Origin: Sthenelais limicola | Taxonomy: Eukaryota > Annelida > Polychaeta > Phyllodocida > Sigalionidae | Direction of reading: 5' to 3' | Length of the DNA: 64,000 bases | NCBI GenBank assembly: GCA_942159475.1 | Contig: OW804096.1 | Span: 17,136,906 to 17,200,905, forward strand | Part shown: positions 1 to 64,000 of the stretch, in pieces | Layout: each line of letters opens with the position of its first letter | Numbering within the stretch: the stretch's first letter is position 1 | Position numbers and translations under genes: made by a program | The notes under the pieces: model-generated | What the model saw: only the letters and a program-made list of their open reading frames with translations | What the model was told of the DNA's origin: nothing | Database searches by the model: none

Positions 1-103
1 CTCCCTAAAAATTAGAACATTCCAATAATGTGATCTTGTGTAAAAAACACTTTGGATAATATCAATTTTGCGACTTATGACTCATTTTTCTGAAACACAT
101 CAC
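1..103 (+). mobile_element. Family B element, right part, cut by window edge
   Basis: The stretch ends in TGACTCATTTTTCTGAAACA followed by CATCAC, the right terminus shared by all family B copies. The left three quarters lie outside the window. Confidence 0.7.
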
Positions 104-153
104 ATATTACTGTGACAACTTGTGTATGAGTTTTGTCCTTAACGATCGATATT

Positions 154-378
154 GGGTCGGATTTTCAGAAAATGTACAACTGGCAGCTTATGAAATTCTG
201 CTAAATTAGGCTGAAAAGGATGAATACCGGGAATATCTGAGTATATTTGGGATCACATTGATTTAAAGTATTTGTTCTGTTATGTTAAACTGCATTTTGA
301 AGGTCATTTTCGTCTTGAATATGGTCTATTTGAGAGGATTGGTGAAGCCGAATTGTACATTTTCTGAAAATCTGACCC
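154..378 (+). mobile_element. Family A MITE, full copy
   Basis: Starts GGGTCGGATTTTCAGAAAAT and ends in the reverse complement of the family terminus (..TTTCTGAAAATCTGACCC). It is flanked by TATT on both sides (150-153 and 379-382), a 4-bp target duplication. Internal sequence is the subfamily with TTGATTTAAAGTAT in the middle. No coding capacity. Confidence 0.9.
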
Positions 379-519
379 TATTGTCTTGGAGAAGATGTGA
401 CCTAATTAAGAAGAGGTTATAATGTATTACTTTTCCCCTGTATGGATAATTTATTGAAGATGTAACACATAAAATCTTAAATGTTTGTGATTTGAACTTG
501 TAATGATTTGTAACTTTGT

Positions 520-573
520 AAAAAAAATCGAAAAAGTTATGATTAATTAATCATAACTTTTTCGATTTTTTTT
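520..573. repeat. 54-bp perfect palindrome
   Basis: Centre GATTAATTAATC at 541-552. Each side extends through ATAACTTTTTCGAT and a run of seven or more T/A bases without a mismatch. It can form a hairpin or cruciform and sits in the middle of the larger inverted repeat. Confidence 0.9.
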
Positions 574-721
574 TATTGTATTAAAGGCCAATTACATAAT
601 ATTTATCCGAACAATTGAAAAAACGTAGTTTGTCTCTCAGTGATTTCTTCGTACGTTGCCTTATAAAAGTCTCATGATTACCGTACTATACTCAAATTAC
701 AAGTTCAAATCACAAACATTT

Positions 722-1131
722 GTGATGTGTTTCATGAAAATGAGTCATAAGTCACAAAAAAATAGATTTTGAGATACTATTATATTTGAAAAGAGGAGAT
801 CAAACCGATTCCAATGATAGTAAACAGTCTAATCATTTAATAAGTATTTCTAGATTTTAAGTTTGATAATTTCGTTTTTGAAAAAAAAATGTTTCCAATA
901 TTTCTGGGGGTCAATAAACAGTAAATTAACTAAATGTAGTCCATATGAAGACCTTTAAAACGAAAGGATATATTACATAGATTGCCCTGAAATTTGATAC
1001 ATCGATTGATATAGGTATAAGTGATAAACTCTCCAAAATTCAGAACATTTCAATAATGTGATTTTGTGAAAAAAACACTTTGAAAAATATCAATTTTGCG
1101 ACTTATGACTCATTTTCCTAAAACACATCAC
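722..1131 (+). mobile_element. Family B MITE, full copy with resolved insertion site
   Basis: Begins GTGATGTGTTTCATGAAAAT and ends ..CTAAAACACATCAC. ATTT is duplicated at 718-721 and 1132-1135. The inverted uninterrupted copy at 437-511 shows a single ATTT at that position, so this is a 4-bp target duplication. The termini carry TGAGTCA/TGACTCA. Confidence 0.9.
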
Positions 1132-1183
1132 ATTTAAGATTATAAGTGTTACATCTTCAATAAATTATCTGAATGTATAAGAA

Positions 1184-1532
1184 TGTTTATAATGTGAATG
1201 TTTAAGAATGTTTAATTAATGGCGGGTATACTTCTCCAATGTGCATTAATAGTGGTGGGTATAGCATATAAATACTAATTTGATCCTTGATAAAAACTTA
1301 ATCCAGATCCATTATGAATCGTTAAATTATCTATAGAATTTAAATTTGGCAAATGGGAAACATCAGCAAACGTTGTAAAACTTTGTACAAAATTAATAAA
1401 TATTTGGTAAAGAAAAAAATAAATGCACTTGCCCCACATAGAACTAGTACCAAATAATGATTGTATTAGCGCATGTGCTTTTCTTCCTTTAGACGTTTTC
1501 ATTGTTCATTTGTGTTGATAATTACTGAGGAA
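1184..1532. other. AT-rich interval without recognised feature
   Basis: AT-rich sequence with no repeat family match that I can see. A 75-codon open frame on the minus strand here has no support beyond being open. Confidence 0.4.
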
Positions 1533-1767
1533 TCCAGGAAGCGTGCAGAACTAGTCCTGCATTAGCATCTTATAGAAATAGAATGCAGTTGCAAGATATA
1601 TGTTTATGATTAGTTTGAGTTATTAAATCGCCTGCGGCAAACACAGAGACCTTCAAAGATAATGCATTTCCCCCATTCTCCTCAATCCTTATGAGGACAA
1701 TGGGGGACTAAAGTGAACCTAAACTGTGTGAATCAATATAAGTGTTTATATGCATGTTTCCTACTTT
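1533..1767 (+). repeat. Repeat block G, copy 1
   Basis: Begins TCCAGGAAGCGTGCAGAACT. The same block starts at about 7646 and 51692. Each copy contains a short dyad around CCCCCATTCTCCTCA..GAGGACAATGGGGG, and each is followed downstream by SINE-like block S. G plus S is therefore probably one composite repeat. Confidence 0.7.
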
Positions 1768-2090
1768 ATTCCATGATTTGGCCGTGAGCGGACAGTATAA
1801 TCGATATACTTGCCGCTCACAAGGTGGACAATATAAACTCCTTGTATTGTACAGTGACGTCACAACCGTTCAAGACTATGCAGACATCTCAGTTTGATGA
1901 AATTAATGCAAATAAAGTTGTTTTAAGTTAAGAATCATGGAATAAAAGCAAGAATAGCACAGTATCGCGTCTTCAGTGGCCTATATTCTCCTTGTATGGC
2001 AGAAAAACAACTCGGCCTCTGGCTTTGTTGTTTTCAGCCATACTCAGAGAATATAGCCCCCCTCACATGCGATACTATGCTGTTCTTGCT
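1768..2090. repeat. Cluster of nested inverted repeats (foldback insertion in G/S)
   Basis: Three inverted repeats. (1) TTATTCCATGATT at about 1771 pairs with AATCATGGAATAA at about 1932. (2) GTGAGCGGACAGTATA pairs with TATACTTGCCGCTCAC (about 1787-1821). (3) 1948-2090 is a 143-bp foldback with roughly 54-nt arms (AGCAAGAATAGCACAGTATC at the left end, its diverged complement at the right). The cluster lies between G and S, which are contiguous in the other copies, so it looks inserted. Confidence 0.65.
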
Positions 2091-2357
2091 ATAATATTCC
2101 CCTATAGCCAAGTAGCTAAACTGTTGGACTTTCAAATGGGACAGAGTCCCAGAGTAGAGAGCCATTTTACATTTGTCTCATTTTTGAGTCATTTTATTTT
2201 TCAATTTCACTTCACCTCTTGGAGTCGGATTCATTTTAAACTCACACAATTGATGCAATTCCCTTTCAGTTGGTGAAAGAATTAGAGGGTCTAAGATCGA
2301 ATTAAGAGTGAAAAGTCCGTTGGATAGGCTTTGGAGATATATAGGTTCTCTGTTATA
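2091..2357 (+). mobile_element. SINE-like element S, copy 1 (damaged head)
   Basis: Starts CCTATAGCCAAGTAGCTAAA, a Pol III A-box-like head. The B box is lost in this copy. The shared body TCATTTTTGAGTCATTTTAT and the tail GGAGATATATAGGTTCTCTG match the copy at 8191. Confidence 0.55.
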
Positions 2358-2483
2358 ATGGTTTTCGCACTGGCCAAGATTCGTCAAGATGTTTATCTAA
2401 TACAAAACAAAACTGAGAAGATGAAGAAAATGAAATATTTTGTTCTCCATGCCACCAAGAGGAAAAAATCAGAAATAATATCG
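2358..2483 (+). CDS. Possible coding exon ending in a splice donor (uncertain)
   Basis: An open frame of exactly 42 codons from ATG 2358 runs into TCG|GTGAGTAAG, a near-ideal 5' splice site at 2484. The last part reads MKYFVLHATKRKKSEIIS. The first codons (MVFALAKIRQ) lie in sequence also seen in SINE tails at about 3465 and 8399, so the upstream part may be repeat-derived. No family is recognised. It could be chance. Confidence 0.2.
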
Positions 2484-2574
2484 GTGAGTAAGTCAACCTT
2501 TGCATTAAGAATGCCCTCACTATGACCCTCTTTTGCAGGAATCCTAGAACACAGCAGGCTGTCGGAAGGTATAT

Positions 2575-2987
2575 GTGATGTGTTACAGGAAAATGAGTCA
2601 TAAGTTGCAAAAATGGATTTTGAAATATCATCATTTTTATTTGAAAAGATGAGATCCAGCCGAGTCTAATGGTAGTAAACAATAGGACATCTAAGTAGTG
2701 TTTCTATATTTTAAGTTTGATATCTTTATTTTTGAAAAAAAAAGGTTGTTAATATTTTGCGGAGGATAATTACTAACAAAGTATCTAAATATACTCCATA
2801 AGATAACCCTAGAAATGCATGGATAAATCTAATACATTGCCTTAAAAATTTCGTACATGTATTAATATTACTAGAAATATTAAGCACTCCAAAAATTAGA
2901 ATATTCCAACAAAGATATCTTATAAATAAATAACTTTGAAAAATATCCATTTTGCGACTTATGACTCATTTTACTGAAACACATCAC
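2575..2987 (+). mobile_element. Family B MITE, full copy
   Basis: Termini GTGATGTGTTACAGGAAAAT and ..TACTGAAACACATCAC. ATAT stands on both sides (2571-2574, 2988-2991), agreeing with a 4-bp target duplication. Confidence 0.9.
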
Positions 2988-3108
2988 ATATTACAGGGTC
3001 CACTCATAGATTTGTTCGAGGAAGACATCCATGATGTTAGTACTAACCTTGTGGAAGTGTTTATACAAATGGATCCACAGGCAGGACCAAAGGTGTATGT
3101 ACACAAAT

Positions 3109-3441
3109 GCGATCTATTTTAGGAAAATAAGTTATAAGTCATTATGAAAATATTTGAAAAGATTTGAATAGAGATCAAGCTGATTTCATTGATAGTAAAC
3201 ACCGGAACATCTAATAAGTAATTCTATATTTTAAGTTTGATAATTTAGTTATCTGGATGGGTTATTACCAGTAAAGTAACTGATTAAACTCTATACAAAG
3301 GCCTTCAAAATGCAAGGATATATTTTATACAATGTCCCAAAATTTGTTACACTTTATATGACTAAAAGTGCAACAACCTGTAAGAATCAGAACATTTCAA
3401 TGAAGAGATCTTGTGAAAAAAACACTTTGAACAATATCAGT
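3109..3441 (+). mobile_element. Family B element, right end lost
   Basis: Left terminus is degenerate (TGCGATCTATTTTAGGAAAA). The body is collinear with family B up to AACACTTTGAACAATATCAG, then switches to SINE-tail sequence. Confidence 0.7.
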
Positions 3442-3500
3442 TGTGAGCTTGTGTTTATTTTCGGCGAAAATGGTTTTCGCATGGACCACGATTCGTCAAG
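3442..3500 (+). mobile_element. SINE S tail fragment
   Basis: GCTTGTGTTTATTTTCGGCG and ATGGTTTTCGCATGG match the tail of the S copy at about 8370-8417. Confidence 0.5.
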
Positions 3501-3534
3501 AATAGAAACAATCATCAATAAAAACAAATTTTAG

Positions 3535-3635
3535 AATTTCAAATTTATCTAGTATTGACCAAATTGCAGCCTAATTTAGCGTAATTTACTAAATGTGTAC
3601 AGCTGCCAATTGTACATTTTCTGAAAATCTGACCC
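3535..3635 (-). mobile_element. Family A fragment (one end only)
   Basis: Contains CTAGTATTGACCAAATTGCA and the complete terminus ..GTACATTTTCTGAAAATCTGACCC. The other half is missing. Confidence 0.75.
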
Positions 3636-3986
3636 ATATACTAATAAACGATTTAGTATAACTATATGATTGTATATGGATGTATTACTATACGTTGCCA
3701 ATGATGAGTCATGACATTACCAAAGATTGGAGCATAGGTATACTAAGTTGGTTGCCATGACTACATCAGTAATTTCAATGTTTAGAAAACAATTAGATTA
3801 TGCAAGTATTTAATTCTCTTTATACTTTTCTATATTGCATGTCCCTCAAATTACGCCCCCCGCCCCTAGCTAGTCACCCGTAGCACCATGGCATACACTG
3901 GAAGACAAGATTATTATCTTAACTCTTATCACCAGTTTTGTAACATGTAGAATTTGTATATATATGTATATTCACCGATATTATTT
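3636..3986. other. AT-rich interval without recognised feature
   Basis: No repeat match or credible coding segment seen, apart from one short C-rich patch near 3858. Confidence 0.4.
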
Positions 3987-3996
3987 ATGACTTATT

Positions 3997-4131
3997 TTCA
4001 TAAAGAGATCCTGTCTGTACACGGCCCCAATGCTGTGGAACTCTAAAGATAACACCTTTTACGAGAATAAACAGGTAGACGACCTGGTAAACTTTAGAAT
4101 CTATCTGAAACGCACATTTATGTTACAAGAA
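3997..4131 (+). pseudogene. Non-LTR retrotransposon ORF2 C-terminus relic (L1 copy)
   Basis: The frame reads FIKRS..APMLWNS..VDDLVNFRIYLKRTFMLQE. The AP.LWNS block followed by a short helix-forming tail is the usual end of CR1/Jockey-type reverse transcriptase ORFs. A second relic at 57518-57676 matches it residue by residue (APKLWNS, VEDLANFRIYLK, QE-stop). Only the last 45 codons remain. The stop codon is split from the frame by the 4133-6367 transposon. Confidence 0.7.
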
Positions 4132-4132
4132 T

Positions 4133-6367
4133 CAGGGGCGTCGCTGCCGGGGGGGACGGGGGGGACATGTCCCCCCCACTTTTGGTGGGAGCTTAAAAAG
4201 GTCCAAGCCAGAGGCTCTAAAAAAATTCCTCCCAAAATAAGGTCCAAGGCCCTCTGAATAATTTTCATTCTATAGCCTTCTTATATTTAGTACAAAGTAC
4301 AAAAGGTCCAAGGCTGTAGAATTTTATTTTAATCTAAAAGGTGTAGGCTTCATTTGCATCAGAAAACCTCATTACAAATACACATTTTAAGGATGCTTTA
4401 GTGTTACTAAAACAAATTACTGTGTTATTAGTGTGTCTCACACTGTGGTCAGTTCTGTTGAAACAGGCCCAATTTTCTGAAAACTATTATCACCACACCA
4501 GTCATTAGGTCATACAGTAGGACAAACAATTACATTTTCTGTTTGAGATTATACCTTTATCTGTTGGCTATGTACCCAGACAAAAATATATGTTCTGTAA
4601 ATATTTTGTATTCCTCCTAATCAATTTTTCTCATGGAGAATTTTTTCCGCTGTGTTCCAACGCCCTTTTAATAAGCCCATCTAATCATTACCTACTTATG
4701 TCCAATGTATGTCCAACGTATATGCCAGTCCCTTTTCAAAGGTAGAAAAAAGTGTTATTGTACTGTATCATTGAAGTATGTTGTGTTGTTGTGTTAAATA
4801 GAGTATTGATCCTTAGACACATGTACTATTCCACTATTGGAGAAATAATTGATCCTTAGACACATGTACTATTCCACTATTGGAGAAATAATTTTTTGGT
4901 CCTGTTTATAAAAGAGTAAATAATTTCCATGTGCAAGGTCCCTGCTTGTTCCCTTAAAATTACATTTCATTATTGTTTTAAATGGATTTCTAACATTTAG
5001 ACATGTGAATGTTTTATATCAAAATGTTTTCATGCATGGACAGTTAGAATTCACAATATTTGTTTCAAACTTTGTCTTGAAAAAGAACATGATTGGGTGA
5101 AAAACAAAAGGCAAAAAAATGGTTTTCAACACAATTTTCTTTTTCATCTTAGGGACCATGAATGGTTACTATTGAAGTGTGTAAAGAAAATGGATATTTT
5201 CTCCCTTTTTCCAAGATTTCAGATGGATGAATCCCATATTTCTTTTGAAAATTCTTCAAAACATAGCCATCATAGCTATCAGTTTGCCCTCATGCGTGAA
5301 TGAACAGGTTATTAATATATTTTGAAAAATATTATTTAGCCTTGAAAATTGTTAATACAAAATTATCAATCATAATGAAAATTCAGCGATGATGTTTTTT
5401 TAAAAAAGCTTGTGACCCCAACCCCCTCCTTTTTTTTGCTTGTAAAGCAATATGATTATAAACAGTTAAATTCCATGTACTTTTATACTGGAAAGATTGC
5501 CCTTTTCCCATTGAATCCTACAGTGAAAGGTAATACATTTCAGAGCTCCCTTTAAATAAAATGTTATAATTTCTATTTTTTCTGCTGAACAGTCTGTTTA
5601 TACCATAATTATCCATAATACAAATTGTCCACTGTCAGTCATAGAAACCAGGAGGGGCATACACATTTTATGCATATCTACTCTGTGAAGTTATTTTTAA
5701 TAGAAGTAATAAAATTCCTTAAAAAAATATACAATACAAGACCAATTTTTCTCATTACAGTTTGGTCAATAATAATTGAATTGTTATTAAAAATTAGAAA
5801 GAACGTTATTATACATGACAATTTAGGGGAGCTCATTTCAATGGGCGGGAAGGAACCAACACCAGGTCAGAGTTTGTTGAAATATAGATTTCCTGAATTA
5901 ACAGAGTCAGTGTGATATAATTCTTGTTCAACTTTATTTGTCCAAGCCCCACAAGTTGGAAAATAGCTAACTTAAAAAAACTTAAACAATTGCGAGAGCC
6001 TGTTTTCAACCCTACTATTATGTACCTTTCCTTGCATTAATAAAATTTCTTATATCATAGGTCAGATATGTTTTGAAATTTTCTCATACTTCTATGATGT
6101 ATACTTAATGATTGTTGTACCTCTTTCTGATTCTAGTTAGTGATTTGTAACAATATACTTGAATGTCTTGAAATGATTAATCAAAGAAAATGAACTGACA
6201 CTATTATGATCCATCAGTGTTTTACACAACATAATGGCATCTTTGAACTAGTTTCTTGACTTGAAAAATGATTCATGTTGTTGTACACTTCATACATGAA
6301 TATGGGAAAAAGGTCCAAGATACCAAACTATGTCCCCCCCACTTGGAAATTGCCAGCGACGCCCCTG
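4133..6367. mobile_element. 2.2-kb non-autonomous DNA transposon (CAGGGGCGTCGCTG ends)
   Basis: Left end CAGGGGCGTCGCTGCCGGGG, right end ..TGCCAGCGACGCCCCTG, with AGAAT duplicated at 4128-4132 and 6368-6372. Removing the element and one AGAAT restores the LINE reading ..CAA GAA TAG, matching the second LINE copy's ..CAG GAA TAA, so a 5-bp target duplication is well supported. The interior is AT-rich and non-coding, with repeated GGTCCAAG words near both ends and a GGGGGGGACATGTCCCCCCC dyad. CAGGGGCG ends resemble hAT, but hAT makes 8-bp duplications, so the superfamily is left open. Confidence 0.85.
4805..4890. repeat. Two tandem 43-bp repeats
   Basis: ATTGATCCTTAGACACATGT begins each unit (4805 and 4848). 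The units appear identical. They lie inside the 2.2-kb transposon. Confidence 0.9.
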
Positions 6368-6372
6368 AGAAT

Positions 6373-6905
6373 AGAAGAAGAGACACTAATGTATGTATGT
6401 ACTAATGTATGTATGTTTATATATATATCTCAATGTAATAATATGTGTAGCCATATATGTGTATATCTCTATATATAACACAAGCATAAAGATTTGACTC
6501 AGGCATGTAAGTCTTGTAAACTGAAATAACTGAACAGAAATTTTGTATCTTTTACTGAATAACAAAAGTACAAAATAAGTACAGAGGATGATTGTACCGA
6601 AAACATAATGAAGCTGGACAAACAATGTAAGAGTAAGAGGTTATAGTGTAGATGATGAACCGAGTGAACATTTGGAGGTGCTGATATTCTATTTGATTGT
6701 TGTTATATTCAAATAGTAAACCATGTACCAAGGTATGTCAATCTTAGTGTTATGGGAACATAGTAGTTAGTAGTTTCTATCAATAAAAGTAAAAGTAACT
6801 CTGGGTTTCTTGGAAGAGCTGTGAGGGCACAGAAAGAATATTATCCATTTTCCTGTCTATGGTAACTGTTTATTGAGGAAATAAAAGCATTTGTATATAA
6901 TATGT
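6373..6905 (+). mobile_element. LINE 3' UTR and tail (L1 copy)
   Basis: Continues the relic interrupted at 4132. GACTCAGGCATGTAAGTCTT matches 57757-57781, and CTTGGAAGAGCTGTGAGG..GGAAATAAAAGCA matches the 3' end at about 59635-59715. Ends in AATAAA followed by TGTATA-type simple sequence. Confidence 0.65.
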
Positions 6906-6955
6906 ATATTATTTGTATATGTATTTGTATATGTATTTGTATATGTATATTATCT
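6890..6955. repeat. TTGTATATGTA simple repeat
   Basis: Repeated TTTGTATATGTA words, probably the tail of the preceding LINE. Confidence 0.7.
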
Positions 6956-6959
6956 AGTC

Positions 6960-7415
6960 TAGATCATTTTCCAAATTCAGGGGTACTTGGACGACCAGTA
7001 CACATTACTTAAAATGCTCCTTTTTCCATCTCTTCATATTAAACCTCTAGTCCACACTTATATTTACATTTGTAGATGTCTTATGGAAATAAAAATCTAT
7101 CATTATTATTAGAATTTAACCTTAAAGAGTTAATTATCATTATTAAGTACAGTTTGGCCTTCAGAAAAGTAGGCCTTGAGTGAAGATGTGTTATGCAACA
7201 GACCCCTGACCTATTTATGTGTTGGTAATCTGGGTCATAATGCCAAGTAGCACATGGCTGACCTATTTCTGGTTAAGTGAAGAGGAGTGACACCTGGCGG
7301 TGACTGGAGACTAATAAAACAATGCTACAAGTGGGCAGCACACAAAGCGCCTCTAGCACTTGAGATAAGAACTACAACAAGCAGCAGTTGACTCTGTCTC
7401 CTACAAGTCATGGAG
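6960..7415. other. Mostly unassigned interval with a LINE-like tail
   Basis: TTATGGAAATAAAAATCTAT followed by (ATT)n at about 7080-7112 looks like a retroposon tail. The rest, including the GC-richer 7260-7410, shows no recognised feature. Confidence 0.35.
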
Positions 7416-7419
7416 ATAT

Positions 7420-7636
7420 GGGTCAGATTTTCAGAAAATGTACAATTGGCAGCTGTACACATTCAGTAAATTCAGTTAACTTAGGCTGCAATTTGGTCAA
7501 TACTAGGTAAATTCGAGTATATTCGGCATTGCATTGATTCTAGCAATATGTTTGGTTAGGTTGAACTGTGTCTTGAAAATGGGTTATTTGAGATGATTGG
7601 CGAAGTTGATTTGTACATTTTCTGAAAATCTGACCC
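7420..7636 (+). mobile_element. Family A MITE, full copy
   Basis: Both termini are intact, with ATAT on each side (7416-7419, 7637-7640). Belongs to the subfamily with GATTCTAGCAATATGTTTGG in the middle. Confidence 0.9.
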
Positions 7637-7645
7637 ATATGGGTC

Positions 7646-7800
7646 CAGGAAGCGTGCAGAACTATAGTCCTGCATTCGCTTATTATAGAAATAGAATGCA
7701 GTTGTAACATATATTTTCATGATAAGTTTGAGTAATTAAGTCAAACAGAGGGACTTTCAAAGATAGTGTATTTCCCCCATTCTCCTCATGGGGGACTTAA
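7646..7800 (+). repeat. Repeat block G, copy 2 (first part)
   Basis: TCCAGGAAGCGTGCAGAACT through CCCCCATTCTCCTCATGGGG. Resumes at about 8137 (ACCTTAATTGTGATGAATCA) after an inserted retroposon 3' end. Confidence 0.7.
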
Positions 7801-8136
7801 GCTCCTCTACCTCATGAAACTAGACTCCAACAGCATTATGAATATCATCTCGCGTTATATACTTGTTATATACTTGTTCACATCTCTTGCATCTCATGTA
7901 TCATATTTATTTATTACCTCATCTAAACATATCATACAGCTTCTGCTTCACCTGTTGTAAACTTAAAATTATTTCTATGTTAATGTTGAAACTTTGCAAT
8001 ATAAGAACAATCAAGAACTGGCACTCGATGGAAGAACTACATAAACCTATGTTTGTGTAGATTGTCGAACTACCATATTGTAATAAGATCAAGACACAAT
8101 AAAGAATTCTTGAATTGAATTGAATTGAAGTAAACC
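7801..8136 (+). mobile_element. Retroposon 3' end with (TTGAA)n tail
   Basis: Collinear with 51290-51588 (shared ACCTCATGAAAC/ACCTCATGACAC, GGAAGAACTAC, AATTCTTGAATTGAATTGAA). The AATAAA and the TTGAA-repeat tail are typical of CR1-like LINEs. It sits inside block G. Confidence 0.7.
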
Positions 8137-8190
8137 TTAATTGTGATGAATCAATGTAATTGTTTATATGCGTGTGCCCTAATGTATTCC

Positions 8191-8417
8191 CCTATAGCCA
8201 AGTGGCTAAAGCTTTGGACTTCCAATCAGCACATTGGGGGTTCAAATCCTAGAGCAGGGCAGACAGCCATTTTATATTTTTCTCATTTTTGAGTCTTTTT
8301 ATTTTTTACTTTCCGTTGGAAAGGGTTTGGAGATATATAGGTTCTCTGTTATAGAGGCATGGGTGGCGGTCATAAGCTTGTGTTTATTTTCAGCAAAAAT
8401 GGTTTTCACATGGAAAA
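8191..8417 (+). mobile_element. SINE S, best-preserved copy (tRNA-derived head)
   Basis: Pol III A box TAGCCAAGTGG at 8195-8205 and B box GGTTCAAATCC at 8239-8249, spaced as in a tRNA. The body TTTTCTCATTTTTGAGTC and tail GGAGATATATAGGTTCTCTG follow. Copies at 2091 and 51926 share this body. Confidence 0.75.
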
Positions 8418-8579
8418 TCAGGTTGAAAATACAGTTCAATACAACCAGACAGATTCATTGAATGAATACAATACTGAATATATTCAGATATACCTGGTAT
8501 TTATCATTTGTCACTCAAATTTAGCAGAATTTGATAGATGTGTAGAACTGTAGATTGTGCATTTTCTACAATCTGACCC
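8418..8579 (-). mobile_element. Family A fragment
   Basis: Internal and one terminal segment of family A (AGATTCATTGAATGAATACA..ATTTTCTACAATCTGACCC). The other end is joined to the SINE tail. Confidence 0.7.
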
Positions 8580-8608
8580 TTATGATTGAGAACATCAGAC
8601 AATGTTCA

Positions 8609-8947
8609 ATAGGGATTTGCATAGCCGCCATTTTGAATCTAGATTTGTATGGAATTATGGGACTAATGATACAGTGTAAAATCTATAGAAAATATGCCTT
8701 GTTCAGCATGTAAAATTTATCAGTGCTTTAATGTCAATATCCATGTGTTATACATTTTTCCATGACACAAGCCTCCATATTTCCCATCATGCATTTGGTT
8801 TTCATGAATCATTTATACAAGCTATGATATTGGAGAAAATATCTTTTCATTTTTCAATAAAAATGTTTGTATGTCAGATATGGACAGAATCCATCCCAGG
8901 ATGAATTGTAATATGTACATGCGCAGTGAGACATGCAAATCCCCTAT
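8609..8947 (+). mobile_element. Family M MITE, copy 1
   Basis: Starts ATAGGGATTTGCATAGCCGC and ends CATGCAAATCCCCTATT, an inverted terminal pair. Further full copies lie at 41900 and 52879. Non-coding. Confidence 0.8.
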
Positions 8948-9048
8948 TCCCTTTCACCAGTCCTCTCCAATTACTCAATTTAAGATAGAATTCAGGTTCA
9001 GAATAAAGTTGAACATAACTGATCTTTTTGTTCAATGAAATAACAAAT

Positions 9049-9648
9049 ATGTGATATTATAAAAGAAAATGAGTCAGAACTTGCAAAAATTATATTTTTC
9101 AAATGTTGTTATCACTTGAGCTGTTCAATAGGAATGTTTTCATTTCTTGATAGTTTAGTGTTCTTGGTGTTAGCAATACATTGTACCAAATTTGAGAACT
9201 GTGCACTCTAGGTCCAAACCCTCAGATCAAGTAAGAATTGTATGACAGCCTACTTTGCTAATCGGTTTCTTTCCCTAAACTCGGCGTTTTAATGAGAATA
9301 TAATGACATTTGGCGGCTTTAATGGAATTATAATGGCACTTTGTGGTTTGGGGTGAGAGGGTTTCCCTTCGTTTGAAGGAACTCTCTCAACTTTAGAGTC
9401 TGTGCTAAATGTATCTGTGCGTGTCTGAGTTCATCCTAAATTAAAGTGTATCTTTAACTAATTTACTAGAGATTGACCATTAAGAAATATCACTAACTAT
9501 GTTTTCATGCATAGAAAATATAAAAGAACTTAGATGCCATATATATGTTTACTATCATTGGAATTCCCTTGATCTCATCTTTTCAAATATGCATGGTGGT
9601 ATTTCAAATTTCTGAATGTGACTCATTTCCCTGTAACAAATCCCAAAT
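9049..9648 (-). mobile_element. Diverged family B element with an insertion
   Basis: Left part from GTGATATTATAAAAGAAAAT; right part ACTATCATTGGAATTCCCTT..TGTAACAAATCCCAAATC. The middle is replaced by repeat I (about 9244-9400). Confidence 0.6.
9244..9400 (-). repeat. Repeat I, copy 1
   Basis: CTACTTTGCTAATCGG..TTTCCCTTCGTTTGAAGGAA reappears in inverse orientation at 30058-30215 (CCTTCAAACGAAGGGAAAGT). Non-coding. Confidence 0.65.
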
Positions 9649-9659
9649 CATGAAATGTG

Positions 9660-9709
9660 TTTACGAAATGTGTAGAGCTGCAGATAGTACATTTTCTGAA
9701 GCCATCGCC
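9660..9709 (-). mobile_element. Family A terminal fragment
   Basis: GTGTAGAGCTGCAGATAGTACATTTTCTGAA-type terminus only, with a degenerate end. Confidence 0.5.
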
Positions 9710-9775
9710 CAATAGCGGTGACAATGCGTCATCATTAAATGTTGTATATTGAGTTTATTGTTTTTATTTGTAATT

Positions 9776-10007
9776 GGGTCATATTTTCTGAAAATGTTCG
9801 CCTTCATTAATTCTCTCAAATAACCCATATCAAAGACAGAAATGAGCTTCAAAATACAGTTTAACATAGCAAAACAGATACTATAAATCAATGCGACACC
9901 GAATATACTCAGAAATATCCGGCATTCATCATTTTGCAGCCTAGTTTAGTAGAATTTCCTAAATGTGTAGAGCTGACAATTGTATACATTTTCTGAAAAT
10001 CTGACCC
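9776..10007 (-). mobile_element. Family A MITE, full copy
   Basis: Ends GGGTCATATTTTCTGAAAAT and ..CTGAAAATCTGACCC, with AATT on both sides (9772-9775, 10008-10011). Confidence 0.85.
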
Positions 10008-10349
10008 AATTATAAACATTTGTATAGCTTTCATACCAGTGAGCGGCACATGAATGCTTAAACAACATAATGATTATTAATATAAATGCGGTAAATCACA
10101 TTTGGTATTTCTCTGATACAGTTTTTAAAATATATTTGAGTAAGTCATCTATCCCAGTCCATCTAGACATATATATACTGCACTCTGCATTTCCCTTTGT
10201 ACTTTCAGATCTATATTCAGCACACCATGGTCTACTTAGGTATCGAATTTCAACTTGGTAATTGTATTTTGATTTGGAGGACAGAGTACCACTAGATGTG
10301 GAGGTAAGAGTCTTTGCTCTTGATATGTGAAGCTCTGCTTTGTGATTCT

Positions 10350-11346
10350 CCATTATGTGGCAGATGAGGTTCTCACATTTACTGCCTGTACCACAGGCAC
10401 TCAGTAAGCTCTACTGCATGCAACACTTGTAATGGATTACTAAGGTGTGAAGGTTTTATATATATGATGTGTTACAGTAAAATGCGTCAATAGTCGCAAA
10501 ATTTAGATTTTGAGATTTCATCATATTTGAAAAGATGAAATCAAGCCGATTCCAATGATAGTAAACACTTATGGCATCTAAGAAGTATTTGTATATTTTA
10601 TGTTTGATATATATCTATATTCGGAAACAAGTTTGCAATATTCCTCTGTGACTCTCGCATCCACTGGTTGTTCCACAGGCACTCAGTAAGCGCTACTGCA
10701 ACATTTGAAAGGGATTTACTAAGGTGCAAAGTTTTTATATATATGTGATGTATTACAGCAAAATGAGTCAAAAGTAGCAAAAAATGGATTTTGAGATTTC
10801 AACATATTTGAAAAGATCACATCAAGCCGATTCTAATGATAGTAAACACTTATGGCATCTAAGAAGTATTTGTATATTTTATGTTTGATATTTATGTTTG
10901 GAAACAAGTTTGCGATAATTCCTTGTGACACTCCATTATGTGGTAGGTGAGCTTCGCTATGCATGCACTGGCTGTACTACAGGCACTCAGTGAGTGGTAC
11001 GGCAACACTTGTAAACGATTTACTAAGGTGCAAAGGCTCATTCATATATGGGATGTGTTTCAGGAAAATAAGTCAAAAGTAGCAAAAAATGGATTTTGAG
11101 ATTTCACCATATTTGAAAAGATCACATCAAGCCGATTTTAATGATAGTAAACACTTATGGCATCTAAGAAGTATTTGTATATTTTATGTTTGATATTTAT
11201 GTTTGGAAAAAAGTTTGCGATAATTCCTTTTGACTCTCCATTATGCGGTAGGTGAGCTTCGCGCATGCACTGGTTGTACTACAGGCACTCAGTGAGTGGT
11301 ACGGCAACACTTGTAAAGGATTTACTAAGGTGTGAAGGCTCTTATA
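10350..11346 (+). repeat. Tandem array of family B left ends plus spacer
   Basis: The GATGTGTT-type left terminus occurs at 10466, 10747, 11052 and 11350 (spacings 281, 305, 298). Each is followed by the same roughly 130-bp B sequence and a non-B spacer (GGCACTCAGTAAG..TTTACTAAGGTG). Only the last terminus is followed by a complete element. Confidence 0.85.
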
Positions 11347-11347
11347 T

Positions 11348-11749
11348 GTGATGTGTTTCAGGAAAATGAGTCACAAGTCACAAACAATTATATTTTCCAA
11401 AGTGATTTATTCATAAGATCTCTTTCTCGGAATGTTTCCATTTTTTAGGTGCTTAGCCCTTTAAGTCATATTAATCCATGTACCAAAGTCTAGAACAGTG
11501 TATCAAATATATGCTTGCATTTCGAAGGTCATCCTATGTAGTATATATATAGTTCCTTTACTGGTAATTGTCCACCCAGAAATATTGCGAACTTGTTTTC
11601 AAACATAAAAATGTCAAACATAAAATATAGAAACACTTCTTAGATGACCTTGATGTTTACCATCATTGGAATCGGCGTGATCTCATCTTTTCAAATATGG
11701 TGATAATCTCAAAATTATTTTTTGCGACTTATTTTCCTAAATACATCAC
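11348..11749 (-). mobile_element. Family B MITE closing the array
   Basis: Complete from GTGATGTGTTTCAGGAAAAT to ..TAAATACATCAC, in the opposite internal orientation to the preceding array units. Confidence 0.8.
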
Positions 11750-11750
11750 A

Positions 11751-11995
11751 TAAAGTATAGTGTAAAACATATAGTATAGTATGAAATATAAAGTATAGTG
11801 TAAAACATATAGTATAGTATGAAATATAAAGTATAGTGTAAAACATAAAGTATAGTGTGAAATATAAAGTATAGTGTAAAATATAAAGTATAGTGTGAAA
11901 TATAAAGTATAGTGTAAAACATAAAGTATAGTGTAAAATATAAAGTATAGAGTAAATTATAAAGTATAGTGTAAAATATGAAGTATAGTGTAAGG
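11751..11995. repeat. AAGTATAGTGTAAAATAT minisatellite
   Basis: About 245 bp of near-tandem AAGTATAGTGTAAAACATA-type words, starting right at the family B end. The open minus-strand frame through it is a by-product of the repeat. Confidence 0.9.
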
Positions 11996-12183
11996 CAACC
12001 GGTGCCCCAACCCTTCAGAGCAACCACAGACAGAGGTAGTTGGAATACAGCCACTGCTTCAATTTCATTAATCTTGAATTTCTGGACCACTAGTACAGAC
12101 TTTGTAGCTTGTTAAGCTAAAGAGAATACACAACCAGTAGGAAAGTGTTTCCTTGTCTCCTTATTTGACCGCCACACAGTAAA
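11996..12183. other. Unassigned interval
   Basis: A minus-strand frame reads MVQKFKINEIEAVAVF.. and looks protein-like for about 30 residues, but it runs straight into the minisatellite and has no splice or homology support. Confidence 0.25.
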
Positions 12184-12184
12184 A

Positions 12185-12440
12185 TGTAATGTGTTACAGA
12201 AGAATGAGTCACAAGTCGCAAAATAAATAAATTTGAGATATCGTTATATTTAAAAAGATGAGATCAAGCGAATTCCAATGGCAGTAAGCAAAAAAGGCAT
12301 TTTCTGTTATTGTTTTATTCAAAATATCCTGCCGTCTCATAGAAGGCATTTAATAGTGTTTCTATATTATATAGTGCATAAAAATAAGTTTTTTGAGGGT
12401 CATCATTGGTAAATTAGTTGACTATACTGCTATATTTTAT
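12185..12440 (+). mobile_element. Family B element, left part
   Basis: GTGTTACAGAAGAATGAGTC start and the family body up to CATCATTGGTAAATTAGTTG. The right half is absent. Confidence 0.65.
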
Positions 12441-12520
12441 CATCGCATGACCGTATCACGTTTAGCATACAGTCCTAGGATTTAGTACATAGGTCATCAA
12501 AGGGATCATCAACTATATAT

Positions 12521-12755
12521 GGGTCAGATTTTCAGAAAATGTACAATTGGCAGCTCTACACATTTAGGAAATTCTGCTAAATTTGGCTGAAAAATGATGA
12601 ATGCCAGGTATATCTAAGTATATTTGGTATCACCTTGATTTAAAGTATCAGTTCTGTTATGTTAAACTGCATTTTAAAGCTCATTTTTGTCTTAAATGTG
12701 GGTTGTTTGAGAGAACTGGTGAATGCGAATTGTACATTTTCTGAAAATCTGACCC
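12521..12755 (+). mobile_element. Family A MITE, full copy
   Basis: Perfect termini GGGTCAGATTTTCAGAAAAT and its complement, flanked by ATAT (12517-12520, 12756-12759). Confidence 0.92.
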
Positions 12756-12759
12756 ATAT

Positions 12760-13200
12760 GATATTTATACCTATAATGGCACGATGGAGATTTGTAATCG
12801 ATCGAGACGTTGGGTCAAATCGCATGACACTCCAAAGGGGTGGAGTCTGATTTGACCTGACATAGAGATTAATTACAAACCAAACAGAGTGCTATTGGGT
12901 ATTTATTACATACTAAATCAACAAGGTAACTCAATTTTAATATCATTTTACCTTGGTTGCCATCGATCTTGTGAATATTCGGCTCAAATAGCACCTATGT
13001 GCTATTTGACTTTTCAAATAGCACCCCTGAAAAGCACCCCTCGAAATCACATATGTATGTAATAATATATATAATAGAATCACTAAGTTCCCTGACAGGA
13101 TGTTCCCTATAAAAAAGGGATAAAGGGATTAAGTATTTCTTAAAGCAAAGGAATCAGGTAAGAGCAAAGACTGGGATATAAAATTAACTCTACACTGATG
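12760..13200. other. Unassigned interval
   Basis: Contains several AAATAGCACC words near 12995-13035 and otherwise nothing recognised. Confidence 0.35.
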
Positions 13201-13210
13201 AAATCGAAAA

Positions 13211-13298
13211 ATGAATACACAAAAACTTAATTACAAGAGAATCACACAAAAAGTCAGAAAAAAACTGTGGGAAACCTTTCAACCAATATTAAATCCAG
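13211..13298 (+). CDS. Possible first coding exon ending in a splice donor (uncertain)
   Basis: ATG at 13211, with A at -3, opens 29 codons rich in basic residues (KRITQKVRKKLWETFQPILN) and meets CCAG|GTAAAT at 13299. An in-frame TGA lies just upstream. No family is recognised, and chance is possible. Confidence 0.2.
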
Positions 13299-13331
13299 GT
13301 AAATCTAAATCCTCCAAAGTCATTCGACTAA

Positions 13332-13780
13332 GGCTGCGTTTCCACTGGCTCGCTCTTTTAGCCCGCTCTTCATACGCTCTTTTATTTTCCCAGAGCGACT
13401 AAGAAGCGAAGTTTGAGCGAGACCAGAGCTGTCTAGTAGGATAGGTTATTGTGCTTTCTATACGCTCTTAAAACTTGACGTTGGCGCTTCTTTTTGACGT
13501 TGCGCTAATATCTGCCGTGTTTGATTTGAGCGCAGCAACACAACGCTCTTTCTACCTGTTAAAGTAGCGGACCAAGAGCGCAGTAAGAGCGCACAAACGC
13601 ATTTGCTATTGATTTCCTATAGGAAACAAGCGCAGCAGTGGAGTACTGGTAGAATCGCTCTGCGCTTGTATTGCGCTAAAAATATGAGCGGATGAAGAGC
13701 GAATGACAAGCACCCTATAAACAAGCGCAGCAAGAGCGAGCAATGAGCGCAGACACAAGCGAACCAGTGGGATCCCACCT
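13332..13780. mobile_element. Family E element, PIF/Harbinger-like, full copy
   Basis: Ends GGCTGCGTTTCCACTGGCTC and ..CCAGTGGGATCCCACC, with TAA on both sides (13329-13331, 13781-13783). A 3-bp TAA duplication is typical of PIF/Harbinger. The interior is packed with GAGCGC/GCGCTC words in both orientations, like subterminal transposase sites. No coding frame. Confidence 0.75.
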
Positions 13781-13783
13781 TAA

Positions 13784-14121
13784 GGCTGCGTTTCCACTGG
13801 CTCGCTCTTTTGGACTGCTCATGGCCCGCTCTTTTTTTTTTGGACATATTTTATTCAGGTAAACAGGCAGTTACAATCTTCACTCTTCACAAAAATAATT
13901 AAATAATTGTGATTTTCATCATGACCTTTTTTATTATCTTGAGCGCATAACAAGCGAAGATTGAGCAAAACCAGAACGATCTAATGGAATCGGTTCCTGC
14001 GCTTTTTGTACGCTCTAAAAAGTGGCTGTGTGCGCTTCTTTAGAAGAGCGCAGGACGTTGCGCTCATATCTGCCGTGTTTGATTTGAGAGCAGCAACACA
14101 AGGCTCTTTCTACCTGTTAAA
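13784..14121. mobile_element. Second family E element, abutting and truncated
   Basis: Starts GGCTGCGTTTCCACTGGCTC directly after the TAA that ends the first copy. It is interrupted by a retroposed tail at 13831 and breaks off at CTACCTGTTAAA before a family A fragment. The 5.7-kb duplication begins inside it. Confidence 0.65.
13831..13940 (-). mobile_element. Retroposed 3' end with poly(A), minus strand
   Basis: On the minus strand it reads ..CCTGAATAAAATATGTCC followed by a run of As, giving a polyadenylation signal about 10 nt before the A-run. The left boundary towards 13940 is approximate. No coding part is left. Confidence 0.55.
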
Positions 14122-14181
14122 TTTGCGTTATTTGATAGAATTAGTGAAGGTGAATTGTACATTTTCTGAAGATCTGACTCA
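14122..14181 (+). mobile_element. Family A terminal fragment
   Basis: TTTGCGTTATTTGATAGAAT..TTCTGAAGATCTGACTC. One end only, joined to the broken E element. Confidence 0.65.
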
Positions 14182-14242
14182 ACATATCAATAACACTAAT
14201 ATGTTGAAGCTATATTTGATAAAGCAGTTCAAACTTGTATAT

Positions 14243-14476
14243 GGGTCAGTTTTTAAGAAAATGTACAATTCAACTTCGCCAAACGTCTCAAATTACCCAC
14301 ATTTCAGACGAAAATAAAGTTCAAAAAACAGTTCAACCTAACCAAACAGATTGCTAGAATCAATGCAATGCCGAATATACTCGAATTTACCTAGTATTGA
14401 CCAAATTGCAGCCTAATTTAGCAAAATTTACTAAATGTGTACAGCTGCCAATTGTACATTTTCTGAAAATCTGACC
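14243..14476 (-). mobile_element. Family A MITE
   Basis: GGGTCAGTTTTTAAGAAAAT to ..CTGAAAATCTGACC. The flanks (ATAT/TTAT) do not match cleanly. Confidence 0.85.
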
Positions 14477-14548
14477 ATTATAATACAACAGTCACCAAAC
14501 TTGTTGGTTTCAGTTGCAACGATTTTTTTTTTAAAGTTTGTATTCCCG

Positions 14549-14695
14549 AAAATTTTAGTATATTCGGCATAGTAATCATTCTAGCAATCTGTTTGGTTAG
14601 GTTAAAGTACATTTTGAAAGTCATTTTTGTCTAAGATTTGCGTTATTTGAAAGGATTGGTGAAGATGAATTGTACATTTTCTGGAAATCTGACCC
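14549..14695 (+). mobile_element. Family A, right half
   Basis: GAAAATTTTAGTATATTCGG..TTCTGGAAATCTGACCC. The left terminus is replaced by a T-run. Confidence 0.7.
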
Positions 14696-14744
14696 TTATA
14701 CTAACAGCAGCCAATTACAGGCCTGTTTAGCAACAAGTGCTCAT

Positions 14745-14979
14745 TGGTCAAGTCCTCAGAAAATGTACAATTCATCTTCACCAATCCTCTCAAATAATCC
14801 AAATTTAAGACAAAAATCAGGTTCAAAATACAGTTCAACATAACCAGACAGATGTATTGAATGAATACAATACAGAATACACTCAGATATACTCAGTATT
14901 TGCCATTTTTCACTCTAATTTAGCAGAATTTGAGAGATGTGTAGAAATGTAGATTGTGCATTTTCTGAAAATCTGACCC
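14745..14979 (-). mobile_element. Family A MITE with an empty-site paralogue
   Basis: Inserted in GTGCTCAT|..|TCATGTGGCAGGGC. The related stretch at 15310-15335 reads GCGCTCATGTGGCAGGGC without the insert. TCAT is thus a true 4-bp target duplication (14741-14744, 14980-14983). Confidence 0.92.
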
Positions 14980-15013
14980 TCATGTGGCAGGGCGGGCGTG
15001 CATGTAGAGACAT

Positions 15014-15236
15014 TAGGGAGATTTAGCAACCACAACGCACCAACACAACACAACACAACAATAACGCATCCACTAACTATTTGTATAATATTACCGTTGT
15101 GGGGATATCTTGAGAGGCACTAGGCCGATGGCATCTGCATTGCAGGACTCTTGAGACTGTAACTATAATAATGACCTAATATTTAGTGGATGCGTTAGTG
15201 TTGTGTTGGTGCGTTGTGGTTGCTAAATCTCCCTAT
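15014..15236. mobile_element. Family D MITE, copy 1
   Basis: Long inverted termini, AGGGAGATTTAGCAACCACA at the left and GTGGTTGCTAAATCTCCCT at the right, about 50 nt each, including CGCATCCACTAA just inside. Non-coding. Confidence 0.85.
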
Positions 15237-15352
15237 TTTCTGGCGCCTTCACCCACTATACTACTAACACGGCCCGGTTTACAGCAGGGCAATTACCGAC
15301 CTGTTTAGTAACAAGCGCTCATGTGGCAGGGCTAGGCGGGCGTGCATAGAGC

Positions 15353-15578
15353 GGGTCAGAATTTCAGAAAATGTACAATTGGAAGCTCTACACATTTAGT
15401 ATATTCTGCTAAATTAGACCGAAAATCGTCAGCACTTGGTTACTATTTTATATTGCCTTGATTCAAACAATCTGTTAGGTTATGCTGGACTGTATTTTCA
15501 ACCTGATTTTTGTCTTAAATGTGGGTTATTTGAGAGGATTGGTGAAGGCGAATTGTACATTATCTGACAATCTGACCC
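15353..15578 (+). mobile_element. Family A MITE
   Basis: GGGTCAGAATTTCAGAAAAT to ..TATCTGACAATCTGACCC. No clear target duplication. It faces the next copy head to tail across 53 bp. Confidence 0.85.
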
Positions 15579-15631
15579 ATGTACAGACCTACTGCTCACT
15601 GTACACCTACTGCACGAGTTACTCACTACAT

Positions 15632-15866
15632 GGGTCAGATTTTCAGAAAATGTACAATTCAACTTTGTCAATCCTCCCAATTAACTCAAATTTCAGACGA
15701 AAATAAAGTTCAAAATACAGTTTAACCTAACCAAACAGATTGCTAGAATCAATGCAATGCCAAATATACTCTAATTGACCTAGTATTGACCGAATTGCAG
15801 CGTAATTTAGCAGAATTTACTAAAAGTGTACAGCTGCCAATTGTACAATTTCTGAAAATCTGACCC
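15632..15866 (-). mobile_element. Family A MITE, full copy
   Basis: Perfect left terminus, with ACAT at 15628-15631 and 15867-15870. Confidence 0.92.
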
Positions 15867-15942
15867 ACATGAGCTACTACACACGCTCATTATTTACACA
15901 CCATACAGCCGCGGGTTGGCTATGCATACGCATGCTGCTTTA

Positions 15943-16284
15943 TGGGCCAGAACTACAGATAATGGGCAACTCTACACATTTCTGCTAATTTAGGCTGGCA
16001 ATGATAAATTGGTCAGATTTTCAGAAAATGTACAATTCAACGTCACCAATCCTCTAGATTAACCGAACAGAAATGAGCTTCAAAATACAGTTTAACATAA
16101 CAGAACTGGTACTTTAAATCAATACGATCCCAAATATAGCCAGATATACCGGGTGTTCATTATGTTTCAGCCGAATGTAGCCGAATTTCCTAAATGTGTA
16201 AGGCTGGCAATTGTACATTTTCTGAAAATCTGACCTAAATACTGGATATATATCCGAGTATATTTGGTATTGTATATTGGACCC
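15943..16284 (+). mobile_element. Old family A copy hosting a younger one
   Basis: TGGGCCAGAACTACAGATAA..GGCAATGATAAAT and, after the insert at 16010-16236, ACTGGATATATATCCGAGTA. Joined, these read as normal family A internal sequence. The right half is missing. Confidence 0.7.
16010..16236 (-). mobile_element. Family A MITE nested in family A
   Basis: TGGTCAGATTTTCAGAAAAT to ..CTGAAAATCTGACCT, with AAAT on both sides. The surrounding A sequence is restored when the insert is removed. Confidence 0.85.
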
Positions 16285-16290
16285 TTATAT

Positions 16291-16520
16291 GGGTCAGATT
16301 TTCAGAAAATGTACAATTGCCAGCTGTACACATAAATTCATCAAAATTAGGCTCCAATTTGGGCAATACTAGGTAAATTCGAGTATATTTGGCATTGCAT
16401 TGATTCTAGCAGTCTGTTTGGTTAGGTTGAACTGTATTTTGAAATTAATTTTCGTCCAAAATGTGGAATATTTGAGAAGATTGGCGAAGACGAATTGTAC
16501 ATTTTCTGAAGATCTGACCC
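16291..16520 (+). mobile_element. Family A MITE
   Basis: Perfect left terminus; right end ..TTCTGAAGATCTGACCC followed by (TA)n. The TA-rich flanks blur the target duplication. Confidence 0.9.
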
Positions 16521-16743
16521 TTATATATATATAAAGGGAGGGAGGCAAGAGAGAGGAATAAAGGGAACAGCGCATTGATGGAGGATTAATGGCTGACATT
16601 GAGGACAGGAAGAGGAAGAGAGTCTCCGGCTGTTGATAATGTTGAACACAAGGGGAAGGTATCATCTATACAACACTAGATTCCTGCAGAAATGTGGGTC
16701 ATTGCACTGTTTGGTCTGTGTTGGGACTATTCCAGTCCTATAT
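16521..16743. other. Unassigned interval
   Basis: GGGAGGGAGGCAAGAGAGAG purine-rich start, then a short frame reading LMADIEDRKRKRVSGC-stop without splice support. Nothing firm. Confidence 0.25.
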
Positions 16744-16975
16744 GGGTCAGATCTTCAGACAATGTACAATTGGCAGCTGTACACATTTAGGAATTTAGGA
16801 AACATTAGGCTGAAAAATGATGAATACCAGTTATATCTGAGTATATTTGGTATCGCATTGATTTAAAGTATCAGTTCTGTTATGTTAAACTGCATTTTGA
16901 AGCTCATTTTTGTCTTAAATGTGGGTTATTTGAGAGGGTTGGTGAAGGCGAATTGTACATTTTCTGAAAATCTGA
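16744..16975 (+). mobile_element. Family A MITE
   Basis: GGGTCAGATCTTCAGACAAT to ..CTGAAAATCTGAC. Subfamily with TTGATTTAAAGTATCAGTTC. Confidence 0.88.
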
Positions 16976-17056
16976 CTTATCATATAACTTGTAAGAAGTC
17001 TATAATATTGACTAGGAAATATATAGCTGACCCAGGACACTATAAAACCTTTAGTG

Positions 17057-17311
17057 TAATATGGAATGCCATTGGCTACAGCATTGGTGGTCATTCCACA
17101 TACAGCGTGTGGTATGGCCTGTGTATTATGCCATTCTAGCGGGTAATATGGAATGCCATAGGCTACAACATTGGGGCTCATACCACATACAGTGTGTGAT
17201 ATGGCCTGTGTATTATACCTTTCTAGCATGTAATATGGAATGCCATAGGCTACAGCATTGGCACTAATACCACATACAGTGCATGGTATGGCCTGTGTAT
17301 TACGGGGTAGC
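17057..17311. repeat. 87-bp tandem repeat, three units
   Basis: TAATATGGAATGCCATAGGC starts at 17057, 17144 and 17231. Open frames across it (MECHRLQHW repeats) are by-products of the period, a multiple of three. Confidence 0.9.
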
Positions 17312-17722
17312 CAGAAGCGAGGCTATCAACACAGTGTCACCATTAATTTCCATCAAATTCTCACTATTATCTTTACATAATTATTGGGAAAAGTATAATA
17401 AATACAAAATCAGTCTCAGGCTCTCAGTCAGTTGTCTTTCTATAATTACCCCATCTTCAGCTCCCCATAATCTCCCCAAACAAAACAATCCAGCATTAGA
17501 AGAAGAAGCAGATATTTATTTATTTATTTATTTTTGTTTTATTCATTTAGGGCAAGAAAATTACAGTTACATCAATACTGAAAAAACGCCATATCCACCA
17601 TATAAACTGGAGGTGGATTTATTTGGCACTATGTACCATTAGATTTGTACCATGAGATTATCATTATATGAAAATGGACTCAATAAAATTTATCAAAAAA
17701 AGATTAGGGCAATAGTATACAT
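17312..17722. other. Unassigned interval
   Basis: Contains a (TTTA)n patch at about 17515 and AATAAA at about 17683. No recognised repeat or exon. Confidence 0.35.
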
Positions 17723-17957
17723 GGGTCAGATTTTCAGAACAAGTACAATTCACCTTCACCAATCCTCTCAAATAACCCACATTTAAGCCTAAAATCAGCT
17801 TCAAAATGCACCTTAACATAACACAACTGATACTTAAAATCAATGTGACACCAAATATACTCAAATATACCCAGTATTCTTCATTTTTCAGCCTAATTTT
17901 GCAGAATTTCCTCAATGTGTACAGCTGCCAATTATACATTTTCTGAAAATCTGACCC
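17723..17957 (-). mobile_element. Family A MITE, full copy
   Basis: Ends GGGTCAGATTTTCAGAACAA and its complement, flanked by ACAT (17719-17722, 17958-17961). Confidence 0.92.
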
Positions 17958-17985
17958 ACATGTAAGATGTGTTTGTCATCATAAT

Positions 17986-18330
17986 AGGGAGATTCAGCAA
18001 ACATAATGCACCATAACATAACATAACCATAACACAACACTGACGCATCCACTAACGTTTAGTACAATATTGTTGCTATGGGGTTACCTTGAGAGGCCTG
18101 CAATGCAGATGTCCTCAGCCGAGTGCCTCTTGAGATTGTTGGTGGGTTGTGGTTGCTAAATCTCCCTATTACTGGATGCGTTAGTGTTGTGTTGGGGCGT
18201 TGTGGTTGCTAAATCTCCCTATTACTGGATGCGTTAGTGTTGTGTTGGTGCGTTGTGGTTGCTAAATCTCCCTATTATACTGGATGCGTTAGTGTTGTGT
18301 TGGTGCGTTGTGGTTGCTAAATCTCCCTAT
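17986..18330. mobile_element. Family D MITE with a tandemly repeated right end
   Basis: Left end AGGGAGATTCAGCAAACATA. The right terminus (GGATGCGTTAGTGTTGTG..GCTAAATCTCCCTAT) occurs four times in a row, ending near 18169, 18222, 18275 and 18330 (spacings 53, 53, 55). Confidence 0.85.
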
Positions 18331-18338
18331 TGGCGGAG

Positions 18339-18494
18339 AAGGCAGCTCTATTAGTGCACTGGTACACTCCAAAGATCTACAGTAATGACGTGGAAATCTC
18401 TAAGAATGGATATTATAGATCTGTGAATGATTATCGGTCGTCTTCATCTGTCCCACATGTTTTTAACCAAAGCAAATGCCCTTATCAGGGCTAG
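18339..18494 (+). CDS. Terminal-exon-like open segment (copy 1)
   Basis: Frame open from the D element border to TAG 18492-18494, about 51 codons, including ALLVHWYTPKIYSNDVEISK and VPHVFNQSKCPYQG. A possible acceptor AG sits at 18337-18338 but lacks a strong pyrimidine tract. A 3' UTR-like stretch with AATAAA at 18804-18809 follows. Amino-acid mix and base composition look coding, yet no family is recognised. The identical copy is at 24086-24241. Confidence 0.35.
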   Translation, partial: KAALLVHWYTPKIYSNDVEISKNGYYRSVNDYRSSSSVPHVFNQSKCPYQG

Positions 18495-18825
18495 GCGATA
18501 ACATTGAAAAAAGCCTATACAACAGCGATTATGAATTTGGGTATAATATTATATAAGCAGAATGGATGGATAAACGTATTGTGTGTCAAACCTGTAAAGT
18601 TATGAGTGAAGAAGAAACAAAGTTTGTATTATTCAGTAATTGAACAGCTTATGGTGATCTGTGGAATTTCCAGACAAGGAATGTATATGTTATGTAAAGT
18701 TGTAATTATGGTACTTAATACTAGAACTATTGGAGGCAACGCAACAAGACATCGACAGAGTCAACATGCGTTTTAGTTATGATTGTTTAAATGCCTAATT
18801 TGAAATAAAAAAAATCAAAAAAATC
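18495..18825 (+). other. Possible 3' UTR with polyadenylation signal
   Basis: Unique AT-rich sequence after the TAG, ending with AATAAA at 18804-18809 and an A-rich run. It depends entirely on the exon call. Confidence 0.3.
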
Positions 18826-18900
18826 TGATAACACATCTGACCTGGTAGAGATCTGGGACTGAAAAGATTTTTAGGTAGAGTATAAGCATCATTGTACAAA

Positions 18901-19490
18901 TGTGATGTGTTACAGGAAAATGAGTCACATGTCGCTAAACAATGATATTTTTCAAAGAATCCTTGCTCAGAACGTTCTTGTTTTTGGGGTGTGCACCACT
19001 GTTTGTAGCATGAACGCATACCTTAAACTCCATCCGTGTATATCTAACTACTTTACCATAGTGAGTGAACATTATAGCATTATTACCCCTCGGTTTGGTG
19101 GTTTGTTGTGGTCTGGGTGGTCATAGACACTCGAGGGCTTGCCCATACAGACCACAACAAACCACCAAACCGAGGGTAATAGTGCTTTTAGACGCGATTT
19201 GATCAGATCAACTTATTAATACCAAAATAGAAAGTTTACCAACCTGTACAATTATTTATTTTAATCAAATATGCCTCGCAAAACAGGTATTAAGTGCGCC
19301 GGAAGTTTACCACTTAACTCCGCCAGGTATTATAGGTGGCGCCATCCTCTATGGAGTTTTAACACTGCCGTTCTATAGTCCACACTTCAGATACTTCCGT
19401 CGATACACAGGTGGTCTATAGGTAAGAAACTACCTCCCAGAATCTGATCAAATCGCGTCTAACACGAAATATTGCCTCAAATTTGATCTC
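18901..19490 (-). mobile_element. Family B element interrupted by hairpin element H1
   Basis: Left terminus TGTGATGTGTTACAGGAAAA at 18901 and B body to about 19068. After H1, CGAAATATTGCCTCAAA matches B's CAGAAATATTGCAAA. The rest of the right half is lost. Confidence 0.65.
19072..19463. mobile_element. Hairpin-headed element H1 (copy 1)
   Basis: Layout: a long hairpin at 19081-19181 (arms of 35 and 34 nt, one bulged C, loop containing TCGAGGGCTTGCCC), then GTGCTTTTAGACGCGATTTG at 19182. The inverted pair AGACGCGATTTGATCAGAT (19190-19208) / ATCTGATCAAATCGCGTCT (19442-19460) bounds a GC-richer, non-coding interior. Ends and loop motif match H2 at 57996; the stems do not. Not assigned to a known superfamily. 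Helentron-derived elements also pair subterminal inverted repeats with a hairpin at one end, but usually a much shorter one. Confidence 0.65.
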
Positions 19491-22400
19491 TAACTCAGGT
19501 TCTTCAACACAGCTCAAGAGGCTAGACTACAGAGGCAGTTCTGAAGCCTGCCTACCCCTTGCCACAGAAGGCCCGCTCTTTTTTTTTTGGACATATTTTA
19601 TTCAGGTAAACAGGCAGTTACAATCTTCACTCTTCACAAAAATAATTAAATAATTGTGATTTTCATCATGACCTTTTTTATTATCTTGAGCGCATAACAA
19701 GCGAAGATTGAGCAAAACCAGAACGATCTAATGGAATCGGTTCCTGCGCTTTTTGTACGCTCTAAAAAGTGGCTGTGTGCGCTTCTTTAGAAGAGCGCAG
19801 GACGTTGCGCTCATATCTGCCGTGTTTGATTTGAGAGCAGCAACACAAGGCTCTTTCTACCTGTTAAATTTGCGTTATTTGATAGAATTAGTGAAGGTGA
19901 ATTGTACATTTTCTGAAGATCTGACTCAACATATCAATAACACTAATATGTTGAAGCTATATTTGATAAAGCAGTTCAAACTTGTATATGGGTCAGTTTT
20001 TAAGAAAATGTACAATTCAACTTCGCCAAACGTCTCAAATTACCCACATTTCAGACGAAAATAAAGTTCAAAAAACAGTTCAACCTAACCAAACAGATTG
20101 CTAGAATCAATGCAATGCCGAATATACTCGAATTTACCTAGTATTGACCAAATTGCAGCCTAATTTAGCAAAATTTACTAAATGTGTACAGCTGCCAATT
20201 GTACATTTTCTGAAAATCTGACCATTATAATACAACAGTCACCAAACTTGTTGGTTTCAGTTGCAACGATTTTTTTTTTAAAGTTTGTATTCCCGAAAAT
20301 TTTAGTATATTCGGCATAGTAATCATTCTAGCAATCTGTTTGGTTAGGTTAAAGTACATTTTGAAAGTCATTTTTGTCTAAGATTTGCGTTATTTGAAAG
20401 GATTGGTGAAGATGAATTGTACATTTTCTGGAAATCTGACCCTTATACTAACAGCAGCCAATTACAGGCCTGTTTAGCAACAAGTGCTCATTGGTCAAGT
20501 CCTCAGAAAATGTACAATTCATCTTCACCAATCCTCTCAAATAATCCAAATTTAAGACAAAAATCAGGTTCAAAATACAGTTCAACATAACCAGACAGAT
20601 GTATTGAATGAATACAATACAGAATACACTCAGATATACTCAGTATTTGCCATTTTTCACTCTAATTTAGCAGAATTTGAGAGATGTGTAGAAATGTAGA
20701 TTGTGCATTTTCTGAAAATCTGACCCTCATGTGGCAGGGCGGGCGTGCATGTAGAGACATTAGGGAGATTTAGCAACCACAACGCACCAACACAACACAA
20801 CACAACAATAACGCATCCACTAACTATTTGTATAATATTACCGTTGTGGGGATATCTTGAGAGGCACTAGGCCGATGGCATCTGCATTGCAGGACTCTTG
20901 AGACTGTAACTATAATAATGACCTAATATTTAGTGGATGCGTTAGTGTTGTGTTGGTGCGTTGTGGTTGCTAAATCTCCCTATTTTCTGGCGCCTTCACC
21001 CACTATACTACTAACACGGCCCGGTTTACAGCAGGGCAATTACCGACCTGTTTAGTAACAAGCGCTCATGTGGCAGGGCTAGGCGGGCGTGCATAGAGCG
21101 GGTCAGAATTTCAGAAAATGTACAATTGGAAGCTCTACACATTTAGTATATTCTGCTAAATTAGACCGAAAATCGTCAGCACTTGGTTACTATTTTATAT
21201 TGCCTTGATTCAAACAATCTGTTAGGTTATGCTGGACTGTATTTTCAACCTGATTTTTGTCTTAAATGTGGGTTATTTGAGAGGATTGGTGAAGGCGAAT
21301 TGTACATTATCTGACAATCTGACCCATGTACAGACCTACTGCTCACTGTACACCTACTGCACGAGTTACTCACTACATGGGTCAGATTTTCAGAAAATGT
21401 ACAATTCAACTTTGTCAATCCTCCCAATTAACTCAAATTTCAGACGAAAATAAAGTTCAAAATACAGTTTAACCTAACCAAACAGATTGCTAGAATCAAT
21501 GCAATGCCAAATATACTCTAATTGACCTAGTATTGACCGAATTGCAGCGTAATTTAGCAGAATTTACTAAAAGTGTACAGCTGCCAATTGTACAATTTCT
21601 GAAAATCTGACCCACATGAGCTACTACACACGCTCATTATTTACACACCATACAGCCGCGGGTTGGCTATGCATACGCATGCTGCTTTATGGGCCAGAAC
21701 TACAGATAATGGGCAACTCTACACATTTCTGCTAATTTAGGCTGGCAATGATAAATTGGTCAGATTTTCAGAAAATGTACAATTCAACGTCACCAATCCT
21801 CTAGATTAACCGAACAGAAATGAGCTTCAAAATACAGTTTAACATAACAGAACTGGTACTTTAAATCAATACGATCCCAAATATAGCCAGATATACCGGG
21901 TGTTCATTATGTTTCAGCCGAATGTAGCCGAATTTCCTAAATGTGTAAGGCTGGCAATTGTACATTTTCTGAAAATCTGACCTAAATACTGGATATATAT
22001 CCGAGTATATTTGGTATTGTATATTGGACCCTTATATGGGTCAGATTTTCAGAAAATGTACAATTGCCAGCTGTACACATAAATTCATCAAAATTAGGCT
22101 CCAATTTGGGCAATACTAGGTAAATTCGAGTATATTTGGCATTGCATTGATTCTAGCAGTCTGTTTGGTTAGGTTGAACTGTATTTTGAAATTAATTTTC
22201 GTCCAAAATGTGGAATATTTGAGAAGATTGGCGAAGACGAATTGTACATTTTCTGAAGATCTGACCCTTATATATATATAAAGGGAGGGAGGCAAGAGAG
22301 AGGAATAAAGGGAACAGCGCATTGATGGAGGATTAATGGCTGACATTGAGGACAGGAAGAGGAAGAGAGTCTCCGGCTGTTGATAATGTTGAACACAAGG

Positions 22401-24085
22401 GGAAGGTATCATCTATACAACACTAGATTCCTGCAGAAATGTGGGTCATTGCACTGTTTGGTCTGTGTTGGGACTATTCCAGTCCTATATGGGTCAGATC
22501 TTCAGACAATGTACAATTGGCAGCTGTACACATTTAGGAATTTAGGAAACATTAGGCTGAAAAATGATGAATACCAGTTATATCTGAGTATATTTGGTAT
22601 CGCATTGATTTAAAGTATCAGTTCTGTTATGTTAAACTGCATTTTGAAGCTCATTTTTGTCTTAAATGTGGGTTATTTGAGAGGGTTGGTGAAGGCGAAT
22701 TGTACATTTTCTGAAAATCTGACTTATCATATAACTTGTAAGAAGTCTATAATATTGACTAGGAAATATATAGCTGACCCAGGACACTATAAAACCTTTA
22801 GTGTAATATGGAATGCCATTGGCTACAGCATTGGTGGTCATTCCACATACAGCGTGTGGTATGGCCTGTGTATTATGCCATTCTAGCGGGTAATATGGAA
22901 TGCCATAGGCTACAACATTGGGGCTCATACCACATACAGTGTGTGATATGGCCTGTGTATTATACCTTTCTAGCATGTAATATGGAATGCCATAGGCTAC
23001 AGCATTGGCACTAATACCACATACAGTGCATGGTATGGCCTGTGTATTACGGGGTAGCCAGAAGCGAGGCTATCAACACAGTGTCACCATTAATTTCCAT
23101 CAAATTCTCACTATTATCTTTACATAATTATTGGGAAAAGTATAATAAATACAAAATCAGTCTCAGGCTCTCAGTCAGTTGTCTTTCTATAATTACCCCA
23201 TCTTCAGCTCCCCATAATCTCCCCAAACAAAACAATCCAGCATTAGAAGAAGAAGCAGATATTTATTTATTTATTTATTTTTGTTTTATTCATTTAGGGC
23301 AAGAAAATTACAGTTACATCAATACTGAAAAAACGCCATATCCACCATATAAACTGGAGGTGGATTTATTTGGCACTATGTACCATTAGATTTGTACCAT
23401 GAGATTATCATTATATGAAAATGGACTCAATAAAATTTATCAAAAAAAGATTAGGGCAATAGTATACATGGGTCAGATTTTCAGAACAAGTACAATTCAC
23501 CTTCACCAATCCTCTCAAATAACCCACATTTAAGCCTAAAATCAGCTTCAAAATGCACCTTAACATAACACAACTGATACTTAAAATCAATGTGACACCA
23601 AATATACTCAAATATACCCAGTATTCTTCATTTTTCAGCCTAATTTTGCAGAATTTCCTCAATGTGTACAGCTGCCAATTATACATTTTCTGAAAATCTG
23701 ACCCACATGTAAGATGTGTTTGTCATCATAATAGGGAGATTCAGCAAACATAATGCACCATAACATAACATAACCATAACACAACACTGACGCATCCACT
23801 AACGTTTAGTACAATATTGTTGCTATGGGGTTACCTTGAGAGGCCTGCAATGCAGATGTCCTCAGCCGAGTGCCTCTTGAGATTGTTGGTGGGTTGTGGT
23901 TGCTAAATCTCCCTATTACTGGATGCGTTAGTGTTGTGTTGGGGCGTTGTGGTTGCTAAATCTCCCTATTACTGGATGCGTTAGTGTTGTGTTGGTGCGT
24001 TGTGGTTGCTAAATCTCCCTATTATACTGGATGCGTTAGTGTTGTGTTGGTGCGTTGTGGTTGCTAAATCTCCCTATTGGCGGAG

Positions 24086-24241
24086 AAGGCAGCTCTATTA
24101 GTGCACTGGTACACTCCAAAGATCTACAGTAATGACGTGGAAATCTCTAAGAATGGATATTATAGATCTGTGAATGATTATCGGTCGTCTTCATCTGTCC
24201 CACATGTTTTTAACCAAAGCAAATGCCCTTATCAGGGCTAG
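24086..24241 (+). CDS. Terminal-exon-like open segment (copy 2)
   Basis: Identical to 18339-18494, with the same downstream AATAAA (24551-24556). Two copies in this arrangement would give a gene two tandem last exons, if it is a gene. Confidence 0.33.
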   Translation, partial: KAALLVHWYTPKIYSNDVEISKNGYYRSVNDYRSSSSVPHVFNQSKCPYQG

Positions 24242-24818
24242 GCGATAACATTGAAAAAAGCCTATACAACAGCGATTATGAATTTGGGTATAATATTATA
24301 TAAGCAGAATGGATGGATAAACGTATTGTGTGTCAAACCTGTAAAGTTATGAGTGAAGAAGAAACAAAGTTTGTATTATTCAGTAATTGAACAGCTTATG
24401 GTGATCTGTGGAATTTCCAGACAAGGAATGTATATGTTATGTAAAGTTGTAATTATGGTACTTAATACTAGAACTATTGGAGGCAACGCAACAAGACATC
24501 GACAGAGTCAACATGCGTTTTAGTTATGATTGTTTAAATGCCTAATTTGAAATAAAAAAAATCAAAAAAATCTGATAACACATCTGACCTGGTAGAGATC
24601 TGGGACTGAAAAGATTTTTAGGTAGAGTATAAGCATCATTGTACAAATGTGATGTGTTACAGGAAAATGAGTCACATGTCGCTAAACAATGATATTTTTC
24701 AAAGAATCCTTGCTCAGAACGTTCTTGTTTTTGGGGTGTGCACCACTGTTTGTAGCATGAACGCATACCTTAAACTCCATCCGTGTATATCTAACTACTT
24801 TACCATAGTGAGTGAACA

Positions 24819-25210
24819 TTATAGCATTATTACCCCTCGGTTTGGTGGTTTGTTGTGGTCTGGGTGGTCATAGACACTCGAGGGCTTGCCCATACAGACC
24901 ACAACAAACCACCAAACCGAGGGTAATAGTGCTTTTAGACGCGATTTGATCAGATCAACTTATTAATACCAAAATAGAAAGTTTACCAACCTGTACAATT
25001 ATTTATTTTAATCAAATATGCCTCGCAAAACAGGTATTAAGTGCGCCGGAAGTTTACCACTTAACTCCGCCAGGTATTATAGGTGGCGCCATCCTCTATG
25101 GAGTTTTAACACTGCCGTTCTATAGTCCACACTTCAGATACTTCCGTCGATACACAGGTGGTCTATAGGTAAGAAACTACCTCCCAGAATCTGATCAAAT
25201 CGCGTCTAAC
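24819..25210. mobile_element. Hairpin-headed element H1 (copy 2)
   Basis: Identical to 19072-19463; hairpin at 24828-24928. Confidence 0.65.
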
Positions 25211-25347
25211 ACGAAATATTGCCTCAAATTTGATCTCTAACTCAGGTTCTTCAACACAGCTCAAGAGGCTAGACTACAGAGGCAGTTCTGAAGCCTGCCT
25301 ACCCCTTGCCACAGAAGGCCAGTACATAAAACATACACAATACACAT

Positions 25348-25582
25348 GGGTCAGAATTTCAGAAAATATACAATTCACAGCTGTACACTTTCAGTTAATT
25401 CTGCAAAATTAGGCTGCAATTTGGTCAATACTAGGTAAATTCGAGAATATTCGGCATTGCATTGATTCTAGCAATCTGTTTGGTTATGTTGAACTGTATT
25501 TTGAACTTTATTTTCGTCTGAAATATTGGTTATTTGGGAAGATTGGCGAAGATGAATTGTACATTTTTTGAAAATCCGACCC
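25348..25582 (+). mobile_element. Family A MITE, full copy
   Basis: GGGTCAGAATTTCAGAAAAT to ..TTGAAAATCCGACCC, with ACAT on both sides (25344-25347, 25583-25586). It lies just after the duplication ends. Confidence 0.9.
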
Positions 25583-25763
25583 ACATAGGGGTGTCACAAG
25601 TATAGCCTACAGGTTAACACAGAGTACATACACAACATGACTATACAATACAGAACTTATCACAAATATAAGCTGCAGTGCATGAGAAGGACATCTGGTG
25701 GTCCATATAGGATATATACATGAAGCACTGTGCTGTAAACTCATACCCAATGTAGCAGTATAC
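25583..25763. other. Unassigned interval
   Basis: No recognised feature. Confidence 0.35.
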
Positions 25764-26148
25764 GGGTCAGATTTTCAAAAATGTACAATTGGCAGCTTCA
25801 CACATTTAGTAAATATTGCTATATTGATTCTCTTCCATCGTATTTCCCTAATACGGAAATACCAATGGAAACTGGCTAGCAATTAATTCCTATCAACAAT
25901 GGCACCCTTGGAGATGTTACAACATGTCCGAGGTAACAAGCGAGGTCATGGTAACCCACGTATGAGAACGTCGAAGTCCTCATTCACATGGTAGCTGCCT
26001 GAGGGTCGGGACGTCTGTAGCTTTGTACCATTGATTTAAAGTATTAGTTCTATTGTGTTAAACATTTTGAAGCTCATTTCTGTTTAAAATGTGGGTTATT
26101 TGAGAGGATTGGTGAAGGCGAATTGTACATTTTCTGAAAATCTGACCC
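25764..26148 (+). mobile_element. Family A copy with a 200-bp internal insertion
   Basis: Left part ends near ATATTGATTCTC (25831). The right part resumes at ATTGATTTAAAGTATTAG (26029) and reaches ..CTGAAAATCTGACCC. The insert (25832-26028) is GC-richer. It contains ATACGGAAATACC words and a short open frame from ATG about 25899 (MLQHVRGNKRGHGNPRMRTS..) that I cannot place. Confidence 0.7.
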
Positions 26149-26154
26149 ATATCA

Positions 26155-26210
26155 TGATATCTCAGAATGGAGTTTTGCGACTTGTGACTCATGGTCCAGA
26201 GACACATCAC
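26155..26210 (+). mobile_element. Family B right-end fragment
   Basis: TTTTGCGACTTGTGACTCAT..GAGACACATCAC. Confidence 0.7.
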
Positions 26211-26259
26211 AAATGATCTGTGGTGTGGACAGGGTCTGTTACTGATAAGAATATTAGAG

Positions 26260-26490
26260 AGTCATATCTTCAGAAAATGTACAATTGGTAGAACTACGCA
26301 TTTAGTAAATGTTGCTAAATTAGACAGAAAAAAATGGTCAAAACTGGTTTGATAACATTTGATATTGCCTTGATTCAAACAATGTGTTTGGTTATGTTGA
26401 ACTGAATTTTGAATCTCATTTTTTAGCTTAAATTTTGGTTATTTGAGAGGATTGGTGAAGGTGAATTGTACATTTTCTGGCGATTTCACC
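26260..26490 (+). mobile_element. Family A' MITE (variant terminus)
   Basis: Left end GAGTCATATCTTCAGAAAAT; right end ..TTCTGGCGATTTCACCC. The CGATTTCACCC end defines a variant also seen at 35479 and 38622. Confidence 0.8.
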
Positions 26491-26770
26491 CATATAGAGC
26501 TTAACTAGAATCGGATCCTGGTGACTATAAGTGTACACAGCCTTCATGCTATGAGATTAGCTATTTTGGAAATGTGATAATAGTAATAAATGAGTGTTCA
26601 ATAATAATTAATATTGTTGTCGAGCTGGTTCTGTTGGTATAGAGGACTGGCCGGGTTCCTCCCTCTAAGATAAGATAAAATAAGATAAGAAACTACTTTT
26701 TTACTAGTATTCCAACTTGATGAGTACAAAGGACACACATAAAATAACAATAACACATAAGATACAGATA
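26491..26770. other. Unassigned interval
   Basis: Contains an AAGATAAGATAAAATAAG simple patch near 26670. Nothing else recognised. Confidence 0.35.
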
Positions 26771-27304
26771 TGGGTCAGGTCGTCAGAAAATGTACAATCG
26801 ACAGCTCTACACATATAATACTTTGTTAGATTAGACTGAAGAATAGTAAATATTAGGTTTTGAATTACTTTTTTTTTTTTTTTTTTTGGGGGGGGGGGGG
26901 GTGGACCTCAACTGTACTGTGGTCCTTATTTTTTGATAAAGTGATAAATATTAGATTTTGAACTACTTTTTTTCTTCAAAAAAACCGCTGTACTTTGGTC
27001 CTTTGGTCCTTAACTGTACTGTGGTCCTTATTTTTAATAAAATAATAAATATTAGATTTTGAACTACTTTTTAAACAAAACAAAAAACCCCGCTGTATTT
27101 TGGTCCTTATTGTTGTCTTAGATATGGGTCAGGTCGTCAGAAAATGTGCAATATGTAGACATATTATACTTTGTTAAATTAGGCAGAAAAATAATAAATA
27201 TTAGGTTTTGAATTACTTCTTTTTTTTAAATAAAAACACCTGTACTTTGGTCCTTATTTTGGAATAATATAATAAATATTAGATTTTTGATTACTTTTGT
27301 CTTA
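26771..27304. repeat. Tandem repeat of a truncated A' end
   Basis: TGGGTCAGGTCGTCAGAAAA occurs at 26771 and 27125. Each is followed by repeats of AATAAATATTAGATTTTGAA and TGTACTTTGGTCCTTATT. Includes a T-run/G-run at 26870-26901. Confidence 0.8.
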
Positions 27305-27305
27305 G

Positions 27306-27430
27306 AGGTGGCAGAGCACCTGGATCAGAGCATTGATGTAGAGAATGGAGATAAATCGCCATCTGTGTTACAGTTTGTCAACCCTGCAGTGCCATACCTC
27401 TTCATGGAAGATGCAGGGAGGTGGTACTAA
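27306..27430 (+). CDS. Terminal-exon-like segment with 3' splice site
   Basis: TTTTTGATTACTTTTGTCTTAG|AG is a good polypyrimidine-AG acceptor. The frame that follows is open for 40 codons (VAEHLDQSIDVENGDKSPSV, then LQFVNPAVPYLFMEDAGRWY) to TAA 27428-27430. GC is higher than in the flanks. No protein family is recognised and no upstream partner exon was found. Confidence 0.35.
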
Positions 27431-27517
27431 TGAGGGCAAGGCTTTGACCTTGCCATAGGATAACGGCCTCGTACCGAGCACTTTGTCAGCTTCATATGAC
27501 CATAGATATATATATAT

Positions 27518-27544
27518 GGGTCAGGGCGTCAGAAAATGTACAAT
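27518..27544 (+). mobile_element. Family A' terminal stub
   Basis: GGGTCAGGGCGTCAGAAAAT only; the minisatellite follows at once. Confidence 0.6.
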
Positions 27545-27555
27545 GTGTATTTAAA

Positions 27556-28324
27556 GTGTCAGTTAAAGCTGGACTGCCTGCCAGTTAAAGCAGCATTCTC
27601 AGTTAGAGCTGCACTCTCAGTTAAAGCTGCATTCTCAGTTAAAGCTGCATCCTCAGTTAGAGCTGCTTGCTCAGTTCAAGCTGTACCCTCAGTTAAAGCT
27701 GCATTCTCAGTTAAAGCTGCATTCTCAGTTAAAGCTGCACCCTCAGTTAAAGCTGCTTGCTCAGTTCAAGCTGTACCCTCAGTTAAAGCTGCACCCTCAG
27801 TTAAAGCTGCACTCTCTGTTAAAGCTACCACTCTCAGTTAAAGCTGCATTCTCAGTTAGACCTGCACTCTCAGTTAAAGCTGCATTCTCAGTTAAAGCTG
27901 CACCCTCAGTTAAAGCTGCTTGCTCAGTTCAAGCTGTACCCTCATTTAAAGCTGCACCCTCAGTTAAAGCTGCACTCTCTGTTAAAGCTGCCACTCTCAG
28001 TTAAAGCTGCACTCTCAGTTAGAGCTGCGCTCTCAGTTAAAGCTGCACTCTCAGTTAAAGCTGCATTCCCAGTTAAAGCTGCATTCCCAGTTAAAGCTGC
28101 ACTCTCAGTTAAAGCAGCATTCTCAGTTAAAGCTGCACTCTCAGTTAAAGCAGCATTATCAGTTAAAGCTGCACTCTCAGTTAAAGCTGCACTCTCAGTT
28201 AAAGCTGCATTCTTAGTTAAAGCTGCACTCTCAGTTAAAGCAGCATTCTCAGTTAAAGCTGCACTCTCAGTTAAAGCTGCATTCTCAGTTAAAGCTGCAC
28301 TCTCAGTTAAAGCTGCACTCTCTA
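27556..28324. repeat. 18-bp minisatellite CAGTTAAAGCTGCACTCT
   Basis: About 770 bp of near-perfect 18-bp units (occasionally 19 bp), with TTGCTCAGTTCAAGCTGTAC variants recurring as a higher-order pattern. The unit contains TTAAAGCTGCACTCTC, close to the terminus of family Q at 37591 (TTAAAGCTGCGCTCCCA). The 101-codon open frame here is a by-product of the 18-bp period. Confidence 0.95.
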
Positions 28325-28328
28325 CCTG

Positions 28329-28419
28329 CCCGAATCACTTGCCAGCTGTGAACATTGTTGTGGTGTAGAATCAAATCTCCTACACCACAACAATATTCAC
28401 AGCCGGCAAGTGATTTGGG
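28329..28419. repeat. Long hairpin, 40-nt arms, 11-nt loop
   Basis: CCCGAATCACTTGCCAGCTG.. (28329-28368) pairs with ..GGCAAGTGATTTGGGT (28380-28419), with a few mismatches around loop AATCAAATCTC. It begins a few bases after the minisatellite. Confidence 0.9.
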
Positions 28420-29019
28420 TGCAACTATGAGGTGGAATTGTGGTCTAGAGCAAAAGAGGCAGATCGTTTATTTCTCAAGCATATAAATACATCACAGCTA
28501 ATCAATCATTCATAACGACCTGAATACTTACTTATAATTGGGTTACATAAGTTTAACCAATGATAATACATAAGTACACTCGTCAACACTCATCAACTTG
28601 CCCTCCTGGTAGAGCTATGATTAGCATAGAATGTGGTACCCATTTCCAGGTATTGTATTAATTATATTGATGTAACTGTAATTGAACTGGAAATAAACAA
28701 CATACATACATACAACTAGTCTAGCCTGGTCACTTCCTTTCCCCCTCAACTTAATCATGTCCATCTCCCCACTTGCCTTCTCCCCCACACCTTAATCGTG
28801 TCCACCTCCCCACCCGCCTTCTCCCCCTCCCCTTGATAACCCAGATAACCACTCCGGCTAGTCACTGTTATCTTGGACAGCCAGGGCGTGTAGAGGCGAT
28901 GTGATAAGCCAGCCCACCGATCCCCGGTCAGTTAATTGTAGATGTCACAGAATAACCAACATTTTACTTAAGATTCTATAATATAACAGCAGCAGAATAT
29001 TGATTAATTCAGTTTTGAT
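28420..29019. other. Mixed interval with a LINE-like tail and CT-rich stretch
   Basis: GAACTGGAAATAAACAACAT followed by (CATA)n at 28688-28715 looks like a retroposon 3' end. 28735-28845 is CT-rich with two diverged copies of CACCTTAATCGTGTCC. No gene seen. Confidence 0.45.
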
Positions 29020-29137
29020 TAATTCATAAAAGAAATTATAAAAGCTCCAATGAATATTGTGACTTCATTTGTTTACATATTATAAGGCTACTCCGGATTA
29101 TAGAGAGTTCACTCTAATAGAAATGACTGTACTGTAA

Positions 29138-29382
29138 AGTGTGGTCTCCACTGGCTGCGGTAAGCTCTGTGGTAAGCTTTGTGGTAAGCTCTGTGGTAAG
29201 CTCTGTGGTAAGCTCTGTGGTAAGCTCTGTGGTAAGCTCTGTGGTAAGCTCTGTGGTAAGCTCTGAGGTAAACCTTGCGACGGTGATGTGATGGTCAAAA
29301 GTCATTCCTCCCCACCTACAGAACCAGCACAAACCATCGCAAGGCTTACCGCAGACTTTACCGCAGCCAGTTGAGACCCCTT
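29138..29382. mobile_element. Family F element, copy 1 (PIF/Harbinger-like)
   Basis: Ends AGTGTGGTCTCCACTGGCTG and ..CAGTTGAGACCCCTT, with TAA at 29135-29137 and 29383-29385. The left interior has about ten 12-bp GGTAAGCTCTGT units. The LPQS-repeat frames are by-products. Confidence 0.8.
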
Positions 29383-29749
29383 TAAAATAATTAGGTTCAC
29401 TATGTCCACACAGAAATAATGGCTCTATTAAAGTAGTGTCTTCATGAGTTGAAATTGTACAAGGGTCAATGTAAATTGTGACATCATCTATGTACATATC
29501 ACAAGGGCACTCGGGATTATATAGGGATCTAGTGTAAATTAACTAGGTTAACTGTATCTGCACAGGAATGGTGGTCCTGAATTCATAGTAGCCATGATTC
29601 ATTGCATAAAATTGTACAAAGTTCAATGTAAATTGTGACATTACTGGTGTACAAAGGCCTATTATAAGGGCACTCCAGTTTATAGAGGGGTCGCTTCAAT
29701 ATAAATATACACAGCCAACTGTATGCACAGAGGTATGGTGGCCCTAACT

Positions 29750-29974
29750 GATCATGATTTTCAGAAAATGTACAATTCAACTTCGCCAGTCTTCAAAATT
29801 TCAGACGAAAATGAAGTTCAAAATACCGTTCAACCTAATCAAACAGATTGCTATGATCAATGCAATGCCGAATATTCTCGAATTTACCTAGTATTGAACA
29901 AATTGCAGCTTAATTTAGCAGAATTTACTAATTGTGTACAGCTGTCAATTGTACATTTTCTGAAAATCTGACCC
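29750..29974 (-). mobile_element. Family A MITE
   Basis: Degenerate left end GATCATGATTTTCAGAAAAT and intact right end. AACT flanks both (29746-29749, 29975-29978). Confidence 0.85.
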
Positions 29975-30057
29975 AACTGGTTATGAGATCACTGCATGAA
30001 ATTAGGCAACGTCCAATGTAAACTGTGCTCACCTACACCAATCCTCTCTAATCTAGT

Positions 30058-30215
30058 CTAGGCCCAAAGCTGAGAGAGTCCCTTCAAACGAAGGGAAAGT
30101 ATATCTCCTCAAAACGCAGAGTGCCATTACAATTCCATTAAGACCGCACGATGTCATTACAATCCCATAACAACGGCTAGTCCTAGGCCAGGAAACCTTT
30201 AGCGAAGTAGGGGTC
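30058..30215 (+). repeat. Repeat I, copy 2
   Basis: Inverse match to 9244-9400: AGAGTCCCTTCAAACGAAGG..GCCATTACAATTCCATTAAG..AGCGAAGTAGG. Confidence 0.65.
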
Positions 30216-30218
30216 CAA

Positions 30219-30554
30219 TCACTGACATCGCATTATTATCTGATCTGAGTGTTTGGGCCTGGACTGAATCTCCCAAAATCTAAGACAAACATGACGCTTA
30301 GATTCAACAGATCCTAATTTTTTCATAAAGTCAATACCGTAATATATACCAGATGTATTTTGAAATCCGATGAAAATGTAGTTTAAGAACTTTGGTAAAT
30401 GATGAAACATTGATTTTAACTTTTCGTATTCAGGAAAAATTGTTCGCAGTGATACGATATTCTCAGTATATTGTGATTTCACATAACTTGAGATTAATTT
30501 TTCCTTTACGACAGGAAAGTTAACAAATGAACTAATCTTATATAAGGTAGTAAC
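30219..30554 (-). CDS. Open segment of 111 codons, minus strand, unknown
   Basis: Open from the stop at 30555-30557 to a TGA at 30219. Residues include FPEYEKLKSMFHHLPKFLNY, IFIGFQNTSGIYYGIDFMKK and VCLRFWEIQSRPKHS, a composition that looks like a real globular protein. There is no ATG near the start (the track-style start is GTG), so an exon or a transposon-ORF remnant is more likely than a complete gene. No family is recognised. Confidence 0.35.
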   Translation of the reverse strand, partial: VTTLYKISSFVNFPVVKEKLISSYVKSQYTENIVSLRTIFPEYEKLKSMFHHLPKFLNYIFIGFQNTSGIYYGIDFMKKLGSVESKRHVCLRFWEIQSRPKHSDQIIMRCQ

Positions 30555-30595
30555 CTAGTTTGAATCTATGCAACTTGGCATGTAATTGTGCATTA

Positions 30596-30830
30596 GGGTC
30601 AGATTTTCAAAAAATGTACAATTCAACTTCGCCAATCTTCTCAAATAACCCAAATTTTAGACGAAAATAAAGTTCAAAATGCAATTCAACTTAACCTAAC
30701 AGATTGCTAGAATCAATGAAATGCCGAATTCACTCGAATTTACCTAGTACTGACCAAATTGCAGCCTAATTTTGAAGAATTTACAAAATGTGTAGAGCTG
30801 CTAATTGTACAGTTTCTGAAAATCTGACCC
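30596..30830 (-). mobile_element. Family A MITE
   Basis: GGGTCAGATTTTCAAAAAAT to ..CTGAAAATCTGACCC. Flanks ATTA/ATAA differ by one base. Confidence 0.9.
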
Positions 30831-31320
30831 ATAACCAGAACGACCTAATAACATTTACGAATAAAACGATTTGATAAGCGGGAAAGGTTATACATAAAGT
30901 CACAAAGAGAAATATAATCAGGAAATGCATGAGCCGTAAAAACATAACAGGCATATTTTGACATCAAATGAGGGGAAAGGGATGAACGGAGCGGTATTTC
31001 CGTTGTTATGTAAATTTAATCAACAAGCATGAAGAAACGATTAAAGTGATTTTGAAGGCATCAGAAATCTAAAGTTTATCCTTTTTTATTATACACGCAT
31101 TGCTGTGAAAACAACGTATCAAGAGTGATTTATGCATAGTCCTTATTTCACTAGTGATTTACGTGCGGTTGTCATGGCAACTACCCGATGTGCAATAGAG
31201 AAGTTCTAACATGATTTTTACCTGGACATTTACACCTGATTCTGACCTGGTGCTTTACTAATGGAAATCGTAAACAGTTGTGATGCTCAAACTTGATTTT
31301 TCAATGCTCTATGGACCCGA
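30831..31320. other. Unassigned interval
   Basis: AT-rich. No repeat or coding signal recognised. Confidence 0.35.
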
Positions 31321-31450
31321 TTTATAAATGCGGTTCTAGTGCTCTCAATGATGCACTATTGGCCAGGGTAATTAATGCTCTTCTGATGCTCTCAATAATG
31401 CACTATTGACCAGGTTAAAAAATGCACTTATGATGCACTCAGTGAGGCAG
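31321..31450. repeat. Short tandem repeat, roughly 60-bp unit
   Basis: GCTCTCAATGATGCACTATT / GCTCTCAATAATGCACTATT, with GACCAGG following each. A related segment lies at 33125-33195 (CCAACGATGTGCTACTGACC). Confidence 0.7.
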
Positions 31451-32069
31451 GTATACTTTTGCTCACAGGTTTTATGGGTATCAATATTTCCATAAGATTT
31501 TGAGGAGAGTTTAGGGCAGTGCATGTGTTGCCTTCTCTTTATGTGCATCATTTTATTTTCATCATTTCTGCCATCCTTATTCTGAGCCTGACAGCATAGT
31601 GGCGCCCATTTGATGTGTCCTTTTGGTTTGTTGGCTCTGCCTCTCCCAAGCCACTAGGGGCAATCTATATGTAAAATCATTAGGGTGTTTTGATCACAGC
31701 ATTTTTCGACATCAAACAGGTATATAGCACACATAAACTATAGATGTATATCACTTATCACATTCTTATGTACATGATATGGAATATCTGTAGTGGTATA
31801 AATGCCACACAGGTGTATTAGCGGCATTTTTATTGTAAACAATTTGTAAATTCACCCCAGTTACCAGTTCGCCACCTGGTGAAAACAGTGCTGCCACCTG
31901 GTGAGAAAAAGTCGCATAATGGTGAGGGCTATTGGCTAAGGGTAATGGGCTATTCCCATTATTTCGAACATATATAATAGAATTGTTTTCTATGTATAGA
32001 TGAGGCTCTGCGACCAAACAAAAAGAAGTACCCCACCCTACATTAAGTTACTGACCAATAATCATTCAA
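31451..32069. other. Unassigned interval
   Basis: Two GCCACCTGGTGA words at about 31871 and 31894. Open frames here have no support. Confidence 0.35.
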
Positions 32070-32124
32070 ATTTCAAATTTCCCAATGACTTGTGACTCAT
32101 TTTCCTGTAACACATGCCGTATTT
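32070..32124 (-). mobile_element. Family B right-end fragment
   Basis: CCCAATGACTTGTGACTCATTTTCCTGTAACA-type end, then degenerate CATGCC. Confidence 0.55.
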
Positions 32125-33120
32125 GGGCACTTCTCATGAAATGTTGACAAAGTTTCATTTTTCTATTAGTCCTCTATCCTACCAAACTCGTTCATGCTAC
32201 TATTCTCTATAATTCTCAGCCTATACCTGGAATAATACATGATGCCGAATGGTGCAGTCCCTTCACCCAATTATGAAATTGAATAACTAATTGACTACTC
32301 TTTATCTACCCCCAGACACAAAAATCGTAAATATACCCCCCCACACACAAATCGTAAATAATATATCCATATTTTGTCATGTCCTTGATAGACTTACAAA
32401 TCAACATAATTGAAATAATGGCATATTTGATAATAAACCTTTGAGCGCCCTGTCATATGAAATGCTTAAAAAATCGATATTTATGTCCCACATTCAAGCC
32501 CCTACCAGTCCTATCATAATACATGGAGGATCATTTTATATAATCATAACAATACATTGATGTGTATGCAATTAATTTCCATATTTATTATGAATACATA
32601 AACAAATTTGAACCACAGATCACCTAGAAGCCGTTTTAAAGATGTCAATAATAAGACAATATTGAAAATCTCCCTATGGACATAGCATTTTTAGGGTTAT
32701 CTCCACACTCAGCTATGGAAGTGGTAGTGGTGTAAGCGTTTTGGTATAATTGTGGAAGTCATTTAATATTGCATTAATATGTGGTAGGTATTAAATCCGG
32801 AGAAGAATTTGGGAAGGGATATTTGGATAATATGGAGGTAGCATTACATCGTTTAGTTCAGTGAGAGGGGTTTCTATGAATGGGGGTCAGAGAGTGGAGT
32901 GTCAGATATGTGCGACATTAGGTGTGAATGCCATGCAGGTGAGTGAGCAGTGCCAGGTATGGTGGCCTGTTGTAGCTTCATTGTGTTGTACAATGTTATT
33001 GTGTTGTGGGCGTGGATTTGGTTCTAACTATTATTTGTGATTGAAATGTTACAAATGTTTAGGTTATACAGATGAATATATGAGATTTCTAAATAAATAC
33101 AATATGCTCCCTGGGCGCAA
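32125..33120. other. Unassigned 1-kb interval
   Basis: AT-rich unique sequence with no repeat family, RNA gene or exon that I can support. Confidence 0.4.
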
Positions 33121-33215
33121 TTTATATGTGATTCTGATGCTCCCAACGATGTGCTACTGACCAGGTGTAAAAGACACAGTTATGATGCACTCAGTGAGAC
33201 ACTTTCATTGCTATT

Positions 33216-33508
33216 GTGGGCTGCTTAGTGCTTTACATGATATGAATATAATAATGTACCAAATGTCAAGACAGTGAATCAGATGAATCCTTGCGTTTCT
33301 ATGGTGGTTCCTATATCTAATTACTTTAATGGTAATTTACCAACCCAGATATAGCAAACAGGTTTTGTTTTCGAAAATAAAATAAAATAGGGAAATATTT
33401 AGTATCATTAGAATCGGCTTGATCTCATCTTTTCAAATATAATGGTATCTCAGAATCCATTTTTGAGATTTGTGACTCATTTGCCTGTAACAGATCATAT
33501 AATTATGT
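33216..33508 (-). mobile_element. Family B element, left end lost
   Basis: Collinear with B from GGGCTGCTTAGTGCTTTACA to ..TGCCTGTAACAGATCA. Confidence 0.7.
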
Positions 33509-33512
33509 GATA

Positions 33513-33610
33513 TATGACAGAACAATGAGTCATACGAAAATGCAATTTTAGATATCACCTTGTATACCTAAAGACATAATATTATTTCAAAACAAGAAAT
33601 CAGATGGAAT
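33513..33610 (+). mobile_element. Family B left-end fragment
   Basis: TATGTGATATATGACAGAAC, AATGAGTCATACG, GATATCACC. Directly follows the previous B fragment. Confidence 0.55.
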
Positions 33611-34676
33611 CCAAAAATCTTTAGGATTTATACCCTATATCAAAATACTTAACTGCATGCAGCATGTGCATTTACACCCGATTAAGATACATAACTTTGA
33701 TATGAATTTTGAAGTGCATCAGATGAGGCATGTTTCACCAGGTGTATAATCAGGTGCAGTACCGCTTTTCTGAGATGATTGCACTTCTGTGACTGGTCAG
33801 ATGCACTTTTGCATACACTGGTGGATTTTCCAATGCACATTGGGTAATCATTTTTTTTTACTAAGATTACCGGTAAAATTCAAATCTAAGACTCGATTTG
33901 TTTCTATTTTCCTGATTGAAAGCATGTATAACACATTTGTTAACTAACTCGTTGGTTTCAGTCACTTAGAATATTGACATTTACGCTCCTTCAACTCATT
34001 AGTTGACCTGTATAAATGTATTTCATTAATTTGATTTGATTTGTAAAAATATTTTTATTCAGGACTACAGACGTTACATTGATAATGCTATTCTCAGAAT
34101 TGCCTGATGTTACAAAAAAGTATTACAGTACTTTAGAACATATTCCAAGAGATGACAATGTGGAAGTTATTGTTTATATAAGAGACAATCAAAGTATTAT
34201 AAATGATACGCCACATAGAGAAGCATAGTTAATTAAGTTAATTAAATAACAAGGATCTACATAGACAAGATAAGACAAGCCTTCAAATTTTCATTTGAGC
34301 ATACATTGAATATCATACGAACAAAAGTGCTACAGGTTTAAACCTAGACAGTAATAGTATGACAAGAATAAAATCATTTGTTAAAAACATAAGTATAGCG
34401 ACGTGCTCTTTCAGAAATCCGTAGGGTATTACGTCAAAAAGAAAATAATATATTATCAGTACTTGTACTTTCATTCAGATTATAAGGTTGAACTAGTAAA
34501 CAACAAAGCGATCAGGTCAATATTAATGCACATATGTAGAAGTCTTATACACAGATATGAGGAAAATCACTCAGACTCTCACAAGCATTCAAAAAAAAAG
34601 AAAAAAAAAAGAGGTGGCTCAATCGAGCTAAAAAAAAGAATGAAGAGCGGCGAAGCATTACCTTTGTAACTCATAT
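33611..34676. other. Mostly unassigned, with a possible minus-strand retroposon 3' end
   Basis: AAATATTTTTATTCAGGACT near 34047 reads CCTGAATAAAAATATTT on the minus strand, like the signal and tail at 13831-13860. An A-rich patch (34591-34612) follows an 88-codon open frame whose Lys run comes from that patch. No firm gene. Confidence 0.3.
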
Positions 34677-34918
34677 ATGATCTGTTTTAGGAAAATAAGT
34701 CACAAGTCACAAAGAATAATATTAAAGTGATTTACTAACAGGTTCCTTTTATTGGAAATCTCTTATTCTTGGAGGGTTAGGTGCTGTTAGTAGCATAAAT
34801 ATGTCCCGAATTTCAAGACTGTGGATTGAATATATCCCTGCATTTCAAAGATCATCCTATGTAGTATATTGAGTTATGTTACTGGTAATTTTTTTCAAAT
34901 ATGCTATTACAAAGATGT
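34677..34918 (-). mobile_element. Family B element, left part
   Basis: TATGATCTGTTTTAGGAAAA to TTACTGGTAATTTTTTTCAA. The right part is missing. Confidence 0.7.
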
Positions 34919-34994
34919 CTAACCAAACTTTCTCATTACCCGACCTATATAGGACTGCAGTTGAATGAATGAATATAATGCCGAAACCACAAGT

Positions 34995-35185
34995 ACCATC
35001 TCCTCCTCTTCTCTCCTTCACCACCTCCTACATCTCCTCCCGTTTTCTGCACCTTCTCCTCGTCTTCTCTCCACTTCGTCCTTCTTCTCTTCTCTCCACC
35101 ACCTCCACCAACATCTCCTCCTCTTCTCTCCACCACCTCCACCAACATCTCCTCCTCTTCTCACCACCACTCCACGAGAAATATC
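34995..35185. repeat. Pyrimidine-rich minisatellite
   Basis: CTCCACCACCTCCACCAACA repeated, with TCTCCTCCTCTTC between. Strong strand asymmetry; the open frames on both strands reflect this. Confidence 0.9.
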
Positions 35186-35235
35186 AGATCATGGTGGTCA
35201 GCTAACCTGAACCCCAATGCATTCAGAATACAGGA

Positions 35236-35479
35236 GGGTCAGAGGGTCAGATCTTCAGAAAATGTACAATTGGCAGATCAACACATTTAATAAATTCTGC
35301 TAAAATAGACTGGAAAATGATCAATACTAGGTATGTCTGCTTATATTTAATATTGCCTTGATTCAAACAGTCTGTTTGGTTATGTTTAACTGTATTTTGA
35401 ACCTTATTTTTTGTCTCAAATGTGGGTTATTTGATAGGATTAGTGAAGACGAATTGTACATTTTCAGGCGATTTCACCC
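35236..35479 (+). mobile_element. Family A/A' MITE with a doubled left tip
   Basis: Left end reads GGGTCAGAGGGTCAGATCTT, the tip twice. Right end ..TTCAGGCGATTTCACCC. AGGA flanks both (35232-35235, 35480-35483). Confidence 0.85.
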
Positions 35480-35635
35480 AGGAATACAAACTTGCGTCAA
35501 CCTAGTTCCCAGGCCACACACTAGGCTTTACACCTAATGACAAGAAAACATCAATTTCATTGAAAGGAGAGAGAATCAATTGTTTAATGAACATTTCGGG
35601 ACAAACTACGCGCCCAAATTTAAGCATACGGACGT

Positions 35636-35861
35636 GGGTGAAATCATCAGAAAATGTACAATACGCCTTCAACAATCCTCTCAAATAACCCAATTTTAAG
35701 ACAAAAAAAAGGTTCAAAATTCAGTTCAACAAAATTGTCTGATTCAAGGCGACATCGAATATATTCAGATATACCTAGTGTTGACCATTGTTCAGCCCAA
35801 TTTAGCTTCATTTCCTAAATGTGTAGAACGGCCAATCGTACAGTTTCTGAATATCTGACCC
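35636..35861 (-). mobile_element. Family A/A' MITE
   Basis: GGGTGAAATCATCAGAAAAT (variant end) to ..CTGAATATCTGACCC. No matching flanks. Confidence 0.8.
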
Positions 35862-36006
35862 ATAAGGAGAAACACCATATTGCGTGACGTGATAGACGTA
35901 AACACAATCAGATTCGTTGTAGACAAAAACACCTTCCCCGATGTCCATAAATAACCATGAGTTACTCTTATCAATGGAATGAAATAGACAACATCATCTC
36001 GTTTGC

Positions 36007-36100
36007 TGTCAATAAGGGACTTGCATGTCCGCTGTTTTGAATCTTGAGTTGCATGGAATAGGCGATTTGCATGTGCCACTGCATATGTATGTTACAGTGC
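36007..36100. mobile_element. Family M fragments joined
   Basis: AATAAGGGACTTGCATGTCC..TTTTGAATCTTG is one M end. AATAGGCGATTTGCATGTGCCACTGC is the other end, inverted. Confidence 0.55.
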
Positions 36101-36268
36101 GTGCTCGGTTAGATTCTCATTAAATTTGAAACGCAATTTTCTCTTTTTCAAAGACTTTATTTTGACTGGGTAAACCAAGTTTCCTTTACGCGGTTTTTCA
36201 CCGTTTTAATCATTATGCAAACAAAATTTGGAAACTCAAAAATTACCAGATTAATATGTGTGGAATAT

Positions 36269-36680
36269 GTGATCCGTTTTAGGAAAATACGTCATAAGTC
36301 GCAGAAAATATAGTTCTCAAAGTATTTATTTGACAGGATTGCTTACTTGGAATGTTTTGATTTTTGGAGAGTTTATCACCTATGGTTGTATCAATCAATG
36401 TATCAAATTTGAGGACATTATATATCATATATCTTTTCATTTTAAAGGTCCACATATGGAATATATATATTCAGTTACTTTACTGGTTCTTGCCTCCCAG
36501 AAATATTACAAACTATTTTTTACAAAAATAAAAATATCAAACTTAAAATCTAGAAATACTTAAAAGTTTATTAGACTGTTTACTATCATTGGAATCGGCT
36601 TGATCTCTTCTTTTCAAATATGATGGTATCTCAAAATCCAGTTTTTGCGACTTGTGACTCATTTCCCTGAAACACGTCAC
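36269..36680 (-). mobile_element. Family B MITE, full copy
   Basis: GTGATCCGTTTTAGGAAAAT to ..CTGAAACACGTCAC, with ATAT on both sides (36265-36268, 36681-36684). Confidence 0.88.
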
Positions 36681-36684
36681 ATAT

Positions 36685-37160
36685 GTGTAAGATGCACGGC
36701 GGTTTCACATCTTGTATATCACCACTAGGTATCATTGTATCATCTTTTAATCTCACTGATAAATACCAAAAATATTGTATAGGTTAATATTATCTCAAAA
36801 GTTTGTCCAATGGAATAGTAGTCTAATATTGATGTTATTATTTGCTAATTTTGATCTTATATAACTCACGTAGTTTCTATCAAGTGCCTTTCTGTCTCTT
36901 TTTCTGTCTCTCTCTCTGTCTTTTTCCCTTCTTCTCTATCTCTATTTCCTGGGTATGATCATAAACTGCCACCCTCTCAGCTCTCCCGCCCTTGATAGAA
37001 CCTTTATATGTGTTGACAAGGGCATAAAGCAACCAATCTCACTCACCCTATTATTTTCCATGTAACTTGTAATTATAAGCTGAGAATGGCAATGTATATT
37101 GTGAGCTTACTGAAATAAAAGATAAACAAACAAACAAACAAACAAACAAACCTTCTCCCT
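36685..37160 (+). mobile_element. Retroposon 3' end with (AAAC)n tail
   Basis: The stretch ends TTACTGAAATAAAAGATAAA followed by (CAAA)n at about 37118-37151, the usual shape of a LINE 3' end. Upstream, 36892-36945 is TCTCTG-rich. The 5' limit is unclear. Confidence 0.55.
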
Positions 37161-37270
37161 ATCCCCTACCCTAAAAGAAAACAGTCATATTGCATTGTAT
37201 TATTAGTATAACTACCGTATAGTGGGTCGGTGCCTATGTACATGTACGTACTCTATACCGAGACGTAAGT

Positions 37271-37505
37271 GGGTCAGATTTTCAGAAAATGTACAATTCA
37301 CCTTCACCAATCCTATCAAATAACGCAAATTTAAGACGAAAATGAGATTCAAAATACAGTTTAACCTAACCAAACACATTGCTAGAATCAATGCAATGCC
37401 GAATATACTCGAATTTACCTAGTATTGATTAAATATCAGTCTAATTTGACAGAATTTACTAAATATGTGCAGCCGCCAATTGTACATTTTCTGAAAATCT
37501 GACCC
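37271..37505 (-). mobile_element. Family A MITE, full copy
   Basis: Perfect termini, with AAGT on both sides (37267-37270, 37506-37509). Confidence 0.92.
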
Positions 37506-37590
37506 AAGTAGTATAGTCAAATTTGTATTTATCTAAGGCGCTACAAATAGTCAAGTTGTAAGTTTGTCGTAAGTCTGTAAGCTTGTAGAA

Positions 37591-38344
37591 TTAAAGCTGC
37601 GCTCCCATCTAACGTCGGTAAAAAACCCAAGATATTCCACTTCTTTTCGGTTTCATGCCAACTCATATATAAGCAATTTGAACAAAATTTGGGGATTGTT
37701 GTTTGGGGATTGTTGGGCTTCATAAACGCCCCTATTTGTATTTGGAGGACCCGCCCGAATACTTTCTTATGCTGACTTCATATATTATTGCTCACGGGCG
37801 GCTATTTTTGCTCGATCAAGTTTACTCCAAATTCATATAAGTCATAATATAAGTAACTCTTGTATAAACATATAGCAGCAGCAGAATATTGATAAATCCA
37901 GTCCTATAAGTCATAATATGTGTAACTCTAGTATAAACATATAGCAGCAGCAGAATATTGGGTGGTCATTATTTAAGAATAAGAGCTGCATTTACAACAA
38001 AACAAATTTCACCAAATTATTTAACGCCTCAAATTAATACGAAAATACAGAAATTCACTCATATTATGACTTATACAACTGGATTCATAAAAAAATATCC
38101 TGCTGCTGTTATATGTTCATGCAAAAATGTGTAGTCTAATCACCAAGACAAAACTGCCAAGAAAGGATTTTGGCGGGTCCTCCAAATACAAATGAAAATG
38201 TTTTAAAAGTCGTTTAGTAAAAACAACTAAAGAAAATCCTCCAAAGTTTTGATCAAATGACTTTTAGATGGGTTGGAAAATGATGGAACAAGAAATAGAA
38301 AATGATCGTTTTTTTGACCGACGTTAGCTGGGAATGCAAATTTA
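37591..38344. mobile_element. Family Q element (TTAAAGCTGCGCTCCCA ends)
   Basis: Left TTAAAGCTGCGCTCCCATCT (AACGTCGGT just inside). Right ..ACCGACGTTAGCTGGGAATGCAAATTTAA. TTAA at both borders could be a TTAA or TAA/TTA target duplication. Subterminal CGGGTCCTCCAAATACAAAT occurs inverted near both ends. 37843-37955 holds a roughly 70-bp tandem pair around CAGCAGCAGAATATTG. Related fragments lie at 41266 and 54243. Confidence 0.65.
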
Positions 38345-38376
38345 AACCATTATTTGATGCACCCAAAATCTCATAT

Positions 38377-38622
38377 GGGTCAAATCGTCAGAAAATTTAC
38401 AATTTGGCTTCGGAAATATTCTGAAATAATCCGGATTTAAGACTAGAATAAAGTTAAAAATGCATTTCAACATAACCATAGAGATTGATGTGTAGATCTC
38501 CTTGATTCAAACAATCGGATTGGTTATGTTGGACTGAATTTTGAACTGAATTATTGTCTTAATTTTGGGTTATTTGAGAGGATTGGTGAAGGTGAATTGT
38601 ACATTTTCTGGCGATTTCACCC
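38377..38622. mobile_element. Family A' foldback element
   Basis: GGGTCAAATCGTCAGAAAAT to ..TCTGGCGATTTCACCC, flanked by ATAT. Both halves are versions of the same half: GACTAGAATAAAGTTAAAAA..CATAACCA versus TGGTTATGTTGGACTGAATT..TTGTCTTAA. The whole element is therefore a diverged palindrome. Confidence 0.75.
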
Positions 38623-39028
38623 ATATATGTTTTATTTATTTGAATTTTTGTGTTGGAACATTTTATTTGAATATGAGTAAAAACGCTTATACTGCAATGC
38701 CACCTTTTGTAACCGTTACATTAGCAAAATAACAAAGTGCTTTAGTCTGTGTTCACTCATCTTCTTTTCATCTATCTACTATATCATTTATTCTACTTTT
38801 CTCATTATTATTCTCTTTCATAATTTCTTTTTTTATAAATTGTATCGGACAAAGTTTTACACAGTGATAATTCTCATTCGCCAAGTACAGAACAAAATCT
38901 TACAATTTAATTACAACTTTACATTATTATTTGGTTTCTTCTACATTAACTATATACTGACGTACTCTCTTTAATTTGCTTCATTATTACATCGTTTGAT
39001 ATTTTATAACGTTAACAGTTTAACACAT
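38623..39028. other. AT-rich interval without recognised feature
   Basis: Long T/A-rich sequence. Nothing supported. Confidence 0.4.
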
Positions 39029-39031
39029 TTA

Positions 39032-39242
39032 AGGGTGGTCTCCACTGGCTGCGGTAAGCTCTGCGGTAAGCCTTGCCATGGTGTGTGCTGGTTCTGTAGG
39101 TGGAGAGGAGTGACGAGGTCCTGCCTACAAGGATCACTGGCCATGTAGGCAGGTCCTCGCCACTTTTCACCATCACAACCCCATCGCAAGGCTTACCGCA
39201 GAGCTTACCGAAGAGCTTACCGCAGCCAGTGGAGACCACCTT
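39032..39242. mobile_element. Family F element, copy 2
   Basis: AGGGTGGTCTCCACTGGCTG and ..CCAGTGGAGACCACCTT, flanked by TTA. Few 12-bp units; the centre is a dyad around GGACCTCGTC/GACGAGGTCC-like sequence. Confidence 0.85.
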
Positions 39243-39451
39243 TTAATCTTTAATCAGTTACTTCTAAGGCAGGTGTTGGATCATATACTGCCCTATTAAT
39301 ATATACATCACCGCATCCACTCCATGATAGGTCCCCTATCACTCCATGTATATGCAACTGACATAAGTCGACTAAAGCTAGCTGAAACAGCTGTACATTA
39401 TGCTTTGACTTGATATAAAATCTGTTAAAAAAGTTGATGTTGAATGTAAAT

Positions 39452-39687
39452 GGGTCAGATTTCCAGAAAATGTACAATTGGCAGCTAGTACACATTTAGT
39501 GAATTAAGCTAAATAAAACTGAAATTTGGTCAATACTAGGTAAATCTGAGTAGATTTGGCATCGCATTGACTCTAGCAATATGTTTGGTTAGCTTGAACT
39601 CTATTTTTAACTTTATTTTCGTCTGAAATTTGGGTTATTTGAGAGGATTGGTGAAGGCCAATGGTACATTTTCTGAAAATATGACCC
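39452..39687 (+). mobile_element. Family A MITE, full copy
   Basis: GGGTCAGATTTCCAGAAAAT to ..CTGAAAATATGACCC, with AAAT on both sides (39448-39451, 39688-39691). Confidence 0.92.
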
Positions 39688-39793
39688 AAATACTGTACTA
39701 ACAGAATACATGTTTTAGTTTATCTCGTATAATATGAAGAAATAAACGGCGTTCATTGACTCCACTGGAAACAGAAACAAAATCAAATAAAAT

Positions 39794-40261
39794 GTGATGT
39801 GTCACAGGACAATGAGTCACAAGCAGAAAATGTATTTTGAGATATCATAAAAGTTGATTAGATAAGATGATTAGATGAGATATTATATTTGATATCTGAT
39901 AGTAAAACATTAGAGCATCCAATAATTCCTTCCATATTTGTGTATGCATGGCGAAAAAAAGGTTGGTGATATATCTTAATGAAACGTACCAACTTGTTTG
40001 AATTTGTCTCTTGAAATAAAAAAAAAAAAAAGAAATAGTCTTTCACTATAGTAAAGTAGGTAAATTGAATTGTACATTTTCTGAAAATCTGACCCATATA
40101 TTAAATTCACAGTGATCAAACATGGTACATATATATTCATGCTACCGACAGCGCTGAACACCCCAAATATCAACACATTCTGAGTAAGAGATCTTGTGAA
40201 TAAATCACTTTGAAAAATAGCATTTTTGCCACTTGTGACTCATTCATCTGCAACACATCAC
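39794..40261 (+). mobile_element. Family B element containing a family A fragment
   Basis: GTGATGTGTCACAGGACAAT to ..TGCAACACATCAC. Inside it, 40064-40095 is a bare family A terminus (GAATTGTACATTTTCTGAAA..) and 40018-40032 an A-run. Confidence 0.75.
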
Positions 40262-40370
40262 ATATCAAATGAAAATCCACCAAATAGATGCAATGCTGTG
40301 ATGGATCACCTGTTGTCCGCCTTACCCAGTGCTCTCTCTCACTCAGTGTCCGGGTGCTTAGCCACCACGT

Positions 40371-40605
40371 GGGTCAGATTTTCAGAAAATGTACAATTCA
40401 ACCTCACTAATTCTCTCGAATAACCCAAATCTCAGACGAAAATAAAGTTCAAAATACAGTTCAACCTAATCAAATAGATTGCTAGAATCAATGCAATACC
40501 GAGTATACTCGAGTTTACCTAGTATTGACCAAATTGCAGCTTGATTTTGCAATTTTTTCTCAATGTGTACTGCTACCAATTGTACATTTTCTGAAAATCT
40601 GACCC
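40371..40605 (-). mobile_element. Family A MITE, full copy
   Basis: Perfect termini. Flanks ACGT/ACAT differ by one base. Confidence 0.9.
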
Positions 40606-40875
40606 ACATAGCAATCAAAATACAAAGATCCCCACCTCCCCATTACCCACAACAAAGCTTATCCCATCCCCCCTATACATCCAACCCACACATCCTCACA
40701 CAAATATAAAGCTTTAACAACCTTTAACCTGAAAGAAACTGCATAAACAAATCCAATCTCATGAACAATTCTTATAAGGAAAGATGACACAATTCTGGAT
40801 TAGGCTTAAGCTAAAGTGCTTGAGTGTGGCTGAGTGAGGGGAGGAGGAGGTTTTAGCAAGGTAAAGCTTACTCAC
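40606..40875. other. Unassigned interval
   Basis: CA/CCC-rich start, otherwise nothing firm. Confidence 0.35.
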
Positions 40876-41127
40876 CTGGATGGCCTAGGCTATGGTGAGA
40901 CGCCCGCTGCGTGTGTTAGTATAGGCAGGTACAGGAGGAGGTGGATGAGAAGCTGTAGGTAAATGTATCCAGTGTAGCGAGTGTCCGCCCGCCCGCCCGC
41001 TCGCCTCCATGTGCTGTTGTAGGCTGGTGATGGTCACTTACAACTAGTACTTGCTAATACTCACACACAACTAACTCTGTCTCCTCCTCAGTGGAGTGAG
41101 GAGGTGCTGAGGTGCTCCTGACGTGTC
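40876..41127 (-). promoter_or_regulatory. Possible GC-rich 5' non-coding exon / promoter, minus strand
   Basis: This is the most CpG-rich unique stretch outside H2. On the minus strand it ends with CATCCAG|GTGAGTAAGC at 40876/40875, an excellent splice donor. A 41-codon frame (MEASGRAGGHSL..) stops at TAG just before the donor, so the exon would be 5' UTR with an upstream ORF. There is no supporting transcript evidence. Confidence 0.25.
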
Positions 41128-41262
41128 TTAGGGGAGGGAGTGGTGGTGGTGGTGTGGTGGTGTGGTGGTGGTGGTGGTGTGGTGGTGTGGTGGTGTGGTG
41201 GTGTGGTGGTGTGGTCGGGTGGTGGTGTGGTGTGGTGGTGTGGTGGTAGTGGTGGTGAAGTC
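41128..41262. repeat. GGTGGTGTGGTG minisatellite
   Basis: About 130 bp of GTGGTGGTGTGGTG units, G/T on one strand. Confidence 0.92.
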
Positions 41263-41265
41263 ATA

Positions 41266-41455
41266 ATAAGAAAGGATTCGGGCAGGTCCTCCAAAAACAA
41301 ATAAGGACGTTTTAAAAGCCCTGTAGTAAAAACAACAGAACAGAATCCACCAAATTCTCGTTCAAATGACTTTTAGATGGGTTGGAAAAGAATGGAACAA
41401 AATGGAGACAATATTTTGTTTTATTCCAATGGGAACAGAGAGTGCAGTTTTAAAT
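41266..41455. mobile_element. Family Q fragment
   Basis: GCAGGTCCTCCAAAAACAAA, CAAATGACTTTTAGATGGGT and TTCCAATGGGAACAGAG match the right half of the element at 38165-38340. Confidence 0.65.
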
Positions 41456-41521
41456 CTACTGAAATAAGTCACCAGATATCAAATGAAATAAATTGCAGGA
41501 ATACTATCCTAACCACACTAA

Positions 41522-41723
41522 AACCCTGCCCACACACAGCCGATTTGCCTCCCGATTCCCTCCCGATTTCGGTCTCCCCATGAATTCTATGATTTCATTT
41601 CAAATCCTGGTTTATGTTATTTCCAAAATACAAACCAGGATTTGAAATGAGATCATAGGATTCATCGGAAGACCCAAATCGGGGGGCAATCGGGAGGCAA
41701 CTCGGCTGTGTGTGGGCAGGGTT
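41522..41723. mobile_element. Family J MITE, whole-length palindrome, TAA duplication
   Basis: AACCCTGCCCACACACAGCC and its exact complement at the right end, with TAA on both sides (41519-41521, 41724-41726). The arms continue inward (TTGCCTCCCGATT, CATTTCAAATCCTGGTTT) almost to the centre at about 41622. PIF/Harbinger-like by its duplication. Confidence 0.88.
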
Positions 41724-41726
41724 TAA

Positions 41727-41899
41727 CCCATGGACAAACACAGAAATCAATGATACACCGTTTATCACTTACTTTTATAATATATAATATATTTTTGTAT
41801 CAAACATTATACAGTGAGACACAACTATTTGCCAAGACCAGTGCTCACGGAGTGAACCATGGTATTCTGCCTGGCGCTGTCTCTGTTATGCATATATGA
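41727..41899. other. Unassigned short interval
   Basis: Nothing recognised. Confidence 0.3.
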
Positions 41900-42201
41900 T
41901 AGGGGATTTGCATAGCCACCATTTTGAATCTTAATTCGCAAGGAATCATGGAATTTGTCCAGGTACAATGTAAAATCTATAGAAAACATGCCATCTTAAA
42001 CATCGAGTGAACACAAACTTCCATCTTTCCCATCATGCATTTGGTTTTCATAAATCATTGTTACAAGCTATCATATTGGTGAAAACATTCTTGCAATTTT
42101 CAATACAACTGTTCCCTGATATTTGTATATCAAATTTCATCAGAATTCATCCCAGGATGCACTGTAACAGACATGCGCAGTGGCACATGCAACTCCCCTA
42201 T
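41900..42201 (+). mobile_element. Family M MITE, copy 2
   Basis: TAGGGGATTTGCATAGCCAC..TTTTGAATCTTAATTCGCAA to ..GACATGCGCAGTGGCACATG, CAACTCCCCTA. Confidence 0.82.
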
Positions 42202-42296
42202 TACAATTGAGCGCTCACTAATAAATTTCGCTATAGCAGCAATTAAGTTTAATTAGAGAGAGTACTCAGTGACATTGGGATGGTTATCAACTATTT

Positions 42297-42531
42297 GGGT
42301 CAGATTTTCAGAAAATGTACAATTGGCACATCAACATATTTTGTAAATTCTGCTAAATTGGACTGAAGAATCATCAACACTAGGTATATATGAGTATATT
42401 TGGTATTGCCTTGATTCAAGCAATCTGTTTGGTTACGTTGAAGTGTATTTTGAACCTGGTTATTTTCTTAAAATTTGTGTTATTTGAGAAAATTGGTGAA
42501 GGTGAATTGTATATTTTCTGAAAATCTGACC
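42297..42531 (+). mobile_element. Family A MITE
   Basis: Perfect left terminus; right ..CTGAAAATCTGACC. Flanks ATTT/ATCT. Confidence 0.88.
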
Positions 42532-42639
42532 TATCTACTCTATTCCTAACTATAGTAACATTGACATCCATCGATCAAATTATACATGAACTGTGTTGAT
42601 TAAGTTGAGGTGGTATTTCGCTGAGTGTGTGTGTATGAG

Positions 42640-42815
42640 TGTGTGTGTTGCCAGCAACACTAGCCCTATGGCTTTCCCGATATGCCATTGCAGAGGCTGT
42701 CGCAAAGGGGCCCACACGTCTGCGATACAGTGCACACCAAGATCGAATATTTCATTTCTATTGCAGAGGCCTGTTGCAAAGCCTATTACGAGGCTTATCA
42801 CGGCTAGTGTGCTCC
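42640..42815. repeat. GC-richer segment with internal repeats
   Basis: ATTGCAGAGGCTGTCGCAAAG and ATTGCAGAGGCCTGTTGCAAA are direct repeats. AACACTAGCC and GGCTAGTGT form an inverted pair around them. Overlapping open frames on both strands are not convincing. Confidence 0.4.
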
Positions 42816-42889
42816 GGCCTTGAACTAGCCCAAAAGCTTGTCTATAGATAAAACCAGTAATAACAACTTTATTTCACCTCTTATAAAAT

Positions 42890-43028
42890 CATCATTCACA
42901 GAACGACCAGGATCGATATTCAGTGATATCTTTCCCCCTCTTCAATAAACATGTTGCAAAACCTTATTACTTAAACCCCCAGATGTATTGTATCAGACAA
43001 ATGCAGTGGCACATGCAAATGCCCTATT
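42890..43028 (+). mobile_element. Family M right-end fragment
   Basis: Degenerate interior, then AATGCAGTGGCACATGCAAA, TGCCCTATTG. Confidence 0.5.
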
Positions 43029-43228
43029 GAAGTAAATTAGATTTACAAAATGACAGGTATATACCAGACTTAGGTCACCAGTCAAATGCTCCAGATATTG
43101 ACCCTTATTAGCTACACAAAGATGCGTCACTTTATGACGTATCACTTATGAAACCTAGGTATGTGTGGCGTGCCGCGTTATATGAAACATTTACATGTAC
43201 TACTAAATGTGATTTTCACTTCAGATTT

Positions 43229-43463
43229 GGGTCAGATTTTCAGAAAATGTAAAATTTGCCTTCATCAATCCTTTCAAATAACCTACATTTAAGACAGAAA
43301 TAAGCATCAAAATGCAGGTTAACACAACAGAACTGATACTTTAAATCAACACGATACCAAATATACTCAGAATAACCGAAAATATATCATTTTTTAGCAC
43401 AATTTAGCAGAATTTACTAAATATGTACAGCTGCCAATTGTACATTTTCTGGAAATCTGACCC
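43229..43463 (-). mobile_element. Family A MITE, full copy
   Basis: Perfect left terminus, with ATTT on both sides (43225-43228, 43464-43467). Confidence 0.9.
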
Positions 43464-43710
43464 ATTTGTGAGAAAGTGTAGTCATCGGTACCAATTGAGA
43501 GCTTAGGGTACCGTATAACATGTATGGGGGGGGGGTGGAGCGTGGTGGGCCTTTTGATATAGGGGCCTGACCCCCTTTCACTTAAAAGTAAGTAAAAATA
43601 TTTCAGTAAAAATATTATAACTTTTGAAATAATAGTCCGATCAGAACATAACTAGTGTGATTGATGGGAAATTGAGAGACAAAAGGCACGTTGGAAAGTA
43701 TTTGTCATCT
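43464..43710. other. Unassigned interval
   Basis: G-run at about 43528 and a TAAAAATATT repeat pair. Nothing else. Confidence 0.3.
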
Positions 43711-43916
43711 GGGTCAGATTTTCAGAAAATGTACAATGGGCAGCTGTACACATTTACTAAATTTTGCTAGGTAAATTCGAGTATATTTGGCATTGCATTG
43801 ATTCTAGCAATCTGTTTGGTTAGGTTATACTGTATTTTGAACTTTATTTTCGTCTGAAATTTGGGTTATTTGTGAGAATTGGTGAAGGCAAATTGTACAT
43901 TTTCTGAAAATCTGAC
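43711..43916 (+). mobile_element. Family A MITE, short internal deletion
   Basis: Perfect left terminus; right ..CTGAAAATCTGAC. About 30 bp of the usual TAGGCTGCAATTTGGTCAAT segment is missing. Confidence 0.88.
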
Positions 43917-44384
43917 GAGCAACAGAGGAACTAAATATAAGAACAAAAATGGGACCCTTAATATACATACTAGACACCATCTCAGAAGTTTAGCAAAAAT
44001 GAATTTACAGGGAAATACGAGAAAAACGCAAAAAGAAAAATGGCCACTCAACAATTTGTCACACAATATAACTGTCATTTCTCAGCTCCTACTATTAGTA
44101 ATATTCATGTTCAATGTCCCTTTTAGCAGGTTTTAAGGCAAAATTAATACCTTTCTAAATTATGTTTTTCTATTTCAAGATCAATTTAAGGTCAAAATCC
44201 TGTCAAAGCAGGTGCAGTGCAAGACCCCTCTGTTCTATAGAGATACGTCTAGCTCCATTTACTAACCAAGACCCATGGTAAATATAGAATATTTCAATCA
44301 ATCAATCAATAAAAGAAATTGTTTTAAACATGGATGTTATTGTAGTAGCATCAAATGCAACTCTTGATCCACTAGGAGTTGGAA
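43917..44384. other. Unassigned interval
   Basis: Contains (ATCA)n at about 44297-44308. No supported gene. Confidence 0.35.
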
Positions 44385-44689
44385 GATTTGTCATAAGTCA
44401 AAACAAATGTGTTTGGAGATACCACCATATTTATGTGTTTTTTATTGATATTTTTCAAAGTGTTTTTTTCACAAGATCACATTATTGGAATGTTCTAATC
44501 TTTGGAGGCCTTATCACATATAGCTATATCAATCGATGTATCAAATTCCAGGACAATCTATATTTAATATCCTTTTGTTTTAAAGGTCCTCATATGGATT
44601 ACATTTAGTTACTTTACTGATTATTGACCCCCAGAAATATTGGAAACATTTTTTGCGACTTATGACTCATTTTCCTGTAACACATCACA
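44385..44689 (-). mobile_element. Family B element, left end degraded
   Basis: GTCATAAGTCAAAAC-like left part, body through CCCCCAGAAATATTGGAAAC, intact right end ..CTGTAACACATCAC. Confidence 0.7.
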
Positions 44690-44692
44690 TAT

Positions 44693-45003
44693 TTGATAAA
44701 TAAGATTAAGTGGATTCCAATGATGTTAAGATTTAGCTAAAATGAATATAATATGTTTGATGTCATGTCCGATCTAGAAAAGCTTGGAATATGTCTAGGT
44801 TGACAATTACTAGTAAAGTAGCTAAATATATTCCTTATATAGTTTCGCCGACATATGAGAGTATAAATTTTATATACTGTCTTGTTAGAATATTCTACAG
44901 CGCTAGATTCCCCAAACATAATAAGATCCTAGAAAGAGTCCTTTTGAAGAAAACACTTTCAAGGATATCAAATTATGACTCATTTTTCCGTAGGACATCA
45001 CAT
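44693..45003 (+). mobile_element. Family B element, left end lost
   Basis: AAGTGGATTCCAATGATGTT to ..CATTTTTCCGTAGGACATCAC. Starts where the previous one ends. Confidence 0.7.
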
Positions 45004-45046
45004 TATAAGATGGATATAGAAAAGGCAGTCTCATGCACACCTATAT

Positions 45047-45281
45047 GGGTCAGATTTTCAGAAAATGTACAATTCACAACTGTGCACATTCAGTAAATTC
45101 TGCAAAATTTGGCTACAATTTGGTCAATACTAGGTAAATTCGAGTATATTCGGCATTGCATTGATTCTAGCAATCTGTTTGGTTAGGTTGACCTGTGTTT
45201 TGAACTTTATTTTCGTCTGAAATCTGGGTTATTTGAGAAGATTGGTGAAGGCGAATTGTATATTTTCTGAAAATCTGACCC
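45047..45281 (+). mobile_element. Family A MITE, full copy
   Basis: Perfect left terminus, with ATAT on both sides. First unit of the local duplication. Confidence 0.92.
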
Positions 45282-45416
45282 ATATACTACCTGCTGCATT
45301 ATGACTGAGCATGTAGAAAAAACACTTTAAAAGATATCAAATGAAGACTCATTTTTCCGTAGGACATTGACATTATAAGATAGATATAGAGAAGGCAGAC
45401 TCCTGCACACCTATAT

Positions 45417-45651
45417 TGGTCAGGTTTTCAGAAAATGTACAATCGGCAGCTGTATACATTTATTAAATTCTGCTAAATTAGGTTGAAATGTTGTCAATGC
45501 TAGGTAAATTCGAGTATATTCGGCATTGCATTGATTCTAGCAATCTGTTTGGTTAGGTTGAACTGTATTTTGTACTTTGTTTTCGTCTGAAATGTGGCTT
45601 ATTTGAGAAGATTGGTGAAGTTGTATTGTACATTTTCTGACAATCTGATCC
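45417..45651 (+). mobile_element. Family A MITE, duplicated copy
   Basis: TGGTCAGGTTTTCAGAAAAT to ..CTGACAATCTGATCC. It arose by the tandem duplication, not by a separate insertion. Confidence 0.88.
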
Positions 45652-45690
45652 ATATACAACCTGCTGTACTATGACTGAACATGTAGAGAT

Positions 45691-45902
45691 GGGGAAGCGA
45701 TATCTAAATTAGCACAATCAAGCCAACCAACCAGAAGAGAGCTTACACCTGCCTTAGGCGGTGTGGAGACTGCCTTTAATGGTTAGAGCGGATGGTTGTT
45801 ATTGGTTGGCTGACGAGGGAGTAACATGAGGTGGGGAAGAGGAGGAAGTTGATTGAGATAGTTGGGGCAGGGGCACTTAGGATCAACGTCGGACAAGAAT
45901 CT
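45691..45902. other. Unassigned interval
   Basis: GC-richer (GGTGTGGAGACTGCC near 45760). No supported gene. Confidence 0.3.
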
Positions 45903-46172
45903 GTGTTGTGTTTCAGGGAAATGAGTCATAAGTCGCAAATTTGATATTTTTCAAAGTGATTTATTCACAAGATATATTTGTGGGAATGTTTCTATTTTCG
46001 GGTTGCTTAACGCTTGATGTCGTCTAAATAAATGTACCAAATTTCAGGACAGTGTAATAAGTACATCTATGTATTTCCAAGGTCATCTTATACAGTATAT
46101 TTAGCTTCTTTACAAGTAAATCCCAAAATCCATTTTTTGCGACTTATGACTCATTTTCCTGAAACACATCAC
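45903..46172 (-). mobile_element. Family B MITE, internally deleted
   Basis: GTGTTGTGTTTCAGGGAAAT to ..CTGAAACACATCAC. The segment between TTTACAAGTAAAT and CCCAAAATCC is missing, giving 270 bp. Confidence 0.85.
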
Positions 46173-46267
46173 AGTCTGATGTCTATTATAAAGTAGCCAA
46201 AATAGCCATATAATAACATTGTATGTACAGGGTTGTCCTCAAGACTTGGTAAAATCGGGGAAGTTCA

Positions 46268-46843
46268 AACTTCTCTAGTTTATCGTTTTTAGGTTGCTTT
46301 ACGCTTGTCGTAGCATATTTGGGTCAGATTTGCAGAAAATGTACAACTCGCCTTCACCAATCTTCTCAAATAACCCACATTTAAGACAGAAATAAAGTTC
46401 AAAATACAGTTCAACTTAACCAAACAGATTGCTAGAATCAATGCAATACCAAATATACTCGAATTTACATAGTATTGACCAATTTGCAGCCTAATTTAGC
46501 AGAATTTACTAAATGTGTACAGCTGCCAATTGTACATTTTCTGAAAATCTGACCCATTTATACAAGTGCCAAATTTCAACATAGTCTGATAAATATATCT
46601 ATTTATTTCTAAGGTCATCGTATACAGTATATTTAACTACTTTAATAGTAAATATCCACCCAGAAATATTGCAACCTTTGTTTTCAAAAATAGAAATATC
46701 AAACTTAAAATATAAAAATACTTATTAGCTGTCCTCATGTTTACTATCATTGGAATGGGCTTGATCTCATCTTTTCCAATATTATGATGATATCTCAAAA
46801 TCCGTTTTTGCGACTTGTGACTCATATTCCTGAAACATATCAC
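46268..46843 (-). mobile_element. Family B element hosting a family A insertion
   Basis: B body TAGGTTGCTTTACGCTTGTC before and TATACAAGTGCCAAATTTCA after the insert. Right end ..CTGAAACATATCAC. Confidence 0.75.
46321..46555 (-). mobile_element. Family A MITE nested in family B
   Basis: GGGTCAGATTTGCAGAAAAT to ..CTGAAAATCTGACCC, with ATTT on both sides (46317-46320, 46556-46559). Removing it restores B. Confidence 0.92.
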
Positions 46844-47160
46844 AATTGTTATAGGGGATTGAGCTGAGTGGTCAAAGTTGACATTCTCAACTCAGTAAAA
46901 ACAAGTAACTATACTTATCTCTAGATCAAATACAAGTTATATTCTATTTTCATATTAAGTTGTACTAAATATGCAAAACAAACGTTTATTATCGCGCATA
47001 ACCTTCTGCCATGAACATTTCAGACATGCTTTGTCTTTGGATTTTGCCGTAGCAGGAAGTAAGATAAGTTTCTATTGGCTGATACTTTAAGGCATGACGT
47101 CACAAATGACGTCATCCGGATTGTCCGGATTGTACACGTGAATGTCAATAAATCCATATC
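46844..47160. other. Unassigned interval
   Basis: TGACGTCA-type words at 47095-47115 (ATGACGTCACAAATGACGTC), two CRE-like sites close together. Otherwise nothing recognised. Confidence 0.35.
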
Positions 47161-47162
47161 AT

Positions 47163-47518
47163 GGTAGGATTTATTTGTTTGTTTGTTTGTATGTATGTAT
47201 GTATGTATGTATCTATATATGTATGTATGTATGAATGCATGCATGTATGTATGTATGTATGTATCTATGGATGTATGTATGTATGTATGAATGAATGCAT
47301 GCATGCATGTATGTATGTATGAATGTATGTATGTATGTATGTATGAATGAATGAATAAATGAATGAATGAATGCATGCATGCATGTATGTATGTATGTAT
47401 GTATGTATGTATGAATGAATGCATGCATGTATGTATGTATGAATGAATGTATGTATGTATGAATGAATGCATGTATGTATGTATGGATGGATGGATGTAT
47501 GTATGTATGTATGCATCA
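47163..47518. repeat. (GTAT)n/(GAAT)n/(GCAT)n microsatellite
   Basis: About 355 bp of ATGTATGTATGAATGCATGC-type tetranucleotides. The long His/Ile/Tyr-rich minus-strand frames are by-products. Confidence 0.97.
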
Positions 47519-48096
47519 ATTTTATATCCATATAACATAATAATTATGTATTGAGGTAAGAGTTATAACTTGTATATCGATGGTTCCCGGTAGTTGGTTA
47601 ATAACATAATAACAACATATTAACATAATAATTACATTACACAAGTCAGCTTCAAGAAATAGAGGCCTACTTCATTTTGTAACAAAAACGCAAAATGACC
47701 TCATTTTTTCAAAAGATGATTTATACAAAAAGTACTGCATGCAGAATCAAGTGGCTGGTATCAATCAATGGATAATTATGTGCCCTACACATTGTTTTTA
47801 TTTAATCTAAGATGTAAATGCATTATCCTCAGAGTTATTGGCAAAAAAACTAAAAATGTCAGAAAAATTGGCGGCCATCTTGGATTTTCTTGGCAGATAT
47901 AGGTCAGCGCAAGTGGCATCCACCATGAATTTAATCAGTGGTGGACAGCCTACCAATCCAAGGTGGATGCCACATTCCGTACCTCCTAAAATGACTTCTA
48001 AGCCCCTTTTGAAATTCTGCCTCCAGTCTATTACTTCCACCGCTACTTCTAATTTAAGCGGACAACATTTTATTTTCACATAGAAATGGATGCATC
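47519..48096. other. Unassigned interval with a small dyad
   Basis: GTGGCATCCACC (about 47920) pairs with GGTGGATGCCAC (about 47961). No repeat family or gene can be supported. Confidence 0.35.
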
Positions 48097-48310
48097 AAGT
48101 AGCATGAGAAGTAGCGTAGACTGGTGCTATTGCCCCGCTTCAGCTCCTGCTACGTCCCGCTACCTCCCGCTACAAAGTAGCGGTCGCTTCAAATCAAACA
48201 TGCATTCAATGCTTCGAGAATGCTCCAAAAGAAGCGGGAAGTAACGTGGCTTTGTAGCGGGGCAATAGCACCCATCCCCATTACTACCCCGCTTCTGCTC
48301 CTGCTACTTT
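48097..48310. mobile_element. Family K MITE
   Basis: GTGCTATTGCCCCGCTTC (about 48123) pairs with GTAGCGGGGCAATAGCAC (about 48255). Outer ends AAGTAGCATGAGAAG / CTTCTGCTCCTGCTACTTT. The interior is full of CCGCTAC words. Confidence 0.7.
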
Positions 48311-48355
48311 AAGCAATAAGATATCGATATCAGTGGCCTTCTACGTATCTAATAT

Positions 48356-48762
48356 GTGATGTGTTTCAGTAAAATGAGTCTTAAGTCGCAAAAACTGGAT
48401 TTTGAGATACCATTATATTTGAAAAGATGAGATCAAGCTGATTCCAATGATAGTAAACAGTCTAATAATCTAATAAGTGTTTCTAAAATTGTAATTTGAT
48501 ATTTTCGTTTTTGAAAAAAAATGTTTCCAATATTTATGGGGGTCAATAAACAGTAACGTAACTAAATGTAGTCCATATGAGGACCTTTAAAACGAAAGGA
48601 TATATTCGATTGATTGTCCTGAAATTTGATACATTAATTGATAGAGTTATAAGTGATCAACCCCCCAAAGATCAGAACATTCCGATGATGGGATCTTGTA
48701 AAAAAACACTTTGAAAAACATCAATTTTGCTACTTATGACTCATTTTCCTGAAACACATCAC
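48356..48762 (+). mobile_element. Family B MITE, full copy
   Basis: GTGATGTGTTTCAGTAAAAT to ..CTGAAACACATCAC, with ATAT on both sides (48352-48355, 48763-48766). Confidence 0.92.
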
Positions 48763-48774
48763 ATATCATATCCA

Positions 48775-48885
48775 GGTCTTGCAGGTAACACCTACTTCGC
48801 TCAAGTGATGAAAAAGAACTTCATTTCAGCCCTGATATGCTCATCACCTTCAAACATCGGCTCAGGATATTATCAACCCAGTTAA
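48775..48885 (+). CDS. Short open segment after an acceptor-like site (uncertain)
   Basis: ATATCATATCCAG|G precedes 36 open codons (GLAGNTYFAQVMKKNFISAL, then ICSSPSNIGSGYYQPS) to TAA. Composition is coding-like. Length alone is not significant, and no family is recognised. Confidence 0.2.
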   Translation, partial: GLAGNTYFAQVMKKNFISALICSSPSNIGSGYYQPS

Positions 48886-49231
48886 TATCAACCACCAAGG
48901 GCAAGGTGCGCCGGCTTGATTTAATAAACAATCCTTTAATTCTAGAAATGTACTAGAGAACATTTTTGACATTTTGAACTTGGCTTGTCATGCATAGGAC
49001 ACTGTCCCGGGTGTATGGCTTTTAATATCTGTGAGATCTGTCGCGATTTGTAAGGTTATTACCTCTCTTATGGTTTATAATCTTGATATATTATCTGGTA
49101 ATAATTTACTACCTTGTGATCTGTTTTTTTCTGGTTATATTTTTTCTATTGATTTAAATCAGCTTGTTCTGTCAATAGTGTGGTATTTTTTGCATAATGT
49201 CTGGCTGTATACAAATCTTAGAACAAACATT
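48886..49231. other. Unassigned interval
   Basis: No repeat match seen. Confidence 0.3.
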
Positions 49232-49317
49232 TGTGATGTGTTAGTGGAAAATGAGTCACATAGCTGAAACAGTTATATTTTCAAAGTGTTTTATTTACAG
49301 GATCTCTTTGTATAAAT

Positions 49318-49726
49318 GTGAGCTGTTTTAGGAAAATGAGTCACAAGTCGCAAAATTGATATTTTTCAAAGGGTTTGTCTGACAAGATCACATCATTGAA
49401 ATGTTCTAAATTTTGGAGGGTTTATCACTTATAGTTATATCAATCGATGTATCAAATATCAGGACAATCTATGTAATATATTCCTTTCGTTTGAAAGGTC
49501 TTCATATGGACTACATTTAGTTACTTTACTGTTTATTGACCCCCAGAAATGTTGGAAACCTTTTTTTTTTTCAAAAACGAAAATAATAAACTTCAAATCT
49601 TGAAATACTTAGATTATTAGACTGTTTACTCTCATTGGAAGCGGCTTGATCTCATCTTTTCAAATATAATGGTATCTCAAAATCAATTTTTTGCGGCTTA
49701 TGACTCATTTTCCTGAAACGCATTCC
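49318..49726 (-). mobile_element. Family B MITE nested in family B
   Basis: GTGAGCTGTTTTAGGAAAAT to ..CTGAAACGCATTCC, with AAAT on both sides (49314-49317, 49727-49730). Confidence 0.88.
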
Positions 49727-50056
49727 AAATGTACTCGTTTTTTTTCTCCGGGTATCTGGTGGATTCAGTTGTATTCATACATGTTGTATGAATACATGTA
49801 GGAGGGTATTAAATATACTTGCGTTTCAAAGGTCATCCTATAGAGCTTAATGTACCTACTTTACTAGTAAATTGTCCACCCAAATGTATTGCAAATCTTT
49901 TTTTGAATGAATACAAATATCCAACATGAAATATAGAAATAGTTATTATATGTCCTAATGGTTACTATCATTTGAACCCTCTTGATCTCATCTTTTCAAA
50001 TATTATATTGTTATCTCAAAATCCATTTTTGCGACTTGTGACTCATTTTACTGTAA

Positions 50057-50538
50057 AGGATGGTCTCCACTGGCTGCGGTAAGCTCTGCAGTAAGCTCTG
50101 CGGTAAGCCTTGCGATGGTGTTGTCATGGGAAGGAGTGATGAAGTCCTGCCTATATGGTTCACTGGCCACCTCGCCACTCCTCTACACGTGGTCTATGGA
50201 ACCATCCCAACACCATCGCAAGGTTTACCGCAGGGCTTACCACAGGGCTTACCGCAGAGCTTACCACAGAGCTTACCACAGAGCTTACCACAGAGCTTAC
50301 CACAGAGCTTATCGCAGCGCTTACTGCAGAGCTTACCACAAGGCTTACCACAAGGCTTACCACAGAGCTTACCGCCGTGCTTACCACAGAGCTTACCACA
50401 GAGCTTACCATAGAGCATACCACAGAGCTTACCACAGAGCTTACCACAGAGCTTACCGCCGAGCTTACCACAGAGCTTAACGCAGAGCTTAACGCAGAGC
50501 TTAACGCAGAGCTTAACGCAGCCAGTGGAGACCCCCTT
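50057..50538. mobile_element. Family F element, copy 3, expanded 12-bp repeats
   Basis: AGGATGGTCTCCACTGGCTG to ..CAGTGGAGACCCCCTT, inserted after TAA in the family B right terminus. The right half is an array of GAGCTTACCACA units (about 25). The overlapping 100-140-codon frames in several phases come from the 12-bp period. Confidence 0.85.
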
Positions 50539-50588
50539 TATACATCACATTTTATTAAGTGCCCCATAGTAAGTGCAAGAGAGTAGAT

Positions 50589-51110
50589 TGGATGGATGGA
50601 TGGGAGGGATGGGAGGGGGCGCGGGCAGGGGGGGGGGGGCTGGGCGGGGGGGGGGGGGGGGTAGGCGCACAGGGAAGAGGACACAGTGAATGGAGAGGCT
50701 TGAAGGCTGTATACATGTATAGAGATGGACGGGTGGAGGAAGACGTGGGCTGCAGCTGATGGAGAAGGTATAGGTATGGCATCCCATTACACACCCGCCT
50801 ACCTTGTAGATAAATGGAGGTGAGACATGGAGAGTGGGTGGGGGAGAGGGGGGGTGGCGGGGGGAGGGAGGAGGAATGGTGGGAGGGAGGGGGGAAGGGA
50901 GAGAGGGATGCATGGGGGAGAGAGAGGGGAGGGAGAGAGGTGGGGAAGGGAGAGCGAGACACATGGAGGAGGGAGGGGAGGGAGGCAGTAGGGAGGGAGG
51001 GAGGGAGAAAGAAGAGAAGGAGGCATGGGTGAGGGAGGGGGAGAGAGAAAGGGAGGGAAGGGGAGATGGGGAGGGGGCGAGGGGGAAGGAGGAGGAATAG
51101 AGGGAGGTGT
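50589..51110. repeat. 500-bp purine-rich tract
   Basis: GGGAGG/GAGAGG-rich plus strand with G-runs of 10-16 at 50629-50662. Two interruptions of mixed sequence occur (50700-50815). Long Pro/Leu/Ser minus-strand frames are compositional. Confidence 0.93.
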
Positions 51111-51289
51111 TTTATATACATTTACGTTAACATTCTCCTAGGAAAGTGATGTGTTCTGGGAGGGAGGGAGGTATGATGGAGCAACTTGGATGATGTAAGA
51201 GCAACTTGTCTGTGTAATATTGTAACCATTCTAAAATCATACGTCGGAAGCTACTGTACCTCATGACACACCTACGAATACCAACGGCT

Positions 51290-51588
51290 CTGTATAATAA
51301 TCATTCTCTACTTCATCGCTAACTTCATGTATCATTGATGTTTATTCTCTTTCCATCTTTCCATCTTTCCACCTCATATAACTTAGAACTCACTTGTTGT
51401 AAATCTATAATTTATTTTATGTATGTTCACGTTGAAATTTTGTTACTAATTCACAAAAGTCAAGATTCAGGCACTCAACGGAAGAACTACTTAGGCAACA
51501 GTCTATCTAGAATGTTGAATAACCGCATTGTAATACGATCAAATACAATAGCAAAATTCTTGAATTGAATTGAATTGAATTGAATGTT
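51290..51588 (+). mobile_element. Retroposon 3' end with (TTGAA)n tail
   Basis: Same family as 7801-8136; ends AAATTCTTGAATTGAATTGA repeats. Confidence 0.7.
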
Positions 51589-51691
51589 TTAAGTCAGTGG
51601 ACTGAATTTCAAGCTGCATCCTTGTATTGTATTGTTTTATTTATATGTTGGATACATTTATAAAACATAACTTCACAAATAGATCATCCAG

Positions 51692-51925
51692 GATGCGTGC
51701 AGTACTAGAAGTTCTGCATTCGCATATCAGAGAAATACATTGCAGATGCAAGATATATTTTTATAATTATTTGTAATCATTAAATCACATGTGGCTAACA
51801 CAGGGACCTTCAAAATGTATTCCCCCATTCTCCTCATTCACCATGAGGAGAATGGGGGATTGAAGAAAATCTAAAATGTGATGCATCAACAGTTATGCCC
51901 AGTGTCATAATATGCATGATTTGTA
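51692..51925 (+). repeat. Repeat block G, copy 3
   Basis: TCCAGGATGCGTGCAGTACT, then CCCCCATTCTCCTCATTCAC with its inverted partner ATGAGGAGAATGGGGG. Block S follows. Confidence 0.7.
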
Positions 51926-52058
51926 GAGTTCCTATGGACAAGTGGTTAGCATCTGGGACTGCCAATCTGGACATTGTGAATTCGCATCCCCGTGAAAGCA
52001 GCCTTTTTTATATTTGTCTCATTTTCAAGTCATTTTGTTTTTTAATTTCACATTTGCT
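51926..52058 (+). mobile_element. SINE S, copy 3
   Basis: A box TGGACAAGTGG near 51941. The B box is degenerate (GAATTCGCATCCC). Body TGTCTCATTTTCAAGTCATT. Confidence 0.55.
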
Positions 52059-52068
52059 ACTGGTTTCA

Positions 52069-52219
52069 GAAGGAAACAAGCGTTCCAGTAGAATCGCCCT
52101 GTGCTTTTCTTGTGCTCAAAATATTAGCAGATGAAGAGCGAATGACAAGCACACTATAAACAAGCGCAGCAAGAGCGACCCATGAGCACATATACAAGCG
52201 ATCCGGTGGAATCGCACCT
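52069..52219. mobile_element. Family E right half
   Basis: GATGAAGAGCGAATGACAAG and AACAA GCGCAGCAAGAGCG as in 13690-13740; end CCGGTGGAATCGCACC, then TTTAGG. It abuts a family B element exactly where B's left tip would be. Confidence 0.65.
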
Positions 52220-52605
52220 TTAGGAAAATGTGTCATAAGTTGCAAAATATGGATGTTGAGATATCACCATATTTGAAAAGAGGAGATCTAGCTGATTCCA
52301 ATGGTAGTAAACACTAGGACACCTAATAAGTAATTCTATATTAGATTTTTAACTTTGATATTTTTATTTTTGAAAAAAAGTTTGTAATGTTAATGGATTA
52401 CTAGTAAAGTAACTAAATATACCCCATACGAAGGCCTTTAAAACGCAAGAATATATTTATTACTATGTCCTGAAATTTAGTACATGGATTCATACCACTA
52501 TAAGTACTAGACCCTCTAAAAATCAGAAAATTCCAATAAAGAGATCTTGTGCAAACAACAAATTTATATCAATTTTGCGAGTTGTGACTCATTGTCCTGT
52601 AACAA
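52220..52605 (+). mobile_element. Family B element, left tip replaced by family E
   Basis: TTTAGGAAAATGTGTCATAA to ..CATTGTCCTGTAACA. The final CATCAC is lost. Confidence 0.7.
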
Positions 52606-52878
52606 TATGTTTGGATGTATACATGTACTTGTTTATTGAGGATATGTGAAACGTGGAAAGAAGCTAGAACAAAATTGAAAAAAAGAAGTGTCGTGATCAT
52701 ATATTTTAAACAGTAATGGGAGTGATTTACTTTTGAAAACAGCTTTTGTTTGTCGGACAATACGTGATACAATTGTTGGCTATACATTGACGCTCCAATT
52801 TCATCAGGTCATGGAGTCATCTGGCTGACACTTATTAAAGTTGCATTCTTAGCTAATTGTCGTCAAAAATTGAAAGAA
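52606..52878. other. Unassigned interval
   Basis: No recognised feature. Confidence 0.3.
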
Positions 52879-53460
52879 TAGGGCAGTTGCATAGCCGCCA
52901 TTTTGAATCTTGATTCGCATGGAATTATGGGATTAATGGTACTGTTATAATGTTGGGTTCGATGTCCCTCCCCCTTTCTTGGACACATGAGGTATCAGCC
53001 AATCAGGGCTTACCCACGCCTACCGGTGGTGAGCTCTGCACCCTTAATGTACTTCATGTAGACATCAATTAACAGTCTTGAACAGCAGCTGCTCCGAGTC
53101 ACTCATCTTTTAGGGCTAGTCCCTACCCTTCTCCTACAACTCCCCCTAGAAACCTCTCATCATGTTCCCCAATGTATAATAGTACAGTCCAAAATCTATG
53201 AAAAACATGCCATCTTCAGCATGGACTTTTTTCAAATATCAATATCGATGTATCGTACATGTGTCAATGACACAAGTCTCCATCTTTCCCATCATGCATT
53301 TGGTTTTCATAGATCATTCATACAGGCTTTGATATTGGTGAAAACATTCTTGCAATTTTCGATAAAAACGTTGCTGAATATTTGTATGTCAGATTTGTAC
53401 AGAATCCATCCCATGATGCAGTGCAGTAGACATGCGCAGTGGCACATGCAACTCCCCTAT
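52879..53460 (+). mobile_element. Family M MITE, copy 3, with a 235-bp insertion
   Basis: ATAGGGCAGTTGCATAGCCG to ..GGCACATGCAACTCCCCTAT. Between TACTGTTATAATG (about 52953) and TGTATAATAGTACAG (about 53180) lies GC-richer sequence absent from the other copies. It contains GCCAATCAGGG. Confidence 0.75.
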
Positions 53461-53518
53461 TGAAATCCTCGGGAATAAAAACTCTCAAAAAGAAAAGAAA
53501 AAAGGAAATTGTCTATTA

Positions 53519-53963
53519 GGAATGTGTTTCAGGAAAATGAGTCACAAGTTGCAAAAATTATATTTTTCAAAGTGATTTAATCACAAGATGTCTTTGTAGG
53601 AATTTCCTATTTATTTTAGGGGTGTAGCACTTTGAGTCATATTAATACATATATACCAAATTTGAAGACAGTGTTAAATGTATCCTTGCATTTTAAAGGT
53701 CACCTTATGATGTATATTTAGTTACTTTGCTAGTAATTGCCCATCTGGAACTATCGCAAACTTTTTTCAAACATAACAATATCAGACAACAACATATAGA
53801 AACACTTTTTATATGTCCTTAAGGTTTATTATCATTAGAATCAGCTTAATCTCATCAAATAATTATGATATCTCAACTCTATTTTTGTAACTCTCATCAA
53901 ATATGATGATATCTCAAACTCTAATTTTTGCGACTTCTGACTTATTTCCTTGTAACACATCAC
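53519..53963 (-). mobile_element. Family B element
   Basis: GGAATGTGTTTCAGGAAAAT to ..CTTGTAACACATCAC, with a local duplication of ATGATATCTCAAACTC near the right end. Confidence 0.8.
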
Positions 53964-54006
53964 ATTTACTTCCTTCTCATCTAAAAGTCACCCAGATAGA
54001 GTATTA

Positions 54007-54241
54007 GGGTCAGATTTTCAGAAAATGTACAATTCACCTTCCCCTGTCCTCTCAAATAACCCAAATTTTAGACGAAAATAAAGTTCAAAATACAGTTCAA
54101 CCTAATTAAACAGATTGCTAGAATCAATGCAATGCCGAATATACTTGAATTAACCTAGTATTGACCAAACTGCACCCTAATTTTGAAGAACTTACTAAAT
54201 GTGTACAGCTGCCAAATGTACATTTTCTGAAAATCTGACCC
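54007..54241 (-). mobile_element. Family A MITE, full copy
   Basis: Perfect left terminus; ATTA on both sides (54003-54006, 54242-54245). Confidence 0.92.
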
Positions 54242-54242
54242 A

Positions 54243-54650
54243 TTAAAGGATTTTGACCTGTTCTTCTTAGTGTAAAGTATTTCATTAGAGGACCCGCCGA
54301 AATCTCACCTGTTTCAGTCTGACTCTCTATCATCTTCCTAAATTTTGGGAATCCCTTCGGAATCGAAAATGTAAGGATAACACTGGCTAGATAGGTATAT
54401 GACGTACCCAACTAATTGCACTGTTAATCCTATTTAATCCAGGTTACCACTGTAGATCAGCAAAAAGCAAAATCATAGAAATATTCTAGAAAAAGTCATT
54501 AATTCAGGAAAAACTCAGGAAATTCAAGGAAATATAAATTTGACTTCATTTTCTTAATTTGAGTCTTCTATTCTATACTGCTCATGATAAAGGAAAGAAA
54601 AACTAATGAAAACTATTTTTGGGTCGCTTTAGTTGGGAATGCATCTTTAA
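54243..54650. mobile_element. Family Q-like element
   Basis: Right end GGGTCGCTTTAGTTGGGAAT, GCATCTTTAA resembles Q1's right end. GAGGACCCGCCGAAATCT near the left matches Q's GAGGACCCGCCCG. Confidence 0.5.
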
Positions 54651-54697
54651 TTCAATATATACTATCAAATAAAAATGTGAAAGTATGCAGTGATCAA

Positions 54698-55098
54698 GGG
54701 GGCAGATCTTCAGAAAATGTACAACTCGCCATCACTAATCCTCTCAATTATCCAAAATGAAAGACAACAATGAACTTCAAAATGCCTTTTAACATAAAGG
54801 AACATCATATATGTATATCTAAGTATAAAATTGTGTTGATTTAAAACATTTGTTAGGTTCTGTTGAACAGTGTACATAATGTTTATCTTATATTTTGGTT
54901 ATCTGGGATGATTTGTAAAGGTGAATTGTACATTTTTCTGATGAATACTAGGTATATAGATCTAAGTATATATTTTGTTGAGTTAAAATATTTGTTAGGT
55001 TCTGTCGAACTGTAGAACATAATGTTCATCATATATTTCGGTTATTTGGGATGATTTGTAAAGGTCAATTGTACATTTTCTCACAACCTCACCCATAT
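54698..55098. mobile_element. Diverged family A-like segment preceding the N array
   Basis: GGGCAGATCTTCAGAAAATG start. TTGTTAGGTTCTGTTGAAC and GTAAAGGTGAATTGTACATT words follow twice, ending TTTTCTCACAACCTCACCC. Confidence 0.5.
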
Positions 55099-56326
55099 GG
55101 CCAAGATTCATCAAGTGTTACTGTATGTAATGCATCTCATATAAATACAGTAGTGTTCACCAGATGGCAGTCATGCATGGTGTAATTGGTTGCACTGGCA
55201 GCTCCTAGGTGGCACCATGGGCTTGAGTCTCTATGTGGTGCTCCAACCAAGTATTGCACCACTCCATGTATGGCTGTTTATATACCTCTGTAGTTGAGTT
55301 AGCAGTCGGGTGAGCCGCGGCCTAGGAGGTAGGAACTTGAGCCTGAAGCAACTTTCAAACCCTCCCAATCAAACCTACAGTAATATGTTGAAACAATTCT
55401 GTGGGTGGGATCCTCCTTGGCTAACTTGATACTCACCTTTTGCTACTGATATTGAATGGCTATATATTGTTTCCTTTTCACTCTAGGCTCACAGCCTCAC
55501 AGCAAAGATAAGAATAGTATATCAGTGATTGGATGCCTACTGCACTAATGGTTTTCCCCGCCATAGAGTAGGTGTCTTAAACATAATATAAGATTTCCGT
55601 TGAAATAGGATCTTAGGTGGATTTTAATGGCATTTGGGAGTTTGGAAGGGGAAGGTGTCTCTCAGTTTGGGTTAAATTACTTTTAGATCGATTAGAAAAA
55701 AATGGAATAAAAAGAAGAATATATTTAGTTTTTGAACAATGTTAGGTGAGAATACTTTCTACTGAGTATGAATTGTAACATGTTGATAGTTGAGTGGGTT
55801 TGTATACAGGTCTCCTTTAGAAGGAGAAATATCCCTCAGTTGACTATTTCTTTTACAAATAAAGGATCATCAAACCAAAGCTTTAATGGAAACCCCTCAT
55901 ACAAGTTTCAATTCATCAGAAAATATTCAATGGGCAGCTCTAAGCATTTAGTCAATTCATCTAAATTAGATTAAAAAATGATAAATACTAGGTGTATCTA
56001 AGTTTATTATTTTGTTGATTTAAAATATTTGTTAGGTTCTGTTAAACTGTAGAACATAATATTCATCTTGTATTATTTTTTGTGTGTTACTGTAATGCAT
56101 ATCATACTGATAATTGAATGGCTATATAGTTTTGTTATCTGGGATGATTTGTAAAGGTGAATAGTTCATTTTCTGATGAATACCAGGTATATCTAAGTAT
56201 AAAATTGTTGATTTAAAATATTTGTTAGGTTCTGTTGATCTGTAGAACATAATGTTCATCTTATATTTGGGTTATTTGGGATGATTTGTAAAGGTGAATT
56301 GTACATTTTCTCACAACCTCACCCAT
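55099..56326. repeat. N array, unit 1
   Basis: TGGCCAAGATTCATCAAGTG start. Contains CACCAGATGGCAGTCATGCA, GAGCCGCGGCCTAGGAGGTA, a Q-like stretch and A-like words. The next unit is offset by about 1,218 bp. The exon-like part on the minus strand has a mutated acceptor here. Confidence 0.88.
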
Positions 56327-57487
56327 ATGGCCAAGATTCATCAAGTGTCACTGTACTGCATATCATATAAATACAGCAGTGTTCACCAGATGGCAGTCAT
56401 GCATGGTGTAATTGGTTGCACCGGCAGCTCCTAGGTGGCACCATGGGCTTGAGTCTCTATGTGGTGTTCCAACCAAGTATTGCACCACTCCATGTATGGA
56501 TGTTTATATACCTCTGTAGTTGAGTTAGCAGTCGGGTGAGCCGCGGCCTAGGAGGTAGGAACTTGAGCCTGAAGCAACTTTCAAACCCTCCCAATCAAAC
56601 CTACAGTAATATGTTGAAACAATTCTGTGGGTGGGATCCTCCTTGGCTAACTTGATACTCACCTTTTGCTACTGATAATTGAATGGCTATATATTGTTTC
56701 CTTTTCACTCTAGGCTCACAGCCTTGCAGCTAAGATAAGAATAGTATGTCAGTGATTGGATGCCTACTGCACTAATGGTTTTCCCTGCTATAGAGTAGGT
56801 GTCTTAAACATAATATAAGATTTCCGTTGAAATAGGTGGATTTAAATGGCATTTGGGAGTTTGGAAGGGGAAGGTGTCTCTCAGTTTGGGTTAAATTACT
56901 TTTAGATCGATTAGAAAAAATGGAATAAAAAGAAGAATATATTTAGTTTTTGAACAATGTTAGGTGAGAATACTTTCTACTGAGTATGAATTGTAACATG
57001 TTGATAGTTGAGTGGGTTTGTATACAGGTCTCCTTTAGAAAGAGAAATATCCCTCAGTTGACTATTTCTTTTACAAATAAAGGATCATCAAACCAAAGCT
57101 TTAATGGAAACCCCTCATACAAGTTTCAGTTCATCAGAAAATATTCAATGGGCAGCTCTAAGCATTTAGTCAATTCATCTAAATTAGATTGAAAAATGAT
57201 AAATACTAAGTATATCTAAGTTTATTTTTTTGTTGATTTAAAATATTTGTAAGGTTCTGTTGAACTGTAGAACATAATATTCATCTTGTATTATTTATTG
57301 TGTGTTACTGTAATGCATATCATACTGATAATTGAATGGCTATATAGTTTTATCTGGGATGATTTGTAAAGGTGAATTGTACATTTTCTGATGAATACTA
57401 GGTATATCTAAGTATATTTTCTTGATTTAGAATATTTGTTAGGTTCTGTTGAACTGTCAAACATGATGTTTATCTTATATTTGGGTT
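56327..57487. repeat. N array, unit 2 (interrupted)
   Basis: Close match to unit 1. It breaks at TATATTTGGGTTA, and the missing continuation (TTTGGGATGATTTGTAAAGG) is found at about 61669 beyond the nested block. Confidence 0.88.
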
Positions 57488-57517
57488 AAATAAAAATAAT
57501 AAAAAGAGGATACTAAA

Positions 57518-57676
57518 ATATCAATTCCTCACACTGAGAGAATAAAAAGGTCATTTATATTCGTAGCACCGAAGCTATGGAACTCAGAAAATAATCAATT
57601 GTTTGAGGGACTCCAGGTAGAAGACCTGGCTAACTTTAGGATATACCTAAAGAATACTTATATGACTCAGGAATAA
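57518..57676 (+). pseudogene. Non-LTR retrotransposon ORF2 C-terminus relic (L2 copy)
   Basis: 52 codons to TAA: ISIPHTERIKRSFIFVAPKL, then WNS..VEDLANFRIYLKNTYMTQE. The IP.TER.KRSF..AP.LWNS pattern is the conserved tail of CR1/L2/Jockey-type reverse transcriptases. It is truncated at the 5' side, so it cannot be active. Confidence 0.72.
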
Positions 57677-58004
57677 AAACAGTATTAATTTGTATTATAT
57701 TATATATCCTGTGCATTGTCGGTGATTTATTTAATAAATTACAGACAATAGAAAAAACTCAAATCAAGCATGTAAGACTTGTACGTAGAAGGTTTACTTG
57801 TGAATATAATTGATATATGTATTTAGAAACACAATATGAAGTCAACAATGTTATATAAAAGTAAATCTTTAGTTACTAAAAACAAAATGACTAAAAACAA
57901 AAACAAGAAGAGGTGATTCAACAAGGTTGAAAACAGTGTAAATAGCTATTATATCTACTTTAACATGGAGTACACCATGACTTAGTTTAGTAAATTATTT
58001 AAGG

Positions 58005-58123
58005 AATAATTTCCGAGGTTTTTTCTGCTCGCGGTGTCTATAGCGTCAGGGAGTTCGAGGGCGAAGCCCGAGAATTCCCTGACGCTATAGACACCGCGAG
58101 CAGAAAAATCCGAGGAAATTATT
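58005..58123. repeat. H2 hairpin, roughly 50-nt arms
   Basis: CTGCTCGCGGTGTCTATAGC (58025) pairs with GCTATAGACACCGCGAGCAG (58084) and the pairing continues through CGTCAGGGA. The apex GAGGGCGAAGCCC matches H1's GAGGGCTTGCCC. The base AATAATTTCC/GGAAATTATT is paired as well. Confidence 0.93.
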
Positions 58124-58274
58124 GCTTTTAGAAGAGAATTGATGAGATTTCCTTAATGTTAGAGCAAAAAAGATAGACAAACCTTCTTTATTCCGTCAAA
58201 AAACCTCAAAAAACCTCAAAAAACCTCCGGAATATCGTGCTAAGCCATGAGAGTCGTCAGCCTTTCTATGAGAC

Positions 58275-58772
58275 CGGAAGTGATTGCACTGCTTTAATCG
58301 GAACCTATATAATACCGCGACGGCTGACCGAATGAAGCTTCAGCCACAACAGCCAATCAGAGGAGCGTATTCGCTAATGTTTATGTTCAGCTAGCCGGCC
58401 TGTTTTCGCAAGGTTCCGCTGCTTGCTATCCAAAGCATCGGACACCGCGTTAGTCGAAATCTAAATGATACCGCGACGGCTGGCCAAGTGAAGTGGGCGG
58501 GGCTTAGCGGAGAAACAGCCAATCAGAGGTGCGTATTTGCTAATGTTTATGTTCAGCGAGCCGGCCTGTTTTCGCAAGGTTCCGCTGCTTGCTATCCAAA
58601 GCATCGGACACCGCGTTAGTCGAAATCTAAATGATACCGCGACGGCTGGCCAAGTGAAGTGGGCGGGGCTTAGCGGAGAAACAGCCAATCAGAGGTGCGT
58701 ATTTGCTAATGTTTATGTTCAGCGAGCCGGCCTGTTTTCGCAAGGTTCCGCTGCTTGCTATCCAAAGCATCG
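58275..58772. repeat. 166-bp tandem repeats with GC box and CCAAT box
   Basis: Two apparently identical units (58441-58606, 58607-58772) follow a diverged unit (58275-58440). Each full unit has GTGGGCGGGGC (Sp1-type GC box, 58494 in the first) and AGCCAATCAGA (CCAAT box, 58517), about 20 bp apart. The arrangement resembles an enhancer or promoter repeat. Function is inferred from motifs only. Confidence 0.85.
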
Positions 58773-58866
58773 GACACTTCCGGTTCTCGAATGCCGTGTT
58801 GCGTGTGTCTAGGGACTTAAAAAAGAAATAAATAAAAGATTTGAATCGGTAGAAATGATTTAAATA

Positions 58867-59141
58867 GTGTTTGAGCCCGATAGCGAAGATTTAGTCGACG
58901 GGAATCGAGTAATAAATGAATGGCGAGTTCAGAAGCTATACGTGCAACCGGAAGAGATGTGGAGATCCTTCGGCATAGCCACTCATGTGCACATTCACTT
59001 GGCGTTGCATTGTGTACGGTGGCCTATATCGCGCACGGAGGATTTCATTCGAAAGTGACCCGCACGTCAACAAACGAAGCATCTACGAAGAGATTTGAAG
59101 CAAAATTCAGCCGCAACGTCCCCACCAGCTTCATAGGGTAG
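58867..59141 (+). other. GC-richer stretch with two overlapping short frames
   Basis: Frames of 63 codons (MFEPDSEDLVDGNRVINEWR..) and 73 codons (MASSEAIRATGRDVEILRHS..) overlap downstream of the 166-bp repeats. Neither is recognised. Both cannot be coding, and possibly neither is. Confidence 0.25.
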
Positions 59142-59212
59142 TGGTTAGACTGCTCGACTTCGGCGGAGAACGTCGAGGGTTCGAGCCTCGTCAGGTCCCT
59201 TGGCTTTTTTTT
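59127..59212 (+). ncRNA. tRNA-like Pol III unit (A box, B box, T-run)
   Basis: A box TAGGGTAGTGG at 59134-59144, B box GGTTCGAGCC at 59178-59187, and a run of eight Ts at 59205-59212 that could terminate Pol III. The T arm folds (CGAGG/CCTCG). The D arm and acceptor pair poorly, and the anticodon region carries extra bases. A functional tRNA is therefore unlikely; a SINE head or tRNA-like promoter fits better. Confidence 0.5.
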
Positions 59213-59216
59213 CATT

Positions 59217-59455
59217 CTCATGGAGACGGAACTCTTGAGACTTGATCTATGGAACTCTTGAGACTTGATCTATGGAGACGGAAGTCTTGATCTATGGAGA
59301 CGGAAGTCTTGAGTCTTGATCTATGGAGACGGAAGTCTTGATCTATGGAGACGGAAGTCTTGATCTATGGAGACGGAAGTCTTGATACTGATCTATGCCT
59401 GATCTATAGGGACTGATACTGATCTATAGGGACGGATCTATGGGGACGGAAGTGG
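59217..59455. repeat. Roughly 22-bp minisatellite CTATGGAGACGGAAGTCTTG
   Basis: About nine units with TGATCTATGGAGACGGAAGT core, degenerating to TGATCTATAGGGACTGATAC. Confidence 0.92.
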
Positions 59456-60264
59456 TTTAGAGGGAATCTATAAAGAAAAAAAACCTCCCAGAATCTCATC
59501 AGATCGATTCTAATAGTAAATAATTCTACCTTCCAGAATAAAGATCTAACTCTAGACGTGATAAGATCGAAGCTAAGCATCATACATTTGATGTCTTAAA
59601 GTAATGAAAATATAACATCAATTCAAGGCGCTCTTGGAAGATCTATGCTTGTACAGAAAGTGACATGACCTTTTTCTATGTAACTGTATTGAAAGTTGGA
59701 AATAAAAATACTTATATATATATATATATGACCCATTCTCACGAAAGTAGTGCAACCCCCCATTTTTCCCATATATTGGTCAATATCTTGGTCGATATTG
59801 ATCTTAAATACATAGGAATTGATTAGCTAAATCCGTCTTGGTATAAGCATTATGAAAATATATACTTTTCTGTATCTGTGATGTATATTTTTTTAATTAT
59901 GTACTATCAAATCAAGGAAAAGAACCCAATAATCACTACCAAACTCACAGTTATGTTGGAAAAAAATATAGTTGAATCAATATGCATAAATAAAATTTGT
60001 GCCATAGAATGGAGGGCTGTAAATCGAATAAAATGATGTATTAAGTTTGAATATAACTGCAGAATTTTTGCTCCTAAGTCAGTTAATGTGAAAATGGCTA
60101 AATTGAGGTGTAAAAACGTCGCCAGATAAAATAGCTGTGCTTTCTAAAATAATTAAATTAATTTTGTCTAAGAAGTGGGATTTCATAAGCATAGGTTGGC
60201 AGACAGATGTATACCACCATTGGAATATTCTCAGACCTTAGGTGACTGTGATCATAATAATCAG

Positions 60265-60300
60265 TGGAAAAAACGTCGCCACTGGGCGACGTTTTTTCCA
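60265..60300. repeat. Perfect 16-bp-arm dyad of the P motif
   Basis: TGGAAAAAACGTCGCC, loop ACTG, GGCGACGTTTTTTCCA. A second, looser pair is at 61082-61116. Confidence 0.95.
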
Positions 60301-60734
60301 CACTATGAGGACGTTTTTACATGAGAATATAAGCTAAATATTGACCAAATTAAATCATTTTCCACTTATTTACCATTATATCATCTTAGACTATGTGGGA
60401 AACGATCTCCAGAAACTGTTAAGATTCCAAAAAGTGAGTTATTTAGACTTTAGGTAGGGCGACGTTTTTACAGTTTTCACTCAATATATGACTTGGCAGT
60501 GTAAAAACGTCGCCCCTATTAGAATCCTTGTATTTAAGAAATAATTTGATTTTGATGTTCATATCCTGCTCAGTTTTAAGGAACAGGCCCTTAGGTAGCT
60601 TCCTCTAACAAAATAAAAAAGATTGATAAATATATTTCATGTAGATGAGTGATTATGATACATTGCATGAAAGAGGTATGGACCTCACAGGATGCAACAT
60701 ATATTCTTGTAACAATTCTTTGACAAGAATACAC

Positions 60735-60911
60735 AAATATATCAAGGATATATTTAATACACTGTCCTGAAATTTGGTACAGTTGTTGCCATGATCATTA
60801 GCACAAAGCACTCTGAAAATGAGAATATTCCAACAAAGTGATCTGAGAATTTAACCACTTTGAATAACATCCCTTTTCTGACTTGTGACTCATTTTCCTG
60901 AAACACATCAT
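60735..60911 (+). mobile_element. Family B right part nested in P
   Basis: TATTTAATACACTGTCCTGA to TGTGACTCATTTTCCTGAAA, CACATCA. Confidence 0.65.
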
Positions 60912-61668
60912 ATATATGACTCTACTGCATGAAAACGTCACCATCCTTGAGTGGATATTGTCATGAATGACAAATTTTCAAAAAATAATGCTAAAATGGT
61001 CTAAAATGGTGTCAGTCATGTATTAAAAACATCAAAAATAACAATCAGGCTTTAAATAATTGAATAAATGTGACATAGATTGGGCGACGTTTTTTCACTC
61101 AGAAAAAACGTCGCCCAAATTTGAAGCCTTAAAACATGGATAATTTACCAAAAATTTGGTAACTAATCATACTCAGGGGTGAAAGATAATATTTGATCAT
61201 ATTATAACAGAAAAACTAGGACGATTTGAGAATAATAAATAAAAATACAGTTAATGATAGGATGTTTCATCTGATTGATATGGGAATCCAGTTTCTGGGG
61301 GTTTTTTTTGTCCCTGATTTTCAACGTTTTTATACAGGAAAGAAAAACTTTTCTTGGCTATTACATCAAAAAAACAGTTAGTTAGAGAATGGAGGCATAA
61401 ATAATTGATGATATACAAATTAAATAAGAGAAATGTTCATTACTAAGAAATATAGGGGTGGGCGACGTTTTTACACCAACTTTTCTACACCAAACTTTGA
61501 TTACCTCCTATACAAAAAATAATGGTCAAATGTAATGGCAAAATCAGATATAGTACCGCCTATATATTACCTTCAAACCTACCAAGTCTCAGAACAATCA
61601 AGCAAAATATAATTTTGACACTTTTCTGATGGGCTGCACCATTTTCGTGAGAATGGGCCATATATATA

Positions 61669-61722
61669 TTTGGGATGATTTGTAAAGGTCAATTGTACAT
61701 TTTTTCATAACCTCACCCATGT
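61669..61722. repeat. N array, end of unit 2
   Basis: TTTGGGATGATTTGTAAAGG to CATAACCTCACCCATG resumes unit 2 after the 4.2-kb block. Confidence 0.8.
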
Positions 61723-62905
61723 GGCAAAGATTTATCATGTGTGACTGTAATGCATATCATATAAATACAGCAGTGTTCACCAGATGGCAGTAATGCATGG
61801 TGTAATTGGTTGCACTGGCAGCTGCTAGGTGGCACCATGGGCTTGAGTCTCTTTGTGGAGTTCCAACCAAGTATTGCACCACTCCATGTGTGGCTGTTCA
61901 TATACCTTTGTAGTGGAGTTAGCAGTCGGGTGAGCCGCAGCCTAGGAGGTAGGAACTTGAGCCTGAAGCAACTTTCAAACCCTCCCAATCAAACCTACAG
62001 TAATATGTTGAAACAATTCTGTGGGTGGGATCCTCCTTGGCTAACTTGATACTCACCTTTTGCTACTGATAATTGAATGGCTATATATTGTTTCCTTTTC
62101 ACTCTAGGCTCACAGCCTCGCAGCTAAGATAAGAATAGTATGTCAGTGATTGGATGCCTACTGCACTAATGGTTTTCCCCGCCATAGAGTAGGTGTCTTA
62201 AACATAATATAAGATTTCCGTTGAAATAGGATCTTAGGTGGATTTTAATGGCATTTAGGAGTTTGGAAGGGGAAGGTGTCTCTCAGTTTGGGTTAAATTA
62301 CTTTTAGATCTATTAGAAAAAAATGGAATAAAAAGAAGAATATATTTAGTTTTTGAACAATGTTAGGTGAGAATACTTTCTACTGAGTATGAATTGTAAC
62401 ATGTTGATAGTTGAGTGGGTTTGTATACAGGTCTCCTTTAGAAAGTGAAATATCCCTCAGTTGACTATTTCTTTTACAAATAAAGGATCATCAAACCAAA
62501 GCTTTAATGGAAACCCCTCATACAATTTTCAGATCATCAGAAAATATTCAATGGGCAGCTCTAAGCATTTAGTCAATTCATCTAAATTAGATTGAAAAAT
62601 GATAAATACTAGGTATATCTAAGTTTATTATTTTGTTGATTTAAAATATTTGTTAGCTTCTGTTGAACTGTAGAACATAATATTCATCTTGTATTATTTA
62701 TTGTGTGTTACTGTAATGCATATCATACTGATAATTGAATGGCTATATAGTTTTGTTATCTGGGATGATTTGTAAAGGTGAATAGTACATTTTCTGATGA
62801 ATACTAGGTATATCTAAGTATATTTTGTTGATTTAGAATATTTGTTAGGTTCTGTTGAACTGTAGAACATGATGTTTATTTTCTCTTATCTTATTTTCTC
62901 ACAAC
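61723..62905. repeat. N array, unit 3
   Basis: Nearly the same as units 1 and 2. The minus strand at 62057-62123 has a neat exon shape: TATTCTTATCTTAG|CTG.. 67 nt ..GCAAAAG|GTGAGTATC, open in one frame (LRGCEPRVKRKQYIAIQLSV). Confidence 0.88.
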
Positions 62906-63720
62906 CTCACCCATGTGGCAAAGATTCATCAAGTGTTACTGTAATGCATATCATATAAATACAGCAGTGTTCACCAGATGGCAGTAATGCATGGTGTAAT
63001 TGGTTGCACTGGCAGCTCCTAGGTGGCACCATGGGCTTGAGTCTCTATGTGGTGTTCCAACCAAGTATTGCACCACTCCATGTATGGCTGTTTATATACC
63101 TCTGTAGTTGAGTTAGCAGTCGGGTGAGCCGCAGCCTAGGAGGTAGGAACTTGAGCCTGAAGCAACTTTCAAACCCTCCCAATCAAACCTACAGTAATAT
63201 GTTGAAACAATTCTGTGGGTGGGATCCTCCTTGGCTAACTTGATACTCACCTTTTGCTACTGATATTGAATGGCTATATGTGTGGTGTTTTAGGAGAATG
63301 AGTCGCAAATAAGTCGCAAATAAGTCGCAAATATTTTTTAACAAGATCTCCTAGATCATCCTGTAGTATATTTAGTTACTTTGCTAGAAAGTATCGTACC
63401 AGAAATATTGCAAACATTTTTTTTCAAAAATAAAAATATCGAACTGAAAAGCTAGAAGGGTACTAGATGCCCTTAATGTCTACCTTCATTTGAATCCCTT
63501 TGGTCTCATCTTTTAAAATATGGTGGTATCTCAAAATCCAATCTTTGGGACTTATGACCTATTTTCCTAAAACGGATCACATATATTCTTTCCTTTTCAC
63601 TCTAGGACCACAGCCTCGGAGCTCAGATAAGAATAGTATGTCAGTGATTGGATGCATACTGCACTGATGGTTTACCTGGCCCTGGAGTAGGCATCTTGTA
63701 TATAGGAGTAATTCTCTCCA
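62906..63720. repeat. N array, unit 4 (partial, with B insertion)
   Basis: Runs to GAATGGCTATAT (63279), then the family B copy, then resumes TTCTTTCCTTTTCACTCTAG to about 63710. Confidence 0.82.
63280..63580 (-). mobile_element. Family B MITE nested in N
   Basis: GTGTGGTGTTTTAGGAGAAT to ..CCTAAAACGGATCAC, with ATAT on both sides (63276-63279, 63581-63584). AAGTCGCAAAT is tandemly repeated three times near the left end. Confidence 0.88.
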
Positions 63721-64000
63721 ATGGGCAGCATTTGATTTCAGGAGGTCATTATTTAGAAAAAATACAATCTTCGACATACATATAGCAGGGAATATTAGCT
63801 TAAAGCAGACAAAGTCTGGGAAGACTGGGGCGAATATTTTGCTTTCAACACCTATGTTTCAGATATCTATAATTTCCCTATTATTTTGCCTTATTTCGGC
63901 CATATTAAACCGGATAATCAAATCATTTAGTGTAAGATTGTGGTAAATTACCAAGTAATTCGGCTCGCAAAATTAAATGAAAAGTCAGAGAGAGGTAATG
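63721..64000. other. Unassigned interval at window end
   Basis: No repeat family or exon recognised. Confidence 0.3.

Follow-up and report, generated by a model that had tools for sequence, protein, structure and literature searches.

Hairpin-ended mobile elements of Sthenelais limicola: Crypton-type identity and a candidate folded recombination site

The window analyzed here is a stretch of 64,000 nucleotides from the annelid Sthenelais limicola (assembly GCA_942159475.1, contig OW804096.1, positions 17,136,906 to 17,200,905 of the forward strand). It holds elements of two kinds, H1 and H2, each with one long terminal hairpin. The element coordinates and hairpins proposed in a sequence-only reading, together with the tip GAGGGC(TT or GAA)GCCC, the motif inward of the hairpin, the right end and the TCTAA, were all borne out by the sequence and the folds. 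The features are as follows.

57999..59513, + strand: H2 element, complete, non-autonomous, 1515 bp, from the left (hairpin) end TTAAGG to the right end TCTAA; host target ATTAT^TAGTAAATAAT
58005..58123, + strand: H2 terminal hairpin, 119 nt (fold)
58013..58018, + strand: CCGAGG of the outer hairpin arm, opposite CCGAGG of the inner arm (tandem G.A mismatch; sequence, fold and alignment)
58056..58072, + strand: conserved H2 tip CGAGGGC-GAA-GCCCGAG
58110..58115, + strand: CCGAGG of the inner hairpin arm (sequence)
58124..58149, + strand: GCTT and left subterminal inverted repeat of H2, TTAGAAGAGAATTGATGAGATT
58348..58777, + strand: internal 166-bp tandem repeats of H2, common to H3 elements
59492..59513, - strand: right-terminal inverted repeat of H2; the + strand reads AATCTCATCAGATCGATTCTAA
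19073..19462, + strand: H1 element, complete, 390 bp, left end TATAGC, right end TCTAA
19077..19185, + strand: H1 hairpin, deleted relative to the 127-nt form of the H1 family
24820..25209, + strand: second H1 copy, within a larger duplication

Folded as DNA, the H2 hairpin reaches -61.2 kcal/mol (z -14.6) and the H1 hairpin -47.8 kcal/mol (z -12.3), and none of 200 shuffles was as good in either case. The H1 hairpin in the window is a 111-nt deleted form, the family's own hairpin measuring about 127 nt. The subterminal inverted repeat of about 21 bp is terminal at the right and lies about 126 bp inward at the left; the strict termini are unmatched (TTAAGG vs. TTAGAA, the right end being reverse-complemented), so that the elements are without strictly terminal inverted repeats. 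No Rfam family was matched anywhere in the window. A tRNA-like stretch within H2 (59130-59200; TAGTGGTTAGACTG...GGTTCGAGCC) is one that we take to be box A/B-like, and ARAGORN made zero tRNA calls in the window. Positions 18800-19560 and 24500-25310 form a near-identical duplicated segment that comprises H1 and its flanks.

Genome-wide copies and the pairing of stems

The genome comprises 1.13 Gb, nearly all of which is held by nine large contigs. The search with the conserved ends and the loop motif, as proposed in the sequence-only reading, yielded many copies: 1,194 matches to the left motif and 1,009 to the right end (each with at most one mismatch), and 513 exact matches to the tip with a 3-nt loop, the reversed control pattern giving 0 in each case. 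H1 and H2 are mobile elements, with hundreds of such copies in the genome. The copies examined were 30 taken in genome order, 30 taken by similarity to H2 (window copy included) and 20 places selected by the tip; they sort mainly into four families, H1, H2, R and H3. Of 66 left ends, 11 lacking the canonical outer boundary were set aside. Copies lacking the hairpin had been named as evidence against a fixed architecture, and on our reading 14 of the 30 genome-order copies have a hairpin that is truncated or rearranged. The damaged copies may mean that the hairpin is dispensable, or that it was lost after insertion.

Stems are common to the members within each family, and 28 of the 61 long-hairpin records carry one identical H2 hairpin (copies gathered by H2 similarity, with a few loci counted twice). 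Regarding the outer arm from base to tip, the H1 mid-stem has no detectable similarity to that of H2 (400 of 2000 shuffles scored as well), R (1215/2000) or H3 (146/2000), whereas H2, R and H3 have homologous mid-stems (shuffles as good: H2-R 0/2000, H2-H3 1/2000, R-H3 0/2000; on related sequences such controls are not probabilities). The ends of H2 and H3 align with about 74% identity across 141 columns. The claim that the stem sequence is free accordingly stands between H1 and H2 but fails within families and among H2, R and H3, and recurrence of the same stem sequence, which had been set against that claim, was encountered in the 28 identical hairpins. Kept in H1, H2, R and H3 are the base CCGAGG (opposite CCGAGG or its complement) and the tip CGAGGGC-loop-GCCCGAG. 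CGAG opposite CGAG gives tandem G.A mismatches at base and tip, and such motifs are stable in DNA.

Pairing is conserved as the stem sequence changes, and a role as a recognition structure, suggested earlier on the same grounds, is plausible. In eight H1 stems, 98.4% of the cells pair and six pairs are altered on both sides, which was matched by 0 of 500 shuffles (slid controls gave 0 or 1); for further pair types, the observed value was matched by 3 of 500 shuffles. The distinct stems of H1 (8) and H2 (5), with R and H3 left out, show 30 departures from the commonest pair, namely 13 two-sided changes, 10 changes to G.T and 7 broken pairs; a pair is retained in 23 of the 30 (G.T included). Transversions make up 10 of the 13 two-sided changes, and the 17 one-sided changes comprise 11 transitions and 6 transversions (Fisher p 0.033, the counts being column states and not independent events). 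Because two-sided changes are mostly transversions and one-sided changes mostly transitions, copying from arm to arm fits the stem changes better than stepwise wobble compensation. Stems copied from elsewhere, the other origin put forward in the earlier reading, were not seen; template switching between the arms fits part of the changes.

Inter-arm template switching might also be the whole cause, keeping the palindrome perfect in a hairpin without function. Template switching is capable of such changes (PMC8794818), and the contrast between two-sided and one-sided changes points the same way, as do the alternation of CCGAGG and CCTCGG in one arm (outer for H1, inner for H3) and the doubled hairpin of one copy, L084, in which the H1 hairpin continues into another tip-like palindrome, the product expected of a template switch. 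A mere by-product of mutation is nonetheless quite unlikely, as H1 shares tip and base with H2, R and H3 despite mid-stems without detectable similarity.

Two further places (L086, L088) carry diverged long hairpins with an identical tip and different flanks, and L086 starts with a tRNA-like sequence. At L078, an H3 hairpin end runs into the inner portion of an H2 end, which may reflect an exchange of ends. About 600 bp with the 166-bp repeat sequence (window 58300-59075) are about 91% identical between H2 and H3, whose ends differ; internal modules may have been exchanged between these two families.

Insertion site and polarity

The target was tabulated for 46 complete elements with distinct left flanks (canonical ends required; the flank-duplicated loci L032 and L033 and tandem copies are contained). 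The host reads T C T A/G H before the element (-3 T in 40/46, -2 A/G in 44/46) and N7 T A R after it (+8 T in 30/46, +9 A in 40/46, +10 A/G in 36/46). The target is thus a palindrome, TCTA-N8-TARW (TCTA-N8-TAR), with the junction one base within the spacer. The TCTA-like host flank and the TCTA within the right end form a short direct repeat at the termini. Regarding target site duplications (TSDs), no duplication length exceeded the shuffled expectation in the 46 elements, and Replitrons, for which TSDs of 2-8 bp are reported (PMC10741241), were rejected on this point. Ends out of line with presence and absence of the insertion had been named as a refutation in the sequence-only reading; one copy (L015) lies within a 71-bp tandem array, and its joined flanks match ten unoccupied neighbor units with 1-3 mismatches (unoccupied site CCATCTAT^AACCCTGTAGTG).

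Mirror-symmetric cuts at the target would stand six bases apart, and the overlap of tyrosine recombinases is 6-8 bp (PMC3212892); the junction lies at the expected cut of a tyrosine recombinase whose overlap is 6 bp. The left hexamer follows the right end in 1 of 60 distinct right ends (tandem junctions counted once). Since this sole case is a tandem junction, the reciprocal two-strand product is absent in the 59 non-tandem right ends. At L043, the outermost six bases of the left end may be a reciprocal product; the matching right end was not found, and ORFs near this place gave no significant family match.

The TCTAA end of other copies serves as an exact insertion point as well, whereby half of the target is recreated. 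Two tandem pairs join different members (84% and 93% identity over the aligned parts), and one pair is identical (1349/1349), which would also be expected from rolling-circle replication.

The tyrosine recombinase partner

When H3 left and right ends were paired by coordinate, four long elements were obtained, and the four closest copies of one tyrosine recombinase (YR) fall in exactly those four (4/4). This YR is of the DUF3504, Crypton type (PF12012, 47.5 bits vs. a cut-off of 29.7), with a Cre-like predicted fold and the QRICH1 structure as top Foldseek match. The residues R-H-R-Y are found in the YR of the long H3 elements, with the full catalytic set in L109; among the four copies, one is without R146 and another has one stop. 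A related YR (58% identical) in an element on C9 (C9:57422506) sits 1.65 kb before an exact H2 right end (right end only). By tblastn, the window copies encode no YR. No YR with H1 ends was found, and among 10 YR places on C1 the H3 one alone has any of the 179 ends listed (exact matches) within 20 kb. Among the matches listed, no exact H3 right end is near either of two YRs of 80% identity (C5:61253025, C6:103221052), and a YR of 55% identity (C7:528193) has none in 2.4 kb. For the autonomous partner that had been called for, the candidates are the YR-encoding H3 elements of the same end architecture and the YR before one H2 right end. The identity of H1 and H2 as non-autonomous Crypton-type elements, judged by their ends, is well supported. 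At two places (L112, L034), another element end (...CCAAAATGGACTAA) is abutted by an H2 or H1 copy; at L112, a DUF3504 recombinase lies about 2.6 kb away.

The sequence-only reading had looked to Helentron-derived elements (HINEs), that is, rolling-circle elements that carry subterminal inverted repeats and terminate by a 3' palindrome. Subterminal inverted repeats, a one-sided palindrome, a tandem core and the lack of a TSD are indeed common to the present elements and to Helentrons, HINEs and Helitron2, and match the HINE layout (PMC4067079, PMC7492417); one identical tandem dimer is present as well. The Helraiser hairpin keeps about 90% of activity with a replaced stem, while a changed loop acts like a deletion (PMC4778049), which makes it a precedent for a stem-tolerant transposon hairpin, but in another enzyme class. 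A Helentron derivation is contradicted, and was dropped as highly improbable, by the Crypton YR inside the long H3 elements (4/4) and by a target that is palindromic and not T-rich TT. The palindrome is moreover about 120 nt vs. a short one, and no Rep/helicase partner was found: 0 of 30 Helitron Rep places on C1 lie within 20 kb of any of the 179 ends listed (exact matches), and the 2.5 kb 3' of each of ten Rep loci and one 5' region hold no H1 or H2 ends. Several of the Rep 3' regions contain RPA-like ORFs by eye.

An 11-kb autonomous candidate with a 949-aa ORF (C2:18003550-18014690) was rejected, being an H2 copy that carries a TIR transposon of about 10 kb (TSD TTA), which in turn contains a second TIR transposon; around four other copies of the ORF the expected ends are absent. 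The transposon with the 949-aa protein (L093+L094 1535-6794, C2) is unclassified, with TIRs of about 409 bp and 51 genome matches. The protein has no Pfam match above cut-off and is PIN/XPG-like and Cys-rich by eye. An ORF near L056 was rejected as an EF-hand host gene.

Joined ends as a candidate recombination site

For the joined ends of eight elements with full hairpins (three H1, three H2, one R, one H3), the predicted structure is a single cruciform that has a small bulge at the crossover point. In 8/8, the right and left inverted repeats pair with each other, the helix runs on into the hairpin, and 1-3 bases are unpaired at TCTAA|T. We consider it probable that the elements are non-autonomous Cryptons moved by a DUF3504 YR, with ends that form a folded recombination site. 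The element would leave as a circle or a single strand, and its joined ends would fold; the YR site would consist of the inverted repeat as half-site 1, the crossover bulge, and the base of the hairpin as half-site 2, while the long stem and its fixed tip would serve as a scaffold for folding. At the target, a single strand would be exchanged, and replication would resolve the product, as in integron cassette insertion. Stems would change in step because the structure, and not the stem sequence, is required, pairing being upheld by selection, by template switching between the arms, or by both. The use of a folded strand by the element ends is our reading of these predicted structures.

An ordinary Crypton would instead form a double-stranded circle and undergo conventional two-strand YR exchange, with the hairpin as a binding site or replication structure; the polarity could then come from biased repair of one strand. 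The Crypton YR and the target symmetry hold equally for this course, and Cryptons have been proposed to move through a circular intermediate (PMC3212892). However, a 6-bp non-homologous overlap should give both reciprocal forms, of which the second occurs in 0 of the 59 non-tandem right ends, and the crossover falls at the bulge of the predicted fold in joined ends of H1, H2, R and H3. We therefore regard the conventional course as somewhat unlikely.

With Cryptons (CryptonA, animal DUF3504), the elements share the DUF3504 YR, the lack of a TSD and of strictly terminal inverted repeats, and the short TCTA direct repeat; they differ in the long terminal hairpin with fixed tip, the subterminal inverted repeat, the palindromic target, the strict polarity and the many non-autonomous copies. 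The words 'hairpin' and 'stem-loop' are absent from the main text of the Crypton survey (PMC3212892), and searches among open PMC papers turned up no description of hairpin-ended Cryptons.

The predicted folded site resembles that of integrons: a YR, a palindromic end for which folding is predicted, with the crossover at an unpaired bulge that separates two helices, a variable stem and one polarity are shared with attC and IntI, whereas the YR is of the Crypton type and not IntI, an integron platform is lacking, and the folded strand is a prediction here. The attC site is a folded hairpin with crossover at an unpaired bulge between two helices, and attP of CTXphi is a similar case. The reaction of integron integrases is asymmetric, a single-stranded partner being recombined with a double-stranded one, and it needs resolution by replication (PMC4792948). 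Animal Cryptons may likewise recombine a folded single strand via an attC-like site, an integron-like asymmetric YR reaction in a eukaryote, which we put forward tentatively and with somewhat less than even confidence. Such a reaction would explain the changing but paired stems, the fixed tips and the strict polarity.

The movement of Cryptons has so far been largely inferred, and the copies described here supply precisely placed ends, a recombinase with its target motif, and a hypothesis on structure. An element that combines a palindrome with subterminal inverted repeats could be misfiled as a Helentron derivative although it is moved as a Crypton. To our knowledge, tyrosine recombinases that act on folded strands are known only from bacteria and their phages; if the proposal is true, such recombination extends beyond them.
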